Source: Bacteroidia bacterium
GTDB taxonomy: Bacteria; Bacteroidota; Bacteroidia; Flavobacteriales_D; JAUILH01
Direction: 5' to 3'
Length of the DNA stretch: 60,291 bases
NCBI GenBank assembly: GCA_030433115.1
Contig: JAUILH010000008.1
Coordinates: 1 to 60,291, forward strand
In this document: positions 1-60,291 of the stretch, piece by piece
Numbering within the stretch: the stretch's first letter is position 1
Layout: the number at the start of each line of letters is the position of its first letter
Translations under genes and position numbers: made by a program
Notes under the pieces: model-generated
The model's input: the letters and a program-made list of their open reading frames with translations, nothing else
Told to the model about the DNA's origin: nothing
Databases searched by the model: none

Positions 1-2329
1 TTGCATCTGGTGGACCTACAAATGGTCCGCCAGTAACCTGAATAGGACACCCATTCTGATCAATCACATCAAAGCTATACATATCTCCATCCTGAAGACC
101 AGTAATGGTAATGGTACCACCATCAGGCGCTGTGGTGTTGGCAAAACTGGCTGTTCCGGGCAATAAGTTAGAGGCCGTAAAGTTGGTGCCATATACTTCC
201 GGATGCCCACCATTTAAGGTTACCACCAATTCTCCGTTAGGACAATCTTCCACGGCATTGAAAGTGATTGGGTTAAGGTAGGTCACAGAAATTGGGGTTC
301 CCATACTCCAGCAGTTGGCGTTGTACAACAGGTTGGGGAAGTTGTACATGGTCATAGGTATATAGAATACCTCATTGTTGGCAAAAGTACCTGCTCCAAA
401 GGCATTGAGGATAAATTGATCGTTGATATCCGACATGTTTCCATTTCCAGTGGAGGGGTAGATGCCCTGGAAACAAGGATCGTTATTGGGGTCTATCCCC
501 GGGGTTGGCGGACAGCTATAGATTAACCATGCAATTCCCGGATCGTATGGGAAGCCACCCAAAGGTCCGTTGTCATCAGGGTGTGTAAAGTCGTTGTTGG
601 AGGTCATATCAATCTGATCGCCATCACATAAAATAAAGTTGGTATTCCCATTTCCAGTCATGTTGGCATTGTATGTACCCGCATCTGCCTGGCAACCACA
701 GTTGATGGTGGTGGTTTGTGAGCAGCCCGGATAATCAGAGAAGTAGTAGCTAATGGTGTATGGGTTGGCAGCAGGATTTAAGCCAGATACGGACCAGTTT
801 TGAGGGCTGGTGGTAGGCAAAGTAATCATGGTGTCTAGTACATTGGTACCATCATCAATAGATATCACAAGGAATCCCGAGCCATAGGTGTCATCAAAGG
901 TAATGTCTCCATTTACACTTCCAGCGCCAATTACACAGTTGGAAGAGAAGCCTGTGATAGGCGGAGGCGCCTGGTGTAAGCCAACAATGGTACAGGTAGG
1001 GTCATCTGTAAACTGAGCTGTAAAATCACACTGAGCACCTGTTTGTGGCAGGCCGGTTTGTGTGAAGTTTAAAGGGGATACAAATGGTGGGTTGAAGGTT
1101 TGTGTGGCACCATAACAGTCTGTAATCACCAGCTGACCTGTGGCAGGCGGGTTGGTGAAGGTAACTGTTCCGGATATGTCATATTCTAAGAAGCCTCCGT
1201 TTACGTAACAGTTGGTTACGTTGATGTCGAAGGTGTTCATGGAGCAATTTGAACAAGGAACCACAGTTACCACCACATCTGCGGTTGTCTGACAACCGGG
1301 AGTTCCAACCGTGTATGTATATGTTCCGGGCACACTTGTCCCAGGCGTAAAAGTACCTTGATCCCCCCCTCCAAGAATAGACGGTCCGGACCAAGTCCCT
1401 CCAGCATCTGGCACACCTCCCAGCAGACCAAACAGATTTGTTGCAGGATCATTATCACACAGCTGGATATTTCCATTGAGTCCGGCTACTGGATTGGACA
1501 TAGTTACAATTATATCTGCCGTTTCCGGACACAGTACTCCATCTGTGTATGTATATGTACCCGATATGTTTGTATTAGGATCAAACGTTCCTTGAAACCC
1601 GTTCCCCAAAACCGATGGTCCGGACCATATACCCGTGTTATTGGGTGTCCCCCCAAGCTCATTGAACAAATCACTATTACCACTTGGTACACATATATCT
1701 ACAGCCCCATTTGTGCCTGGATCAACATCTTCACATGTAACCGTTACATTGTCTACATTCCAGACTTCTGTTCCTGCCCAACATTGGGTTGTGATCCTTA
1801 ACCTAACTTCATTTCCATTAACGGCAATACAGCCAGTAGAATAATTTACACTGCCAATATCATCATCCAGAATAGCCATTCCCAAAGGAGGTGCGCATCC
1901 GCCACCGCATGGATACGCATTTGCTGGAGAAGTCCAGGGTCCCCCATCAATACTATATTCAAAAGCCACCCAATCGGCAGAAACACATCCCGTTCCACAC
2001 GCTTCCATTGTACCGCTTTCAGATACATCAAAATTGATGATGACATGAGAGCAAGAACTAATATTAATGCCATTCGTTAGCCATTCAGCCGGACCATTAG
2101 AGTCTCCTGTTTCGAGGGTACCGTTTTGTACTTCATGATAGTCACCAGCCAGACAAGTAGGACAACTTGCCGACCAATTAACCCCGTTCGCAGTTCCGGT
2201 TGTAGAGCCTGCTGGTTCATCAAAAGTCTCAGAAAAAATAATCTGTGCAGAGGCTCTTTGGACAAACAAGAAGGCCAACAAGGCAATGCAGTTGCGCAAT
2301 GATATATAGAATCCCTTTGAAATTATCAT
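1..2329 (-). CDS. Large secreted surface protein, 3' end outside window
   Basis: The frame is open from an ATG at 2329 to the window edge (about 776 codons), so the C-terminus and any sorting domain are missing. It begins with a typical signal peptide ending in RASA before QIIFSETFDEP. The first domain resembles the jelly-roll modules of Bacteroidota exoproteins (FDEPAG..., then SADWVAFEYSIDGGPW and VRLRITTQCWAG). Two related modules of about 70 residues follow, coded near 1500-1710 and 1270-1475; both have a GIWSGPS or GTWSGPS core and a GTYTYT motif. Cys-rich PKD/SprB-like modules continue to the edge. This is the usual build of long T9SS-exported adhesins. The ligand is unknown. Surface localisation is inferred from the signal peptide and modules, because the C-terminus cannot be seen. 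Confidence 0.8.
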   Translation of the reverse strand, partial: MIISKGFYISLRNCIALLAFLFVQRASAQIIFSETFDEPAGSTTGTANGVNWSASCPTCLAGDYHEVQNGTLETGDSNGPAEWLTNGINISSCSHVIINFDVSESGTMEACGTGCVSADWVAFEYSIDGGPWTSPANAYPCGGGCAPPLGMAILDDDIGSVNYSTGCIAVNGNEVRLRITTQCWAGTEVWNVDNVTVTCEDVDPGTNGAVDICVPSGNSDLFNELGGTPNNTGIWSGPSVLGNGFQGTFDPNTNISGTYTYTDGVLCPETADIIVTMSNPVAGLNGNIQLCDNDPATNLFGLLGGVPDAGGTWSGPSILGGGDQGTFTPGTSVPGTYTYTVGTPGCQTTADVVVTVVPCSNCSMNTFDINVTNCYVNGGFLEYDISGTVTFTNPPATGQLVITDCYGATQTFNPPFVSPLNFTQTGLPQTGAQCDFTAQFTDDPTCTIVGLHQAPPPITGFSSNCVIGAGSVNGDITFDDTYGSGFLVISIDDGTNVLDTMITLPTTSPQNWSVSGLNPAANPYTISYYFSDYPGCSQTTTINCGCQADAGTYNANMTGNGNTNFILCDGDQIDMTSNNDFTHPDDNGPLGGFPYDPGIAWLIYSCPPTPGIDPNNDPCFQGIYPSTGNGNMSDINDQFILNAFGAGTFANNEVFYIPMTMYNFPNLLYNANCWSMGTPISVTYLNPITFNAVEDCPNGELVVTLNGGHPEVYGTNFTASNLLPGTASFANTTAPDGGTITITGLQDGDMYSFDVIDQNGCPIQVTGGPFVGPPDA

Positions 2330-2344
2330 TCAACAAAAGATAAA

Positions 2345-2389
2345 TTCCAAAGTGGTTGAGAAGAGAATCTCCAGGATGTTCACCTTGGT
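2345..2389. repeat. 45-bp direct repeat, copy 1
   Basis: This copy matches the segment at 2649..2693 at 43 of 45 positions, in the same orientation. It lies 16 bp upstream of the start of the large secreted protein, so it probably covers that gene's promoter/leader region. A short match (a GACGAAT core) also follows both copies after a spacer of different length. Confidence 0.85.
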
Positions 2390-2458
2390 ATTGTAAAATT
2401 ACATCTGTAAGACGAATGCCTCCTAAAAGGTTGTGTTAAGATAGGGTTAAATTGAGAC

Positions 2459-2493
2459 AAAAAATAAGATCCAGCCAAATATGACCGGATCTT
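2459..2493 (-). terminator. Rho-independent terminator-like hairpin
   Basis: Read on the minus strand, a 9-bp stem (one G-U wobble) with arms at 2485-2493 and 2466-2474 is followed by a run of six T. It lies about 255 bp after the sigma-factor stop and would end that transcript before the next gene. Confidence 0.6.
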
Positions 2494-2648
2494 TAGAGTT
2501 AACTCAACTAACAAGTTGTTTCAGATTGAGGTAAGAAAGCAACTTGTTTCCTTGGTATTGTGTGCAAATAGCAGTCAATGGCCAGGAAAGTATCTGTTAT
2601 TTTTTCAAAAAATGATAGAATAACACTTTGAAATCACCTTTGACGTGC

Positions 2649-2693
2649 TTCCAAAGTGGTTGAGAAGAGAATCTCTAGGGTGTTCACCTTGGT
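2649..2693. repeat. 45-bp direct repeat, copy 2
   Basis: This is the partner of 2345..2389 (43 of 45 identical), 304 bp away and in the same orientation. It sits 55 bp after the sigma-factor stop codon. The origin is unclear; a local duplication of a promoter or leader segment is the simplest reading. Confidence 0.85.
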
Positions 2694-2747
2694 TATTATA
2701 AAGACGAATATAGTGAAAAAAAGGTTGCTCGCCGATTTTAAATAAAC

Positions 2748-3290
2748 CTACGGATTACACCTTTCACAATCTTGTTCGCCCACCAACTGCCCGTCTTCAT
2801 TGAGAGAGAAGTTACAACAACTTACAAATTTTGTTTTTAAAATTTCCCGGGCTCTTTGCACTCGAGATTTGGCACCCGACAAAGAAATGTTTAGAATTTC
2901 GGCAACCTCTTGTTGTTTTTTGCCTTCCAGATCTGCGAGTTTGATGGCTTCTTTATATTTATCTGGCAACTCCTCTACGAAAGGATGCAGGCAGCAGAAC
3001 ATTTCCTGTTTGCCATAAAAACCAACTTCTTCATCTTCAAGATCGGGGAGATCTTCTTTAAGTCCGGATTTTGAACTGGCTCTAAAAAAATCGTTCATGG
3101 CGTTTCTGGCCACCTGAAAGATCCATGCTTGTAATTTCGATTCATCCTGAATGGAATCTTTCTTTAAATGAATCTTAATGAAGACTTCCTGAAGAATATC
3201 TTGGGCATCAGTTTCGTTCTTTACCCTTTTCAATAAAAAATGGTAAACATTGTCGTGAAACTTATCCCAAACTTCAGCAGTCGTTGTCAT
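2748..3290 (-). CDS. sigZ: ECF RNA polymerase sigma factor, SigZ-like
   Basis: This 180-residue sigma-70 family protein has region 2 near residues 10-70 (DAQDILQEVF, LQAWIFQVARNAMNDFFR) and a region 4 helix-turn-helix near residues 125-155 (KQQEVAEILNISLSGAKSRVQRARE). The length and the Cys-rich tail (SCCNF...DCERC) fit the SigZ family, whose members carry a conserved CC near the end. No anti-sigma factor gene lies beside it. The gene directly upstream on the same strand codes a 14-cysteine peptide, and a strong hairpin separates the two. The cysteines at the tail could sense metal or redox state, but that is inference. The SigZ assignment is from motif recognition. Confidence 0.85.
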   Translation of the reverse strand: MTTTAEVWDKFHDNVYHFLLKRVKNETDAQDILQEVFIKIHLKKDSIQDESKLQAWIFQVARNAMNDFFRASSKSGLKEDLPDLEDEEVGFYGKQEMFCCLHPFVEELPDKYKEAIKLADLEGKKQQEVAEILNISLSGAKSRVQRAREILKTKFVSCCNFSLNEDGQLVGEQDCERCNP

Positions 3291-3320
3291 AACATTATTT
3301 AACGTATCAAATGTACAAAA

Positions 3321-3358
3321 GTTCCGGAGCAGAGCCTAAGTAGCTTGCACTCCGGAAC
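3321..3358 (-). terminator. Hairpin between Cys-rich peptide gene and sigma factor
   Basis: A perfect 9-bp inverted repeat (GTTCCGGAG / CTCCGGAAC, arms 3321-3329 and 3350-3358) encloses 20 nt. On the minus strand it starts 8 nt after the stop of the Cys-rich peptide gene and is followed by only four T, 30 bp before the sigZ start. It may be a partial terminator or attenuator setting the ratio of the two products. Confidence 0.55.
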
Positions 3359-3366
3359 CGAGTATA

Positions 3367-3516
3367 TTATTGACAGCAGCTATCGCTACAGTTAGAACAG
3401 TCACACTTCTCGCATGAACAGCTCTCGTCACACTTACCGTTGCAATCACAGTTCGTGCAAGTACAGTTCTCACAAGAGCAACCGCCATCTTTCTTTACTT
3501 GATCTATCGTTTCCAT
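3367..3516 (-). CDS. Metallothionein-like cysteine-rich peptide, 49 aa
   Basis: The ORF runs from an ATG at 3516 to a TAA at 3367-3369. It codes METIDQVKKDGG followed by a 37-residue segment with 14 cysteines in C-x-C, C-x2-C and C-x3-C spacings (for example CSCENCTC, CDCNGKC, CEKCDC), ending SCCQ. There is no signal peptide, so it should be cytoplasmic. The spacing and the lack of aromatics are typical of metal-thiolate peptides; I do not recognise a specific metallothionein family. It lies just upstream of the SigZ-like gene on the same strand, which suggests a shared function such as metal or thiol stress. The regular codon-by-codon Cys pattern argues against a chance ORF. The metal-binding role is inferred. 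Confidence 0.75.
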   Translation of the reverse strand: METIDQVKKDGGCSCENCTCTNCDCNGKCDESCSCEKCDCSNCSDSCCQ

Positions 3517-3683
3517 ATCTATTTGTTTTAGTTGATGTATTAATGCTTGTCTATTCTACTGGCAAGATTTTTTGGCAATGTCTAAATGATGCAAATTGGC
3601 TAGTTTATACGAGTCAAGCCAAAAAAGACGCAAAAAAAATGTATGAATCGATCAAAAGCATGATTTCGATATATATGGAAACA

Positions 3684-3715
3684 AAAAAACCGCATCAGTG
3701 TTGATGCGGTTTTTC
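3684..3715 (-). terminator. Terminator of the solute-binding protein gene
   Basis: A run of seven A, an 8-9 bp stem (ACCGCATCA / TGATGCGGT) with a 4-nt loop, and a run of five T make a hairpin that can act on both strands. It starts 18 bp beyond the stop codon of the minus-strand substrate-binding protein. Confidence 0.85.
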
Positions 3716-3732
3716 AATATTTTAGTTACTGC

Positions 3733-5496
3733 TTATTCTTCGAAGAATACTCTTGTAAAGTCTCTGTATTCCATTCCGTTAATTGGGAAATTCTTTACCT
3801 TCTTTGCCAATAAACGCTCGTAGCTATCGTAATAGATTGGCATCACAACCGCGTCATCGATCAACAATTGATCTGCCTTGGCGAACAATGCATTTCTTTC
3901 AGTATCATCCACAGTTTGAACTGCCTGGTCATACAAAGCATCAAATTCCGGATTCTGGTACTTGTATGCATTATACAATGATCTTTCATTAGGATCATCC
4001 GGGATATGCTTGCTATGAAACAAGTTCAGGAAGTTTTCAGGATCTGGGTAATCCGCCACCCAAGCTGTTCTCCACATAGTAGAGTTTCCGGTTTCAAATT
4101 TCCTTCTCAACTGAATCAATGATACCTGAACAGGCTTAATGGTCACTCCAAGGTTCTCGAACAACTGATTTTGTACTGCCTGAGCCAAAATCATATTCAC
4201 GTTTCCATCATTATTAATGTGTAATGTTACTTCAGGGAATCCTTGTCCGTTTGGAAAACCTGCCTCCGCCAACAATCTTTTGGCCTCTTCAGGATTAAAC
4301 TCAAATCCTTTAACAGATTCGTGAGGATAGCCAGTAATTGGAGGTACTACGCCATGTTCTGCAGGTGTTCCTTCTCCGTATAAAGCACTTGTCACCAACT
4401 TATCTCTATCGATGGCCATGTTGAATGCTTGCCTCACACGTTTATCTTTAAATACAGGATGTGTATTCAAGAAAGCGTAGTACTGAATAGTAATCCCATC
4501 TGTAGTCTGTAAAATCTGCTTGGCATTATCCTTTGCATCATTCAAATCGTTCATGACGTTATCGATCTCGTCTACCGGAATCTTCCAAACCATGTCTAAA
4601 TCCTCTTTATTGAAACTTTGGAACTCCGTTTTCTTTTCTTTCATGAAGGTAAACTTCAAGCCTTTTAAGTATGGCAGTTTGTTGCCGTGCTCATCTTTAT
4701 CCCAGTACTCTTCGTTTCTCTGAAGGAATACGTTTTTATCCAAATCAATGGTCTTCATCATGAAAGGGCCAGTACCAACCGGGTGCACGCTCATCTCTTT
4801 TCCATAGGCCTCAACTGCTTCTTCAGGAAAAATCCATCCAGCAGGTGTTGACATAATTTGATTGAATGTAACGAAAGGCTCTACCAGGGTAATTTCGATG
4901 GTATAATCATCAACAACTTTTACTCCGGACACACCACCTTCTGATCCAGAACCACCGTCAAATGAATTATAGTAGTCTTTTGCACCAAGAATTTTTGACA
5001 AGACCAATCCGCTTAGCTCATTCTGAGCTGTTTTAGTGCTCGACTGAGGTGTACACAATTGATCTAAGCAGTACTTAACATCATGTGCAGTCAATTCTCT
5101 GTCCGCATCATTCTTAAAACACTTGTCGTTATGGAACTTAACCCCTTTTCTCAGTTTGTACGTAAAAACAGTTCCGTTTTCATTCGAATTGTATTCTTCC
5201 GCCAAACACGGCTCCAATTGAAGGGTTGCCTGATTCAATTTAACCAAACCTTCATACATCTGGTTGGCAATGTTGTGACCAGTCAATTCTGCAACACCAT
5301 GTGGGAATAATGTAGTAGGTTTACTCACCTGATTCATTTTGAATACACCACCACGAGTAATGCCCACTTCATTTCCTTTATCATCAGTAATTGTACCTTT
5401 ACCTTTCTCTACTTTTGCCTCCTTCTTCTTTCCGCCACCACACGCAGTAGCCAAAACAAGTAGCAATCCCATTGAACATAACGCAGCAAACTTCAT
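3733..5496 (-). CDS. ABC transporter substrate-binding lipoprotein, OppA/DppA family (SBP_bac_5)
   Basis: This is a peptide/nickel/opine-type extracytoplasmic solute-binding protein (587 residues, normal for family 5). Family hallmarks are YEGLVKLNQAT, TYKLRKGVKFHND, LTAHDVKYCLDQ, VHPVGTGPFM, VRQAFNMAIDRDKLV and AEAGFPNG. I chose the ATG at 5496 rather than the one at 5523: an AG-rich ribosome site lies directly before it, and it gives a clean lipoprotein signal (LVLATAC, lipid Cys19). The lipid would anchor it to a membrane on the periplasmic side. No permease or ATPase gene is adjacent, so its transporter partner is elsewhere. Substrate unknown; an oligopeptide is most likely. Confidence 0.92.
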   Translation of the reverse strand: MKFAALCSMGLLLVLATACGGGKKKEAKVEKGKGTITDDKGNEVGITRGGVFKMNQVSKPTTLFPHGVAELTGHNIANQMYEGLVKLNQATLQLEPCLAEEYNSNENGTVFTYKLRKGVKFHNDKCFKNDADRELTAHDVKYCLDQLCTPQSSTKTAQNELSGLVLSKILGAKDYYNSFDGGSGSEGGVSGVKVVDDYTIEITLVEPFVTFNQIMSTPAGWIFPEEAVEAYGKEMSVHPVGTGPFMMKTIDLDKNVFLQRNEEYWDKDEHGNKLPYLKGLKFTFMKEKKTEFQSFNKEDLDMVWKIPVDEIDNVMNDLNDAKDNAKQILQTTDGITIQYYAFLNTHPVFKDKRVRQAFNMAIDRDKLVTSALYGEGTPAEHGVVPPITGYPHESVKGFEFNPEEAKRLLAEAGFPNGQGFPEVTLHINNDGNVNMILAQAVQNQLFENLGVTIKPVQVSLIQLRRKFETGNSTMWRTAWVADYPDPENFLNLFHSKHIPDDPNERSLYNAYKYQNPEFDALYDQAVQTVDDTERNALFAKADQLLIDDAVVMPIYYDSYERLLAKKVKNFPINGMEYRDFTRVFFEE

Positions 5497-5537
5497 ATCT
5501 CCTCTAAGCTTAAAATTTAACACTTCTTACAAGAGAA

Positions 5538-5545
5538 CAAATATA
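5538..5545 (-). promoter_or_regulatory. Candidate -7 box of the solute-binding protein gene
   Basis: On the minus strand the sequence TATATTTG matches the Bacteroidota -7 consensus TAnnTTTG. It lies about 42 bp upstream of the chosen start at 5496. I see no well-spaced -33 TTG, so only the -7 element is supported. Confidence 0.45.
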
Positions 5546-5636
5546 AAAATATATCCCATAATTACAGTACTCAACTGGACTATTGGTGCATGAAACTTCC
5601 GAAAGGTAAATTATTGGGTTTAAACGTTATATTTAA

Positions 5637-5665
5637 TTGATCTTGCGGGGCTTTGCATACTTTTG
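5637..5665 (+). promoter_or_regulatory. Candidate Bacteroidota promoter
   Basis: TTG at 5637-5639, an 18-nt spacer and TACTTTTG at 5658-5665 (TAnnTTTG form) lie 35 bp upstream of the GTG start at 5701. The spacer is 1 nt shorter than usual. Confidence 0.5.
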
Positions 5666-5700
5666 TGTGGATTATTGCGTAATAGAGCTTAGTCAGGGTT

Positions 5701-8700
5701 GTGAATTGTAGATGGTATATATCTCTTGCTTGTTGCTTGGTTATCCTTTTGGGGGTGAGTAATAAGGGGTTTGCTCAGCAGAAATTGAGGCATAAAAAAC
5801 TCACTATTAACACAGATTCTGTTAAAATCGACTCGCTCATTATTGTGCCCGAGAGTTTCCAGATCATGGGTTTGGAGGCAACTGCTTATCAAATCGACTA
5901 TTCTAAATCTGTTTTTATTCGAAACTCCAAAGACCTTGAAGGCACTTATATAGTAACATACAGAGTCTTTCCGGCTGAATTGAGCCAAACCTATTTTAAC
6001 AAGGATACCAGCATTTACTTTAAGGCCGGCAATGCTCAGGACAATCCGTTCAGGTATGTAGCGGAACAAGATTTGAGCAACAATATTTTTGGCAATGGAC
6101 TCAATAAAACCGGAAGTATTAGCAGGGGTGTAAATTTTGGAAACCGCCAAAATCTATCGGTCAATTCAAACCTCAACCTTCAAATGTCCGGAAAAATTGC
6201 ACCAGGCGTGAGTGTACTGGCATCCGTAACCGATGATAACATTCCGATTCAACCTCAGGGCAATACACAGCAGTTACAGGATTTTGATCAGGTTTACATC
6301 AAAGTATTTAATGACGATACCTGGGAACTCACCGCCGGAGACTTTTGGCTCTACAAACCAAAAGGCTATTTCATGGATTATAAAAAACGTGCTCAGGGAG
6401 GCTCGTTTGCCGGTAAAATCAAACTCAACGCAGAGGATGGTGGCCCCATTCTAAAAACCCAGGCTAGTGGTGCCATCTCAAAAGGGAAGTTTGCACGAAA
6501 CCAAATTCAGGGAATTGAAGGCAATCAGGGACCCTATAGATTAAATGGTGCCAATAATGAACCATTCATTATAGTATTGTCTGGAACTGAAAGGGTTTTT
6601 ATTGATGGAAAGTTGCTCACAAGAGGACAAGAGAATGATTATGTGATAGATTACAACACCTCAGAAATCACATTTACACCAAAAAATATGATCACTAAAG
6701 ATCGTAGGATTATCGTAGAGTTTCAATATTCAGATCAAAACTACGCACGTTCATTATTTCAGGTTGCCAATCAGTTTGACTCTAAAAAATGGTCGGCTTG
6801 GTTGAATGTTTACTCAGAACAAGATGCTAAAAATCAGCCTTTACAAATTCAATTAAACGATGATCAAAAACAAGTATTGGCAGATGTGCGCGACAACATT
6901 TCTCAAGCATTTGCAAGCAGTGTGGATACCGCAGAGTTCTCTGATGACCGGTTATTGTACGAAATGCGTGATACCATTGCGGGATCGGGCACCTATTCTA
7001 TTCTGGTCTTTTCAGTGAACGAAGATTCCAGTTTATATAAGGCCAGTTTTTCGGATGTGGGTGACAACAATGGGAATTATGTGTTGGACGATATCACGGC
7101 CATAGGCAGAACTTACAGATGGGTTGAGCCAGTGGGTGGGCAGCCTCAAGGTGATCATGAACCGGTTATTCTACTGCCTGCGCCAAACAAGCGACAAATG
7201 GTCACTGCCGGAACTGAATACAGGTATGGCAAAAACAACCGCATTGGCATAGAAGGCGCTATGAGCAATGATGATGTCAATACATTTTCGAATTTGGATA
7301 GAGCAGACAATATAGGTACTGCCCTTAAGGCTTATTGGGAATCGACCATGACACTGAATAAGAAAAGCACATTGACTCTTGGAACAGAAGCAGAATACCA
7401 GCAAAGTACGTTTAAGTCCATCGAACGATTCCGAGCAGTGGAGTTCTCAAGAAACTGGAACGTTCAGAATACAAACCTGGAAACAGACCAATGGTTGGGT
7501 AACGCCAACATAGGTTTCAACAGACAGGGCCTGGGAACAGTTGGCTATCAATTCAACACATTTTTGGCAGGATCTGCATATCAGGGATATAAAAATGACC
7601 TCCGAGTGAACCTGGGGAAACGTGATTGGGGCGCCAGAGTGAATGGAAGTTACTTGATTTCAAATGGCGAAGAGAACACCGATTTTATTCGACACAAGGC
7701 ATTGCTTTTTAAAACCCTTAAATTCATTAGACTCAGTTATCAGGACGAGCATGAATACAATATTAGATTGGCTCAAAACACTAAAAGTGGCTACCAGTTT
7801 TACGATGGAAAATTTGCCATTGGCACTGGTGATTCTACAAAAAATAAATTTGAAGTATATGTCAGGCAGCGACTCGATAAAAAAGTGAATCAGCTGGGCA
7901 CGTTATCCAAATCGGCCATTGCACAACACTATGGTGGGTCTGCAAACTTTATGAAATCCAGAACCAATCAATTAAAACTCAATGTGGCCTATCGCGAATT
8001 GAGAATTTTGGACACCGCTTTAATCACTGCTCAACCGGAAAACACCTTATTGGGCCGTTTAGAACACAAATTGAAGCTCTTCAAAGGCGCCATCAGTACG
8101 TCTACCTTTTATGAAATTGGCTCCGGGCTTGAGTTGAAAAGGGAATTTGTGTACGTAGAGGTTCAACCGGGACAAGGCACACACACCTGGATAGATTATA
8201 ATGAAGACGGCATTAAAGACCTCAACGAATTTGAAATTGCAGCCTTCAATGACCAGGCCAGTTACATCCGCATTTTTTCTCCAACCAACGAGTATGTGAA
8301 AACTTTCTCCAATCAATTTTCCCAATCCGTTTTCTTAAAACCCAAACAAATCTGGCGGAAAGAAAGCGGAATTAAGGGGTTATTGAGTCGTTTTTCCAAT
8401 CAATTCGTTTTTAGAACCAATCGAAAAACAAGTTCTGCCTTGCTCGAGGACCTCTACAATCCATTCAAAAGCGCAGTTGCAGATACTAATTTAATCAGTG
8501 TGACTTCTTCTCTCAGAAATACAGTGTACTTCAATAGAACCAATCAAAAATTTGGCATGGATTACAGCTACCAACAAACGGATGGCAAATCTTTATTAAC
8601 GAGTGGATTCGACACTAGGTCCCAGGCATTCCATCAAGTTAGAACACGTTGGAACCTGAACAGAAAATACACCTTCCAATCGGACCTGGAATTAGGAAAT

Positions 8701-9147
8701 AAATACAATCTGGCAGACTATGTATCCGGTAGAAATTACGATATCAACTATCAATCTTATCTGCTTAGACTGGCCTTTCAACCCAATACAGCGTTTAGAA
8801 TAGCATTGGAAGGCACTTACGAGACCAAACTCAACGTATTTGGTTCAGATAGAGAAGCGGCAGATATTGTGAATGGCGGCATAGATTTCAGGTACAACGT
8901 AATTGACAAGGGAAGTGTGTCTGGCAAATTCAACCTCATTTACAACGACTACACAGGAGAGGATAATACCACCATTTCATACGAAATGCTTGACGGATTA
9001 AAAACTGGGCAAAATATGACCTGGAATGTTCTTTACCAAAGAAGTTTGGGTAAAAACATGCAGCTCAACCTGAATTATACGGGCAGAAAGTCTCCCGACA
9101 CGCCAACAGTGCATACCGGAGGCGTACAGGTGAGGGCATTGTTCTAA
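5701..9147 (+). CDS. Large outer-membrane/surface protein with SprA-like N-terminal segment
   Basis: This 1148-residue protein starts at a GTG (an in-frame stop lies just upstream), with a signal peptide ending around GFAQ. Residues about 130-230 contain GSISRGVNFGNRQNLSVNSN, QMSGKIAPGVSVLASVTDDN and GNTQQLQDFDQVYIKV. That pattern also occurs in the Bacteroidota gliding/T9SS protein SprA and a family of related barrels. The C-terminal two thirds is made of alternating beta-strands with many aromatic residues, as in an outer-membrane barrel, and ends in RALF. A calcium-site-like DYNEDGIKDLNEFEI occurs near residue 830. Function is not known; an outer-membrane channel or surface assembly role is inferred. 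Its stop overlaps the stop of the convergent gene by 4 bp. Confidence 0.8.
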   Translation: MNCRWYISLACCLVILLGVSNKGFAQQKLRHKKLTINTDSVKIDSLIIVPESFQIMGLEATAYQIDYSKSVFIRNSKDLEGTYIVTYRVFPAELSQTYFNKDTSIYFKAGNAQDNPFRYVAEQDLSNNIFGNGLNKTGSISRGVNFGNRQNLSVNSNLNLQMSGKIAPGVSVLASVTDDNIPIQPQGNTQQLQDFDQVYIKVFNDDTWELTAGDFWLYKPKGYFMDYKKRAQGGSFAGKIKLNAEDGGPILKTQASGAISKGKFARNQIQGIEGNQGPYRLNGANNEPFIIVLSGTERVFIDGKLLTRGQENDYVIDYNTSEITFTPKNMITKDRRIIVEFQYSDQNYARSLFQVANQFDSKKWSAWLNVYSEQDAKNQPLQIQLNDDQKQVLADVRDNISQAFASSVDTAEFSDDRLLYEMRDTIAGSGTYSILVFSVNEDSSLYKASFSDVGDNNGNYVLDDITAIGRTYRWVEPVGGQPQGDHEPVILLPAPNKRQMVTAGTEYRYGKNNRIGIEGAMSNDDVNTFSNLDRADNIGTALKAYWESTMTLNKKSTLTLGTEAEYQQSTFKSIERFRAVEFSRNWNVQNTNLETDQWLGNANIGFNRQGLGTVGYQFNTFLAGSAYQGYKNDLRVNLGKRDWGARVNGSYLISNGEENTDFIRHKALLFKTLKFIRLSYQDEHEYNIRLAQNTKSGYQFYDGKFAIGTGDSTKNKFEVYVRQRLDKKVNQLGTLSKSAIAQHYGGSANFMKSRTNQLKLNVAYRELRILDTALITAQPENTLLGRLEHKLKLFKGAISTSTFYEIGSGLELKREFVYVEVQPGQGTHTWIDYNEDGIKDLNEFEIAAFNDQASYIRIFSPTNEYVKTFSNQFSQSVFLKPKQIWRKESGIKGLLSRFSNQFVFRTNRKTSSALLEDLYNPFKSAVADTNLISVTSSLRNTVYFNRTNQKFGMDYSYQQTDGKSLLTSGFDTRSQAFHQVRTRWNLNRKYTFQSDLELGNKYNLADYVSGRNYDINYQSYLLRLAFQPNTAFRIALEGTYETKLNVFGSDREAADIVNGGIDFRYNVIDKGSVSGKFNLIYNDYTGEDNTTISYEMLDGLKTGQNMTWNVLYQRSLGKNMQLNLNYTGRKSPDTPTVHTGGVQVRALF

Positions 9148-9656
9148 TTTTTTACGGAAAGATTCTTGTGAACAAATTCCATTTTAAAATCATGCAAATC
9201 TGGATGGTCTTCGAACGAACTGTAAAGAGAAATTTGATTTTTGTCTAAGTCGAGGGTGCCGAAAAAGAACTCCTTTAATGTATGGTATCTCCAGGAGTTC
9301 CAAATAGACCAGGTTGTATTCTCCGGACTAAGTGTGATTAAAGAATTCTTGTTATCAGTTTCCACGATAATGATGCTTGAAAACGAGCAATCTTTGCATC
9401 TGCAAGTCAAAGTCTTGATCTCAATCTCGCAGTACGACTTCACTCCAGGTTCAAAACTATACTGAATTTTGGAGGTTGAATCCTGGATGACTAAAAGAGA
9501 ATTTTCATGAAAGGAAATGATGGTGTCCGTATCACATGTCAAAACATTCTCTGGAATAACAACGCCATCAATCACGCCGGGAGGCAAGCTGTCTTTTTGC
9601 CCGAGAGCTAACTGGCTCAGCACTAAAAATAAGACCAATGCCAGTGACCATTTCAT
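9144..9656 (-). CDS. Secreted hypothetical protein, 170 aa
   Basis: I do not recognise this protein. A signal peptide (about residues 1-19, ending ALGQ) is followed by a beta-rich body with a cluster of cysteines (YCEIEIKTLTCRCKDCSF). It should be periplasmic or secreted. Its ATG directly follows the stop of the upstream minus-strand gene at 9657, so the two are very likely cotranscribed and translationally coupled. Confidence 0.7.
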   Translation of the reverse strand: MKWSLALVLFLVLSQLALGQKDSLPPGVIDGVVIPENVLTCDTDTIISFHENSLLVIQDSTSKIQYSFEPGVKSYCEIEIKTLTCRCKDCSFSSIIIVETDNKNSLITLSPENTTWSIWNSWRYHTLKEFFFGTLDLDKNQISLYSSFEDHPDLHDFKMEFVHKNLSVKN

Positions 9657-10664
9657 CTACTTCAAGTCAAATGTAGAGTTTCCGATTTTATGACCGTCCG
9701 CCCACACTTCAACTTTATACGTTCCTTTATCAACATCTTTACCAAAAATGTAGTAGATACATAGACTGATATCTGCATTTTGGTAATCAATGTCTCGCTT
9801 GTCCGAGTATTGAACCTCATTTCTACCAGCATCTTTGAAACTTCTGCCATCACTCATCACCTTACCTGATGGATCTATGACTCTGAGGTAGATGGATTTA
9901 GTGCCAGGTTTGGCTATGGCGTTTTCCACTATTTTGAAACAGGCTTTTACCCTGTCAGCCCTTTTAGCCCTGTCGGTAGGTCGCTCATCTCCATTACTCT
10001 TGAGACGGTAACCTTGCGCATTGATCTCTGCTGCTTTTAATACCTTCCCGGCAGAAATGATCTTGTCTTGCTGAGAGGTTTTCACTTCATACTGATCAAT
10101 GGTCTCAACCGCTTCATTCAATTTACTTTCCACATTGCCCAGTCGTTCGCTCAAAGCTTTGTTCTGTGTGGTCAGTGAGTCAATTCTATGGACATAGGTT
10201 TTCAGCACACCTCTCAACACCTCTAGTTCTTTGGTTTTCTTGGTTAACTCATACGCCGTCCACTTACCACGTTTCACCTGGTCCTCTAATTCCAAAATCT
10301 GAGCCCTCTTAGCTTCAAGAGAATCCATGAGGTCTGTATTCTTGTTGTCCAGTTCAGAGTTAATTGAAATGATAGTGTCATAGTCCGTCAATAAGGCTTG
10401 CAGGTCTCCTAGAAAGTCTTCAGGAGAAGTTCCCAACTCTCCAATGGCGAAATCCAACTCAGACCTGTAGCGATTGCTATCAGCACTTAACTTCTTGTTG
10501 TCTTCAGAACATTTTTCCAGTTGTTTGCGGTTTTCGTTCATTTGATAGTACAACAAACCCATACCAACCAGCAATAGAATGATGATGACCACGTAGATGG
10601 GATCTCTGGGTTTATTCTTCTTTGGAGGAACTACCGGAGCGACTGGGGGTGTATTTTCTGCCAT
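9657..10664 (-). CDS. Membrane-anchored coiled-coil protein, 335 aa
   Basis: A short Pro-rich cytoplasmic N-terminus (residues 1-22) is followed by one transmembrane helix (about 23-43, YVVIIILLLVGMGLLYY), a long coiled coil (about 45-195) and a C-terminal beta domain (about 210-335; YLRVIDPSGKVM, KVEVWADGHKIG). Proteins of this build are common in Bacteroidota and are often annotated only as hypothetical or by weak coiled-coil similarity. The C-terminal domain would lie in the periplasm. The downstream secreted gene starts on the next base, so the two are one operon. No reaction can be assigned. Confidence 0.75.
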   Translation of the reverse strand: MAENTPPVAPVVPPKKNKPRDPIYVVIIILLLVGMGLLYYQMNENRKQLEKCSEDNKKLSADSNRYRSELDFAIGELGTSPEDFLGDLQALLTDYDTIISINSELDNKNTDLMDSLEAKRAQILELEDQVKRGKWTAYELTKKTKELEVLRGVLKTYVHRIDSLTTQNKALSERLGNVESKLNEAVETIDQYEVKTSQQDKIISAGKVLKAAEINAQGYRLKSNGDERPTDRAKRADRVKACFKIVENAIAKPGTKSIYLRVIDPSGKVMSDGRSFKDAGRNEVQYSDKRDIDYQNADISLCIYYIFGKDVDKGTYKVEVWADGHKIGNSTFDLK

Positions 10665-10757
10665 TGTTTTGGGTTTGAATGCTCAAAGTTAAATCAAAAT
10701 ATTTACCGTAACTTTCGCTAACGCCTAATGTTTCAACATTAAAAATTGAAATAAATT

Positions 10758-11432
10758 ATGTTATCCGATTTTTTTGCGCTCTTTTATCCGAACCTCTGTG
10801 CGGCTTGTGATAAAACCTTGCTCAAATCTGAAGTGGCTATTTGTATGGAATGTCGGTATGCTTTTCCCTACATAAAGGACGCGCAGTTACAGGACAATGC
10901 TCTGGCGAAAAAATTCTGGGGAAGAGTTCCTCTGGAACACGCAACTTCACTGATTGAATTTCAAAAAGAACATGCCATTCAAAAGGTGCTGCATAGCATC
11001 AAATACCACTCTAACAAACCCGCTGCTATTGAGTTAGGAAAAATGCTGGCCGAGTCTATTATAAAGGGTGGTCACAATTTCGATTTGCTGGTTCCGGTTC
11101 CTTTACACCCCAGAAGACAGAAGGAACGTGGTTATAATCAGTCTGAGCTTATCGCTGAAGGTATGCAAGAAATCATGAAAATTCCGCTTGACAACAAATT
11201 GCTCAGCAGAAACTCATATTCATCTTCACAAACCGGAAAAGGCAGGATGGAACGGTGGGACAATATGGAAACCATATTTTCAATGAGTCATCCGGCATCC
11301 TGTCAAGGACAAGCCATCCTATTGGTTGATGATGTTTTAACAACAGGCTCCACAATTGAAGCCTGTGCACACACCTTGCTCAAGGGCCCCGCTAAAAGCG
11401 TGAGCGCAGCTACCGTCGCGGCTGTCCTATAA
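10758..11432 (+). CDS. comF: ComF family phosphoribosyltransferase-like protein
   Basis: The N-terminus has a zinc-finger-like pair of CxxC motifs (Cys14, 17, 29, 32; LCAACDKT and ICMECRYA). The body is a type I PRTase fold with the PRPP-binding loop VDDVLTTGST at residues 190-199. PVPLHPRRQKERGYNQSE near 113-130 is the conserved ComF segment. The length of 224 residues is normal. ComF proteins act in DNA uptake in naturally competent bacteria, but many non-competent species have them, so the role here is unproven. It is a stand-alone gene, divergent from the coiled-coil protein. Confidence 0.93.
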   Translation: MLSDFFALFYPNLCAACDKTLLKSEVAICMECRYAFPYIKDAQLQDNALAKKFWGRVPLEHATSLIEFQKEHAIQKVLHSIKYHSNKPAAIELGKMLAESIIKGGHNFDLLVPVPLHPRRQKERGYNQSELIAEGMQEIMKIPLDNKLLSRNSYSSSQTGKGRMERWDNMETIFSMSHPASCQGQAILLVDDVLTTGSTIEACAHTLLKGPAKSVSAATVAAVL

Positions 11433-11506
11433 TGCACTTAAAATATTCCTACAAGCTATGCTTTCTCGCAAATAGGACGTAATTTTGGTCACATAATCAA
11501 AGGCTT

Positions 11507-14416
11507 ATGAAAACGTTACTGTTATTGGGATTTATTCTATATGCTTTTTTGGGCTTGGCACAAACGCCTCCACAAGGAATCAATTATCAAGCGGTGGCGC
11601 ATGATGCCAGCGGCTCTCCGTTAGCTGCCCAAAACATTGATGTTAGGATTGGGATTCTCTCCACAAGTTCTACAGGAACTCTTGAGTGGGAAGAAGTTCA
11701 TAGTGTTACAACCAACGACTATGGTTTATTCGATTTAGTTATTGGAACGGGAACAAGCACTGGATCGGGAGGTCAGACTGCATTTGCCAATATTTCGTGG
11801 GCCACCGCTCCTCACTTCTTAAAAGTTGAAGTTGATCCTGGCTCCGGATATGAGACTATGGGAACCATGCAGTTCATGTCCGTTCCCTACGCCCTGCACG
11901 CTTCTACAGTTACCAATGATGCTGTAGATGACGCGGATGCAGATGCAAGCAATGAGTTGATTACTGGGGGGACACTCAACGGAACAGATTTAGAGATCAC
12001 TGATGCGGGCGGCACTACCACAATAGATTTATCAAGTTTATCCGGAGGAGGGTCTTCTCCGTGGACAGTTAATGGAAACGATATCTCCAATAATAATACG
12101 GGCAATATTGGTATTGGTACAAACACACCAACGCTTGGAAAAATTCAAATCGAAACCGTTGCAGGTAATGAGATTTTCTTCAGCTCGGGAGGCAGCAATG
12201 CAGAAGTTATTTCAAACGTACAAATGATGCTAGGCACAAACAATGGTAGCGTGCTTGATTTACAGACCAATGGACTGTCCAGAATGAGAATTGATGGTGC
12301 AGGTAATATTGGAATTGGCAATGCGACTCCGGATGCGACTTTAGATCTTGTAGGAACATTTCAATATGATGATGGCAACCAGCAAGCAGGATATGTTTTG
12401 ACCTCTGATGCAAATGGAAATGCGACCTGGCAAAACGTTTCTGGTGATGGCTGGGGAACGGATGTGGTCAATTCTGATGCGACCCTATCTGGCGATGGCA
12501 CTGCCGGCACTCCATTAACTGTGGTTGGTGATTTAACCGATGACCAGGACATTACCTACGTGCCAGGAACCCAGTCTTTGAGTATTGACAATGGCAGCAC
12601 TGTCACACTTGATGTGGATGATGCGGATGCAGATGCAACAAACGAACTCATCACTGGTGGTTCTTTAAGTGGTACCAACCTTGAGATTTTTGATGCGGGA
12701 GGCACTACCACCATAGATGTGTCTGCTCTGGCAACCAGCGACACTTTACCTATCATCAAAAATGCGAACTTTTCTTACGTGAGTGCAATCAGTAATACTC
12801 AAATAGAAATGGGATTTACCGGTAATCCTTACTTCATTTTAAATGATGAAAACAGAATGACACTTTCTCAAAATTCCAATTTTTTCATTGGTGCCAGTCC
12901 GGGTGGAACAGCCATTTCATCGGGTATAGAAAATTTTGGATTTGGCACAGGAGCATTGGCCTCTGCTACAACGGCAAGTTGGAACGTAGGAGTTGGAACA
13001 AATGCCCTGCAGGCCTTACAAACCGGCGAGGAAAATATAGCCATGTCTCGAGATGCCTTAAGAAATGTAACTAACGGATTCGACAACGTAGCTATTGGTT
13101 CAAGGACCCTTGAATTACTCACGAACGGAAATACCAATATTGCCATTGGACGAAACGCTGGATTTTACATCACCAGTGGATCTCAAAATGTACTCATCGG
13201 CTACAATGCAGGATCTACAGGCGTTAATGCGGCTCAAACGGGAAATATTAAAATCGGTGCCGGTGCCGGTGCAAACGACACTGGGAATAACAAACTTTAT
13301 ATCGACAATCAGGGTGTCACCGCTCCTCTGATTTATGGTAACCTGGCAAGCGATTCTTTAAAGATTTTTGGCTCGCTGTCTGTGGGTGAAGAATATACTT
13401 TCCCTTTGACCGATGGCAATTCAGGAGAAGTTATGTCTACAGATGGTAATGGGCAATTAAGTTGGGGAGCAGCCGGAGATTCTGACTGGAATACAGGAAC
13501 CGGAATTATCTACAATACCACCGACAATGTTGGTATCGGCGCCATCATTCCAAATGCGCACCTGGAAGTATATGGGAGTGAAACCGTAACCAGTATTTTC
13601 GGTTATAACTCTTCACCGGCTACGACTATAAATATTCATAATGATGATCAAACGGTTGGTAACTACACCTCATTGTCTTTTTCCACAGCAGCCTCCAACT
13701 CTAGTGTCTACAACTCTGCCAGAATCATGTCTATTAATGGCAACCATACAGCAGGCAGTTTAGATGGGTCATTGATTTTTATGACCAGGGAACCTGCCAA
13801 CATTACTGAAGCCATGAGAATAACTGGGAACAACCAAATTGGAATAGGAACTACTAACCCATCAGCAAGGCTGGATGTTGTAGGTACTTTTCAGTTAGAA
13901 GACGGTACGCAAGGGGCTGGAAGGGTCCTGATCTCTGATGCCAACGGAAATGCAGCATGGAAACCAAATCAGGTTGCTTTTCATGTTGGAAGTGGTGGCA
14001 ACAACAATAACGGCAATTTACAGTCACTAGGTGTAAGCGTTACTGAGACCTTAGACTTTGATGCCTCAGCTGTGCTTCCTCATCACCTGAACCCAGGTAC
14101 TGTCTACAACACTACCACGGATCATTTTGTGGCACCGACTTCTGGCGTTTACTTTTTAAGTGCTTCAGTAAGTTTGGCTGGTGCGGGATCGAATTACATC
14201 ACCTTAAACATGATGCACAGTGCCGGAACTTCAATAGATAGTCAAGAGGGATTCTTTAACACCATTCACTCCAATAGAATCACGCGAACTTTGACTTCCA
14301 CGGTTCACTTAAACGCGGGCGATGAAGTTTGGATTGAATACTACAACACTACGGGAGGAGCCTCTTTCTACAGAGAGAACAGTACATTTAGTGGTCACTT
14401 AGTTTACGCCGATTAA
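11507..14416 (+). CDS. Secreted fibre-like protein with C1q-like C-terminal domain
   Basis: This 969-residue protein has a signal peptide ending GLAQ and an N-terminal domain (QGINYQAVAHDASG...FMSVPYALHA, to about residue 130) that often starts Bacteroidota fibre-like exoproteins. A near-duplicate module beginning DDADADA occurs twice (coded near 11930-12040 and 12615-12725). GNIGIGT-type motifs and a repeated strip of NVAIGSRTL, NIAIGRNAG and NVLIGYNAG follow; these are left-handed-helix head repeats like those of YadA heads and phage fibres. The last 140 residues (VAFHVGSGG to FSGHLVYAD) look like a C1q/TNF-like jelly roll, which normally trimerises. No T9SS tail is visible. The next gene starts 1 bp later and carries a CHU_C domain. 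A trimeric surface fibre is the likely form. Confidence 0.8.
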   Translation: MKTLLLLGFILYAFLGLAQTPPQGINYQAVAHDASGSPLAAQNIDVRIGILSTSSTGTLEWEEVHSVTTNDYGLFDLVIGTGTSTGSGGQTAFANISWATAPHFLKVEVDPGSGYETMGTMQFMSVPYALHASTVTNDAVDDADADASNELITGGTLNGTDLEITDAGGTTTIDLSSLSGGGSSPWTVNGNDISNNNTGNIGIGTNTPTLGKIQIETVAGNEIFFSSGGSNAEVISNVQMMLGTNNGSVLDLQTNGLSRMRIDGAGNIGIGNATPDATLDLVGTFQYDDGNQQAGYVLTSDANGNATWQNVSGDGWGTDVVNSDATLSGDGTAGTPLTVVGDLTDDQDITYVPGTQSLSIDNGSTVTLDVDDADADATNELITGGSLSGTNLEIFDAGGTTTIDVSALATSDTLPIIKNANFSYVSAISNTQIEMGFTGNPYFILNDENRMTLSQNSNFFIGASPGGTAISSGIENFGFGTGALASATTASWNVGVGTNALQALQTGEENIAMSRDALRNVTNGFDNVAIGSRTLELLTNGNTNIAIGRNAGFYITSGSQNVLIGYNAGSTGVNAAQTGNIKIGAGAGANDTGNNKLYIDNQGVTAPLIYGNLASDSLKIFGSLSVGEEYTFPLTDGNSGEVMSTDGNGQLSWGAAGDSDWNTGTGIIYNTTDNVGIGAIIPNAHLEVYGSETVTSIFGYNSSPATTINIHNDDQTVGNYTSLSFSTAASNSSVYNSARIMSINGNHTAGSLDGSLIFMTREPANITEAMRITGNNQIGIGTTNPSARLDVVGTFQLEDGTQGAGRVLISDANGNAAWKPNQVAFHVGSGGNNNNGNLQSLGVSVTETLDFDASAVLPHHLNPGTVYNTTTDHFVAPTSGVYFLSASVSLAGAGSNYITLNMMHSAGTSIDSQEGFFNTIHSNRITRTLTSTVHLNAGDEVWIEYYNTTGGASFYRENSTFSGHLVYAD

Positions 14417-14417
14417 C

Positions 14418-14921
14418 ATGAAAGCTTTACTCATCATAAGTATTCTGTTCGTCTCGTTGAAGGCTCAATCTCAGGTAACACTCTCAAGACAGGTTATTGG
14501 GGCGACTGGCACTTCTCACTCCACAAGTTTTGGCACGTTAAGTCATACGGTTGGAGAAGCTGTAGTGAGTAGCGAGACCAGCACTTCTTACACACTTAAC
14601 CAAGGGTTTCAACAACCTGTGTATTCCATTGGTGCAAGCCCGATTAACTTTAATGTAGTGAATGCCTTTAGTCCGAATGGCGACGGCGTCAATGACATCT
14701 GGTTTATTCAGGGCATTTCAGCCTATGGCAGCAATGTAGTTACCATCTACAACCGTTGGGGAGATGAAATTCAGAGCTTTCAGGACTATAACAATACAGA
14801 TGTTTCCTGGGATGGCAACAATAAAAACGGCAGTCCTGTAACCAGTGGTACATATTTCTACGTTATAGAGTTTCCGGATGAAAATCAGCAGATATCCGGA
14901 TGGCTTCAAATTACCAAATAG
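14418..14921 (+). CDS. Small secreted protein with CHU_C (type B, gliding-associated) C-terminal domain
   Basis: This 167-residue protein has a signal peptide ending AQSQ, a short domain TLSRQVIGATG...HTVGEAVVSSE, and a C-terminal domain of about 85 residues with the type B signature (NAFSPNGDGVNDIW, VTIYNRWGDEI, WDGNNKNGSPVTSGTYFYVI, ending GWLQITK). It is almost wholly sorting domain. The family is exported by the type IX system, and type B proteins often act as surface anchors or need SprF-like helpers. It starts 1 bp after the stop of the C1q-ended fibre gene, so the two are coupled, and it could be that protein's anchor (inference). Confidence 0.88.
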   Translation: MKALLIISILFVSLKAQSQVTLSRQVIGATGTSHSTSFGTLSHTVGEAVVSSETSTSYTLNQGFQQPVYSIGASPINFNVVNAFSPNGDGVNDIWFIQGISAYGSNVVTIYNRWGDEIQSFQDYNNTDVSWDGNNKNGSPVTSGTYFYVIEFPDENQQISGWLQITK

Positions 14922-14928
14922 CCCCAAC

Positions 14929-15414
14929 ATGGCAGAAGACTTAATCATTGATAAACAACTAGACAGGGAAAGCGCCTATCAACAACTCCTTCCACAGATC
15001 AAGGCACTTTTAGACGGCGAAACTGATTTAATTGCCAATTGTGCCAATGCCGTAGCTGCACTTAAAGAGACCTTTGATTTCTTTTGGGTAGGTGTTTATT
15101 TTCTCAAAGAGAATCAGTTGGTGCTTGGTCCATTCCAAGGTCCTATTGCCTGTACGAGAATTGACTTTGGCAAAGGGGTTTGTGGCAAAGTTTGGGAGCA
15201 AAACCGAACACTCATAGTAGAAGATGTTGAACAGTTTCCAGGACATATTGCATGCAGTGCCCTGTCAAAATCGGAAATCGTCTTACCTGGTCGGAATAAG
15301 TCCGGTGATGTGGCTTTCGTTCTGGATATAGACAGTGACCGCCTGGCAGATTTTAATGAAACCGACGAGCAATATTTATCTCAGATTGTCGCTCTACTAG
15401 AAAAATCGCTTTGA
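14929..15414 (+). CDS. msrC: Free methionine-(R)-sulfoxide reductase (GAF-fold fRMsr)
   Basis: This 161-residue single GAF domain reduces free Met-R-sulfoxide with thioredoxin. The three family cysteines are all present: Cys75 (GPIACTRI), Cys85 (GKGVCGKVW) and Cys109 (GHIACSALSKSEIVLP). They have the same spacing as Cys84, 94 and 118 of the E. coli enzyme. One change from the common form is Ser after Cys109, where Asp is usual. I start at the ATG at 14929, 7 bp after the previous stop; the in-frame ATG at 14878 would overlap the CHU_C gene and add a non-family extension. The TTGA overlap at its end couples it to the next gene. Confidence 0.93.
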   Translation: MAEDLIIDKQLDRESAYQQLLPQIKALLDGETDLIANCANAVAALKETFDFFWVGVYFLKENQLVLGPFQGPIACTRIDFGKGVCGKVWEQNRTLIVEDVEQFPGHIACSALSKSEIVLPGRNKSGDVAFVLDIDSDRLADFNETDEQYLSQIVALLEKSL

Positions 15415-16955
15415 TCAGGTTTTTGTGCACCATATCATTCGTTGGGCTACTCATGGGCTGTGCCACTATTAAAGCGCCTTCAGGTGGAAAAAAAGACGCT
15501 GCAGCTCCAAAAGTTGAAGCCGTTTCGGTTCAAAATGGAACAACCAATTTTTCCGGTCAGCAAATGAGTTTCACTTTTGATGAATACATCAGTTTAAACA
15601 AACCTCAACAAAACATCCTCATCTCCCCTCCCCTCAATAAAACCCCAAATTACTTGATTAAAGGGAAAACGCTCACGGTTAAATGGGAAGATACACTGAA
15701 AGAAAATACCACCTACAATTTTTACTTTGCCAACGCCATCAAAGACCTTAATGAAGGGAATGACACATCATTCTCTTGGGTGCTCTCAACAGGACAATAT
15801 ATAGATTCACTTTCCTTAAATGCCAGAGCGCTCCATGCAGAAACAGGTGAGCCTCTGGCCAACATTTGGCTACTTGGGTATCTGGATGATGACATTGAGA
15901 ATGTGGTAAAAAAACAACCTGACTTTATCACACAAACAAAGGAATCTGGTGTTGGTACTTTTCAATTTTTGCCAGATAGGAATTTGAGAGTTTTCGCTCT
16001 GCAAGACAATAATGGCAACCTGCGTTATGATCCTGGCAGTGATCAAGTAGGATTTATAGATGAGTCTGTTGAAATTACCTCAGCTGAAGACCTGTCAATT
16101 CCGGTGTTTGGTGAAGAAGACACCATTGTTCGCATTCTTGAAAAAAAATACATTCATCCAGGTCTGATCCGTTTTGTGTTTAATCAAGACATTGATGTAG
16201 GTGCATTTTGGGGTGAACTGGAATCTCCGGGCATTCTAAATGACACGGCAGAATTAATTTTGTTAGACACAAGTGTGGTTAAAGGAAACTATAGCACCAG
16301 TTATTTTTTAGATGGTGAAGAGCAAACCGCCACTTTTTATATCAATGACAATCTCAAACCTGACACTTTTAAACCAACTTTGAAATATGGCAGTACCATG
16401 GACAGTGATGTGGATATTACCATCAGTTGTTCAAGACCAATCGATTTTGTTGACACCAGCCTCATTAAACTGATTCAGGACAGCACTGACATACCTTATA
16501 AACATACTGTAGACCCTAAAAACCCCAAGGAAGTGAGCCTCTCCGCTACTTTAAATCCGGGTAGCGTATACACACTTGTAATGGACGAAAAAGCGATTAA
16601 ATGTTTTTTTAAACTAAGCTCGGATTCTGCTGAATATGTCATCCGGACCCGTGCCTTAGATTATTACGGGATACTCAAGATTTCCGGAAACTTTGACGGA
16701 CGTATCGTTCAATTACTTAAAGATGGTAAGGTAGTGAGGGAAGTCTCCCAAGCTGAAGCTTCCTTCACTTTAGACAAACTAGTCCCTGGCAAATACCGTT
16801 TAAGAATGATTGAAGATTTAGATAACAATGGCAAATGGTCATCAGGTAAGCTCAAACAAGAACGTCAGCCAGAAAAAGTCTACTACTACCCTGAAATTAT
16901 TGACTTGCGGTCGGGCTGGGATCAAGATATTCTCTGGGATTTTAAATCAGAGTGA
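15411..16955 (+). CDS. Ig-like (Big_5) domain lipoprotein
   Basis: This 514-residue lipoprotein has signal LLMGC, with the lipid Cys followed by ATIKAPSGGKKD. Residues about 30-130 form the Big_5 Ig-like domain (VQNGTTNFSGQQMSFTFDEY, TLTVKWEDTLKENTTYNFYF). Later there are YLDDDIEN and NNGNLRYDPGSDQ, typical of a group of Bacteroidota envelope lipoproteins. The only start giving the signal peptide is TTG at 15411, which overlaps the previous stop as TTGA, so expression is probably coupled to the reductase. It is likely outer-membrane-bound. Function unknown. It overlaps the convergent omega-amidase gene by 14 bp. Confidence 0.8.
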   Translation: MIRFLCTISFVGLLMGCATIKAPSGGKKDAAAPKVEAVSVQNGTTNFSGQQMSFTFDEYISLNKPQQNILISPPLNKTPNYLIKGKTLTVKWEDTLKENTTYNFYFANAIKDLNEGNDTSFSWVLSTGQYIDSLSLNARALHAETGEPLANIWLLGYLDDDIENVVKKQPDFITQTKESGVGTFQFLPDRNLRVFALQDNNGNLRYDPGSDQVGFIDESVEITSAEDLSIPVFGEEDTIVRILEKKYIHPGLIRFVFNQDIDVGAFWGELESPGILNDTAELILLDTSVVKGNYSTSYFLDGEEQTATFYINDNLKPDTFKPTLKYGSTMDSDVDITISCSRPIDFVDTSLIKLIQDSTDIPYKHTVDPKNPKEVSLSATLNPGSVYTLVMDEKAIKCFFKLSSDSAEYVIRTRALDYYGILKISGNFDGRIVQLLKDGKVVREVSQAEASFTLDKLVPGKYRLRMIEDLDNNGKWSSGKLKQERQPEKVYYYPEIIDLRSGWDQDILWDFKSE

Positions 16956-17715
16956 ATTGATCTGCGTCATTAGCAACCGGAAATTTCTTCCGAAAATCTT
17001 CAAGATCAGACCTGATCAAAACAAGCTGAATGACTTGTTCTTTGTAATCTTCCGTTTCAGCCATTAGCTGTCCCTTAGAATCAAAGGCCAAACTTCTTCC
17101 ATTGTACTGAATACCATTGCCGTCTATTCCTACCCTATTCACACCAAGCACATAACACTGATTTTCTATGGCTCTGGCGCACAGCAATGCTTCCCAGGCA
17201 CTCACTCTTGCTTCAGGCCAATTGGCCACATAAATATATAAATCGTTACTGCCGTCATTTCGACTCCAGACCGGAAACCTTAGGTCGTAACAAATAAATA
17301 TATTGATGTTCCATCCCTTGTAACTAATAACTGTCTTCTCTTTACCGGCTGTAAATGATTTATGTTCGCCAGCCATGCTGAATAAATGGCGTTTGTCATA
17401 GGCAAAATACTGTCCGGTTTCCGTCACAAAATAAGCCCTGTTGTAGTAGTTGCCATTGTCTTCTATGGTAATGCTCCCAACTAGGGCGCAATTCTTCTCT
17501 CTCGCCATCTTTTGCATCCATGCCAATGTAGCACTGGTTTCATGCCTTTCCGCAATACCCGCAGGACTCATAGAAAATCCAGTAGAAAACATTTCCGGCA
17601 GCACCATGACGTCTGCTTCTACTCCAGACACCAAAGTTTCTAATTGGCGTCTGTTGGCTTCAGGGTTTTCCCAAACAATGTCCAGTTGGACCAGTGCGAC
17701 TTTTAAATCTTGCAT
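16942..17715 (-). CDS. Omega-amidase, nitrilase superfamily (YafV/Nit2-like)
   Basis: This 257-residue C-N hydrolase carries the catalytic triad Glu41 (VLPEMF), Lys108 (YDKRHLF) and Cys142 (FICYDLRFP). The family hydrolyses alpha-ketoglutaramate or 2-oxosuccinamate to the keto acid and ammonia. It lies directly downstream of, and overlaps by 13 bp, a methionine/glutamine-type aminotransferase. That pairing is known for the glutamine transaminase/omega-amidase route, in which transamination of a keto acid such as 4-methylthio-2-oxobutyrate is pulled forward by removing ketoglutaramate. This supports a role in methionine salvage or keto-acid repair. Cytoplasmic. The exact substrate was not tested. 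Confidence 0.9.
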   Translation of the reverse strand: MQDLKVALVQLDIVWENPEANRRQLETLVSGVEADVMVLPEMFSTGFSMSPAGIAERHETSATLAWMQKMAREKNCALVGSITIEDNGNYYNRAYFVTETGQYFAYDKRHLFSMAGEHKSFTAGKEKTVISYKGWNINIFICYDLRFPVWSRNDGSNDLYIYVANWPEARVSAWEALLCARAIENQCYVLGVNRVGIDGNGIQYNGRSLAFDSKGQLMAETEDYKEQVIQLVLIRSDLEDFRKKFPVANDADQFTLI

Positions 17716-18836
17716 AATATTTCAGCTGCTTTTAATAAAGTATCATCATTTTTAGCGAAACAAAACCTCAACACCTTGTGGTCACTTCCATCTTCATAAA
17801 ACACAGAGATTGGAATAGAGGCTACTTTGTGTTCTTTAGTCAACTCCACGGCATAGTCCGTATCCTTCTTAGGGGAAATACCCTCGTAACTCAACAATTG
17901 AAAGTAAGTGCCAGAACAAGGGAGTGGCTTCAATTGGCTGGTGGAAATGGCGTTTAAAAATAGATCTCGTTTCTTCTCAAAGAAAGCTGGCAGCTCAACA
18001 TAACTTTCCGTTTCAATGTAATCTGCCAATGCCATTTGCGCAGGTGTATTGCAGGAAAAGACCAAATACTGGTGAATTTTTCTGAATTCTTGTGTCAAAT
18101 GTTCCGGAGCCACACAATACCCCAATTTCCAACCAGTGGCATGAAACGTCTTTCCAAAGGAGAATGTGACAAACGACCGTTTAAACAATTCCGGGTATTC
18201 GATCACTGACTTGTGCCGGAGACCATCAAAATAAATGTGCTCGTACACCTCATCAGAAATCAAATAGCAGTCAAATTGTATGCATAACTCTTCCAGAGCC
18301 CTCAATTCTTCAGCACTGATTATGGCACCTGTTGGGTTGTGTGGAGAGTTAATAATGATCAACTTAGTTCTTTCCGACAGATTTTCCTTCAAGGCATCCA
18401 GGGGAATTGCAAAATCGGGAAATTTGAGATTGAGATGTATCGGAACCCCACCATTCAAACGCACGGCCGGATCGTAGCAATCGTAAGACGGATCAAACAT
18501 AATCACTTCATCACCTGGGTTCACAACCGTAGCTATGGCGGTGTAAATGGCCTGCGTGGCGCCGGCAGTGATCGTTATATTGGTGTCCGGATCAATTTTT
18601 TTTTGAAAAACTTTTTCAATTTTCTTAGAGAGGGCATTCCTGAGCTCCGAGACGCCGGGCATTGGCGCATATTGGTTGTAGCCGTTCTTCAGATAATGCT
18701 CGTACAATTTCAACAATCTTGGATCACAATCGAACTCCGGAAAGCCCTGCGACAGGTTGATTGCGTCATATTCTTTTGCCAATGAGGACATTACCGAAAA
18801 GATGGTAATACCTGTATCAGGTAGTTTACTTTTCAT
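17703..18836 (-). CDS. PLP-dependent aminotransferase, methionine/glutamine type (YbdL-like)
   Basis: This fold-type I, class I/II aminotransferase has 377 residues. The Schiff-base lysine is Lys229 in SFGKTFHATGWKLGY; Asn167 (NSPHNPTG) and Asp195/Tyr198 (SDEVYEH) bind the cofactor. The HATGWK form and INLSQGFPEFDCDP at the N-terminus match methionine aminotransferases and kynurenine/glutamine transaminase K relatives. Its last 13 bp overlap the start of the omega-amidase gene, so the two are an operon acting in sequence on glutamine-derived amide keto acids. Cytoplasmic. The preferred amino donor is inferred from the neighbour. Confidence 0.92.
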   Translation of the reverse strand: MKSKLPDTGITIFSVMSSLAKEYDAINLSQGFPEFDCDPRLLKLYEHYLKNGYNQYAPMPGVSELRNALSKKIEKVFQKKIDPDTNITITAGATQAIYTAIATVVNPGDEVIMFDPSYDCYDPAVRLNGGVPIHLNLKFPDFAIPLDALKENLSERTKLIIINSPHNPTGAIISAEELRALEELCIQFDCYLISDEVYEHIYFDGLRHKSVIEYPELFKRSFVTFSFGKTFHATGWKLGYCVAPEHLTQEFRKIHQYLVFSCNTPAQMALADYIETESYVELPAFFEKKRDLFLNAISTSQLKPLPCSGTYFQLLSYEGISPKKDTDYAVELTKEHKVASIPISVFYEDGSDHKVLRFCFAKNDDTLLKAAEILCKI

Positions 18837-18924
18837 ATCTTCAGATTTAATTTTCGATGAAAGCCCAAATACCTCATATCAAAGCCAAAAAATGTTCTTC
18901 CAAACTATAAATTTGAAAAAAAAC

Positions 18925-18955
18925 TTGACACGTATTGAAAAAGAGCTTTAATTTG
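18925..18955 (+). promoter_or_regulatory. Promoter of the CxC lipoprotein array
   Basis: TTG at 18925-18927, a 20-nt spacer and TTAATTTG at 18948-18955 (one mismatch to TAnnTTTG) fit a Bacteroidota housekeeping promoter. The start site would be near 18962, leaving an A-rich leader of about 48 nt before the ATG at 19010. Confidence 0.55.
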
Positions 18956-19009
18956 CACGCTGTTTAAAGCAAACAAAAGAAAAACTATTTAAAAACAAAA
19001 ATTAAGATT

Positions 19010-19303
19010 ATGAAAAAGGTATTATTTTCTGTAGCATTTGTTGCTGCATTCGGATTGGTTTCTTGTGGTGGTCCTTCTATGTGTGACTGTGTTGAAGGTA
19101 GAAAAGAAATGAGAGAGAAGATCAAAGAAGCTGACGGAGACAAAGACAAGATCAAAGAGATCGAGGAAGAGTACAAAGACATGAAAGAAGAGTGTGAAGA
19201 AATGGGGAAAGAGAGAAAGAAAGAGTGGGAAGATGCTGACGATGACAAGAAGAAAGAGTTAGAGAAAGAGTGGGAAGAAGAAGCAGAAAGCTGTGAAAAG
19301 TAA
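19010..19303 (+). CDS. Small CxC lipoprotein 1, acidic/helical, 97 aa
   Basis: The lipoprotein signal is FGLVSC with lipid Cys19. Cys25-Asp-Cys27 (PSMCDCVEG) follows, then a highly charged Lys/Glu helical body with Cys62 (KEECEEM) and Cys95 (ESCEK) near the end. Spacing is C-x-C, 34 residues, C, 32 residues, C. It aligns end to end with the next gene. The lipid would place it on a membrane facing the periplasm, and the four remaining cysteines could make two disulfides across a helical hairpin. It is the first of seven neighbouring genes with the same plan and is closed by its own terminator. I do not recognise a named family. Confidence 0.85.
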   Translation: MKKVLFSVAFVAAFGLVSCGGPSMCDCVEGRKEMREKIKEADGDKDKIKEIEEEYKDMKEECEEMGKERKKEWEDADDDKKKELEKEWEEEAESCEK

Positions 19304-19326
19304 TCTACTCCTCTATTAAATATTTA

Positions 19327-19356
19327 AACCCTGACCGTCTGGTCAGGGTTTTTTTG
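19327..19356 (+). terminator. Terminator after lipoprotein 1
   Basis: A perfect 10-bp stem (AACCCTGACC / GGTCAGGGTT), a 4-nt loop and a T run lie 24 bp after the stop. This separates the first, probably highly expressed, gene from the rest of the array. Confidence 0.9.
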
Positions 19357-19409
19357 TGCCCATATTTAGCTTTGACCTAAGCATTTTACCTACTTTTACT
19401 AAAAACTAG

Positions 19410-19733
19410 ATGATGAGAAAAACAATTTACCTTATTGGTGCCCTGGCTCTAATGGGATGCAGTTCCGAAGACTCTAAGGAGGATGAGAAAAAAGACAATG
19501 GCCCTAGTGTGTGCGACTGTGTGAACGGTGGAAAAGAAATGCGTGATAAAATTACTGATGCCGGTGATGATGACGACAAAATAAAAGAAGTTGAAGAGCA
19601 GTATAAGGACCTTAAAGAGGCTTGCGAGAAAATATCAAAACAACGCAATGAAGAATATAAGGACGCTGACGACGATAAAAAGAAAGCGCTAGAAGCAAAG
19701 TGGTCTGAGGAAATGGAAAACTGCGATAAATAA
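19410..19733 (+). CDS. Small CxC lipoprotein 2, 107 aa
   Basis: The lipoprotein signal ends LALMGC (Cys17). A short acidic linker leads to Cys35-Asp-Cys37 (PSVCDCVNG), then a charged helical body with Cys72 (KEACEK) and Cys105 (ENCDK). The C-x-C, 34, C, 32, C spacing is identical to lipoprotein 1, and long stretches match (DADDDKKK, DDKIKEVEEQYKDLKE), so the two are recent paralogues; only the linker after the lipid Cys differs. ATGs at 19410 and 19413 are both possible starts. Function unknown. Confidence 0.83.
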   Translation: MMRKTIYLIGALALMGCSSEDSKEDEKKDNGPSVCDCVNGGKEMRDKITDAGDDDDKIKEVEEQYKDLKEACEKISKQRNEEYKDADDDKKKALEAKWSEEMENCDK

Positions 19734-19763
19734 AAATAAGCACATCAGTAACAGTCATACGCT

Positions 19764-19970
19764 ATGAAAAAAACACATCTTGTTATATCCACTGTTGCCT
19801 TCTCATTTCTGATGGCATCATGCAGCCAGCCGGATTTTTGTGAATGCATAGACAATGACATGAGAGGCGCACAGAAAGATGAGGGGCTATCTGAAAAATG
19901 TGAAGATGCTTATTCTGACCATAGTAAAGAGGAAATCAAGGAGTTAGTGGAGAGCTGCAATCCAGAATAA
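19764..19970 (+). CDS. Small CxC lipoprotein 3, 68 aa
   Basis: This is the shortest member. The signal ends SFLMASC, followed by Cys-Glu-Cys (PDFCECIDN), a middle Cys (SEKCEDAY) and a last Cys two residues short of the end region (VESCNPE). The order of cysteines matches the other members, but the helical segments are shortened. It starts 30 bp after the stop of member 2 and is probably cotranscribed with it. No named family recognised. Confidence 0.78.
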   Translation: MKKTHLVISTVAFSFLMASCSQPDFCECIDNDMRGAQKDEGLSEKCEDAYSDHSKEEIKELVESCNPE

Positions 19971-20093
19971 GACAAAAATCTACCATCCGTCCTCAAATTC
20001 CCGCCATCCGTATCTTGAATTCGAAAAAACTATAATATTTCCACGCGGATGGTCTATATTCGCGACACTTTTAAACGTTTAAATTAATTAGTG

Positions 20094-20372
20094 ATGAAAA
20101 AAGTATTATTATCTGCTGCAGTATTAGCAGTATTAGGATTAAGTTCTTGTGGAACTGTTGATCCGGATGAAGTTGCCGCAGATTTGTGCGCATGTACAGA
20201 AAAAGAAGGTGACGACAAGAAAACTTGTCTTGACGAATTTGTAGAAGAATACAAAGACGCTAAGATCAAGAAAGATGATGAAGAGGAAATGATGACAAAA
20301 ATCATGGAGTGTGCCGGTGGAGACATGGAAGCGCTTGATGCTTTAGCTAAAATGGCTAAAGAAGCTGAATAA
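20094..20372 (+). CDS. Small CxC lipoprotein 4, 92 aa
   Basis: The signal ends LGLSSC, then VDPDEVAADLCACTEKEG with the C-x-C pair, a middle Cys (KKTCLDEF) and a later Cys (IMECAGG), then an Ala/Glu-rich tail. I use the ATG at 20094; a GTG directly before it is also in frame. The N-terminus (MKKVLLSAAVLAVLGLSSCG) resembles member 1 closely, which suggests duplication. A 123-bp gap with short CCATCCG/CGGATGG repeats precedes it, and a strong terminator follows, so it may form its own transcription unit. Confidence 0.82.
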   Translation: MKKVLLSAAVLAVLGLSSCGTVDPDEVAADLCACTEKEGDDKKTCLDEFVEEYKDAKIKKDDEEEMMTKIMECAGGDMEALDALAKMAKEAE

Positions 20373-20392
20373 GCCTCATCAAAACTTTTTAA

Positions 20393-20427
20393 AAACCTGA
20401 CCTCAATCCTGAAGTCAGGTTTTTTTG
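20393..20427 (+). terminator. Terminator after lipoprotein 4
   Basis: A perfect 9-bp stem (AAACCTGAC / GTCAGGTTT) with a 12-nt loop and a T run lies 20 bp after the stop. It divides the array into sub-units. Confidence 0.88.
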
Positions 20428-20475
20428 TGCCCACCCTCAAGCGTATCTTTGCGTATCTTGCATAAAAATTTTCGC

Positions 20476-20793
20476 ATGTCAATTAAATACCTCATCGCCA
20501 GTTTGGGAACCGCATTTATTTTGGTGTCATGCACTTCAGAATCGGCTAAAGACATTAAAACCAGTGACATCAAAGATGTATGTGACTGCGTTAATTCGCT
20601 TCAAATGGTGGTAGACGAATTAAGCATCCTAAAGGAGGAAGATCCTACCAGTGAAAACAAAACCCAAATGGCAGTTTTAAAAAGTAAACTAAAGGAAATT
20701 CGGAACCATTGTTATACGCAATTCAAGGTCGACAAAATGACCGAATGTGACGGATTCAAACAACTAGAAAAAGACATTGATGCACTCCGTTAA
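20476..20793 (+). CDS. Small CxC lipoprotein 5, 105 aa
   Basis: The start at 20476 (MSIKYLIASLG) gives a signal ending FILVSC. An upstream in-frame ATG at 20425 lies inside the terminator of the previous gene and is rejected. The mature protein has IKDVCDCVNSLQ (C-x-C), a middle Cys (RNHCYTQF) and a third Cys (MTECDGF), all in a predicted helical, Lys/Glu-rich body. Its last 14 bp overlap the start of member 6, so the two are translationally coupled. Function unknown. Confidence 0.82.
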   Translation: MSIKYLIASLGTAFILVSCTSESAKDIKTSDIKDVCDCVNSLQMVVDELSILKEEDPTSENKTQMAVLKSKLKEIRNHCYTQFKVDKMTECDGFKQLEKDIDALR

Positions 20794-21163
20794 ATTCATT
20801 TTTATTGTACTGGCATTGCTGGGCTTACAGGCTTGTGGCGACAACGACATGGAAAATCAGGCAGAAGAACTCTCTTCAGATTTTTGCAATTGCCTGGAGC
20901 AATCCAAAATAGACAACCCATCGGCTTACAAAGCTGTTGTTATCGGTACAAACAAGACCTTGAGATCCCACATGGATTCGTGTAGCAACTTGCTCAAAGA
21001 TGATCTCCTAAAAGAGATAGAATCGTATGAAGACAAAGAAGACCAAACCGAATTTCTAAAATTGTTTTTGAAGGCACTCATCGACTCCGATTGTGGTGTT
21101 CATGCCTCTGAAGCCATTCCTTTTGACGCATTAAACTTATGGTATGAATCGCAAAATAAATAG
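20780..21163 (+). CDS. Small CxC lipoprotein 6, 127 aa
   Basis: The signal ends LGLQAC. SSDFCNCLEQSK carries the C-x-C pair, then Cys in MDSCSNLL and Cys in DSDCGVHA, about 20 residues from the end. It is less charged than members 1 and 2 and contains a hydrophobic helix (FLKLFLKALI). I choose the ATG at 20780 over a TTG three bases earlier. It overlaps member 5 by 14 bp and member 7 by 20 bp, a tight three-gene block. Members 6 and 7 share the LLKA(M/L)-(I/L)D-(S/T)-(D/N)-C pattern and look like sisters. Confidence 0.82.
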   Translation: MHSVKFIFIVLALLGLQACGDNDMENQAEELSSDFCNCLEQSKIDNPSAYKAVVIGTNKTLRSHMDSCSNLLKDDLLKEIESYEDKEDQTEFLKLFLKALIDSDCGVHASEAIPFDALNLWYESQNK

Positions 21164-21509
21164 GCTGGTCATTGGAATCACAGCTCTCCTGCTCGTCGTG
21201 AGTTTGGGTAGTTGTAGAGATGAAGACTCACCAGAGTCTATTGCCAACGATATGTGTTCCTGTATCCTGGATGCTGGCTTTTCTGCCGTAAAGTCTCAAG
21301 GTACTGATGGAGATGTGCTGCCACAATGTGCTCAAGACATTGCCGATAGAATTAAGGCGCTATTTGACAGCATGAGTAAAGAAGAAAAAGCAGAATTTAC
21401 CCGAGAACTTCTCAAAGCCATGCTAGACACCAATTGCGTTGATTTTATGATCAAACAAATGGGCCACGAGCGCGTCATGAGTTACATTTTTACTCTGCTC
21501 GGGAAGTAG
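21144..21509 (+). CDS. Small CxC lipoprotein 7, 121 aa
   Basis: The signal ends VSLGSC, followed by ANDMCSCILDAGF (C-x-C), Cys in LPQCAQDI and Cys in DTNCVDFM. It shares the segment around the last Cys with member 6 (ELLKAMLDTNC versus LFLKALIDSDC). The gene overlaps member 6 by 20 bp and overlaps the tail of the convergent DinB-like gene by 20 bp. It is the last member of the array. No known family assigned; probably periplasm-facing, with disulfides inferred. Confidence 0.82.
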   Translation: MNRKINRLVIGITALLLVVSLGSCRDEDSPESIANDMCSCILDAGFSAVKSQGTDGDVLPQCAQDIADRIKALFDSMSKEEKAEFTRELLKAMLDTNCVDFMIKQMGHERVMSYIFTLLGK

Positions 21510-22056
21510 CCAGATTCAGCGCTTTTTTAGCTTGCACCAGGTGCCGGTCGTTGTGGTAAATGACCACTCGAAATGTATCCCCCAATCGCAGTTTAATTAC
21601 TTTGGAAATGGAAATGGCTGTTTTAATGCGTTTAAGACTAAGGTGTCTTGCGGCCTCAAGCAGACCAATCATCTCGGTCAACTGCCCCTCAAACTCTTCT
21701 AAAGTCTCCATCCCTAAATCGCTGTTATTCGGATTCATATTGGAGAATGTGTTCATGGTATTCAATGTCTCCTTCGGACTCACACTTTTGGCAAAATAAT
21801 TACCTAAAACACCACTTTTGAACGATCCCGTGGTTTTTAGGTCCTTCCCCTTTTGCATTCGTCTATCAATCTCAGGCAAATAAAACCTGCCATAGCGATT
21901 CAAATGCTCTATGCACTCCAATACGCTCCAGGTCTTCTCATCTTCCTTGTAATTCAGTGATTCCAATGAAGCCGTTTTCATCCGCTCCAAACCTTCCTGT
22001 CCCTTCTGGCAACGTGCCACTAAATCGTCTATCAATTCGTTTTGATCAAATGTCAT
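21490..22056 (-). CDS. DinB-like four-helix protein
   Basis: This 188-residue helical protein has the DinB/YfiT-like layout: a W-S-x-L-E-C-I-E-H-L segment near residue 45 and a C-terminal VIYHNDRHLVQAKKAL. The histidines are in the places where this superfamily binds a divalent metal. Related proteins include thiol-dependent transferases and hydrolases, so no reaction can be named. It lies 62 bp downstream of a Crp/Fnr-like regulator on the same strand, a common association that suggests joint expression. Confidence 0.82.
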   Translation of the reverse strand: MTFDQNELIDDLVARCQKGQEGLERMKTASLESLNYKEDEKTWSVLECIEHLNRYGRFYLPEIDRRMQKGKDLKTTGSFKSGVLGNYFAKSVSPKETLNTMNTFSNMNPNNSDLGMETLEEFEGQLTEMIGLLEAARHLSLKRIKTAISISKVIKLRLGDTFRVVIYHNDRHLVQAKKALNLATSRAE

Positions 22057-22118
22057 GATTTGCTTTTTTACGTTGTCACAAAGATCACAGATCTGTCATC
22101 CTTAAACATTGATTTAAA

Positions 22119-22658
22119 TCAAGATTTTTTTAATCGGGATAAGGTTTCCGGTGTCATTCTCAAATAGGACGCTATGTGTTTAGATGGAATCTCCTGAAAC
22201 AACTGTGGACTGCGCTTCAACACGCGCAAATAGCGCTCCTTTGGTGAAGAGGTCAATAAGTCCTTTTCCCGCTCCAACTGGTCAAATACCAACTGCTCCA
22301 AAGACATCAACCAAAACTTCATCCTGTCTTCGTTTGCCATCATAAAAGCCCTGAAAGACTCACGTTTCAAAACTAAAACCCGCGTCTTTTTAATGGCTTG
22401 TAAACATAATTCCGACGGTTTCATACTGATAAAACAATCCAAAGCCGTGATCAAATCATTGCGGTAGCCAAAACGAATGACATGCTCGTCATCACCATCA
22501 TTCACATAGGCTCTAATGCTCCCTTCCAACACAAAATACACATCCGTATTAATGGTCCCAGCCGTTTTAAGCATCTCATGCCGCTTCAAAGTCAACTCCT
22601 CTTCCCATAGATTGGCATCCAACAACTGCTGTCTAAAATCCTGTAGCTTTGTCTCCAT
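22119..22658 (-). CDS. Crp/Fnr-family transcriptional regulator
   Basis: This 179-residue protein has an N-terminal cyclic-nucleotide-binding-type beta roll (YFVLEGSIRAYVNDGDDEHVIRFGY, residues about 40-65), a dimer helix, and a short C-terminal winged helix ending IPSKHIASYLRMTPETLSRLKKS. It lacks the Fnr cysteine cluster. The group is abundant in Bacteroidota, and its effectors are mostly unknown. It probably controls the DinB-like gene beside it and possibly itself. Confidence 0.9.
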   Translation of the reverse strand: METKLQDFRQQLLDANLWEEELTLKRHEMLKTAGTINTDVYFVLEGSIRAYVNDGDDEHVIRFGYRNDLITALDCFISMKPSELCLQAIKKTRVLVLKRESFRAFMMANEDRMKFWLMSLEQLVFDQLEREKDLLTSSPKERYLRVLKRSPQLFQEIPSKHIASYLRMTPETLSRLKKS

Positions 22659-22778
22659 AGCGTGCTTAAGTTAACACAGTTCATCTATTTATGCCACATA
22701 TTTGTTTCTTTAGCTTACAAATTTATCCCATCATCGATAATTTAAAACCTTAATCCGCCTATCAACGTAAGCAAGCTC

Positions 22779-23372
22779 ATGAAGTTAATCCTCCTTTTAC
22801 TTTGTCCAATACTGGCCCTTACATCCCATGCTCAAACACCTGAGTATTTTAATCCTGACGCCCTCCCATCACTGGGTAACAGGAAATTATTGGAGGTTAA
22901 AGTCAAAAAAACCGGACCGTATTTTGGATATGCCAGAGGTAAAGTTGATGCCTTCGAATTGGGTGTGGAAAGACAATACAAAAAACTTAAAATCATCAGA
23001 CCCATCACGCATGGCGTTCATTTAGGGTTCGACTACAATTTTAAAAACCACGTTTTGGGTTACCAAATGGGCTACTGGGCCAAAGAGGGCAGGTTAAATC
23101 TCACCTTTGGTGGCGATCTGGTGTTAAGAACAAATTTTGATCAAACGCGCTTTGGAGGAGGCCCCTGTATTGGCTATCGTTTGTTGGGTTTTCACCTTCA
23201 AACTGGTTACCATTTGTTAAGTAAGTCTGAGACTTTTACCAATACCAACGATTTTTTTATCCGTTTGAGGTTCACCCTGGTAAACGAACGGGAATGGGAT
23301 GTCGATAGCGATTTCTCTCTCAAAGGCATGTTCAAAAGAGACAACAAAAAGAAAAAGAAGAAGAAAAAATAG
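22779..23372 (+). CDS. Outer-membrane-type hypothetical protein, 197 aa
   Basis: A signal peptide ending SHAQ is followed by alternating beta strands with Gly/aromatic pairs (YFGYARGKVDAFELG, HLGFDYNFKNHVLGYQMGYW, FGGGPCIGYRLLGFHLQTGYH). This is consistent with a small beta-barrel. It is unusual in ending with a run of eight lysines after KRDNK, which would be a basic tail. I do not recognise a family; function unknown. Confidence 0.72.
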   Translation: MKLILLLLCPILALTSHAQTPEYFNPDALPSLGNRKLLEVKVKKTGPYFGYARGKVDAFELGVERQYKKLKIIRPITHGVHLGFDYNFKNHVLGYQMGYWAKEGRLNLTFGGDLVLRTNFDQTRFGGGPCIGYRLLGFHLQTGYHLLSKSETFTNTNDFFIRLRFTLVNEREWDVDSDFSLKGMFKRDNKKKKKKKK

Positions 23373-23414
23373 TGGATTGTCATGTGGGGCACAGTATCCC
23401 GCTATCCATTATAT

Positions 23415-23442
23415 CTCCACCTTCGCTTCAGCGAAGGTGGAG
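23415..23442. repeat. Perfect 13-bp inverted repeat with 2-nt loop
   Basis: The arms CTCCACCTTCGCT and AGCGAAGGTGGAG enclose TC. No T run follows, so it is not a standard terminator. It resembles the small REP-like palindromes found between genes. No second copy was noticed in this window. Confidence 0.6.
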
Positions 23443-23576
23443 GATGTCATTCCTATCAGGGCGCCACTTCCTGCAAAATTTTAGCTTTTTCACCAAGCCA
23501 GAGTAACTATTCGCTCAGTTCAACTGTTTTCAATGAAAACAAATAATTACCTTACTCCGTCTAAACCAAATCAAAC

Positions 23577-25208
23577 ATGAAAACCATCCTATCACTTTGT
23601 ACGCTATTATTGTGCACCTCATTGTGGTCGCAAAAAATCACCACCAAAAAACTCGATTCTAAAATTTCTGAGGTCACTGTATTTCTAGCTGGAGCAGAAG
23701 TGAGACAAGAAGCCAAAGTCAACCTCACGGCAGGTAAAACCAAGCTGGTTTTCAAAAATCAAACACCGTTTCTCGACCCAGCCAGTGTTCAGGTCGCTGT
23801 GGATAAAGACATCAACATTCTGAGTGTATCCTCTGAGCTCAACTTCCTGGTGCCCGAAACATTGGAACCAAGAATCAAAGCCATTAAAGACAGCATCACA
23901 GATATAGACAAAAATCTGGCAGAATTAGACGATTTAGTAGATGCTTACACAGTTGAAAAAGCCGTTTTACTGGAAAACAAGAAAGTGAGTGGCTCCCAAA
24001 ATGGTTTGTCGGTAGACGAACTGGAAAAAGCTGTGAATTTCTTCAGAAAACGTGTGTTGGACATCAACCATAAACTCACAGAATTAACCGATCAACAGAG
24101 AAAAGACAGAGATTTGAGAAACAAACTCAACAAGCAACTCTCTACATTAAATTATGAGAACAATCCAAAGCGTTACGACATTCATGTGTTGTTGGAATCC
24201 TCTAGTGCTACCACTGTAGATTTAGGTTTAAGATATTTGAGCAGTCAGGCTGGTTGGGAACCTATTTACGACATTAAAGCCCAGGACATCAATAGCAACA
24301 TCAATATTGTGTATAAAGGGCGTGTCTTCAACAACACCTCCATTCCGTGGGACAATGTCAAACTCTTTCTATCCAGTGCCGATCCTTATTTAAGTGCTGC
24401 ACAACCCGAACTGTCACCCTGGTACCTCAACTACAGTTCTAACATTGCTTATAGAAAAAGTGCCCCAAAATCTGCCAATTACAACATGAGTGTGCAAAAC
24501 AGAAGTGCAGATACCTGGGACAATAACCAAATGCAAAAAGTGAGCTACAAGGAAGTGCTCGTTTCAGAAGTCAGTGTGCAGTTCAATATCGACAAACCCT
24601 ACTCCATTCCATCAGACGCCAAACCATATATCATTGGCATTTCAGAATCTGAGTTGCCAGCCACCTACTCTCATTTCTGCGTGCCTAAACTGGAAAAGAA
24701 AGCCTTCTTGCTAGCCAATGTAGTTGGTTGGGAGCAACTAAACCTTATAGAGGGTCCGGTTAACATCTACTTTGCCAATAAATATGTTGGAAAATCTGCT
24801 CTCAATCCATTTGAGTTCAACGATACTCTGGCCATTTCGCTGGGAAGAGACGACAAGGTATTGATAGAACGCATTGAGAAGTTAGACTTTGCTTCTAAGT
24901 CCATTTTGGGCAACCAACGCAAAGAAACTTACAAGTATGACATCAAAATCAAGAACCAGCATAGCAAAGCCATCAACATTGAGGTGCAGGATCAATACCC
25001 TATTTCAAAGAACAGCGAGATCAATGTGAACGTTAACGACATCTCAGATGCTGAGGAAAATGAAGAAACCGGTATCCTCACCTGGGACATTCAATTGGCA
25101 CCAGCGCAATCTCAATCCTTTGAATTGAGCTACACCATCAAGTACCCTAAAAACAAACGCGTAGTTACCAAAACCAAGTACCGAACCTTAAACGCCCCAT
25201 CTTTCTAA
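23577..25208 (+). CDS. DUF4139 / MuiA-like protein
   Basis: This 543-residue secreted protein has a signal peptide ending LWSQ. The N-terminal DUF4140-type domain (SKISEVTVFLAGAEVRQEAKV...DPASVQV, residues about 25-80) is followed by a coiled coil (about 95-195) and the DUF4139 domain (about 200-540; VDLGLRYLSSQAGWEPIYD, ending in an immunoglobulin-like YTIKYPKNKRV). This is the mucoidy-inhibitor A-like family, whose biochemistry is not established. It is probably periplasmic or surface-located. It is a single gene. Confidence 0.88.
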   Translation: MKTILSLCTLLLCTSLWSQKITTKKLDSKISEVTVFLAGAEVRQEAKVNLTAGKTKLVFKNQTPFLDPASVQVAVDKDINILSVSSELNFLVPETLEPRIKAIKDSITDIDKNLAELDDLVDAYTVEKAVLLENKKVSGSQNGLSVDELEKAVNFFRKRVLDINHKLTELTDQQRKDRDLRNKLNKQLSTLNYENNPKRYDIHVLLESSSATTVDLGLRYLSSQAGWEPIYDIKAQDINSNINIVYKGRVFNNTSIPWDNVKLFLSSADPYLSAAQPELSPWYLNYSSNIAYRKSAPKSANYNMSVQNRSADTWDNNQMQKVSYKEVLVSEVSVQFNIDKPYSIPSDAKPYIIGISESELPATYSHFCVPKLEKKAFLLANVVGWEQLNLIEGPVNIYFANKYVGKSALNPFEFNDTLAISLGRDDKVLIERIEKLDFASKSILGNQRKETYKYDIKIKNQHSKAINIEVQDQYPISKNSEINVNVNDISDAEENEETGILTWDIQLAPAQSQSFELSYTIKYPKNKRVVTKTKYRTLNAPSF

Positions 25209-25258
25209 AGGCATTCGGTTCATAATTGGTAATTTTTATTAAATTCGCTCTCCCAATG

Positions 25259-25325
25259 GGGCATTAGCTCAGCTGGTTCCGACCCATCGGAACGCTACAC
25301 GGGTTAAGACTTCCATGGGGCATTA
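25259..25325 (+). pseudogene. tRNA-Ala-like remnant A with palindromic insert
   Basis: GGGGCATTAGCTCAGCTGG reproduces the 5' end of a tRNA-Ala (acceptor, D-arm). Then TTCCGACCCATCGGAA (25277-25292, an imperfect palindrome) replaces the D-loop end, and the match resumes with CGCTACAC before decaying. An 11-bp direct repeat, ATGGGGCATTA, flanks the fragment (25256-25266 and 25315-25325). It cannot fold as a functional tRNA. Confidence 0.6.
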
Positions 25326-25388
25326 AAATATTCAGAGTGAACTTAGGTAAGCCAAGGGACTAAGCGGAATTTGGCTCATTGATAAAAA

Positions 25389-25430
25389 TTTACTCAGCTG
25401 GTCCCGACCTGTCGGGAGGTCACACTGGCA
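25389..25430 (+). pseudogene. tRNA-Ala-like remnant B with palindromic insert
   Basis: TACTCAGCTGG matches the D-arm of the tRNA-Ala that follows. It is interrupted at the same point as remnant A by TCCCGACCTGTCGGGA (25402-25417), then ACACTGGCA continues the anticodon-arm match. The acceptor and T arms are missing. Confidence 0.55.
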
Positions 25431-25440
25431 TTGACGTATT

Positions 25441-25514
25441 GGGGAATTAGCTCAGCTGGCTAGAGCGCTACACTGGCAGTGTAGAGGTCAGCGGTTCGAC
25501 TCCGCTATTCTCCA
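25441..25514 (+). tRNA. tRNA-Ala (anticodon GGC)
   Basis: A full cloverleaf can be drawn: the acceptor stem GGGGAAT/ATTCTCC contains the G3-U70 pair that marks alanine tRNAs. The D-arm is GCTC...GAGC. The anticodon stem CTACA/TGTAG has loop CTGGCAG (anticodon GGC). The T-arm AGCGG TTCGACT CCGCT is complete. The discriminator base is A and CCA is not encoded. A strong terminator starts 2 bp downstream. Confidence 0.95.
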
Positions 25515-25515
25515 C

Positions 25516-25547
25516 AAACCTGATACCATATGGTATCAGGTTTTTTT
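25516..25547 (+). terminator. Terminator after tRNA-Ala
   Basis: A perfect 14-bp palindromic hairpin (AAACCTGATACCAT / ATGGTATCAGGTTT) followed by a T run ends the tRNA transcript. Confidence 0.93.
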
Positions 25548-25612
25548 GTGTCCAATGCACCAATAGATTACGTTATAAATGCCTTGCTTTGTTCATTTTA
25601 ACAAACACGTTC

Positions 25613-25858
25613 ATGTTCTATGTCTATATTTTATATTCCAAGGCGATCAGCCGATTTTACATAGGTCAATCGGAAAACCCAGAAAAAAGATTGGTTTCTC
25701 ACAACTCCGGTATATCCAGATACACCTCTGTTGCCAATGATTGGACCATTGTACATACCGAATCATTTGAGGATAGAACTGGTGCCATTAAACGAGAACG
25801 GCAGATAAAGCGGATGAAAAGTAGGAGGTATATTGAAGATTTGGTAGGGAGATCTTGA
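25613..25858 (+). CDS. GIY-YIG domain protein (UPF0213-type endonuclease-like)
   Basis: This protein of about 81 residues consists of one GIY-YIG domain: FYVYILYSKAISRFYIGQS at the start, then EKRLVSHNSG, TGAIKRERQIKRMKSRRYIEDL. The conserved Arg (EKRL) and Glu (KRERQIK) of the family are present. I use the ATG at 25613; a TTG at 25589 would add eight residues. Stand-alone small GIY-YIG proteins are frequent in Bacteroidota, often in repeated copies near tRNA genes, and may be mobile. The nuclease activity and target are not known. Confidence 0.85.
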   Translation: MFYVYILYSKAISRFYIGQSENPEKRLVSHNSGISRYTSVANDWTIVHTESFEDRTGAIKRERQIKRMKSRRYIEDLVGRS

Positions 25859-25984
25859 ATTTAAGCGTGCCCTGTCACCGTTTTCAGGGAGGTGAATTTG
25901 GTGGTTTTTGGTGTGGTATTTCAATAAAATAGTCGGTAGTATTGGATTGTGTGCTATGTTGATTATGACCTTTAAATTAAAAAT

Positions 25985-27436
25985 ATGCTAAATGATGTTA
26001 GTGCGGTTAAATTCGGAGCTCCTGCAGCAGAAAGAGATATTAATCAAGGACTAAAGGACTATTTCATTGAAACCGGGGCTTTTAACCGCCTTAAGAACCA
26101 TAGGAAAACAATAATACTTGGCAACAGGGGGACAGGAAAAAGTGCTTTAATGAAAATGCTTGCAAAGCACTTTAGAACAGAAAATGCTATAGTAATTGAA
26201 ATGACTCCTGAAGATTATTCATATGATCTTCTACAATCTGCTCTAAAAAAGGAATCTGATGGCTCGTGGGCCAAAGTAAGTGCGTTTACAGCTTCTTGGA
26301 AATATTTGCTCTACGTAATTGCCCTAAAAAAATATCAAGAAGCTTTAAAGACTTCATTCAAAACAACTGCCAAAAATTCGCACAAATACTTAAGAAACAA
26401 CCACAAGGGAAGTCAACAATCTTCCTTCGATATATTCATCTCATACTTGAATAGAATCGAAGGTCTCAAGGTCGGTCCATATGAGGCTGGCATTAAGAGT
26501 AAAGAACTACAACATTTATATAAACTCGAAGAGATTATCGAATTATTACCTGAGCTAAAAAAATTAGCCGCAAGAAAACCAATAATTTTCCTAATTGATG
26601 AATTAGATAAGGGTTGGGATGGCTCGGAAGATGCTAAGATGTTTGTTGCTGGATTGTTTCAAGCAGCCCTATCTCTAAATGAACTCTCCTCTAATTTCAA
26701 AGTAATTATTTCTTTAAGAAAAGAGTTACATGACAACATTCCTACTTTATACGATGACTATCAAAAGAACATAGATCTTTTCGAAGGTCTAGAATGGGAC
26801 GAAGACTCATTATTTCAATTAATTACAAAAAGAATAGAACACTCAATAAGCGGTCTTGCCTACAGAAATCCCAAAGAAAAGTGGAATTTAATATTTGCTG
26901 AAAAAATAATGGATATAGATTCATTTAAGTACATTGTAAGTAGGACATTGTATAGACCCAGAGAAATAATTCAACTGTGCACAGAGTCTCAAGATCGGGC
27001 AATTGAAAAACGGAGAAACAAAATAGGAATTAATTCAGTGGTCAGTGCAGAGGCTAAATACTCCGAAAATCGGACAAAAGACATCTCCGCTGAGTATAAG
27101 TTTCAATACCCCAATTTAATCAACCTTTTTGAGGTTTTTAGAGGTAAAGAATGTAGTATTAAAAGGTCGGAACTTGAGGACATTTGTTCTAAAATAATAC
27201 TTGGAGACCTAAAAACGGGCGTAAAGCTGAATTGGTTAGATGGTCAAAATGAAGAATTCATTATTAATATTTTATGGCAAGTTGGTTTCTTACTAGCGAA
27301 AACTACCGCTACGGTTAACAATGAACAATGTCATGATTATTTTGGAATTCATCAAATTTCATTGATCAATCTTGGAAATATTAAAGAATTTTCAATCCAT
27401 CCAATGTTTAGGATTTTTCTAGGTATCAAAGAGTAA
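25985..27436 (+). CDS. P-loop ATPase (KAP/Sll1717-like), accessory gene
   Basis: This 483-residue cytoplasmic protein has Walker A GNRGTGKS at residues 46-53 and Walker B IFLIDELD at 201-208, followed by an arginine-rich segment (VIISLRKELHD) and a long C-terminal helical/winged-helix-like region. The layout matches STAND/KAP-like P-loop ATPases of the Sll1717 type, several of which occur in defence or genome-island settings. The gene is clearly more AT-rich than its neighbours, with many AAT/ATA codons, and lies in the tRNA-adjacent segment before dps, so recent transfer is likely. Partner genes are missing, so the role is open. Confidence 0.8.
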   Translation: MLNDVSAVKFGAPAAERDINQGLKDYFIETGAFNRLKNHRKTIILGNRGTGKSALMKMLAKHFRTENAIVIEMTPEDYSYDLLQSALKKESDGSWAKVSAFTASWKYLLYVIALKKYQEALKTSFKTTAKNSHKYLRNNHKGSQQSSFDIFISYLNRIEGLKVGPYEAGIKSKELQHLYKLEEIIELLPELKKLAARKPIIFLIDELDKGWDGSEDAKMFVAGLFQAALSLNELSSNFKVIISLRKELHDNIPTLYDDYQKNIDLFEGLEWDEDSLFQLITKRIEHSISGLAYRNPKEKWNLIFAEKIMDIDSFKYIVSRTLYRPREIIQLCTESQDRAIEKRRNKIGINSVVSAEAKYSENRTKDISAEYKFQYPNLINLFEVFRGKECSIKRSELEDICSKIILGDLKTGVKLNWLDGQNEEFIINILWQVGFLLAKTTATVNNEQCHDYFGIHQISLINLGNIKEFSIHPMFRIFLGIKE

Positions 27437-27513
27437 TAATAATAGTCATTCACCTGAGAAGGAAACTTAAACATAACCAGAGTTGATAAGAGCCTCTCCT
27501 ACCCAAAACTACC

Positions 27514-27978
27514 TCACCCCAAAAACGCCCCATACATCCAAACCAACTTCTCCTGCTCTCTGATGTAATCACTCATCAAGGCACTGGTGCCTTCGTCTCC
27601 GGAATCACCACTCAATTCCATGATGGTTCTTTGCTTCTTCAAAAGAATCTCAAAACTTGATAACAGAGAATTCACCGTTTCTTCTGATCCCGTGTAGTTA
27701 ATCGCCTCTTTGATCTCCGAATGTTTGAGATATGAAGAGTAGGCATGTGCCGGTTGACCGCCAAGTGTCAATACACGCTCTGCTATTTCATCTACTTTGA
27801 TCAATAAATCATTGTAGAGTTCCTCAAATTTTACATGTAATTCGAAAAACTTGTCCCCCTTGATGTTCCAGTGAAAGCCCCGTACATTCATGTAGTAAAT
27901 TTGGTAGTTGGCCAACAAATCATTTAACTGCTCGATTAATTGTTCTGATGATGCCTGGTTTAAACCTATCCTATTCAT
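27514..27978 (-). CDS. dps: Dps family DNA-binding ferritin-like protein
   Basis: This protein of about 154 residues has the Dps ferroxidase segment: NVRGFHWNIKGDKFFELH, then EELYNDLLIKVDEIAERVL, with the His, Asp and Glu iron ligands in place. Dps oxidises Fe(II) with hydrogen peroxide, stores iron and shields DNA. I start at the ATG at 27978 (MNRIGLNQ), which fits the family length; an ATG 30 bp upstream would place the start inside the promoter zone. It is divergent from oxyR with an OxyR-like operator between them, so peroxide induction is expected. Confidence 0.93.
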   Translation of the reverse strand: MNRIGLNQASSEQLIEQLNDLLANYQIYYMNVRGFHWNIKGDKFFELHVKFEELYNDLLIKVDEIAERVLTLGGQPAHAYSSYLKHSEIKEAINYTGSEETVNSLLSSFEILLKKQRTIMELSGDSGDEGTSALMSDYIREQEKLVWMYGAFLG

Positions 27979-28005
27979 AGTATGTCTTTTGTGATTAATT
28001 CGATA

Positions 28006-28036
28006 CAAAGATGAGTCAGATCTATATATAAATCAA
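28006..28036 (-). promoter_or_regulatory. Promoter of dps
   Basis: On the minus strand, TTG (28034-28036), a 20-nt spacer and CATCTTTG (28006-28013, one mismatch to TAnnTTTG) form a well-spaced Bacteroidota promoter about 28 bp before the dps start. The OxyR-like half-sites lie directly upstream of the -33 element, the place expected for an activator. Confidence 0.6.
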
Positions 28037-28040
28037 ATTA

Positions 28041-28072
28041 ATAATTACTATACCGATATAGTTATTGACTAT
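28041..28072. promoter_or_regulatory. OxyR-type operator between dps and oxyR
   Basis: The half-sites CTAT (28048-28051), ATAG (28058-28061) and CTAT (28069-28072) are spaced 6 and 7 nt. The last pair, ATAG-N7-CTAT, is the known OxyR half-operator form, and ACTATA-CCGA-TATAGT is an inverted repeat. The site ends 9 bp before the oxyR ATG, so OxyR could also repress its own gene. Confidence 0.6.
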
Positions 28073-28081
28073 ATTTTTAGT

Positions 28082-28996
28082 ATGACCCTACAACAATTAG
28101 AATACGTTGTGGCTTTAGACATCCACAATAATTTCGTGAAGGCTTCTAAGCATTGTTTTGTCACTCAACCCACGATCACACAGCAACTTCAAAAACTGGA
28201 AGATGAGATAGGGTTTCAGATTTTCGATAGAAGTCAGTCTCCTCTGAAACCCACAGAGATGGGAGAACTCATTATTGCCAAGGCCAGAGGCATTTTAACT
28301 GAAGTCAATCAACTCAAGGACATGGTGAATCAGGAACGAGATAGTGTATCCGGTCGTTTCCGAATTGGCATCATTCCTACCATTGCACCATATGTTGTTC
28401 CCAAGTTTATTGGCAACTTCATAAAACATTACCCTGATACCAGCCTGGACATTGAAACCATGCAATCGGAAGACATTGTAAATGCCATTCACAAAGATCA
28501 ATTGGACATAGGTATTTTGGTGACACCTATGGAAGACAAGCAGCTCAGGGAAATTCCACTCTACAACGAGCCGTTTCTATATTATGGCACTCATCCTCAT
28601 CAGAAAAAGACCATTGGTAAAGAAGACGTGGAGCACCAAAAAGGCTTGTGGCTGATGAGCAGCGGTCACTGTTTTGGGAAACAAATTCTCAATATCTGCG
28701 AAACCAAAGGCGCGCAGTCACCAATGAATTTCAAAAGTGGGTCAATTGAAACGCTTATCAAAATGGTAGATGAACACGGTGGCTTTACTTTAATCCCTGA
28801 GATGGCCAGTGAGCATGCCAATCAGGAAAAAATAATGCGCTTTGAAGACCCCATCCCCATCCGGGAAGTTAGCCTGGTTGTGCATAAGGGTTTTGTGAAA
28901 GAAGGTTTGATTTCCGCAATAAGGAAAAGCATTTTAGCGATTGTCCCAAAATCATTCGACAAAAATGAGCACTTTATTAAAGTCAAGTGGAGATAA
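28082..28996 (+). CDS. oxyR: OxyR, hydrogen-peroxide-sensing LysR-type regulator
   Basis: This 304-residue LysR-type regulator has an N-terminal winged helix-turn-helix (residues about 1-60; FVKASKHCFVTQPTITQQLQKLE) and a two-lobe sensor domain. The OxyR redox pair is present: Cys197 and Cys206 in SSGHCFGKQILNIC, nine residues apart as in E. coli Cys199/Cys208. Oxidation by peroxide forms the disulfide and switches on targets. It is divergent from dps, a classic target, with shared operator sequence between them. The AlkD-type gene lies 33 bp downstream on the same strand and may be cotranscribed. Confidence 0.94.
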   Translation: MTLQQLEYVVALDIHNNFVKASKHCFVTQPTITQQLQKLEDEIGFQIFDRSQSPLKPTEMGELIIAKARGILTEVNQLKDMVNQERDSVSGRFRIGIIPTIAPYVVPKFIGNFIKHYPDTSLDIETMQSEDIVNAIHKDQLDIGILVTPMEDKQLREIPLYNEPFLYYGTHPHQKKTIGKEDVEHQKGLWLMSSGHCFGKQILNICETKGAQSPMNFKSGSIETLIKMVDEHGGFTLIPEMASEHANQEKIMRFEDPIPIREVSLVVHKGFVKEGLISAIRKSILAIVPKSFDKNEHFIKVKWR

Positions 28997-29029
28997 TTTA
29001 CCATATTCAAATCACCTAATTCTGTTTCA

Positions 29030-29728
29030 ATGACTGTCCAAGACATTATAGACGCCCTTCATGACCTGCAAGATCCGGAAAAGGTCACTTTCAAACAGAA
29101 AAAATTTGGAATTGCAGCACATAACTCGCTGGGGATTTACCACAAAGAGCTCAAAATAATGGCCAAAGACATTGGTCAGAACAGTGATTTGGCAATTGAG
29201 TTATTTGAAACCAATATCTATGAAGCCCGACTATTATGCAGCAAACTGTTCAAGCCGAAAGACCTTACTGAAGAACTCATGGAGAAATGGGTCGTGACTT
29301 TCGAAAACTGGGAGATTTGTGACAGTTTTTGCATGGGCGTATTTGCCAAAAGCAAGTTGCCTGTTCCCAAAATATTTGAATGGAGCGAACGCAAACCTGA
29401 ATTTGAAAAAAGGGCATCATTTGCCACGATGGCAGCCCTGTGCATGGCGGATAAAAAGGCTGGAAACGATCAATTCGACCAATTCTTTCCACTGATCACA
29501 CGGGCAGCTACCGACGACAGACTCTATGTTAAAAAAGCCGTGAATTGGGCATTGAGAAACATTGGAAAACGGAACATTGACCTTCACCAAGCTGCTGTTG
29601 AAGTGGCTGAAGACATATTGAAAATGGAGAACAAGGCAGCCAAATGGATCGCCAAAGATGCGCTGCGTGAATTCCAAAAGGATGGCTTGCGCATGTCTGA
29701 CTATCCCAGAGCGCAATACAGGCCTTAG
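29030..29728 (+). CDS. DNA alkylation repair glycosylase, AlkD-like
   Basis: This 232-residue HEAT-like repeat protein is of the AlkD family, which excises N3- and N7-alkylated purines. The residues matching the AlkD active site are Trp94 and Asp98 in ENWEICDSF and Trp173 in AVNWALRNIGK. The Trp-x3-Asp spacing is the same as W109/D113 in Bacillus cereus AlkD. It ends just before the convergent bestrophin gene (4 bp between the stops). Its position behind oxyR groups it with damage-defence genes. Cytoplasmic, monomeric. Confidence 0.9.
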   Translation: MTVQDIIDALHDLQDPEKVTFKQKKFGIAAHNSLGIYHKELKIMAKDIGQNSDLAIELFETNIYEARLLCSKLFKPKDLTEELMEKWVVTFENWEICDSFCMGVFAKSKLPVPKIFEWSERKPEFEKRASFATMAALCMADKKAGNDQFDQFFPLITRAATDDRLYVKKAVNWALRNIGKRNIDLHQAAVEVAEDILKMENKAAKWIAKDALREFQKDGLRMSDYPRAQYRP

Positions 29729-29732
29729 TGCT

Positions 29733-30776
29733 TTACATCTGAATATCATTGGTGTTCTCAAATGCCTCCGGAAGTTCCTCCTCATCAATAATCTGTAAGA
29801 TATCTCTGGAAATCCCTCTTGCAATGTTAGAAATCGGCACGTCATTAGGTGAGCCTTCAAAAGGATTTTCACCCGCTAATCCCACACGCAACATGGTATT
29901 AAACACCCAAATAACAATCACCGTAAAGGGAATGTTAAACCAAACAAAATAGTCTCCAAAACTGCTCCCGGCTGCAGAAATATCTGCTCCCATACTGGCA
30001 AAGGTTGGAATAATGGCCATCGGCAATAACCACATAAATATATGTACAAAATGGTATCCCAAACTTCCGTATTGCTTTGGATAAGGAAAGTTCTTTATGC
30101 GTTCCGACTTGCCCTGCAGTGCTGTAAGTTCTTGCAACATCCCTTGTAATTCAAGTAAAGAGAAATCCCATAACTTTTTTTCATCCGTTAGTTTTCTTAA
30201 ATGCTTAGACTGAAGACTGATAATCGCATTGGGTTTGTTATCCTTGGACATCACGTAATCATATTCTTCTTTGGATAGATATGGTTCCAATTCGTCCTCC
30301 AATGGTGTGTTAAATTCAGGTACGTTGTACACAAATTTATGCTTGCTGTTATCTTTTTGATAGGATGCCTCCCATGGTTTTTTAGCCCTCATGGCATAGC
30401 GAAGGACTGTTAACCAGGCAATGTGTCTGTGTGTGATGGTTTTAATTGCTTCACTTTCATCCTGGCTAATTTCGCTTCTATGTAGATAAAAACTGTCTTT
30501 AACCGTGATAATCAGGGTTCTTGAAGTATTCACAATACCGCCCCAAATTTTCCTTGCTTCCCAAATTCTATCATAGGCTGCATTGTTTTGAAAACCGACC
30601 AAAAAAGCCACTGCTGTACCCACCAATCCAACGGGCGTCAAAGGCACCTGAAGCCACTTGACATCCAGCACATCAAATAGCACGGTTATTAAGGTCGAGA
30701 ATGCGACGAAGAAAATAATCTCTCGCTTGGTCCAAATAATGACACTTTTAAAGGAAAATCGCCTTTGGGTATACAT
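29733..30776 (-). CDS. Bestrophin-family ion channel (UPF0187)
   Basis: This 347-residue membrane protein is of the bacterial bestrophin family. It has hydrophobic segments near residues 20-45 and 50-60, the signature FLVGFQNNAAYDRIWEARKIWGGIVNTSR, and two later membrane helices (HIFMWLLPMAIIPTFAS; DYFVWFNIPFTVIVIWVFNTM). The C-terminus, GENPFEGSPNDVPISNIARGI, is conserved in the family. These pentameric channels conduct anions or, in some bacteria, cations; ion choice cannot be read here. Inner membrane. Single gene. Confidence 0.93.
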   Translation of the reverse strand: MYTQRRFSFKSVIIWTKREIIFFVAFSTLITVLFDVLDVKWLQVPLTPVGLVGTAVAFLVGFQNNAAYDRIWEARKIWGGIVNTSRTLIITVKDSFYLHRSEISQDESEAIKTITHRHIAWLTVLRYAMRAKKPWEASYQKDNSKHKFVYNVPEFNTPLEDELEPYLSKEEYDYVMSKDNKPNAIISLQSKHLRKLTDEKKLWDFSLLELQGMLQELTALQGKSERIKNFPYPKQYGSLGYHFVHIFMWLLPMAIIPTFASMGADISAAGSSFGDYFVWFNIPFTVIVIWVFNTMLRVGLAGENPFEGSPNDVPISNIARGISRDILQIIDEEELPEAFENTNDIQM

Positions 30777-31025
30777 GGTTTAACTTTTAAAGTTGCGGAA
30801 TAAGACAGACTGGATAAAAGTAGATATTTTTTCCTTTCTAATGAGGATTGTCCTTCTTCAGGTAGCAATCAGCTCTACAGACTCCCAACTGTAGAAAAAA
30901 TTACACGATTCTTGGTGTTTTTACGCACTCATATCAAATTAAAGAAATTCAAAATACTGATTTATAGACTGTTAAATTTAGGAATGATTTAGGCAACTCT
31001 TTACACAAACCTAAAAACGTAAACT

Positions 31026-31301
31026 ATGAAACTAATTAAATTGAGTCTGATTGCTTTGAGCCTTCCATTCATGGTAGTCTCATGTGACGACAAGAAAGAA
31101 GCCGAAGATAAAGACGATACATCCGACAATGCACCCACTACTATTATTGAAAAAGAAGTAGTAGAACCAAGTCCGGAACCAACTCCTGAAAAAGACAAAA
31201 CCAAATTTAATCTGGACACGGAAAATGGTACAGTTGGCTTTGAAAATGACAAAGTGGATGTTGACCTAAACCTTCCGAGCGAAGAAGACGATAAACAATA
31301 A
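31026..31301 (+). CDS. Small acidic lipoprotein, 91 aa
   Basis: The signal ends MVVSC, with Asp-Asp after the lipid Cys. The mature part is rich in Asp, Glu, Pro and Lys (KKEAEDKDD, EPSPEPTPEKDK) and probably disordered, ending VDVDLNLPSEEDDKQ. It has no cysteine besides the lipid one, so it does not belong to the CxC array. A 249-bp gap without a clear gene precedes it. Function unknown. Confidence 0.75.
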   Translation: MKLIKLSLIALSLPFMVVSCDDKKEAEDKDDTSDNAPTTIIEKEVVEPSPEPTPEKDKTKFNLDTENGTVGFENDKVDVDLNLPSEEDDKQ

Positions 31302-31331
31302 TTCCTTTTCACATAGCGCAGCAAACGAAAG

Positions 31332-31362
31332 CGGAGTACTCGCAAGGGTGCTCCGTTTTTTT
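31332..31362. terminator. Terminator between convergent genes
   Basis: An 8-bp stem with one G-U pair (CGGAGTAC / GTGCTCCG) and a run of seven T lies 30 bp after the acidic lipoprotein stop and at the very end of the opposite gene. Confidence 0.85.
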
Positions 31363-33211
31363 ATTGCAGTGCCTCAGGTTTATGCTCCAGACATTCATAG
31401 TCTCTTCCGGAATCTATTAGGGATCTTAGGAATGCGGATACTTCTGCATCTGATTCCATTGGCGAACTACAGGTGTTACTGGTACAGAAAAACATAGTGC
31501 CCCCTTCAAATGGGGATAAGAAATCCTTTTCCTCGGGCAAATTAGACAGGTCTGTTCGCTCAAATAACACATACTGATCAGGAGACAACAATACGCTTTG
31601 AAGCATCTGAATTTGATCGGGCGTCATGGGTTGGCTCAGATTTTCAGACAGCAACTCAGCATGGAAAGGTTCCCGGTATAATTGATCATTCAATGATAGA
31701 AGATAGGGTATTTTCCCCCCATTCTTTTGATGCTTCACTTGATTAATGGTTTTGAACAAGGTCCTGGACATAGTCAGGATATCAGAATTGCTTTTGATAT
31801 GACCAAGTTTGTTAAACGTCAGGGCTGTTTTTGCCACAGTAGTAAATTCCGGGCTGGCAGGGACAACTAATTCACCGGCAACCGACATCAGACCCTTTTG
31901 ATCGTCATAAAACACAGCCATCATCTTGAGGGCAGTTTTTTTGGCCTGATTCAGATATACCTGATTTTGTGTCAGCTCATAGCTCGCTATCAAAAGCTCC
32001 AGAAATGCTTGATTATCTGCCAAAGACCAAAATTTCTCCGCTTGTTCTTTGCGCACCACAAGATCTTCTTTCAATCTATTTTCCAAAAGGTAGTCAGTAA
32101 TCTCTATACTGCGTTCTTTATATTTGTCCACTCCTGTGGCGGCCCATAAATAAATGAACGCTTCCGCCAATTGGGCATTCTCTTTCGTGTATTGAGATTG
32201 GTCGATAGACGGCACACCCATTTTCATGCGTTCAACACTGTCCTTGAGATAATAGCCAGAAGAATGGACACCCGAAATTAAATCGGCATTTTGACTATTG
32301 CTGAACATGGGACCACCGTTGCTCAAAAAGTTGAAGCAGTAATCCGCTATTTTAACCGCTTGAGAGATGGCTTCTTCATTCTGATATTTTGAGCCATAAA
32401 GTGTATACAGCTTGATATACCTGGCCTGTATTTTCAGTAATTTCTCGTAGTGTTGGCTGGTCCAGCTGCGCCTGGTTGAATACTGATAGACACCTCCCCA
32501 CACAGGATCTACCAAATTGTAAGAGTTCTTAATTGTGATGTCCAGCCATCTCTTCAGGTTATCTGAGCTTTTAGCCTTCGCAATAACAAACTCAACAGTG
32601 CCCTCAATTAAAGATTTCTGGAACCAATTGTGGCCACCTTTCTCAAAATCAAGTGACTCAAATAAGCGACATGTGAGTTTATCTATGTTTAAGTCTTCAC
32701 TACCCGTTTTAAAATCCGAAATCTCTGGCTCCTGGACAACGGGATTAGCCACAACTTTTTTCAGTGCTCGCAAAAATTCATTGGGATTTTGATAACCCGT
32801 GAGCTGCAACAATTCCTGACCTTGAGCATTGAAAACGATGGTAGCCGGCCAACCGTACTTCTTGTATGCAGCATATAAATCTGGTCTTGAATCCTGATCT
32901 TCTTTGGCAATGATGAAATACGTGCTCAGATAGTCTATCACCTCTGAGTTACTATATGTACTGTCGTCCATTACATGACACCAGTGACACCAATTAGCAC
33001 CCACATCCAACAAAACCAATTTCTGAGCGGAATCAGCTTTATCAAACGTTGTTTGATCAAATGCTTGCCAATTAAGATGATTGTGTTTCGGCTGCGCAAG
33101 CTCATCCTTCCCAGAATCCTTCTGCTGAACCGCATTTGCTTCATCAGTTTGACACGCGCACATGCATAAACCAATCACCAGGAAAGCTAAAATTGTCCTC
33201 TTTTTGATCAT
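31361..33211 (-). CDS. DUF255 thioredoxin-like lipoprotein (YyaL/SSP411 family)
   Basis: This 616-residue protein has a probable lipoprotein signal (LCMCAC, lipid Cys20). Residues about 45-160 form the DUF255 thioredoxin-like domain with GANWCHWCHVMD (Cys75, Cys78) and RPDLYAAYKKYGWPATIVF. The rest is an alpha/alpha toroid resembling a six-hairpin glycosidase (for example DPVWGGVYQYSTRRSWTSQHYEKLL). The family is widespread, but its reaction is uncertain. Most members are cytoplasmic; the lipoprotein signal here places this one in the envelope, which is less usual. It is divergent from a membrane-anchored lipoprotein gene. Confidence 0.87.
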   Translation of the reverse strand: MIKKRTILAFLVIGLCMCACQTDEANAVQQKDSGKDELAQPKHNHLNWQAFDQTTFDKADSAQKLVLLDVGANWCHWCHVMDDSTYSNSEVIDYLSTYFIIAKEDQDSRPDLYAAYKKYGWPATIVFNAQGQELLQLTGYQNPNEFLRALKKVVANPVVQEPEISDFKTGSEDLNIDKLTCRLFESLDFEKGGHNWFQKSLIEGTVEFVIAKAKSSDNLKRWLDITIKNSYNLVDPVWGGVYQYSTRRSWTSQHYEKLLKIQARYIKLYTLYGSKYQNEEAISQAVKIADYCFNFLSNGGPMFSNSQNADLISGVHSSGYYLKDSVERMKMGVPSIDQSQYTKENAQLAEAFIYLWAATGVDKYKERSIEITDYLLENRLKEDLVVRKEQAEKFWSLADNQAFLELLIASYELTQNQVYLNQAKKTALKMMAVFYDDQKGLMSVAGELVVPASPEFTTVAKTALTFNKLGHIKSNSDILTMSRTLFKTINQVKHQKNGGKIPYLLSLNDQLYREPFHAELLSENLSQPMTPDQIQMLQSVLLSPDQYVLFERTDLSNLPEEKDFLSPFEGGTMFFCTSNTCSSPMESDAEVSAFLRSLIDSGRDYECLEHKPEALQ

Positions 33212-33298
33212 ATCTAAAGTTAGGTATTAATCCATCACACTAATTTAATTTGCGATATTCCGTAATCGATCCCGCTTGCTCCACTCTACATTTGGGGT

Positions 33299-34108
33299 AT
33301 GAAAACAAAACAATTACTCCTATTATTGATGGTCTCTGTATTATTCGGATCATGCGGCACTATCAGGATTCAGAAACGCCAGCACAGAGGAGGTTGGTAT
33401 ATTCATCACATTCCCAAAAATCCGAAAATTGACAGGAATGTCATAAAAGAGAAGGTCAAGGAATTTGATAAGGATTTGGCTATAGACGGTAAGGATGAAT
33501 TAAAATCGTATGCTGTTGATCTAATTGAAAATAAAGAGCTTGTTGACACAGCTGAGATTGGTGACGAAATGAAAACCACAATCATCGAACACGAAACGAT
33601 CGAAATTCACAAACCCCAAGAAACTGGTCACAAACAAATGCCAGCATTGAAAGTTCAGGAACTTGAACCCAACATCTGCCTTCCGGACACCTCAATAGAA
33701 AAAGTCGAAAAGGAAATCATTCATGTAGGCAATACAAATTCTGATGAGTTAGTTCAAGACGGCAATACCGATGACATAAAACCCAAAAAGACATGGTCGT
33801 CAGTGAAAGTTGCTTTGGTGCTGTTTCTTCTTTTTGCCGCAACTTTCATCTGCGTGGTGGGTACACTTATTTTATTTATCACCACATTGTTCACAGCCAC
33901 AAGTGCCGGGGGATTGGTTGCAATATCCTTATTTGGCTTTTTGATTGTTTCTATCCTGGCCTCTGTTTTTGTTCCTAAATGGATTACCAATATCGCGAAC
34001 AAGGGAAAGACTGATGCTGAAATCGCAAGAGATGAAGCGCTCGAACAACAGAAAAAAATGGAACGGGAAAAACGCCTAGAACACCGGAGATCAATCTGGG
34101 GGTGGTAG
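33299..34108 (+). CDS. Lipoprotein with two transmembrane segments, 269 aa
   Basis: The signal ends VLFGSC, followed by GTIRIQKRQHRGGWYI, a basic motif seen at the mature start of other Bacteroidota lipoproteins. A charged linker (about 35-165) leads to two hydrophobic stretches (about 170-200, VALVLFLLFAATFICVVGTL; about 205-230, GGLVAISLFGFLIVSILASVF) and a basic cytoplasmic-type tail (EQQKKMEREKRLEHRR). Function not recognised. Having both a lipobox and internal membrane helices suggests an inner-membrane lipoprotein. Confidence 0.72.
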   Translation: MKTKQLLLLLMVSVLFGSCGTIRIQKRQHRGGWYIHHIPKNPKIDRNVIKEKVKEFDKDLAIDGKDELKSYAVDLIENKELVDTAEIGDEMKTTIIEHETIEIHKPQETGHKQMPALKVQELEPNICLPDTSIEKVEKEIIHVGNTNSDELVQDGNTDDIKPKKTWSSVKVALVLFLLFAATFICVVGTLILFITTLFTATSAGGLVAISLFGFLIVSILASVFVPKWITNIANKGKTDAEIARDEALEQQKKMEREKRLEHRRSIWGW

Positions 34109-34115
34109 TCAGCTC

Positions 34116-34135
34116 ATCAGTTTTTAAAAACTGAT
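34116..34135. terminator. 20-bp palindrome between convergent genes
   Basis: ATCAGTTTTTAAAAACTGAT is a perfect palindrome in the 46-bp gap between the lipoprotein gene and sdhB. It is AT-rich, so it is only a weak terminator candidate for both strands. Confidence 0.4.
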
Positions 34136-34154
34136 TAATATAGTGGTCTGAGTC

Positions 34155-34922
34155 TTATTTATCAGCCGTAATGCTAGCCTTTAAGAACTCCTGATTCATT
34201 CTGGCAATATTGGTCAGCGAGATGCCCTTAGGACATTCAACCTCACATGCTCCGGTAACCGTACAGTTTCCAAAACCTTCTTTGTCCATTTGGTCTACCA
34301 TGTTCAACACACGTTCTTTGGCTTCCACCTTACCTTGTGGCAAAAGTGCCAATTGAGATACTTTGGCGGACACAAATAACATGGCTGAGGCGTTCTTACA
34401 AGTGGCTACACAGGCCCCACAACCAATGCAAGTGGCTGCATCAAATGCCTCATCAGCATCTGCTTTTGGAATTGGAAGCGCGTTGGCATCTTGTGTATTT
34501 CCTGAGGTGTTGACAGATACAAAACCGCCTGCGTTCATAATTCTGTCGAAAGCCGTTCTATCAACCACCAAATCTTTGATAACTGGGAATGCAGCTGCCC
34601 TCCATGGCTCAATGTAAATGGTATCGCCATCATTGAACATTCTCATGTGCAGCTGACAGGTAGTTACACCTCTATCTGGTCCGTGAGCCTCTCCGTTAAT
34701 GTACATTGAGCACATTCCGCAAATTCCTTCTCTACAATCGTGATCGAATGCAACAGGATCTTCTCCTTTACTCACCAATTGCTCATTGAGTACATCCATC
34801 ATTTCTAGAAACGACATGTGTTCTGAAATATCAGTCACCTTATAATCTACCATTTTACCTGGCGAATTAGCGTCACTTTGTCTCCAAATTTTAAGCGTAA
34901 GATTCATTCCTTTTCCTGCCAT
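34155..34922 (-). CDS. sdhB: Succinate dehydrogenase/fumarate reductase iron-sulfur subunit
   Basis: This 255-residue subunit passes electrons from the flavoprotein to quinone. The [2Fe-2S] ligands are in [10 protein letters not shown] and GVTTC. The C-terminal clusters use [11 protein letters not shown] and [10 protein letters not shown]. It belongs to the type found with a single b558-type SdhC (Bacteroides/Wolinella/Bacillus style). It is the last gene of sdhC-sdhA-(four-helix ORF)-sdhB. The 444 bp between sdhA and sdhB are filled by an inserted ORF, so sdhB translation is no longer directly coupled to sdhA. Confidence 0.96.
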
Positions 34923-34938
34923 TTTGTATAGTTTATTA

Positions 34939-34961
34939 GTTGATTAGCCAGTAGGCAATAG
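34939..34961. repeat. Inverted-repeat arms at the sdhB side of the four-helix ORF
   Basis: GTTGATTAG (34939-34947) and TAGGCAATAG (34952-34961) are each the exact reverse complement of a segment on the other side of the ORF (35335-35343 and 35343-35352). The second arm lies within the last codons of the ORF. Confidence 0.65.
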
Positions 34962-35327
34962 CACTTTTCGTTCAATTGACCTAATAAATGCATTCAACAT
35001 TTTATTTTCTTCTGTTATCGTATCAGATAATTGCACCACTGCATCAGCACTTATAAAATCAAGTTCCAGAGCAATGATTAATTGTGTTTCTAACTCAAGC
35101 AAAGAGCCCCTTGCAATTTTCAAAAACTGAATATCGTTTTTAGTGTAATTTCGACCCCAGCCTTCGGCAATATTTGACGGAATTGACACAGCAGATCTTC
35201 TCATCTGACTGACCAAACCAAATTTCTCTTCTTCAGGAAAAGCTTTTGTCAATGCATATGTCAATTTAACAATGACAATGCCCTTTTGCCATATCTTTAA
35301 GTCTTTATATGTCTCAAAGTCTACCAC
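34944..35327 (-). CDS. Four-helix-bundle protein (23S rRNA IVS-type), inserted in the sdh operon
   Basis: This 127-residue protein starts at GTG 35327. Motifs are FETYKDLKIWQKGI, LTKAFPEEEKFGLVSQMRRSAVSIPSNIAEGWGR and FLKIARGSLLELETQL, the signature of the four-helix-bundle family first found in 23S rRNA intervening sequences. Members also occur as solitary ORFs scattered through Bacteroidota genomes and are thought to ride on a small mobile element. Here it sits between sdhA and sdhB, flanked by two short inverted-repeat pairs. Biochemical function unknown. It is on the same strand as the sdh genes and should be transcribed with them. Confidence 0.93.
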   Translation of the reverse strand: MVDFETYKDLKIWQKGIVIVKLTYALTKAFPEEEKFGLVSQMRRSAVSIPSNIAEGWGRNYTKNDIQFLKIARGSLLELETQLIIALELDFISADAVVQLSDTITEENKMLNAFIRSIERKVLLPTG

Positions 35328-35334
35328 CTAATTC

Positions 35335-35352
35335 CTAATCAACTATTGCCTA
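35335..35352. repeat. Inverted-repeat arms at the sdhA side of the four-helix ORF
   Basis: CTAATCAAC (35335-35343) and CTATTGCCTA (35343-35352) pair with 34939-34947 and 34952-34961. The arms occur in the same left-to-right order on both sides, so they cannot both form one nested hairpin. Confidence 0.65.
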
Positions 35353-35366
35353 ATTAACTTATTCTT

Positions 35367-37382
35367 TTATTTATAACTTCTCTGTTTCAATTCAATATTT
35401 TCGAACACCAAATCTTCCTTATGAAGCACGGCATCACTTGGCTCTCCTTTGTGCTCCCAGGCAGCAACATACTTAAAGTTGACATCATCTCTCTTCGCTT
35501 CACCTTTTTGCTCTCCACTTTCCTCAACGGATTCTTCACGATAATGTCCACCACATGATTCATTTCTGTGCAAAGCATCTTTAGCAAACAATTCTCCCAA
35601 TTCAAGGAAATCCGCTACTCTACCTGCTTTTTCCAATTCCGGATTGAAAGAATCCATAGAACCTGGTACAAACACATCTTTGTAAAACTCTTCTCTGATC
35701 TGCTTAATTTCAGCAATCGCTTCAGTCAATCCTTGAGCGTTTCTAGCCATCCCAACTTTATCCCACATCACTTTACCTAAACGCTTGTGAAAATGATCAA
35801 CTGACTTAGTTCCTTTATTATTAATCAAGGCATTCAGTCTATCCTGAACAGTTTTTTCTGCCTCAACAAACTCTGGTAAATCTGTTGAAATTGGTCCGGT
35901 TCTAATGTCATCAGCCAAATAATCTCCAATCGTATATGGCAATACGAAATAGCCATCCGCCAATCCTTGCATCAAGGCAGATGCACCTAATCTATTGGCA
36001 CCATGATCTGAGAAGTTAGCTTCTCCAGCCGCATAACATCCTGGAATGGTAGTCATCAAGTTATAATCTACCCAAAGTCCACCCATCGTGTAATGTACGG
36101 CAGGATAGATCATCATGGGTGTTTTGTACGGATTATCATCCGTAATTTTTTGATACATCTGGAACAGGTTTCCATACTTGGCTTCAATCACACCTTCACC
36201 CAGCTCCTTTACGCGCTGATCAGATGGATTCTTTTCTCCCATAACAGTTGCTTTCTCTTTACCATATCTCATAATGGCAGAACTGAAATCAAGATATACA
36301 GCCTCTCCAGTTGCATTCACTCCAAAGCCAGCATCACATCTTTCTTTAGCCGCTCTTGAAGCCACATCTCTCGGAACCAGGTTTCCGAATGCCGGATATC
36401 GTCTCTCCAAATAATAATCTCTTTCTTCTTCAGACAAGTCCGTTGGTTTCTTTTTACCAGCTCTAATTGCCTCAACGTCTTCCATTTTCTTGGGCACCCA
36501 AATACGGCCGTCGTTTCTCAAAGATTCCGACATCAAGGTCAATTTGGATTGATAATCACCTGAACGAGGAATACATGTTGGGTGAATCTGGGTGTAACAT
36601 GGATTCGCGAAGAAAGCCCCTTTTTTATGCGCTCTCCAGGCTGCAGTGACGTTGGACCCCATAGCGTTAGTAGATAAGAAGAATACGTTTCCATACCCAC
36701 CTGAAGCCAGCACCACTGCATGAGCAGAATGTCTTTGAATCTCACCTGTGATTAAGTTTCTGGCAATAATTCCTCTGGCTTTACCATCAACAATCACCAA
36801 TTCAAGCATCTCGTGACGGTTAAACATCTGGATTTTTCCTTTACCTATCTGACGACTCATGGCAGAATAGGCGCCCAATAACAATTGTTGACCCGTTTGA
36901 CCTTTGGCGTAGAATGTTCTGGATACCAAAACCCCACCGAATGATCTGTTGTCTAACAAACCTCCATATTCTCTTGCAAATGGAACGCCTTGCGCCACAC
37001 ATTGATCAATGATGTTCGCAGATACTTCTGCCAGTCTGTATACATTGGCTTCACGTCCTCTGTAATCCCCACCTTTTACTGTATCGTAAAATAAACGGTA
37101 AGTGGAATCGCCATCGTTTTGATAATTCTTAGCGGCATTGATACCACCTTGAGCAGCAATGGAGTGTGCCCTTCTTGGTGAATCCTGAAAGCAGAAACAC
37201 TTGACGTTGTAGCCCATTTCGGCTAATGACGCTGCTGCAGAACCTCCGGCTAATCCGGAACCAACCACGATGACATCAATCAATCGCTTGTTGGCAGGGT
37301 TCACTAAGTTAATCTTGTTCTTATGGTTGGTCCATTTATCTTTAATTGGACCTTCTGGTATTTTGGCATCTAATTGACTCAT
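35367..37382 (-). CDS. sdhA: Succinate dehydrogenase/fumarate reductase flavoprotein subunit
   Basis: This 671-residue subunit oxidises succinate to fumarate with covalent FAD. The dinucleotide-binding motif [20 protein letters not shown] is at residues 39-58 and the FAD-linked histidine is His73 in [11 protein letters not shown]. The substrate-binding segment includes [12 protein letters not shown] and [18 protein letters not shown]. The long form of about 670 residues, with an extra C-terminal region ([11 protein letters not shown]), is the one typical of Bacteroidota and Epsilonproteobacteria. It starts 12 bp after the sdhC stop and is in the sdhC-A-B operon. Confidence 0.96.
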
Positions 37383-37394
37383 GTTTGTAGAGAA

Positions 37395-38063
37395 TTATTG
37401 ATTTAGATGGTGAAATAATGCGATAAAAATAAATCCGAGAGGCACCACGATGGCGAATATCTTCCCGAATTTCTGAAGACCTGTAAGGTATCTTTTGTTG
37501 GTCACACCTACCGACTGGAAAGCGGCTCCAAAACCGTGCATCAAATGCAGGGCCAACAAAACAAAACTCACACAGTAAATGGCAACACGAACCGGATCTT
37601 CAAATCTATGTTGAAGCTCATGAAAATACCTTGTTGGGCTTCCTTCCAATCCCTGAACATATTTCAAGTCTATTTCCGGCACCCAAAAATCGTAGAAATG
37701 TAAACCCAGGAAACCGAGAATAACTGCCCCTGTGTAAATCATATTTCTCGACATCCAGGATGAATTTGCACTGGGCTTATTCATGGCGTATTTGACGTTC
37801 CTTGCTTTGGTGTTTTTCATTTCCAAAATGAATCCCATCACAAAGTGAATAATTACCCCGGCAATCAAAATGGGTTGCATAACGAATTGAATCAATACGT
37901 TAGTCCCCATAAAATGAGAAATCTCATTGAAGGTTTTCTCATCAATAACTGAGGTGAAATTGATCAGAAAATGCTGAAGCAGAAAGATCACCAAAAACAG
38001 ACCTGATGCGGCCATGATTAATTTTCTGCCGATAGACGTGCTACTTGAACCTGTGTTAGCCAT
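37395..38063 (-). CDS. sdhC: Succinate dehydrogenase cytochrome b558-type membrane subunit
   Basis: This 222-residue integral membrane protein has about five hydrophobic helices (KLIMAASGLFLVIFLLQHF; GAVILGFLGLHFYDFW; VAIYCVSFVLLALHLMHGFG; FAIVVPLGFIFIALF). Histidines in LLQHF, GLHFYDF and LHLMHGF are the places where this family holds two hemes b. It anchors SdhAB to the inner membrane and passes electrons to menaquinone. It is the first gene of the operon, with a candidate -7 box 27 bp upstream. Confidence 0.94.
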   Translation of the reverse strand: MANTGSSSTSIGRKLIMAASGLFLVIFLLQHFLINFTSVIDEKTFNEISHFMGTNVLIQFVMQPILIAGVIIHFVMGFILEMKNTKARNVKYAMNKPSANSSWMSRNMIYTGAVILGFLGLHFYDFWVPEIDLKYVQGLEGSPTRYFHELQHRFEDPVRVAIYCVSFVLLALHLMHGFGAAFQSVGVTNKRYLTGLQKFGKIFAIVVPLGFIFIALFHHLNQ

Positions 38064-38089
38064 ATTAATTTTTTTGATTTAGCTCCAAG

Positions 38090-38097
38090 CAAAGTTA
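38090..38097 (-). promoter_or_regulatory. Candidate -7 box of the sdh operon
   Basis: TAACTTTG on the minus strand matches TAnnTTTG and lies 27 bp before the sdhC ATG. No well-spaced -33 TTG was found. Confidence 0.45.
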
Positions 38098-38204
38098 AAG
38101 GTCAAACCCGTTCGTGCTATCTTTTTGTGTTATTTAGAACCTTTCTAGATAAGACCGCTTCTGCTACCGACTAAATTTGAGTCTCTAATAAAACCGCAAA
38201 TGCT

Positions 38205-38212
38205 TACATTTG
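38205..38212 (+). promoter_or_regulatory. Candidate -7 box of the aminopeptidase P gene
   Basis: TACATTTG matches TAnnTTTG and lies 32 bp before the ATG at 38244. The nearest TTG upstream is 25 nt away, longer than the usual spacer. Confidence 0.45.
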
Positions 38213-38243
38213 TTCGGAACACACCATTTGAAATATCCCAATT

Positions 38244-39536
38244 ATGAAGTACGATCCGATAGACAAATCCTTATACATCCATAACCGTGAACGCTTTGTG
38301 AAAAACATGGCCAATAATTGTTTGGCAGTCTTCAATTCGAACGACATTTTTCCGATTAGTGCAGACAGTACCATGCCGTTTCAACAGCATAGAGACATTT
38401 TACATTTAAGCGGAATTGATCAGGAAGAAAGTATTTTGGTGTTGTTTCCGGATTGTCATAATGCCAAGCACAGAGAGGTTTTATTTTTGAGAGAAACCAA
38501 CGAACACATTGCCGTTTGGGAAGGTCATAAATACACTAAAGAAGAAGCATTTGAGGCTTCAGGGATCAAAACGGTGTATTGGCTGGATCAATTTGACACC
38601 ATTTTTAAGACTTTAATGGCAGAAGCAGAAGGCTGCTACATCAATACAAATGAGCACTTGCGGGCTAAAACTGACGTTCAAACACGTGAAGATCGGTTCA
38701 TCAAGAAATACAAAAAACAGTATCCTGGTCATACCTATCACAAAAGTGCCCCAATCATGCATCAAATAAGATCCATTAAACACCCCTTGGAAATTGATGT
38801 CATGCAAAAAGCTTGTGATATTACGCACGCCTCATTTCTGAGAGTATTGGATTTTGTAGAACCGGATGTTTGGGAATATGAAATTGAAGCTGAGATTATG
38901 CATGAATTCCTGAGAAGTCGTTCGAAAGGGTTTGCCTACACCCCAATTATTGGCTCTGGTGCAAACGCATGCGTGCTTCACTATATTGAGAACAATACAC
39001 AATGTAAAGCAGGTGAGGTCATTTTGATGGATTATGCCGCCGAATATGCCAATTATGCATCAGACATGACGCGTTGTGTGCCTGTGTCTGGTCGTTTTAC
39101 AGACCGACAAAAAGCTGTATACAACTCTGTACTTCACGTTAAAAATGAAGCCACTAAGTTATTGGTGCCCGGAACTATGCTGGCAGATTACCATAAAGAA
39201 GTGGGGACATTGATGGAAGCTGAATTACTCAAACTAGGTTTAATAGACTCTACGGACGTTAAAAATCAAAACCCCGATTGGCCAGCCTATAAAAAGTACT
39301 TCATGCACGGCACGTCTCATTTTATTGGATTAGACACGCATGATGTTGGTTTATGGCACAAACCCATTGAAGCCGGCATGGCATTCACAGTGGAACCAGG
39401 TATTTATATCCCAGAAGAAGATCTTGGGATCAGATTGGAAGATGATGTGATCGTTCAAAATTCCGGTGAACCATTGAATCTCATGGGCGACATTCCTATT
39501 GAAGCGGAAGAGATCGAAGACATCATGAATGGATAA
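38244..39536 (+). CDS. pepP: Xaa-Pro aminopeptidase (aminopeptidase P, M24B)
   Basis: This 430-residue enzyme removes N-terminal residues that precede proline. The N-terminal AMP_N domain (to about 170; RERFVKNMANNCLAVFNSND) is followed by the pita-bread catalytic domain. The five metal ligands can be placed: two Asp in LMDYAAEYANYASDMTR, His in HGTSHFIGLDTHDVG, Glu in FTVEPGIYIP and Glu in IRLEDDVIV, for two Mn or similar ions. There is no signal peptide, so it is cytoplasmic. It overlaps the next gene by 8 bp. Confidence 0.95.
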   Translation: MKYDPIDKSLYIHNRERFVKNMANNCLAVFNSNDIFPISADSTMPFQQHRDILHLSGIDQEESILVLFPDCHNAKHREVLFLRETNEHIAVWEGHKYTKEEAFEASGIKTVYWLDQFDTIFKTLMAEAEGCYINTNEHLRAKTDVQTREDRFIKKYKKQYPGHTYHKSAPIMHQIRSIKHPLEIDVMQKACDITHASFLRVLDFVEPDVWEYEIEAEIMHEFLRSRSKGFAYTPIIGSGANACVLHYIENNTQCKAGEVILMDYAAEYANYASDMTRCVPVSGRFTDRQKAVYNSVLHVKNEATKLLVPGTMLADYHKEVGTLMEAELLKLGLIDSTDVKNQNPDWPAYKKYFMHGTSHFIGLDTHDVGLWHKPIEAGMAFTVEPGIYIPEEDLGIRLEDDVIVQNSGEPLNLMGDIPIEAEEIEDIMNG

Positions 39537-40326
39537 ACCAGTCTTACCTTATAGTGATTTTGGTCGTGGCCCTGTTGTTGTATTCATTCATGGATTTTTA
39601 GAGAACCGGAAAATGTGGGAAGGAATTCTTCCGGAATTTTCTGATGATTACCGTTGTATTTGCGTAGACCTGCCCGGACATGGAGACAATTCCGATATTC
39701 ACCATGAAGAATCTATGATCAGCATGGCTGAAAAGGTCGCTCATCTCCTAAATACTTTGAACGTTCACGAATTCATTTGTATCGGGCATTCCATGGGCGG
39801 CTATGTGGCGTGCGAACTCGCTCAACTTTGTCCGGATCGCTTACAAACAATTATTCTACTCGCCTCCCATGCTGATTGTGATGATCCTGAAAAGAAGGAG
39901 AATCGAACCAGGGCAGAAGTCGTCATTCAAAATAGGTATGAGAGTTTTGTAAAGGAAGCGATTCCGGGGTTATTTCACTCAGACAATGTATCTGAACATG
40001 AAACAATCATTCATAAATACATCCGGATGGCAATGAGCCATATGCCTTCAGCCATGGTTATTTGCTCAAAAGCCATGAAAAACCGTGAAAGTGCACTGGA
40101 AAAATTGAATAAACTGGCATCAAGAATTCATTTTGTTTGTGGTGATTTGGATCCAATTATTCCCCTGGAAAAAGTGACCACACAAAACCAACAGCTCATT
40201 AATTCAAGTCTCCACGTAATTGAAAATTGTGGCCATATGCCGCACATAGAGTCTGAAAAAGCACTAACTATACAGCTGCTTTCATTGTTGCAAATGAGTG
40301 CCAAAAAGCAAAAAACTCCGATCTAA
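39529..40326 (+). CDS. Alpha/beta hydrolase
   Basis: This 265-residue hydrolase is of the MhpC/esterase type. It has the oxyanion motif FIHGF, the nucleophile Ser88 in GHSMGGY, the acid in GDLDPIIPLE and the catalytic His in CGHMPHIESE. Cytoplasmic; substrate unknown. It overlaps the aminopeptidase P gene by 8 bp, so the two are translated together. Its stop codon lies inside the loop of a bidirectional terminator and shares bases with the stop of the convergent gene. Confidence 0.9.
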   Translation: MDKPVLPYSDFGRGPVVVFIHGFLENRKMWEGILPEFSDDYRCICVDLPGHGDNSDIHHEESMISMAEKVAHLLNTLNVHEFICIGHSMGGYVACELAQLCPDRLQTIILLASHADCDDPEKKENRTRAEVVIQNRYESFVKEAIPGLFHSDNVSEHETIIHKYIRMAMSHMPSAMVICSKAMKNRESALEKLNKLASRIHFVCGDLDPIIPLEKVTTQNQQLINSSLHVIENCGHMPHIESEKALTIQLLSLLQMSAKKQKTPI

Positions 40327-40341
40327 TTATCGGAGCTTTTT
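40311..40341. terminator. Bidirectional terminator containing both stop codons
   Basis: The stem CTCCGAT (40316-40322) / ATCGGAG (40329-40335) has A and T runs outside and loop CTAATT. The loop holds the TAA of the plus-strand hydrolase (40324-40326) and the TAG of the minus-strand gene (40323-40325). Confidence 0.85.
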
Positions 40342-40727
40342 ATCTGTCTAAAGTTTGCTTTCTTTAGTTGGGATCCATCAACAATAAATATGGTGTAAAC
40401 ACCTTCAGACAAAGCTTTTGTAGAAACAATTGCTTCACCATTGTCAATTTTTCCAGTAGTAATGACTCTGCCACCTTCATCACATAAATCATAAAAAACA
40501 ACAGCAGAACTTGATCTATATTGAATTTTGAGCGAACTAGCAGCAGAGTCTTGAAGTAAGTCAATCTCGCACATCTCCTCATATTTTAATTCAACATATA
40601 TGGTTATACGTAAGCCCTGAAAATTTGGACATGAAATGCCTCCCGGATTGATCAAATGGTGCTTTTTTGGTTCAAACAGGTTGTTTTCATACATCAAATG
40701 ACACGACTTGTATGAAAAATTGAACAT
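40323..40727 (-). CDS. Hypothetical protein with degenerate T9SS-like C-terminal domain, 134 aa
   Basis: No signal peptide is visible at the N-terminus (MFNFSYKSCHLMYENN). The last 75 residues, with VVFYDLCDEGGRVITTGKID, VSTKALSEGVYTIFIV and a basic end, resemble the secretion tail of type A T9SS cargo (the usual form being D..G..v, LP.GvY.v). It could be a remnant of a larger secreted protein or a small protein using the fold alone. It is divergent from the T9SS subtilase, 96 bp away. The start site is uncertain. Confidence 0.55.
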   Translation of the reverse strand: MFNFSYKSCHLMYENNLFEPKKHHLINPGGISCPNFQGLRITIYVELKYEEMCEIDLLQDSAASSLKIQYRSSSAVVFYDLCDEGGRVITTGKIDNGEAIVSTKALSEGVYTIFIVDGSQLKKANFRQIKSSDN

Positions 40728-40823
40728 TTTCTTATGAAAATGGTGGGAATCTTACATTTTACGGATTTTATCAGACATGTTATGCATAGATTGATGTAAC
40801 TTGGTAACATCCAATTCAATCTT

Positions 40824-43800
40824 ATGGTCAAATTTTTACTATTCACCAGTATTGTTCTGTGTTCTCTCGGTACCTTTTCTCAGGACGAACAGCCAACACT
40901 TAATCTGGCTTCTGACAAAGTTCAACTAGACAATAACGTACTCAGCTTCATAGCAGACAACGATCCGCTAAACCAAAGTGTTTACTATCTGATTCAGTTT
41001 TACGAAACACCCAGTCAAACAGCCAAAGAAACATTGGAGCGACTGGGCATGGATTTTTATGACTACATACCTGAGCACGCTTATTTCGTACGAATTCCCA
41101 GAAACTTCAATCGGGAACAACTTAAACAGAAAGACATTTTTAGCATCACACCCATTTTTCATGAGCTCAAAGTCAATCCACAAATTGCCAAAGGACTGGA
41201 AGCTGGTTACTATAACAGCAAAAACGAGTTGCTACTGACTGTTAGATTTTTTGAAGGTGTTCACCCCAGCAAAATTCAACAGATTGTTCAAACCCTGGGA
41301 ATTGACGTTTTGGAATTTAACCAACGGCTCAATCAAATCGTGTTTAATTATAACGAATCTGACATTAGAACGATCACCGCTATTGAAGAGGTGAAAATGG
41401 TAGATGTTTTGCTCCAGGAATTGCGACCAGAAGACAATTTAGGACGTGCACTGCACCGCTCAAGCAGCATTAATCACAACGATCCTTTAGGACCAAAATT
41501 TGATGGGACGGGTGTGAGCGTGGCGGTAAATGACGATGGTGAAGTTGGACCACATATTGATTTCACCGGTCGAACTGATCAAACTGATGTAGCCGGAGAT
41601 CAAACCGGAGACCATGGTGATATGGTTGCTGGTATTTTAGGTGGTGCCGGAAATTTAAATCCTTTGCATGAAGGCATGGCCAAAGGTGCTTTTTTATGGA
41701 TTAGACAATACAGCAGCAGCCTGCCTAATACCGTGAATCTTCATCAAAATGATGATGTAATGATATTCTCCTCTTCATATGGAGATGGCTGTAATGCAGG
41801 ATATACAGGATTGAGTAATCAGGTTGACATGGAAATCAGGCAAAATCCATCACTTATTCAAGTTTTTTCATGTGGAAACAGTGGCGGTAGCAATTGTGGT
41901 TATGGTGCAGGATCGGGCTGGGGTAATATCACTGGCGGGCACAAGCAAGGGAAAAACGTAATCGCCACAGCCAACATGGAAAGAGACGAAGGATTGGCCA
42001 ATAGCAGCAGCAGAGGTCCGGCAATGGATGGCAGAATCAAGCCAGATATCACTGCACACGGAAATGGTCAAATTTCCACTGATCCGAATAACTTATACAG
42101 TCCTGGCGGTGGCACCTCTGCAGCAGCACCAGGAATTTCAGGTGTGTTGGCGCAACTTTATCATGCCTACAGAAGCTTTAATGGAGGGAATAATCCTGAA
42201 TCTGCTCTACTCAAATCCAGCTTACTAAATGCCGCCGATGATCTCGGAAATGTTGGTCCGGATTTTCAATTTGGTTGGGGACGTGTCAACGCTAAAAACG
42301 CACTCGAAATCATTGAAAACAATCAATATTTCTCTGATGACATTACCCAATTTGACACTGACAATTATACACTGACTGTACCTGCAGGTGTTCAGGAAGT
42401 CAAAATCATGCTGTACTGGAGCGATTACGAAGGCAATCCGGTGTCTACTACCGCCCTGGTAAACGACTTAGATCTTGAAGTGAGCGATGGCACCACACAT
42501 CTTCCATGGGTATTAGACCCAACACCTAATGCGACAAACCTGGATGCACCAGCCACAACTGGCGTTGACCACCTCAATAACATGGAGCAAGTCAGTATTT
42601 TAAATCCGGCGGCCGGCAACCTCAACATTTCTGTTAATGGATTTGATGTCCCTCAAGGACCGCAAAGATACTATGTGGTATACCGATTTATATATGATGA
42701 CATCACCGTGATTTACCCTAACTCAGGTGAAGGCTTTGTACCGGGTGAAACCGAGCGTATTTTCTGGGATGCTTACGATAACACAGGTAATTTTGATTTG
42801 GAATACACAATTGATAATGGCAATAACTGGGTGCCCATTACCGGTGTTCCTGGCAACGACAGATCTTACGATTGGACTGTTCCCAATTCGGTTTCCGGTT
42901 TGTGCAAAGTGAGAGTAAGGAGAACTGGCAACTCAGACGATTCTGACGCAAATTTTTCCATCATAGAGACACCACAGAACATTGAAGTTTCACAGGTTTG
43001 TCCGGGTTATGTAGCCATCACATGGGACACCGTGCCGGACGCCAGCGCCTATGTGGTTTATTTGTTGGGCAATCAATACATGGACTCAATTGGCACAACC
43101 ACTACCAACGTTTTTCAGGTTCCGGCAAACATCAACATAGAACATTGGATTTCGGTAGCTGCCATTCCTCAAAACAATCCTGGCACAGTTGGAAGACGCG
43201 CCATCGCTATTTATTACGATGGATCAGGTGTATTGAATTGTTCTGTACCCAATGACCTTTCTGTCCATGAAGTAATATCTCCTGCGGTAACGGAGGCATG
43301 TTCATTCGACAATACCCCGGTGCAAATAAAAATCGCCAACTATGGACAAGCCAATCAAAGTAATTTTGACTGTAAATATGAGATTGCGGGACAAGGTGTT
43401 GTTAGCGAAACTTACAATGGCACCTTGATTCCTGGTCAGATTGCCAATTTCACTTTTTCTACTCCATTTAGTTTAAGTACCATGGGAACCTATCCTATGA
43501 AGATTTGGGTAGAAGCCTCTGCGGATAACAATCCCGCTAACGACAGCGCATTTTTAAGTTTAGATTTTGGTGGAACCATCGTCAATAACTTCCCCTCAAT
43601 TGAAGATTTCGAAAGCTTCTCCACTTGCGGTACAGCTTCTGACTGTGAGCTGGAAGTGTGCGCGCTCGGTAATGGTTGGAGAAATGCCGATAACTCTGTT
43701 GAGGACGACATTGATTGGCGTGTTGATGATGATGGAACACCGACGAATAATAGTGGTCCGGATGTCGACCATACCACGGGAACATCAACAGGAAACTACA

Positions 43801-44408
43801 TCTACCTGGAGGCATCCAATGGCTGTAACGGTCAGGTGGCGCAATTACTATCTCCTTGTATCGACTTGAGTAATGCGGCTTCCACTGAATTGTCCTTTTG
43901 GTATCATATGTATGGAAGCGACATGGGCGATTTGCATTTGGACGTATTCGATGGTACCGCCTGGCAATTAGATGTGATGACACCTATTTCCGGAGATAAG
44001 GGAGATAATTGGTTTCAGCAAACTGTGAATCTGGATACTCATAACGGCTCTGTGATTCAATTAAGATTTAGAGGTATTACAGGATCAAGTTGGGAGAGTG
44101 ATTTGGCACTGGATGATATCAATATTGATATTGAAGGGCTTGGTGTGGAAGACAATGAATTTAATGGTCGAATTTCCATTTATCCTAATCCGGGTGACGG
44201 CAGGATTACACTAGACTATGATTTTGGCACCGTTCAATGTTCTACTATTGAAATTATAGATGCCGCAGGTAAATTGGTTCACCAAATTCCAGCTAACAAT
44301 TCTAAAGCCTTACGTGAAGTCGACCTGACTGATTTATCTGGCGGACTATACACCATCAGGTTTCAAACAAGTTCTGGCCAAGTCAATAAAAAATTGCTCG
44401 TCAGGTAA
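40824..44408 (+). CDS. Secreted subtilisin-family (S8) protease with T9SS type A sorting domain
   Basis: This 1194-residue protein has a signal peptide ending GTFSQ and a pro-region (about 20-200). The S8 domain (about 225-500) has Asp237 or Asp238 in VAVNDDGEVG, His264 in GDHGDMVAGILGG, the oxyanion Asn352 in SCGNSGG and Ser432 in GGGTSAAAPG. A pre-peptidase-like beta domain, Ig/Fn3-like modules (about 630-800), a MAM-like jelly roll (about 1000-1100; LSFWYHMYGSDMGDLHLDV) and the C-terminal sorting domain (ISIYPNPGDGRITLDY...LSGGLYTIRF...KKLLVR) follow. It should be exported by the Por system and fixed on or released from the surface. It abuts the stop of the convergent gene. Confidence 0.95.
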   Translation: MVKFLLFTSIVLCSLGTFSQDEQPTLNLASDKVQLDNNVLSFIADNDPLNQSVYYLIQFYETPSQTAKETLERLGMDFYDYIPEHAYFVRIPRNFNREQLKQKDIFSITPIFHELKVNPQIAKGLEAGYYNSKNELLLTVRFFEGVHPSKIQQIVQTLGIDVLEFNQRLNQIVFNYNESDIRTITAIEEVKMVDVLLQELRPEDNLGRALHRSSSINHNDPLGPKFDGTGVSVAVNDDGEVGPHIDFTGRTDQTDVAGDQTGDHGDMVAGILGGAGNLNPLHEGMAKGAFLWIRQYSSSLPNTVNLHQNDDVMIFSSSYGDGCNAGYTGLSNQVDMEIRQNPSLIQVFSCGNSGGSNCGYGAGSGWGNITGGHKQGKNVIATANMERDEGLANSSSRGPAMDGRIKPDITAHGNGQISTDPNNLYSPGGGTSAAAPGISGVLAQLYHAYRSFNGGNNPESALLKSSLLNAADDLGNVGPDFQFGWGRVNAKNALEIIENNQYFSDDITQFDTDNYTLTVPAGVQEVKIMLYWSDYEGNPVSTTALVNDLDLEVSDGTTHLPWVLDPTPNATNLDAPATTGVDHLNNMEQVSILNPAAGNLNISVNGFDVPQGPQRYYVVYRFIYDDITVIYPNSGEGFVPGETERIFWDAYDNTGNFDLEYTIDNGNNWVPITGVPGNDRSYDWTVPNSVSGLCKVRVRRTGNSDDSDANFSIIETPQNIEVSQVCPGYVAITWDTVPDASAYVVYLLGNQYMDSIGTTTTNVFQVPANINIEHWISVAAIPQNNPGTVGRRAIAIYYDGSGVLNCSVPNDLSVHEVISPAVTEACSFDNTPVQIKIANYGQANQSNFDCKYEIAGQGVVSETYNGTLIPGQIANFTFSTPFSLSTMGTYPMKIWVEASADNNPANDSAFLSLDFGGTIVNNFPSIEDFESFSTCGTASDCELEVCALGNGWRNADNSVEDDIDWRVDDDGTPTNNSGPDVDHTTGTSTGNYIYLEASNGCNGQVAQLLSPCIDLSNAASTELSFWYHMYGSDMGDLHLDVFDGTAWQLDVMTPISGDKGDNWFQQTVNLDTHNGSVIQLRFRGITGSSWESDLALDDINIDIEGLGVEDNEFNGRISIYPNPGDGRITLDYDFGTVQCSTIEIIDAAGKLVHQIPANNSKALREVDLTDLSGGLYTIRFQTSSGQVNKKLLVR

Positions 44409-46184
44409 TCAATGCTTCACAAATCTTTGAGTTGATACCACCTTTTCTTGATCTGTCACCTTAATAAAATAAATCCCCGCCGGAAGTGTTGAAACATTGA
44501 CCCTGGCTTCTATTAATTTGGGTTGCTTTACAATGAGAAGTTTACCTAGTTGGTCGTACACTTCTATGTTAGCGGGGATTGTCTTGAATTTTAGGTTTAC
44601 AAAATCGTTAACTGGATTTGGGTACAATTCTAAATGATCTGGTTCAATCGCAAGGTCCTGAACACTCACAGGCTGACCACAAACTAAACCTTGTTCTACA
44701 AAGCCATTGATATAGTCAGCTCTATCTACAAGCACATCAATGCTCGCTGTATGTGATGAATCGACATAATCTCTTCCAAAGACATAAGCGAATGTGATGG
44801 TCTCCGTTTGGTTCTCTATAAAAGTGAAAGGTCCTGAAGAACCAAGCGCACGCCTATCGCCTTTTGGATTTGGACCTGCACCTGTATTCCACTCAGTCCA
44901 ATCGAAAATAAAAGATGGACTAACAGCACCCACGCCCCATCCTTCCGGATCGGAATTGCCTGGGTAAGCATAATCACATTCTATTGCAGAATTGGCTCCA
45001 GGATTAGATGAATAGCCCCCTCCTCCATAAACTAATTGATCACCATTCTGCCATAATCCGGCGAGATACCTGTAATATCCAATTGGAGAACTAGGGTCTC
45101 CTTGGGGGTAGGTATACACAGCTGGAGTACTGCCACCAGTGTAATGCATAAATTTCCTCAAACCTAATCGTTCATTGTCCACAATACCATCAGAATAATG
45201 CAGCCCATTGCCTTTATAACAAACACCATTATTGGCAGAAGCGGAGGCGTAAGAAACCGTGTAATTGTTGGTCGGTGATGGTCCTAAGTTATCTAAGCCA
45301 TCTGCCTCCATCTTAGGTCCAAAAATCATGGCTCCCATCGCTGGTGGAAAAGTGCCATAGGGAATAGCCCCATTGCAGCCACTATTGTCATTAGCATCTC
45401 CATTATACCCGTAAAATACACCCTTTTCCACATGACATCCTACATAATCATCACCAGAGCATCCTATGTCAAAATCCACCCAATTGCCAACCCAAACATC
45501 AAAGTAATCTCGGCCAGACACATTGGTGAGCTCATAATCTACAAAAACTGTATGCATAAGAGCTGAATCCTGATGGCAATCATATGCATATGCCATACAC
45601 CGCATATCCATTACAAAAGGCAATCCACCACTCTCCGTGTGAGTTGTACTATCTGTCATATACCACCATACAGCCTGATCACCCTTTATCCTGGGATAAT
45701 CACCTAGAGCGGGCTCGTACACACCATTGGAATTGAGGTCTACAAATGGCGCCAAATCTTGTGGCATCCCACAGTTGGTATTCCCATGCGCCGGCCATTC
45801 TGCAATCTGCAAAGGAATGGAGTAGCCTGGGGTCGTGTAATTATTGACATGAAAATCTATGCTATCTCCATCCACCTTGAACAATCTGTTAAAGTTAGTA
45901 TCACAGGCTCCTTTAAAATCACTGCCCAGTCCAAACTGATTAACCGCTACGCGCAATTGATTGAGTCCATCCAAGCCTCCCATCCAAAAACCTGCACTGT
46001 ATATTGAAGTGCGCCCGGAACCCTTTGGCACTTCAAAGCCAGCGTTGCTGGTATTAATGTCTTGAAAAAGTGGCGCCAGAAAATTAATTCTTGCATTGAT
46101 ATTATTGACATCAAGTTGCTCGGATGACTGTGCTTGTGCCTTGACAAAAAAAGACATAATTAAAAGTGATAAAAAGTACTTCAT
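44409..46184 (-). CDS. T9SS-exported large secreted protein A, 591 aa
   Basis: A signal peptide ending AQAQ is followed by a beta-rich domain with the family markers LDVNNINARINF, SGRTSIYSAGFWMGG, NGVYEPALGDYPRIKGD, WVDFDIGCSGDDYVGCHVEKG and GDRRALGSSGPFT. The C-terminal type A sorting tail is LELYPNPVNDFVNLKF...LPAGIYFIKV. It is a shorter paralogue of the protein coded directly upstream at 46256..50221, with conserved motifs in the same order. The family is common in Bacteroidota but has no assigned function that I know. There is a 71-bp gap to the paralogue, and the pair is probably cotranscribed. Confidence 0.85.
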   Translation of the reverse strand: MKYFLSLLIMSFFVKAQAQSSEQLDVNNINARINFLAPLFQDINTSNAGFEVPKGSGRTSIYSAGFWMGGLDGLNQLRVAVNQFGLGSDFKGACDTNFNRLFKVDGDSIDFHVNNYTTPGYSIPLQIAEWPAHGNTNCGMPQDLAPFVDLNSNGVYEPALGDYPRIKGDQAVWWYMTDSTTHTESGGLPFVMDMRCMAYAYDCHQDSALMHTVFVDYELTNVSGRDYFDVWVGNWVDFDIGCSGDDYVGCHVEKGVFYGYNGDANDNSGCNGAIPYGTFPPAMGAMIFGPKMEADGLDNLGPSPTNNYTVSYASASANNGVCYKGNGLHYSDGIVDNERLGLRKFMHYTGGSTPAVYTYPQGDPSSPIGYYRYLAGLWQNGDQLVYGGGGYSSNPGANSAIECDYAYPGNSDPEGWGVGAVSPSFIFDWTEWNTGAGPNPKGDRRALGSSGPFTFIENQTETITFAYVFGRDYVDSSHTASIDVLVDRADYINGFVEQGLVCGQPVSVQDLAIEPDHLELYPNPVNDFVNLKFKTIPANIEVYDQLGKLLIVKQPKLIEARVNVSTLPAGIYFIKVTDQEKVVSTQRFVKH

Positions 46185-46255
46185 ACAATCGGTTTTTTGA
46201 TATTAATCGGGAATCTCTCAGCTCGGAAAGATTCCCGTTTTGATAAGAATTAGAA

Positions 46256-49200
46256 TTAAAAATTCTCCAGGTCTGGTGGCCTCATCGTGCCAAACCATTT
46301 CAACACACGCTCACCAATACCCGGCGCATCTATATGTATGATGTAGGATCCGCTGGCAATTGGAATGCCTTTGAAGTTTTTCAAATCCCAATCCACATGC
46401 GTAATAGGAGAATCCTTTGTGATGGTTTTAACCAGCGTCCCGCCCACAGAATAAATTCTTATAGTACACACATCCGGAAGATTGGTGATTTTGATTCGAT
46501 TATCCAGCCTGTTATTCTCGTATTGAGAATAGGCATAGTAAGGGTTCGGCACAACATTAATAATACTCAATGCATTTTCTGCCGCTGTATCTACCTGTGT
46601 TTGAGTTGCCAGACCATCCAAGCTAAAGCCATACATTGGATAGCCATTGTTCTCACCAGTAATGGTTCTTTCTATGTGGCGTTTTGCCAGGTGAATAGAG
46701 ATTCTTACATCTGTTTCCAGATGTGTACGACCCTCTGCCAGCAAAGGCATTCCAACCCACATACACGACCTCCAGGCAGTAAAAGGATCATTGGACATCA
46801 TGGTTTCAATGTTGTTTCCACCATCATACCCACCAAGGAATACAGGGTTTTGAGTCTGTCTGTTTTTGAAAACATAGACGAACTGTTTACCGCCCAGCAC
46901 AACTTCTCCTATGCCACGGTAAGTATTTGGAGACGGATCCCACATCATCTTCATACCGCGGTCGAGCCCCAGCCACGAATCTTCACCGAAAGCCATATTT
47001 AGCCGCTCTCCCGTTTCTAAATCAATGGCGTAACCTGGAAACCAACTCATTCCGTTACCAGTACCATCGGCATCCCCTTCTTTATTCACAGAAGGTTGAT
47101 TAACCATGCGTCCTTTGAGTGTACCTCCCACCAAATTTGGGTCGTCCGACATTTCGATTACCGGACAGCGCGTCCATAAATCTTTATTACTTGTGATCAC
47201 AATATCTACACTGTTGTAATCTGTCACATCCATGGTGTTACTGGAGCCAGTGTATAAATTTCCAGGAGCAGGGCTATTGGTTGTATCGGCAATCGCTTTG
47301 TAGGCCGACCAAGTGCCGTTTACTATACTTTCAAAGTCATCAGACAGATTTAACTGTGGGAAGTCTTCAAACGGAGCAGTCGTTTGCGTTCCAATCCTGA
47401 TCCAATTCTCAAATGAGTTGTTATCTACATCAGATACTCCGGTTAACCAGGCTTTATTGGGATCGCTGAATTCAATACTACTGCTCACCAAATCGGTGTA
47501 TTTATTGTTGTCAACATAATCTGGTTGTGAAATCTGAACGGCAATGCCCCACTCCGGAATCAACTGCTCATTATTGGAAGCTATTGATTGATCAGAATTT
47601 ACCACTTCTCCTGTTGTCAGATTGGTCAACTCCCAAGGAGAATCGTTGGACAATTGTCCGCCTGTGTCTGGCAAGAATTTGATCTCGAATTGCCCTGTTG
47701 TCACATTCAATGGATTGATCACATGAATATCAACAGGTCCCATGTTTCTCTGATAAGTCGGATGATTCATCACGTAATTGTTTACGATATACTGTTCAGA
47801 CTCTTGAGTAAATCGTGTGACCAAAGCACCATTCCCTTCCCCTTCAATTCTTGTAATTTCTGGCCGGTCACCGAATTCGGAGTTAACCACCGTTCCGTTG
47901 AGTTCCGGAGCAGGTATATGAGGAATTGCACTATTAGACCTGATGGCACCTCCCAATGCCTTTCTGCTCGAGATAAAAGGTTTTTGTTGTCCATCAAAGA
48001 AATTAGGATCCGTTGGACTATATGGTTTGTATTCGTTGTGTGCATAGGCAATTGCCAAATAGTGGTAAGTTTTATGATTCACCAGACGCGTATCTCCCTC
48101 CGCAAACAAATCTTCTTTCAAGCTAAATGCATGTTGTATCCCGTTGTCAGATCCATTCACTTTCTCTACTGGCACACCAAATCCTACCTGATCATCAAAT
48201 TCAAAATTCACCAATTGCGCCACACCATCTTTAATATCGTACTGAAACGCTACTCTGGCCTTGTCGATATCGTCCAATTCATTCACAGACACATTGGCGT
48301 TCTTTAGCTGGTATACAATGTAGCCTTGAAATCTATAGACCGGATCTGGCTGATAAGTATTGCCATTATTATCAATCAAAGTTTCCGGTAAAAATGGATC
48401 AGCTTCCTCATAATCTTCATTGGCATTATTTGAACCAGCACGGTTACTCAAAGTCAGAATTAATTCTCTGTCAAGTTCTTCGATTGCCATATCTGGTGCA
48501 TGAGGTCCTTCCATAATCTCAAAGCAGTTATCGAATAAAGCCTGCGCCTTGTCATCCGCAATCCTCAATTTTTCTACAGAGGCAAAAGGACTTCCACCAG
48601 TAGCTCTGGCGTAGACTACACCTACGGTAATGTTGTTTTTTGCACCGGGTTCTAAAGTAAATGGTCCGGCCGACTGTAAGAAGCGTCTATCTCCTTCAGG
48701 AGTAGGAGCCCCTCCTCCATTGTTGTTTTCAGTCCAATCAAACAAATTAGTAACGCCTCCTGTACCAAATCCTTGAGGGTCCGAGTCTCCAGGGAAGGCA
48801 TAATCACAAGCAATATTGCCTTGTGCACCCGGATTACCAACATAACCACCTCCACCATATACTAATGGGCTGCCGTCTTGCCAGAGCCCTTGCAAGTATC
48901 TGTAGTGCTCAACCGGATTTCCTTGATCTGGATCTTGCTGAGGAAATCCATAAACGGAGGGGGTAGAGCCACCTGTATAATACATGAATTTTCTCATACC
49001 GAATCGCTCGTTATCCACAATGGTGTCTCCATAACCGATTCCCATACCTTTATAGGTAATTCCGTCGCCTGCTATGGCATCACCATAAGAAACAAAGTAG
49101 TTGTTATGTTTACTTGGACCAGGATTATCAATACCATCGTCATCTTTATATGGTCCTTCGAAAAAATCCACACCAATGGCCGGAGGGTTTGCACCATAAG

Positions 49201-50221
49201 GAAGTGCACCATTACAATTGGCATCATCTACAGCATCACCATTGTAACAATACCCTAAACCTCTTTGCACATCACAACCCACATAATCATCCCCTGAGCA
49301 TCCCAAATCAGGATCAATCCACTGGGCAAAATACGTATCATAAAGTGTTGTAGTGCCTCTATTGGTTAATTCGTAGTTATAAAATGTCATGTCGTTAAGT
49401 TCATCGTTGGTTGCAAAAGCAAATGCCTGTGCTTTCACCTCCATCCCGATAGGATCTCCTCCCGATTCAGTATGCACATTTCCATTGTCATTAAATATCC
49501 ACCAGTAGGTTTTGTCGCCATAAAGTGTACCTGGGTCTTCCCGTCTTTTTGGACAAGACAAGTCTCCGTCAATGTCATAATAAGGATAATCACCATTTGT
49601 TGGGTCATACACACCATTTTGATTGACATCTTTGTATGGCGCCAGGAAATAATTAAATCCGGGTTCACCATTTCCAGGCCAATCCAAAATAGACTTTGGA
49701 ATTTGATAGTTTGGGTAGTTTTCACTTTCATCACAATTAATGTCATTTTTACACTCCCACCAGGCTTTGAATTCCTCCACATCCGATCTACAAATTGTAA
49801 AGAACTTATCATACTTCTCACAAATTGTTGGGTCGGTAGAAGCAGCCCCGTCGGTCAACGGACCGGTCCAATAGTCATTGCCACTTCCAAAAGTGGCCGC
49901 AGCAATCTTCAATTGATCGTTTGCATCCACGCCTCCCATCCACAATGCTCCTGAATAAATGGCCGTGTTTCCAGAACCAATTGGCACTTCATAAGCAGCA
50001 TTACTTGTTGACCTGTCCTGCCACATTCTTCCCCCTGTTTCCAATAAGGCTCTGACATTGTTCACTTCCAGTTGTGTTCGGGCAGTTGCCGGTGCACATG
50101 TTGTTGCACGTTTTGATAAAACCTGCTGTTTCTGCTTTCCGGGACCTTCTCTAGACCACGATTTCGTCATAATAAGTAGTAGTAGAACAGTTAGACTTGT
50201 GAACTTCTTCATAAACATCAA
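46256..50221 (-). CDS. Large secreted protein B, paralogue of A, 1321 aa
   Basis: After an N-terminal signal (MFMKKFTSLTVLLLLIMTKSWS) the protein repeats the family markers: LEVNNVRALLETGG, GSGNTAIYSGALWMGG, NGVYDPTNGDYPYYDIDGD, WIDPDLGCSGDDYVGCDVQRG, GDRRFLQSAGPFTL. It then extends far beyond the short paralogue (about 700 extra residues) before a terminal beta domain (IRIYSVGGTLVKTI, GIPIASGSYIIHI, ending WFGTMRPPDLENF). That end is fold-like T9SS tail but lacks the usual basic last residues. Function unknown; surface or extracellular. A start 3 bp upstream (second Met) is equally possible. Confidence 0.85.
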   Translation of the reverse strand: MMFMKKFTSLTVLLLLIMTKSWSREGPGKQKQQVLSKRATTCAPATARTQLEVNNVRALLETGGRMWQDRSTSNAAYEVPIGSGNTAIYSGALWMGGVDANDQLKIAAATFGSGNDYWTGPLTDGAASTDPTICEKYDKFFTICRSDVEEFKAWWECKNDINCDESENYPNYQIPKSILDWPGNGEPGFNYFLAPYKDVNQNGVYDPTNGDYPYYDIDGDLSCPKRREDPGTLYGDKTYWWIFNDNGNVHTESGGDPIGMEVKAQAFAFATNDELNDMTFYNYELTNRGTTTLYDTYFAQWIDPDLGCSGDDYVGCDVQRGLGYCYNGDAVDDANCNGALPYGANPPAIGVDFFEGPYKDDDGIDNPGPSKHNNYFVSYGDAIAGDGITYKGMGIGYGDTIVDNERFGMRKFMYYTGGSTPSVYGFPQQDPDQGNPVEHYRYLQGLWQDGSPLVYGGGGYVGNPGAQGNIACDYAFPGDSDPQGFGTGGVTNLFDWTENNNGGGAPTPEGDRRFLQSAGPFTLEPGAKNNITVGVVYARATGGSPFASVEKLRIADDKAQALFDNCFEIMEGPHAPDMAIEELDRELILTLSNRAGSNNANEDYEEADPFLPETLIDNNGNTYQPDPVYRFQGYIVYQLKNANVSVNELDDIDKARVAFQYDIKDGVAQLVNFEFDDQVGFGVPVEKVNGSDNGIQHAFSLKEDLFAEGDTRLVNHKTYHYLAIAYAHNEYKPYSPTDPNFFDGQQKPFISSRKALGGAIRSNSAIPHIPAPELNGTVVNSEFGDRPEITRIEGEGNGALVTRFTQESEQYIVNNYVMNHPTYQRNMGPVDIHVINPLNVTTGQFEIKFLPDTGGQLSNDSPWELTNLTTGEVVNSDQSIASNNEQLIPEWGIAVQISQPDYVDNNKYTDLVSSSIEFSDPNKAWLTGVSDVDNNSFENWIRIGTQTTAPFEDFPQLNLSDDFESIVNGTWSAYKAIADTTNSPAPGNLYTGSSNTMDVTDYNSVDIVITSNKDLWTRCPVIEMSDDPNLVGGTLKGRMVNQPSVNKEGDADGTGNGMSWFPGYAIDLETGERLNMAFGEDSWLGLDRGMKMMWDPSPNTYRGIGEVVLGGKQFVYVFKNRQTQNPVFLGGYDGGNNIETMMSNDPFTAWRSCMWVGMPLLAEGRTHLETDVRISIHLAKRHIERTITGENNGYPMYGFSLDGLATQTQVDTAAENALSIINVVPNPYYAYSQYENNRLDNRIKITNLPDVCTIRIYSVGGTLVKTITKDSPITHVDWDLKNFKGIPIASGSYIIHIDAPGIGERVLKWFGTMRPPDLENF

Positions 50222-50672
50222 TTTTACTATTGTTTACGTAAATCTAAATTGAAGTTTTAAAATTATCATCTCATTTAAAACCATATTTATACATGTCAAA
50301 AACAATTGAAATAAGCATAAATAACTGTTTTATAATGAATTAAATTTTATTTTTTGGTTCAAATATTCCATTTTTCCAAATAACCGTTATTTTTCCATAT
50401 ATAACAGAAAATAAAATCGTATAAAAACATGATAAACAAATAGTTAATGATATATTTTTATACACATCAAAAGACTAAATATACGCATGTATTTTTTTGT
50501 AACCGCCATTGAACCTAAATCTTCAAATTACCCATTAATAAAGGCTTACAGAGAAACACTTTAATCAACAATCATCACCTTTTAGTCAATAAATTGGATT
50601 CCTAAATAAACCAATAAGTTCATTTATATTTACATATTGCTATATTGAGAAAGAACATTTAAAAAGAGAGGG
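50222..50672. other. 451-bp AT-rich intergenic region
   Basis: This is the divergent gap between secreted protein B and the LytTR regulator. It is very AT-rich, with no ORF that looks coding and no strong hairpin. It must contain both promoters; a TAGATTTA near 50239-50246 on the minus strand is one mismatch from TAnnTTTG. Confidence 0.6.
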
Positions 50673-51449
50673 ATGAAATTAAAATCGTTAATCGTTGATG
50701 ATGAAGATCTGGCAAGAGAGAACCTTAAAATTCTTTTAGAGGATTTTTGTCCTGAAATTGAAGTGATAGGTGATGCTGGCAACATCAGAGATGCCAAAAG
50801 CATGATAGAGGAACTTAAGCCGGAAGTGGTATTTTTGGATATCAGAATGCCATCTGGCGCTGAAGGGTTTGAGTTATTGGAATCAATAGAAAAGCGTGAC
50901 TTCATGGTTGTTTTTGTGACTGCCTTCAAAGACTACGCCATTAAAGCCTTCAATGCAAACGCCGTTCATTACGTTCTTAAACCAGTGGATATTGACGATT
51001 TGAAAACCTCCGTTGGGAAACTCATTGAAGCGAAAAAGAGTTTGGATGAAAACCCAACCACATTCAACGATTACAACGACATTATTTCACATTTGGCTGA
51101 TAGCCTTAAAAACAATCGACCTTCAAACCGAATTACCATCTCACATACCAAGGGATTAAAAATTGTAGAGGATAATGAAATCCGAAATTTGGAAGCTTCA
51201 GGGAACTGTACAACACTATATTTTAATGATGGATCGAGATATTTGGACACCCGCACACTGAAGGTCTACGAGGGCTTACTTGACACTGGAAAATTCTTCA
51301 GAATTCACAAATCACACATCATCAATATGGATGTATTGAAAGAATACTTGAGTGAAGATGGGCATTTTGCGGTCTTGCAAGACGGAACCAGATTGCCCAT
51401 TGCCAGAAACAGGTTAAGCACATTTTTGACCACCGTTAAATCTCTATAG
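50673..51449 (+). CDS. LytTR-family response regulator
   Basis: This 258-residue regulator has a receiver domain (residues 1-125) with the acidic pocket Asp9/Asp10 (LIVDDED), phospho-acceptor Asp56 (VVFLDIRMP) and Lys in VHYVLKPVD. A LytTR DNA-binding domain follows (about 150-255; LEASGNCTTLYFNDGSRYL, FFRIHKSHIINMDVL, LPIARNRLSTF). The histidine kinase gene begins 7 bp after its stop, so they are a cognate pair in one operon with the regulator first. The divergent secreted proteins are the nearest possible targets. Confidence 0.95.
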   Translation: MKLKSLIVDDEDLARENLKILLEDFCPEIEVIGDAGNIRDAKSMIEELKPEVVFLDIRMPSGAEGFELLESIEKRDFMVVFVTAFKDYAIKAFNANAVHYVLKPVDIDDLKTSVGKLIEAKKSLDENPTTFNDYNDIISHLADSLKNNRPSNRITISHTKGLKIVEDNEIRNLEASGNCTTLYFNDGSRYLDTRTLKVYEGLLDTGKFFRIHKSHIINMDVLKEYLSEDGHFAVLQDGTRLPIARNRLSTFLTTVKSL

Positions 51450-51456
51450 CTACCTA

Positions 51457-54400
51457 TTGATGAGACTAATCTCAACGCTTCTACTTCTTGTTTCAAGTCT
51501 TTTAACACAAGCGCAAGAATACAACTTCATTAGTTATACGGTTGAGAAGGGGCTTGCCCAAAACCAGGTGCTCGCCATTACCCAGGATCCGAGCGGTTAC
51601 TTGTGGTTTGGAACAACCGGAGGACTCAGTAGATTTGACGGCAAGGACTTCAAAAACTTCTCCCAGAGAGATGGTTTATACAGAAACCAGGTCAACGCCC
51701 TATTCGTAGATCAAAGCGGAAAACTATGGATCGCATCCAATGGTGGTGTGAGTGTCTATGACGGAACTCTTTTCAAACAAATCTCTTTTGGAGAAAAATA
51801 TGTGTCCAGTAAAATTACCTCCATCGCTCAATCAGATGATGGCGCCATGTGGTTCGCAACCGATGATTTGGGCATCATTATCAAAACAGAGGATGGTTTT
51901 AGTTATATCAACACCTCTAAAGGACTGAAAAGCAACAATGTTCGGTCGATATTTAAAGATAAAAAAGGGCTTATCTGGATAGGCACAAAAAAAGGACTCA
52001 ATTTTTTCCGGGACCAAGCCATTTACGGTTTTCAAAACCCTGATTTGGACACTTCAATCAGTCATTTGAGCGAAACCAACACAGGTGATCTATTGGTTTG
52101 CACCTTTGGAAAAGGTGTATTTAAAATTGACAATAATAGCAACATCACCAACTACACAAGCCAAAACGGTCTCATTTCAGACTGGGTCAGACAAAGCTTT
52201 ACGGACACCAAAGGCACTACCTGGTTTGTGACTAAATACGGTGTTCAAGAGTTTAAATCTTCCAAAATCATCGAAACCTACACCACAGACAACGGCTTGC
52301 CTTTTGACAATATTAGGTGCTTGCTCAGAGACAACGAAGGTAACATGTGGTTCGGATCAAACGGCAAGGGAGCGCTCAAGTTTTCGGGGAAAGCGTTTTT
52401 GAATTATACCGACAAAGATGTTTTGGCAGACAATATTATCATGTCTATCGTTGAAGATAGAGATGGGGTACTGTGGTTAGGTACCTACGAAACAGGGGTC
52501 ATTAAATTCAAAAACCAACAGCTAGAAGTGATCTCTACCGAACAAGGTTTGAGCAGTAAAACGGTTTGGAGCGCCCTTATAGATAAAAAAGGGAGGAAAT
52601 GGTTTGGAACAGCAAGAGGTCTAAACTTACTTGACAACGGTAGGCTAAAGACTTTTTTGTCGTCCGACCCTCAAGGGCTCAGCGATGGCAAGATTACCGC
52701 AATTCATCAGGCCAGAGACGGTAAAATCTGGTTTGGATCAAGAAACGGCATTTCTCACTACAAAGAAGACAGCACTTTTGTAAACTATGATTCGCTGAAT
52801 GGTTTTTTTGGCAGCAATATCCGATCCATTGCAGAAGACAAAAACGGGCACTTATGGTGCGGTGCAGATGAAGGCCTTTTCAAATTTGATCCGAAAAACG
52901 AAACCACTGAAAAAATCTCACTGGGCGAATCTGCCAATCAATCCAAAGTGCTGAGCATAGTCATTACTCCCGAACAAGATATTTGGTGCGGCACAGACAA
53001 TGGTTTATTCCTGAAGCGCGGAGACAATTTCAAATACATCACAATTGCCAATGATGCTCGCGCCAACTTCATCAATTTCCTTTTACACGATCCTCAGGGT
53101 CTATGGATTGGAACCAATTACGGAATTTTCTTGCTTGAAGACGACGGTAAGGACTTTAAATTTAAATCCTTCACAAGCCATGAAGGCATCAAAAACCTGG
53201 AATGCAATTTAAATGCGGCACATCACGACAGGAACGGCTATTACTGGTTTGGAACCGCTGGTGGACTGGTTCGTTTAGATAAAACTGAACTCAAAATCAA
53301 CAGTGGTATTGAGCAAAAAGTCTCATTAAGGTCGGTCAAACTCTTCAATGAAGATACAGATTGGAGCAAATATGCGGACGTTGACAAAAACACAGGCCTC
53401 CCAAAAAACCTAATCCTGAGTCATAATAAGAACACCCTTCATTTCGACTTCAATTTATTTAACTTCTCTAACCCTGAAGGCGTCCAGTATAAATATATCT
53501 TAGAAGGGTTTGATGAACAATGGTCGTCTTTGAGCTCTGAAAGAACCGCCATATACAGAAGACTGCCTCCGGGAGACTACACATTCAAAGTGAAGGCCAA
53601 AAATAGTGCGGGCGAGTGGTCGGAGCCCACAGTATTCAAATTCACCATAAAACCTCCTTTTTGGCAAACCACATGGTTCCTGGCCCTCTGTGTCATTGGT
53701 TTTGTGTGCCTGGTAATTGCTGTTGTCATTTGGAGAAAATCGGTGAGCAGTAGAAAAAGGGAAACCGAACAACTCAAATACAGAAATAAGTTATTGGCGC
53801 TTGAGCATCAGAGTTTGAATGCCTCATTAAACCGCCACTTCATATTCAACGCCCTCAACTCCATTCAATACTACATTAACCGGCAAGATAGAATCTCTGC
53901 CAACAAATACCTCTCTAGTTTTGCCAAACTAATTCGGAAAAATTTGGACAGTGCTTCTTCCGGTGGCAACTATGTAACACTCGCAGAAGAAATTGACAGA
54001 ATAGAGCTCTATTTAAGTCTGGAACACATGAGATTTGCCAACAAGTTTGAATACTCCATAGACTACAAACAAAAAATTGACCTGGAATCTATTATGGTGC
54101 CTGCTATGATGCTACAACCATTCATTGAAAACAGCATTTGGCATGGCATTCTGCCGCTTGAAAAACCCGGAAAAATCACCTTGACCCTGGATCGCAATAA
54201 AAACGGTGACATACATTTCGAGATCAGTGACAATGGGATTGGAATAGACAAGAGTCTGGAAAACAAATTGAAAAATGGTGGCACGCACGACTCAAAGGGT
54301 ATGAAAATTACAAGTGGCAGGATTCAATTGTTAAAAACCATCACCCAGAAAAATATTTCTTTAAAAGGACCGTTTCAATTAGTAGATGAGCATGGAAACA

Positions 54401-54459
54401 GTTGTGGAACCAAGGTTGAAATCACAATTCCGGCCAACACAATGGAAACTTTTTTCTAA
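51457..54459 (+). CDS. Hybrid-propeller sensor histidine kinase (Reg_prop, Y_Y_Y, LytS-type kinase)
   Basis: This 1000-residue sensor has a signal peptide ending LTQAQ. A periplasmic ligand-sensing region of about a dozen two-component propeller repeats (LWFGTTGGL, IWIGTKKGL, MWFGSNGKG, LWLGTYETG and so on, residues about 25-620) precedes a Y_Y_Y domain (YILEGFDEQWSS, LPPGDYTFKVKAKN, about 670-725). One transmembrane helix (about 740-760) and a LytS-type kinase follow, with the phospho-accepting His794 in NRHFIFNALNSIQ and an ATPase domain (FIENSIWHGI, ISDNGIGID). Propeller sensors in Bacteroidota often watch polysaccharide breakdown products, but no sugar-use locus is present here. Confidence 0.95.
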   Translation: MMRLISTLLLLVSSLLTQAQEYNFISYTVEKGLAQNQVLAITQDPSGYLWFGTTGGLSRFDGKDFKNFSQRDGLYRNQVNALFVDQSGKLWIASNGGVSVYDGTLFKQISFGEKYVSSKITSIAQSDDGAMWFATDDLGIIIKTEDGFSYINTSKGLKSNNVRSIFKDKKGLIWIGTKKGLNFFRDQAIYGFQNPDLDTSISHLSETNTGDLLVCTFGKGVFKIDNNSNITNYTSQNGLISDWVRQSFTDTKGTTWFVTKYGVQEFKSSKIIETYTTDNGLPFDNIRCLLRDNEGNMWFGSNGKGALKFSGKAFLNYTDKDVLADNIIMSIVEDRDGVLWLGTYETGVIKFKNQQLEVISTEQGLSSKTVWSALIDKKGRKWFGTARGLNLLDNGRLKTFLSSDPQGLSDGKITAIHQARDGKIWFGSRNGISHYKEDSTFVNYDSLNGFFGSNIRSIAEDKNGHLWCGADEGLFKFDPKNETTEKISLGESANQSKVLSIVITPEQDIWCGTDNGLFLKRGDNFKYITIANDARANFINFLLHDPQGLWIGTNYGIFLLEDDGKDFKFKSFTSHEGIKNLECNLNAAHHDRNGYYWFGTAGGLVRLDKTELKINSGIEQKVSLRSVKLFNEDTDWSKYADVDKNTGLPKNLILSHNKNTLHFDFNLFNFSNPEGVQYKYILEGFDEQWSSLSSERTAIYRRLPPGDYTFKVKAKNSAGEWSEPTVFKFTIKPPFWQTTWFLALCVIGFVCLVIAVVIWRKSVSSRKRETEQLKYRNKLLALEHQSLNASLNRHFIFNALNSIQYYINRQDRISANKYLSSFAKLIRKNLDSASSGGNYVTLAEEIDRIELYLSLEHMRFANKFEYSIDYKQKIDLESIMVPAMMLQPFIENSIWHGILPLEKPGKITLTLDRNKNGDIHFEISDNGIGIDKSLENKLKNGGTHDSKGMKITSGRIQLLKTITQKNISLKGPFQLVDEHGNSCGTKVEITIPANTMETFF

Positions 54460-54476
54460 AATGTTCGTAAAATTAC

Positions 54477-54506
54477 TTGGATATTGATAAAAATGTCTTA
54501 TTTTTG
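54477..54506 (+). promoter_or_regulatory. Promoter of the acidic lipoprotein gene
   Basis: TTG (54477-54479), a 19-nt spacer and TATTTTTG (54499-54506) match the Bacteroidota consensus exactly. Transcription would start near 54513, leaving a short leader of about 14 nt before the GTG at 54527. Confidence 0.65.
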
Positions 54507-54526
54507 GTTGTAATACACAGTTTAAA

Positions 54527-54823
54527 GTGAAAAATGTAAAGCACATATTGATGATTTTCTCCCTCCTGGCAAGTGTTATGTTGGTAGGATGTCAGAAATT
54601 TGAAGAGTTGGAGCGCAAGAACCCTGAGAATGTGTTGCGTGGTGCGGAAGATGATGTGACGGACATTGACGAAGATGATGATGATGCAGGAATTACTGAT
54701 GTAGATGAAGATGAAGACGAAGAAATTTCCAATAAAGGTGGTGACCTTGGTGGAAAAGGAAGCGGAGGCATCAACGACAACGATGAAGATGAAGATGAGG
54801 CGGCAGCCAGAATTTCACAGTAA
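54527..54823 (+). CDS. Small very acidic lipoprotein, 98 aa
   Basis: The GTG start gives MKNVKHILMIF with a signal ending VMLVGC. The mature protein is dominated by Asp/Glu runs (DIDEDDDDAGITDVDEDEDEE, NDNDEDEDEAAA) broken by a Gly-rich patch (GGDLGGKGSGG). It should be membrane-anchored, disordered and able to bind divalent cations loosely; the last point is inference. It has a consensus promoter and strong terminator of its own, so it is probably well expressed. No family recognised. Confidence 0.75.
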   Translation: MKNVKHILMIFSLLASVMLVGCQKFEELERKNPENVLRGAEDDVTDIDEDDDDAGITDVDEDEDEEISNKGGDLGGKGSGGINDNDEDEDEAAARISQ

Positions 54824-54843
54824 GATTTAAAATAAACGATATA

Positions 54844-54877
54844 AAAAAGTCCGATTCAAATGAATCGGACTTTTTAT
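54844..54877 (+). terminator. Terminator after the acidic lipoprotein
   Basis: A perfect 14-bp stem (AAAAAGTCCGATTC / GAATCGGACTTTTT) with a 4-nt loop and further T lies 20 bp after the stop. Confidence 0.92.
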
Positions 54878-55084
54878 TTTTATACATGTCTAACTCCTCA
54901 GTCTGACATTTATAAATCACACTTCTAAACATTATCCAAAGGATTCTTTTATTATCTTTCTAATAGCAGTGAATATACCAGCTAATCAACCCTAATGGCT
55001 TATGGTTTTACAAACATGAAGCAGGCCACTATTAACAACATGCTTAGCCAGATTAAAACACATCAAATAAGACAATAAACATAC

Positions 55085-56635
55085 ATGTCAAACAAAGCAT
55101 CAGATCATTTATTCAAGTTGATAAAGTCGCTTAGTAAACCGGAAAAAAGATACTTTAAAGTGTATTCCGGAAGGCACACTTTGGGTGAAAAGAACAACTA
55201 CCAAATCCTATTTGATGCCATTGATAAACAAAAGACATATGATGAAGCCGCCCTACTCAGAAAATTCAAAAATGAGGCCTTCACCAAAAAATTTTCCATC
55301 GCCAAAGCCCGCCTCTATGACGCAATACTTAAAAGTTTAGATGCATTTCACTCCAACAGCTCAATTGATGCTCAACTAAAAAGATCAATACATTGTGCCG
55401 AGATTCTCTACAAAAAATCTTTGTACAAACAGAGTGCTAAAATTCTAAAAAGCGCTAAAAAACAAGCTTACAAATACGAGAAACACACTGTACTCCTGGA
55501 TATTTTTAAATGGGAAAAACAACTTATTGAAAAAGACAATTACACCAAAACCGGCGAATCTGAAATTGAAGCAATTTTAGAAGAAGATCGGTTGATTCAG
55601 AGTAAAATCATGAATCTATCAGAGTTTTGGAACATCAAATCCAGACTCTTCAATATCCTCAACAAGAAAGGCAAAGTACGGTCTTTAGATGAACTCAATA
55701 AATTTAAGGGAATCATCGACAATGTACTCCTTAAAAGTGAAGATGCCGCACTGTTCTATGAAACCAAATACCTCTACCATCATATTTACAGCGCGTATTA
55801 CTTTGGTATTGGCGATTACGAAAAATCCTATGAGCACCTCCTTAAGAACATCTCACACATTGAAGACAATTTAGATCGCTACTCCGAAGAGCCCAATGTC
55901 TATTTTTCTGTCCTTACCAATACCATTTACATTGGCTCACAGCTCAAACGCTATGATGATGTATTCGAATTCCTCAACAAACTTCATGAACTACCGGAAA
56001 CCATGATGCTCAAGCGAAACGAGGACATGGATATCAAGCTATTCTCAAGTACATACAGCATTGAATTGACTCTATATTCTCTTACCGGACAATTTGAAAA
56101 GGGGCATGACCTCATTCCCATCATTGAGGAAGGATTGAATCTCTACGGTACCAAAATAAACAATGTGAGATTGGCCTTTATTTACTTCAATATCGCTTCC
56201 ATTTTGATAGGCATGGAAGACTATTCAAATGCACTTAGATGGACCAATCGATTGCTCAATGACATTGACATTGACAAAAGCGAAGACCTCTATTGTTTTG
56301 GTCACATTCTCAATCTCATTATTCATCTTGAGTTAGGAAATCAGAGATTGATTCCTTATGCTATGAAATCGACCCAACGCTACCTAAATACCAGGAACCG
56401 TGTCTACCAATTCGAAGGCATTATGCTGAAGTTTATCGCCAAAGCGCTTAAAGCAAATAATGAAGACGATTTGAAACTCTTGTATCAACAGCTCATCACT
56501 GATTTCCAACCTTTACTTGAGGATAAACTGGAAAAAACTGCCTTCGAGTACTTTGATTTCATGAGCTGGGCACAAAGAAAAGTATCCGGTCGCTCTTTAA
56601 AATCGATTGTTCAGGAAAAAGCCAAATTCCAATAG
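55085..56635 (+). CDS. Helical-repeat (TPR-like) hypothetical protein, 516 aa
   Basis: The protein is almost fully helical. The N-terminus, DHLFKLIKSLSKPEKRYFKVY, followed by ARLYDAILKSLDAFH, is characteristic of a conserved Bacteroidota protein without assigned function. The middle and C-terminus consist of repeated helix pairs with TPR-like spacing (YYFGIGDYEKSYEHLLK, IYFNIASILIGMEDYSNALRW). There is no signal peptide or membrane segment, so it is a cytoplasmic scaffold-type protein. Single gene, ending 1 bp before the convergent thiL stop. Confidence 0.8.
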   Translation: MSNKASDHLFKLIKSLSKPEKRYFKVYSGRHTLGEKNNYQILFDAIDKQKTYDEAALLRKFKNEAFTKKFSIAKARLYDAILKSLDAFHSNSSIDAQLKRSIHCAEILYKKSLYKQSAKILKSAKKQAYKYEKHTVLLDIFKWEKQLIEKDNYTKTGESEIEAILEEDRLIQSKIMNLSEFWNIKSRLFNILNKKGKVRSLDELNKFKGIIDNVLLKSEDAALFYETKYLYHHIYSAYYFGIGDYEKSYEHLLKNISHIEDNLDRYSEEPNVYFSVLTNTIYIGSQLKRYDDVFEFLNKLHELPETMMLKRNEDMDIKLFSSTYSIELTLYSLTGQFEKGHDLIPIIEEGLNLYGTKINNVRLAFIYFNIASILIGMEDYSNALRWTNRLLNDIDIDKSEDLYCFGHILNLIIHLELGNQRLIPYAMKSTQRYLNTRNRVYQFEGIMLKFIAKALKANNEDDLKLLYQQLITDFQPLLEDKLEKTAFEYFDFMSWAQRKVSGRSLKSIVQEKAKFQ

Positions 56636-56636
56636 A

Positions 56637-57701
56637 CTAATCTGAAGCGCCAGCTTCTTTGTCAGAATCATCTGTGAAATGGTTCCAGCCCTGAGCAGTT
56701 ATTGGGTGCACCAACTCATTTTTTGTAACCAGGTTCAAGCCAGAATTCTTATCCGTCATGTGGCCAATCACCGTAAAATCGGGCAGATTTTTCAATTTGT
56801 CAAAATCAGCTTGTTTGATGGTAAATAACAACTCATAATCCTCTCCTCCATTTAGCGCACACATGGTAGGATCCAAATCAAAATCGCGGGCAGTTTGGTA
56901 GGTCGTTGGGTCTATTGGCAACTTGTCTTCATAAATAGCGCAGCCCAGATCACTCTGCGAACAAAGGTGAAACAACTCACTGGCCAAACCATCTGAAATG
57001 TCAATCATTGAGGTAGGAACCACACCAAGATTGTTCAACTGAATTACCACATCCACGCGGGCTTCCGGCTTTAATTGGCGCTCCAAAATGTAATCATTCC
57101 CTCCAAGGTCCGGTTGAACACTGGGCGTTTCTTTAAAGACCAATTTTTCTCTTTCCAATAGTTGAAGCCCCATATAGGCCCCACCTAAATCACCGCTTAC
57201 AACCAATAATTCGTTCTCCTTAGCCCCTTTTCTCTCCACAGTATTTTCGGCGGCCTTTCCAAATGCTGTTACAGAAATGATTAAGCCATTGGGGTTAGAT
57301 GTTGTATCTCCTCCAACTAAATCTACCTGATAACGTTCGCAAGCCAGATTGATACCAGCATACAACTCTTCAACCGCCTCTACGGAAAAGCGATTCGATA
57401 AACCCAAAGACACCGTGATGTGAGACGGCAACGTGTTCATGGCACAAATGTCACTTAAGTTGGTCACCACAGCCTTATAGCCCAAATGCTTCAGAGGCAC
57501 GTACATCAAATCAAAATGGACACCCTCTATCATCATATCTGTTGAAAGCACCACATCTCCTTGTAGATCAACGACTGCAGCATCATCTCCAATTCCAATT
57601 TTCGTACTCTCATTGTGCAATTTAACCTTGCCTTTAAGGTGGTCAATCAAGCCAAACTCCCCAAGTTGATTAATTTCCGTTCTTTGTTCGTTCTGTAACA
57701 T
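56637..57701 (-). CDS. thiL: Thiamine-monophosphate kinase
   Basis: ThiL phosphorylates thiamine monophosphate to thiamine diphosphate with ATP. The 354 residues contain the PurM/ThiL-fold motifs GIGDDAAVV (36-44), STDMMIEGVHFD (53-64), LVGGDTTSNPNG, DISDGLASEL and LNGGEDYELLF, which hold Mg-ATP and substrate. Length is normal. Cytoplasmic. No other thiamine gene lies nearby. Some Bacteroidota carry two ThiL-type proteins; this one has all core motifs and looks functional. Confidence 0.95.
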   Translation of the reverse strand: MLQNEQRTEINQLGEFGLIDHLKGKVKLHNESTKIGIGDDAAVVDLQGDVVLSTDMMIEGVHFDLMYVPLKHLGYKAVVTNLSDICAMNTLPSHITVSLGLSNRFSVEAVEELYAGINLACERYQVDLVGGDTTSNPNGLIISVTAFGKAAENTVERKGAKENELLVVSGDLGGAYMGLQLLEREKLVFKETPSVQPDLGGNDYILERQLKPEARVDVVIQLNNLGVVPTSMIDISDGLASELFHLCSQSDLGCAIYEDKLPIDPTTYQTARDFDLDPTMCALNGGEDYELLFTIKQADFDKLKNLPDFTVIGHMTDKNSGLNLVTKNELVHPITAQGWNHFTDDSDKEAGASD

Positions 57702-57884
57702 GATGCAAAATTACAATTGTTTTGCTGAATAGATAATCTTTCGACTCATCCACTTAATCATAAAAAACTGAGCGTTGAACAAATAGCAATGCATATTCAT
57801 CATTATACATCCTATTTTCATTGGTTTGAACAAAAAAATCAAGTCCAATAACTTATCTTTATAGGTTCACTTGTATTTTGCTAT

Positions 57885-60291
57885 ATGAAGAACTTACTTT
57901 TACTGCTAGCCTTGATCTTTTCTGGTCTTTCAAATGCTGCCGTTTGGGAAGTCACAACGGACTCAGATGGTTTGTCCAATAACCCATTGTCGTTTAGACA
58001 AGCTGTCAGTCTTGCCACGAGTGGTGACACCATTCACATTAATGTGTCTGGCAACATGGATTTGGCTTCCGGACTAGTTCTCAATAAAAACTTAACCATC
58101 ATTGGACCAAGCCCAGCGCATTTTAGTTTTACTTCCAGCAGCGGAAATGGCTCTATTGTTCTGCAAGCCACCGTTAAATTTCAGGATGTTGGTTTTAAAG
58201 ACATCAGCGGAGGCGCGCAATCCTTTATTATTGCCAATTCTGCTGCCACTACCGCCACCTTCGAACGCTGCCTGTTCAACAACATTATAAATACTTCCAT
58301 AAACGGGCCCGCTATGGACATTTCTCAAGGAACAGTATATGTCATTAGTTCCTCAATTAACTCCTGCCAGGGTGCCAATGGTGGCGCCTTCATCATTCAT
58401 GGAAATGGTATTTTCGAATCTCATTCCAGTTCTTACATTGACTGTATTTCTAACCTCAATGGTGGCGCTATTGCCTTCGAAACCAACGCCAGAGGGCTTG
58501 TGATGCACTGTACTTTTTTCAATAATGTAGCGGGTACGCAAGGCGGTGGCATATTTGCTGGCGTAACCGGGTCAGGACAAGTGGACATTGGGTCGTGCTT
58601 ATTCGCTCCCAACAATACTTCCGGATCAGGAGGAGATAATGTCTACTCAAGTGGTTTTAACGTGAATTCTTCCGGACATAACATGATGAATGACAATGCG
58701 GGAGCACCACAATTCATTGATGGCACAAATAGTGATAAAATTGGTGGTGGGTATAACTTTGGTCTCCGCTTCCAACCTCTCATAGATGGATATGGTATGA
58801 TTTGGATTCCCATTGTTGACAATACCAGTGACGCGCTTGACGGAGGTGCATTCAGCACTTACTTTAGAGACAACAGAAGGGCTCCAAGAATCATGCAAGA
58901 TAACCAAGGTGGTTTTAACACAGATATTGGTGCGGTGGAGTATACGCCCCTTCGAATCACCAATTGGTCGGGACCTGCCGATTTCCCCAACATCATCACG
59001 CTGTACAACTCAATGGGCAGCGAATTGTTTGTTGAGTTCGATCTCACAGGGTCCGCCGACTTCACAACTACACCACCGAATATTAGCGGTTTCTCAACTG
59101 ATGTGCTTATAATTGACGGATTCACACAGCCCGGTTCCTTAGTTCCGGGACCACCAGACAATGCCGGGAATATCGTTTCAGGAAACATGCCGGTTTCTTT
59201 TGATCTATCAGGAGGTAGTGCCATTGTTTTTGACGGTGCGTCAGGGTCTGTTTCCGGTATTGCAATCAGAAATGCGAACACTGGGGTACGCGTGACGGCG
59301 AATACATTCAGTCCGGTCCACGTTTTTGGAAACTACTTTGGTTTGGACCAAACTGGTAATGGAGGTGCTGGAAATACCATTAACAACAATTCCATTGATT
59401 TCAAAGACACATTTGGTCATGAAGTAGGCGGTCATTTATCGTATCATAGAAATGTTTTTGGAAACATGGGCTCTACAGGTTTGGAAATTGACAACTCCCC
59501 CAATATAAAAGTGGTTGGGAATTTTTTCGGACTAGAGGGTGACGGCAATACCACCGCTAACTTGGCTACCGGTACTAACGCTATGGATTTCCAAAACAAC
59601 TCTAATGGCATAGACATTATTGATAACATTATAGGGGATGTAGAAAATGGCATCATAACGGATAATTGTGGTGATTTTACTGTGATGGGAAATAAGATTG
59701 GAATCAGTCATAATAACTCCGCAATTGACCTTACCGGCGAAGGCATCAGGTTCGAAAATTACTTTGGAGGTCCTTTTACCATCGGTAGCGAAGACGGTAG
59801 AAATATTATTGGAAACTGTATCACCGCAATCCATACAGTAGACTTGTTTGACAGCCCAAACGTCAGAATCAGATCCAATTTCATAGGAATAGATGATCAG
59901 AACAATGCGCATCAAAATACAAACGGCATTATCTGTACCCAAGGAGAAGAAATTCAAATTGGAGGGCCTCAAGCCGGAGATAAAAACGTCATATCTGCCA
60001 ATGCAAGCAGAGGGGTACTGCTTGAAAGTGGTAGTTACCTGTCCAAAATCTACAATAACTACTTTGGAACCAACATCCTTGGAACCACATCAGCTGGAAT
60101 GTCCAACGGTGTGGCAATTGAACTGAACAGATCAACCAATAATTGGGTAGGAGATCCTCTCTTCGATAAAAACTACATTGTTAGCTCAAGTGGACCTGCG
60201 ATTTTACTGGATTCCTCATGGAACAACAATGTTTACAACAACTGTATAGGACTGGATGCCGCAGGAAACATAGGAGCCAATTTGTCTGGTG
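57885..60291 (+). CDS. Secreted right-handed beta-helix protein, 3' end outside window
   Basis: The frame opens at ATG 57885 and stays open to the edge (802 codons). A signal peptide ends SNAAVWEV. The opening SFRQAVSLATSGDTIHI, with LNKNLTIIGP, is the common start of Bacteroidota polymorphic-outer-membrane/parallel beta-helix proteins. Many right-handed helix turns follow, with asparagine ladders and IGG or VGG turns (FGNYFGLDQTGNG, VVGNFFGLEGDGN, IRSNFIGIDDQNN). The C-terminus, and so any sorting tail, is missing. It is probably a surface adhesin or polysaccharide-active protein; no catalytic site can be named. Confidence 0.85.
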   Translation, partial: MKNLLLLLALIFSGLSNAAVWEVTTDSDGLSNNPLSFRQAVSLATSGDTIHINVSGNMDLASGLVLNKNLTIIGPSPAHFSFTSSSGNGSIVLQATVKFQDVGFKDISGGAQSFIIANSAATTATFERCLFNNIINTSINGPAMDISQGTVYVISSSINSCQGANGGAFIIHGNGIFESHSSSYIDCISNLNGGAIAFETNARGLVMHCTFFNNVAGTQGGGIFAGVTGSGQVDIGSCLFAPNNTSGSGGDNVYSSGFNVNSSGHNMMNDNAGAPQFIDGTNSDKIGGGYNFGLRFQPLIDGYGMIWIPIVDNTSDALDGGAFSTYFRDNRRAPRIMQDNQGGFNTDIGAVEYTPLRITNWSGPADFPNIITLYNSMGSELFVEFDLTGSADFTTTPPNISGFSTDVLIIDGFTQPGSLVPGPPDNAGNIVSGNMPVSFDLSGGSAIVFDGASGSVSGIAIRNANTGVRVTANTFSPVHVFGNYFGLDQTGNGGAGNTINNNSIDFKDTFGHEVGGHLSYHRNVFGNMGSTGLEIDNSPNIKVVGNFFGLEGDGNTTANLATGTNAMDFQNNSNGIDIIDNIIGDVENGIITDNCGDFTVMGNKIGISHNNSAIDLTGEGIRFENYFGGPFTIGSEDGRNIIGNCITAIHTVDLFDSPNVRIRSNFIGIDDQNNAHQNTNGIICTQGEEIQIGGPQAGDKNVISANASRGVLLESGSYLSKIYNNYFGTNILGTTSAGMSNGVAIELNRSTNNWVGDPLFDKNYIVSSSGPAILLDSSWNNNVYNNCIGLDAAGNIGANLSG

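Follow-up and report, generated by a model that had tools for sequence, protein, structure and literature searches.

Small helical proteins in which two disulfides hold the helices together are known from mitochondria as the CHCH and small Tim proteins. The LprI/DUF1311 lysozyme inhibitor-like proteins are small, exported and helical and also bear disulfides. The Lpp/OprI alanine-zipper proteins are short, highly charged, helical lipoproteins, properties that they share with the proteins described here. In Flavobacterium johnsoniae, periplasmic disulfides are documented, and C-x-C motifs in the C-terminal tails of SprF and PorG exchange disulfides with the lipoprotein GldK (PMC12635249). Surface-exposed Bacteroidota lipoproteins (LES) carry a polar residue and then acidic residues right after the lipidated cysteine (PMC5080379).

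The window, which is the whole 60,291-nucleotide stretch of DNA that was analysed, contains an array of seven plus-strand genes (members 1–7) encoding lipoproteins of 68–127 residues (Table 1). Each member has a signal peptide with a lipobox cysteine, followed by a hydrophobic residue and a C-x-C pair, a middle cysteine and a late cysteine; the open reading frames and cysteine counts confirm this plan, which the initial annotation had read from the sequence. Besides the lipobox cysteine, exactly four cysteines are found in all seven members. The array is split by two strong intrinsic terminators, and its last three genes overlap (5 and 6 by 14 bp, 6 and 7 by 20 bp), both as first described. 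The Bacteroidota promoter motif TAnnTTTG precedes members 2 and 5, but it is not enriched across the window (49 found versus 59 expected) and thus carries no weight there. Elsewhere in the window (22779–23372), a 197-residue open reading frame without a Pfam match ends in a poly-lysine tail.

Table 1. Positions and properties of the array, its flanking gene pair and a five-domain relative (window coordinates unless a locus is named; gaps are those between successive cysteines from the C-x-C pair onward).
Feature	Position	Strand	Description	C-x-C with preceding residue	Cys gaps
Carbon-nitrogen hydrolase (omega-amidase type)	16942–17715	−	Paired with the aminotransferase		
Class I aminotransferase	17703–18836	−	Divergent; anchor of the conserved locus		
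Member 1	19010–19303	+	97-aa lipoprotein, CDC-34-C-32-C; mature chain with 65% charged residues; own terminator	MCDC	1,34,32
Intrinsic terminator, members 1/2 interval	19326–19351	+	11-bp stem; folding z −6.7		
Member 2	19413–19733 (alternative start: ATG at 19410)	+	106-aa lipoprotein; acidic linker before CDC-34-C-32-C	VCDC	1,34,32
Member 3	19764–19970	+	68-aa minimal member, CEC-17-C-18-C	FCEC	1,17,18
Member 4	20094–20372	+	92-aa lipoprotein, CAC-10-C-27-C	LCAC	1,10,27
Intrinsic terminator, members 4/5 interval	20391–20424	+	11-bp outer stem, U-run; folding z −5.0		
Member 5	20476–20793	+	105-aa lipoprotein, CDC-40-C-11-C	VCDC	1,40,11
Member 6	20780–21163	+	127-aa lipoprotein, CNC-29-C-36-C; overlaps member 5	FCNC	1,29,36
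Member 7	21144–21509	+	121-aa lipoprotein, CSC-21-C-35-C; overlaps member 6	MCSC	1,21,35
Five tandem C-x-C/C/C domains	L028:748-1656, contig C47	−	302 aa; secreted, apparently non-lipidated		

The C-x-C/C/C lipoprotein domains form a real, unnamed family of predicted fold. The suspicion that no named family has this plan held in searches of Pfam, NCBIfam and the PDB by sequence and by fold, none of which gave a credible match. In Pfam and NCBIfam, none of the seven members exceeds a curated cut-off; among ten relatives, only a fused YceI domain does so, with nothing above cut-off for the C-x-C domain, and for 62 domains the best hit (E 0.0002) is to an unrelated family. A profile search of PDB sequences reaches E 0.43 at best, Foldseek searches of the PDB reach E 4.8 and 2.9 with the models of members 1 and 7, respectively, and BFVD contains no credible match.

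Judged by sequence comparison, the seven genes almost certainly belong to one domain family. A domain profile was trained on 83 members, all of them from other genomes, and the mature window sequences were scored against it together with 500 Cys-fixed shuffles of each. Linkage of the seven by profile, set beforehand as the check on the family, was obtained in part: the scores of members 1, 2, 3 and 6 are reached by none of their 500 shuffles, whereas those of members 4 and 7 are exceeded by four shuffles each and that of member 5, which is weak, by 19. These three members are linked instead via intermediate sequences and fusions. Member 4 closely matches a protein of genome G367 (E 1e-12; pairwise E-values are scaled to 10,000 sequences), member 5 matches proteins of genomes G049 and G002 (E ~1e-4), and a lipoprotein on contig C14 is matched by both member 6 (E 4e-7) and member 7 (E 2e-7). 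Within the array, the identical spacing noted for members 1 and 2 is accompanied by a mature-sequence match of E 2e-27, and the proposed sister pair 6 and 7 also match each other (E 0.003). The C14 lipoprotein consists of a member-6/7-type domain followed by a member-1-type domain; the G367 lipoprotein combines a member-6/7-type with a member-4-type domain and lies near a stand-alone member-4-type gene. The C14 fusion and the five-domain C47 protein were absent from the profile training set, and both halves of the former and repeat 5 of the latter beat 500 of 500 shuffles, with the other four repeats exceeded by 5–42 of 500. A domain-only profile search of this genome matches C47 and C14, with E between 1e-7 and 5e-6; a scan of its contigs that used just member 1 yielded no relative. 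That convergence or chance gave the same cysteines to seven small charged lipoproteins without common origin is very improbable. The weak pairwise matches of member 3 throughout and the position of member 5 near the shuffle range would fit such an origin, but the profile, intermediate-sequence and natural-fusion links oppose it, as do a locus and array order that are conserved in another family.

That conserved locus is seen in genome G020, where a second seven-gene array, of the kind the initial annotation had proposed to look for, lies beside and divergent from the same aminotransferase/omega-amidase pair. The third and fourth genes of the G020 array are matched by members 1 and 2 (E 6e-8 and 3e-10), its fifth gene is the best, weak match of member 3 (E 0.18), and a strong terminator after its third gene parallels the terminator after member 1. 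Codon use typical of strongly expressed genes is commoner in terminator-flanked members, with small counts throughout: the share of C-ending codons in member 1 is 12 of 16 versus a background of 0.37 (small counts), and the codon share in genes 3, 6 and 7 of the G020 array is 16 of 39 versus ~0.19 in two neighbouring genes (also small counts). Three family genes occupy the locus in G010 and G027, and a single conserved gene occupies it in about a dozen Crocinitomicaceae (f9; e.g. Fluviicola). The adjacency to the aminotransferase/omega-amidase pair recurs in family f1, in all three f11 genomes searched and in about a dozen of the Crocinitomicaceae genomes read; it was not seen in the inspected genomes of f2, f3, f4, f5, f7, f10 and f13. 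On the other side of the array the genes vary (glycine dehydrogenase, TatD-like, HemL-like and SDH, named by eye). Because the adjacency is patchy and the far-side genes differ, the position appears to be inherited rather than to reflect an operon link, and a functional link to the gene pair was rejected on these grounds.

Searches of this genome (93.7% complete) were read as containing about 20 genes and about 26 domains of the C-x-C/C/C type. The array is a mix of older subtypes, which other families and other parts of this genome also contain, and not a single tandem expansion. The proposal of an old tandem family therefore stands as to age, divergence and tandem amplification, and is refined as to one expansion within the array. 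A profile that included the signal peptide matched 89 of 150 genomes of the order (Flavobacteriales by record names) at E 0.01, the weakest of which may be other lipoproteins; of 198 genomes of the phylum, the domain-only profile at E 0.001 matched one besides this genome, in a search of limited sensitivity when domains are short and divergent. As currently defined, the family is thus centred on this order, and it is a lineage-expanded family in certain Flavobacteriales that grew via tandem duplication and domain fusion.

Several further loci were encountered. In G385, a protein shows a near-identical internal duplication. A YceI-domain lipoprotein of genome G026 (L041:1501-2316) carries a C-x-C/C/C domain at its N-terminus, and several f10 genomes contain matches with similar frame lengths. 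Triplets of family genes occur in two f3 genomes (L060:4523-5519 and L182:1569-2705), where genes named by eye as glycerophosphodiester phosphodiesterase-like and MsrA-like follow them. A tandem pair of small lipoproteins in genome G425 (L188:2919-3619) matches the profile and was set aside as another cysteine type (CKKDYTCEC...). On contig C189, a lipoprotein in which KCEEG/EGKC is repeated in tandem about twelve times (L011:922-1308, minus strand) is divergent from a C-x-C family lipoprotein. These repeats resemble copper-binding EGKC-repeat peptides; an MNIO enzyme was not found in this genome, and a metal RiPP link was rejected for that reason.

Across the family, the C-x-C pair is invariant, the middle and late cysteines are almost as invariant, and outside the cysteine pattern the sequences are extremely divergent (15% mean column identity). 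Exactly four cysteines beyond the lipobox are present in 73 of 77 non-redundant members, a parity that is partly built in because sequences, collected using profiles that contained window members, were kept only with at least four cysteines.

The AlphaFold2 model of member 1 (17 sequences; pLDDT 84, pTM only 0.54) contains three helices (residues 6–22, 27–57 and 60–78) with cysteines at positions 7, 9, 44 and 77. In this prediction, the single helical hairpin originally envisaged gives way to two stacked hairpins that share helix 2, and the helical character is retained. With the helices taken as antiparallel and a rise of 1.5 Å per residue, arithmetic places the four cysteines at one level, within about 6 Å along the axis. 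The member 7 model is weaker (pLDDT 73.6) and has two sequences behind it. Across the 77 non-redundant members, large hydrophobic residues (background 0.23) peak at −1 (0.82) and +3 (0.69) around the first cysteine, at −7 (0.42), −3 (0.58) and +3 (0.71) around the third, and at −7 (0.79) and −3 (0.60) around the fourth. By these peaks, the two cysteines of C-x-C border the hydrophobic stripe of helix 1 on either side, and the middle and late cysteines fall within the corresponding stripes of helix 2 and helix 3, respectively. The four cysteines likely cluster in a helical bundle. Their position on or beside the stripes makes two disulfides that pin the helices the best reading, and with the stripes arranged in this way helix 1 would be well placed to form one bond with each of its two neighbours.

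The domain would accordingly in its proposed form be a small amphipathic three-helix bundle of two stacked hairpins with a shared middle helix, in which one C-x-C cysteine would bond helix 2 and the other helix 3. Pinned by two disulfides, such a bundle could let loop and helix lengths drift. The N-terminal lipid, often together with an acidic linker, would tether the bundle to the membrane. Copies of the domain have arisen through tandem duplication and through fusion of domains, and units of the array carry terminators of their own.

Two disulfides, as first suggested, are the probable state of the cysteines rather than free thiols or bound metal, a reading that we infer from cysteine parity and helix-face position. 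The failure to detect oxidation enzymes is counted against it: VKOR and DsbA-fold (PF01323) proteins, the two families searched for, went undetected in this genome. VKOR is present in one of 60 relatives of the order, and PF01323 matches occur in about half of the relatives and may represent cytosolic DSBA-like proteins.

As to function, the members may be passive, partly abundant outer-envelope building blocks, that is, tethered, highly charged helical modules and not enzymes. We infer abundance, location and role alike, and a passive structural role is put at slightly less than an even chance. By eye, the residues after the lipidated cysteine are LES-like in members 2 (CSSED), 6 (CGDND) and 7 (CRDED) and un-LES-like in members 1 (CGGPS) and 3 (CSQPD). 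The explanation as a whole, which combines one family, a two-disulfide, three-helix, lipid-anchored module and a passive envelope component, is considered evenly balanced between right and wrong.

The envelope redox, metal or stress buffer suggested at the outset was not borne out, as no metal-ligand pattern beyond the four cysteines and no conserved redox or metal neighbours were seen, and neither VKOR nor a PF01323 protein was detected in this genome. Redox exchange through C-x-C, as with GldK in F. johnsoniae, is the main rival reading, although an unlikely one. By analogy with SprF/PorG–GldK, a strained C-x-C disulfide would exchange with thiols of other envelope proteins. Such exchange is established for C-x-C motifs in the same order (PMC12635249), the motif is invariant in the family, and the failure to find VKOR or a PF01323 protein in this genome also speaks for it. 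However, the nearly equal invariance of the middle and late cysteines and their location on hydrophobic helix faces fit structural bonds in the protein interior, C-x-C stands at the start of a folded helix instead of in a flexible tail, and the tandem repetition of the whole four-cysteine unit within one protein looks structural.

The failure to detect VKOR or a PF01323 protein would likewise fit a metal or thiol buffer, in which four unoxidised cysteines coordinate a soft metal (Cu(I), Zn or another) at the membrane, as would the probable clustering of the cysteines at one level of the modelled bundle, the acidic chains and the paralog that is divergent from the EGKC-repeat lipoprotein. This reading is quite unlikely: conserved His or Met ligands and CxxC are absent, no metal transport or sensor genes were recognised beside the loci read, no MNIO enzyme was found for the EGKC-repeat neighbour, and periplasmic disulfides do form in the same order (PMC12635249). 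Slightly less probable are small binding or inhibitor proteins for a partner, peptide or lysozyme-like target, which would display variable helix surfaces on a disulfide-fixed core and diversify like other exported cysteine-rich families. The extreme divergence outside the cysteine pattern, the repeated duplication and the single YceI fusion agree with such a role, but no LprI/DUF1311 or inhibitor family is among the matches listed, no matched target or toxin gene was recognised beside the loci read, and the single Crocinitomicaceae copies are conserved (63–88% identity among close relatives) and not hypervariable.

A broader proposal, speculative and on balance doubtful, builds on the disulfide-pinned module. 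An undescribed helical module of this type could be a general Flavobacteriales envelope building block, used as singles, as doubles and as a five-domain secreted chain, with arrays expanded at one ancestral locus; its production in lineages with almost no detected VKOR would suggest that these bacteria fold proteins oxidatively by a route not yet recognised. If so, about 20 hypothetical genes in this genome and many more in Flavobacteriales (e.g. Fluviicola) would become one definable domain open to modelling, naming and testing. Moreover, a large four-cysteine exported family in the absence of detectable VKOR would open disulfide formation in Bacteroidota to direct tests with small substrates that are easy to purify.

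The family is assigned to no known family because the defining features of known families that were tested are absent from its members. Unlike these members, the Lpp/OprI lipoproteins have no cysteine plan, and the match of member 2 to them is weak (15.2 bits versus a cut-off of 43). The LprI/DUF1311 proteins lack the C-x-C plan, and no Pfam match to them is listed for any member. The CHCH and small Tim proteins are soluble and non-lipidated and carry CX3C or CX9C pairs, whereas the members follow a C-x-C, C, C plan without paired CX3C or CX9C motifs; searches by sequence and by fold gave no match to these proteins. The SprF/PorG–GldK system of gliding and the T9SS in F. johnsoniae is alike in its envelope C-x-C cysteines, its order and its periplasmic disulfide chemistry (PMC12635249). 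There, the C-x-C motif belongs to a C-terminal tail and bonds one protein to another, whereas here it opens a helix in a four-cysteine domain.
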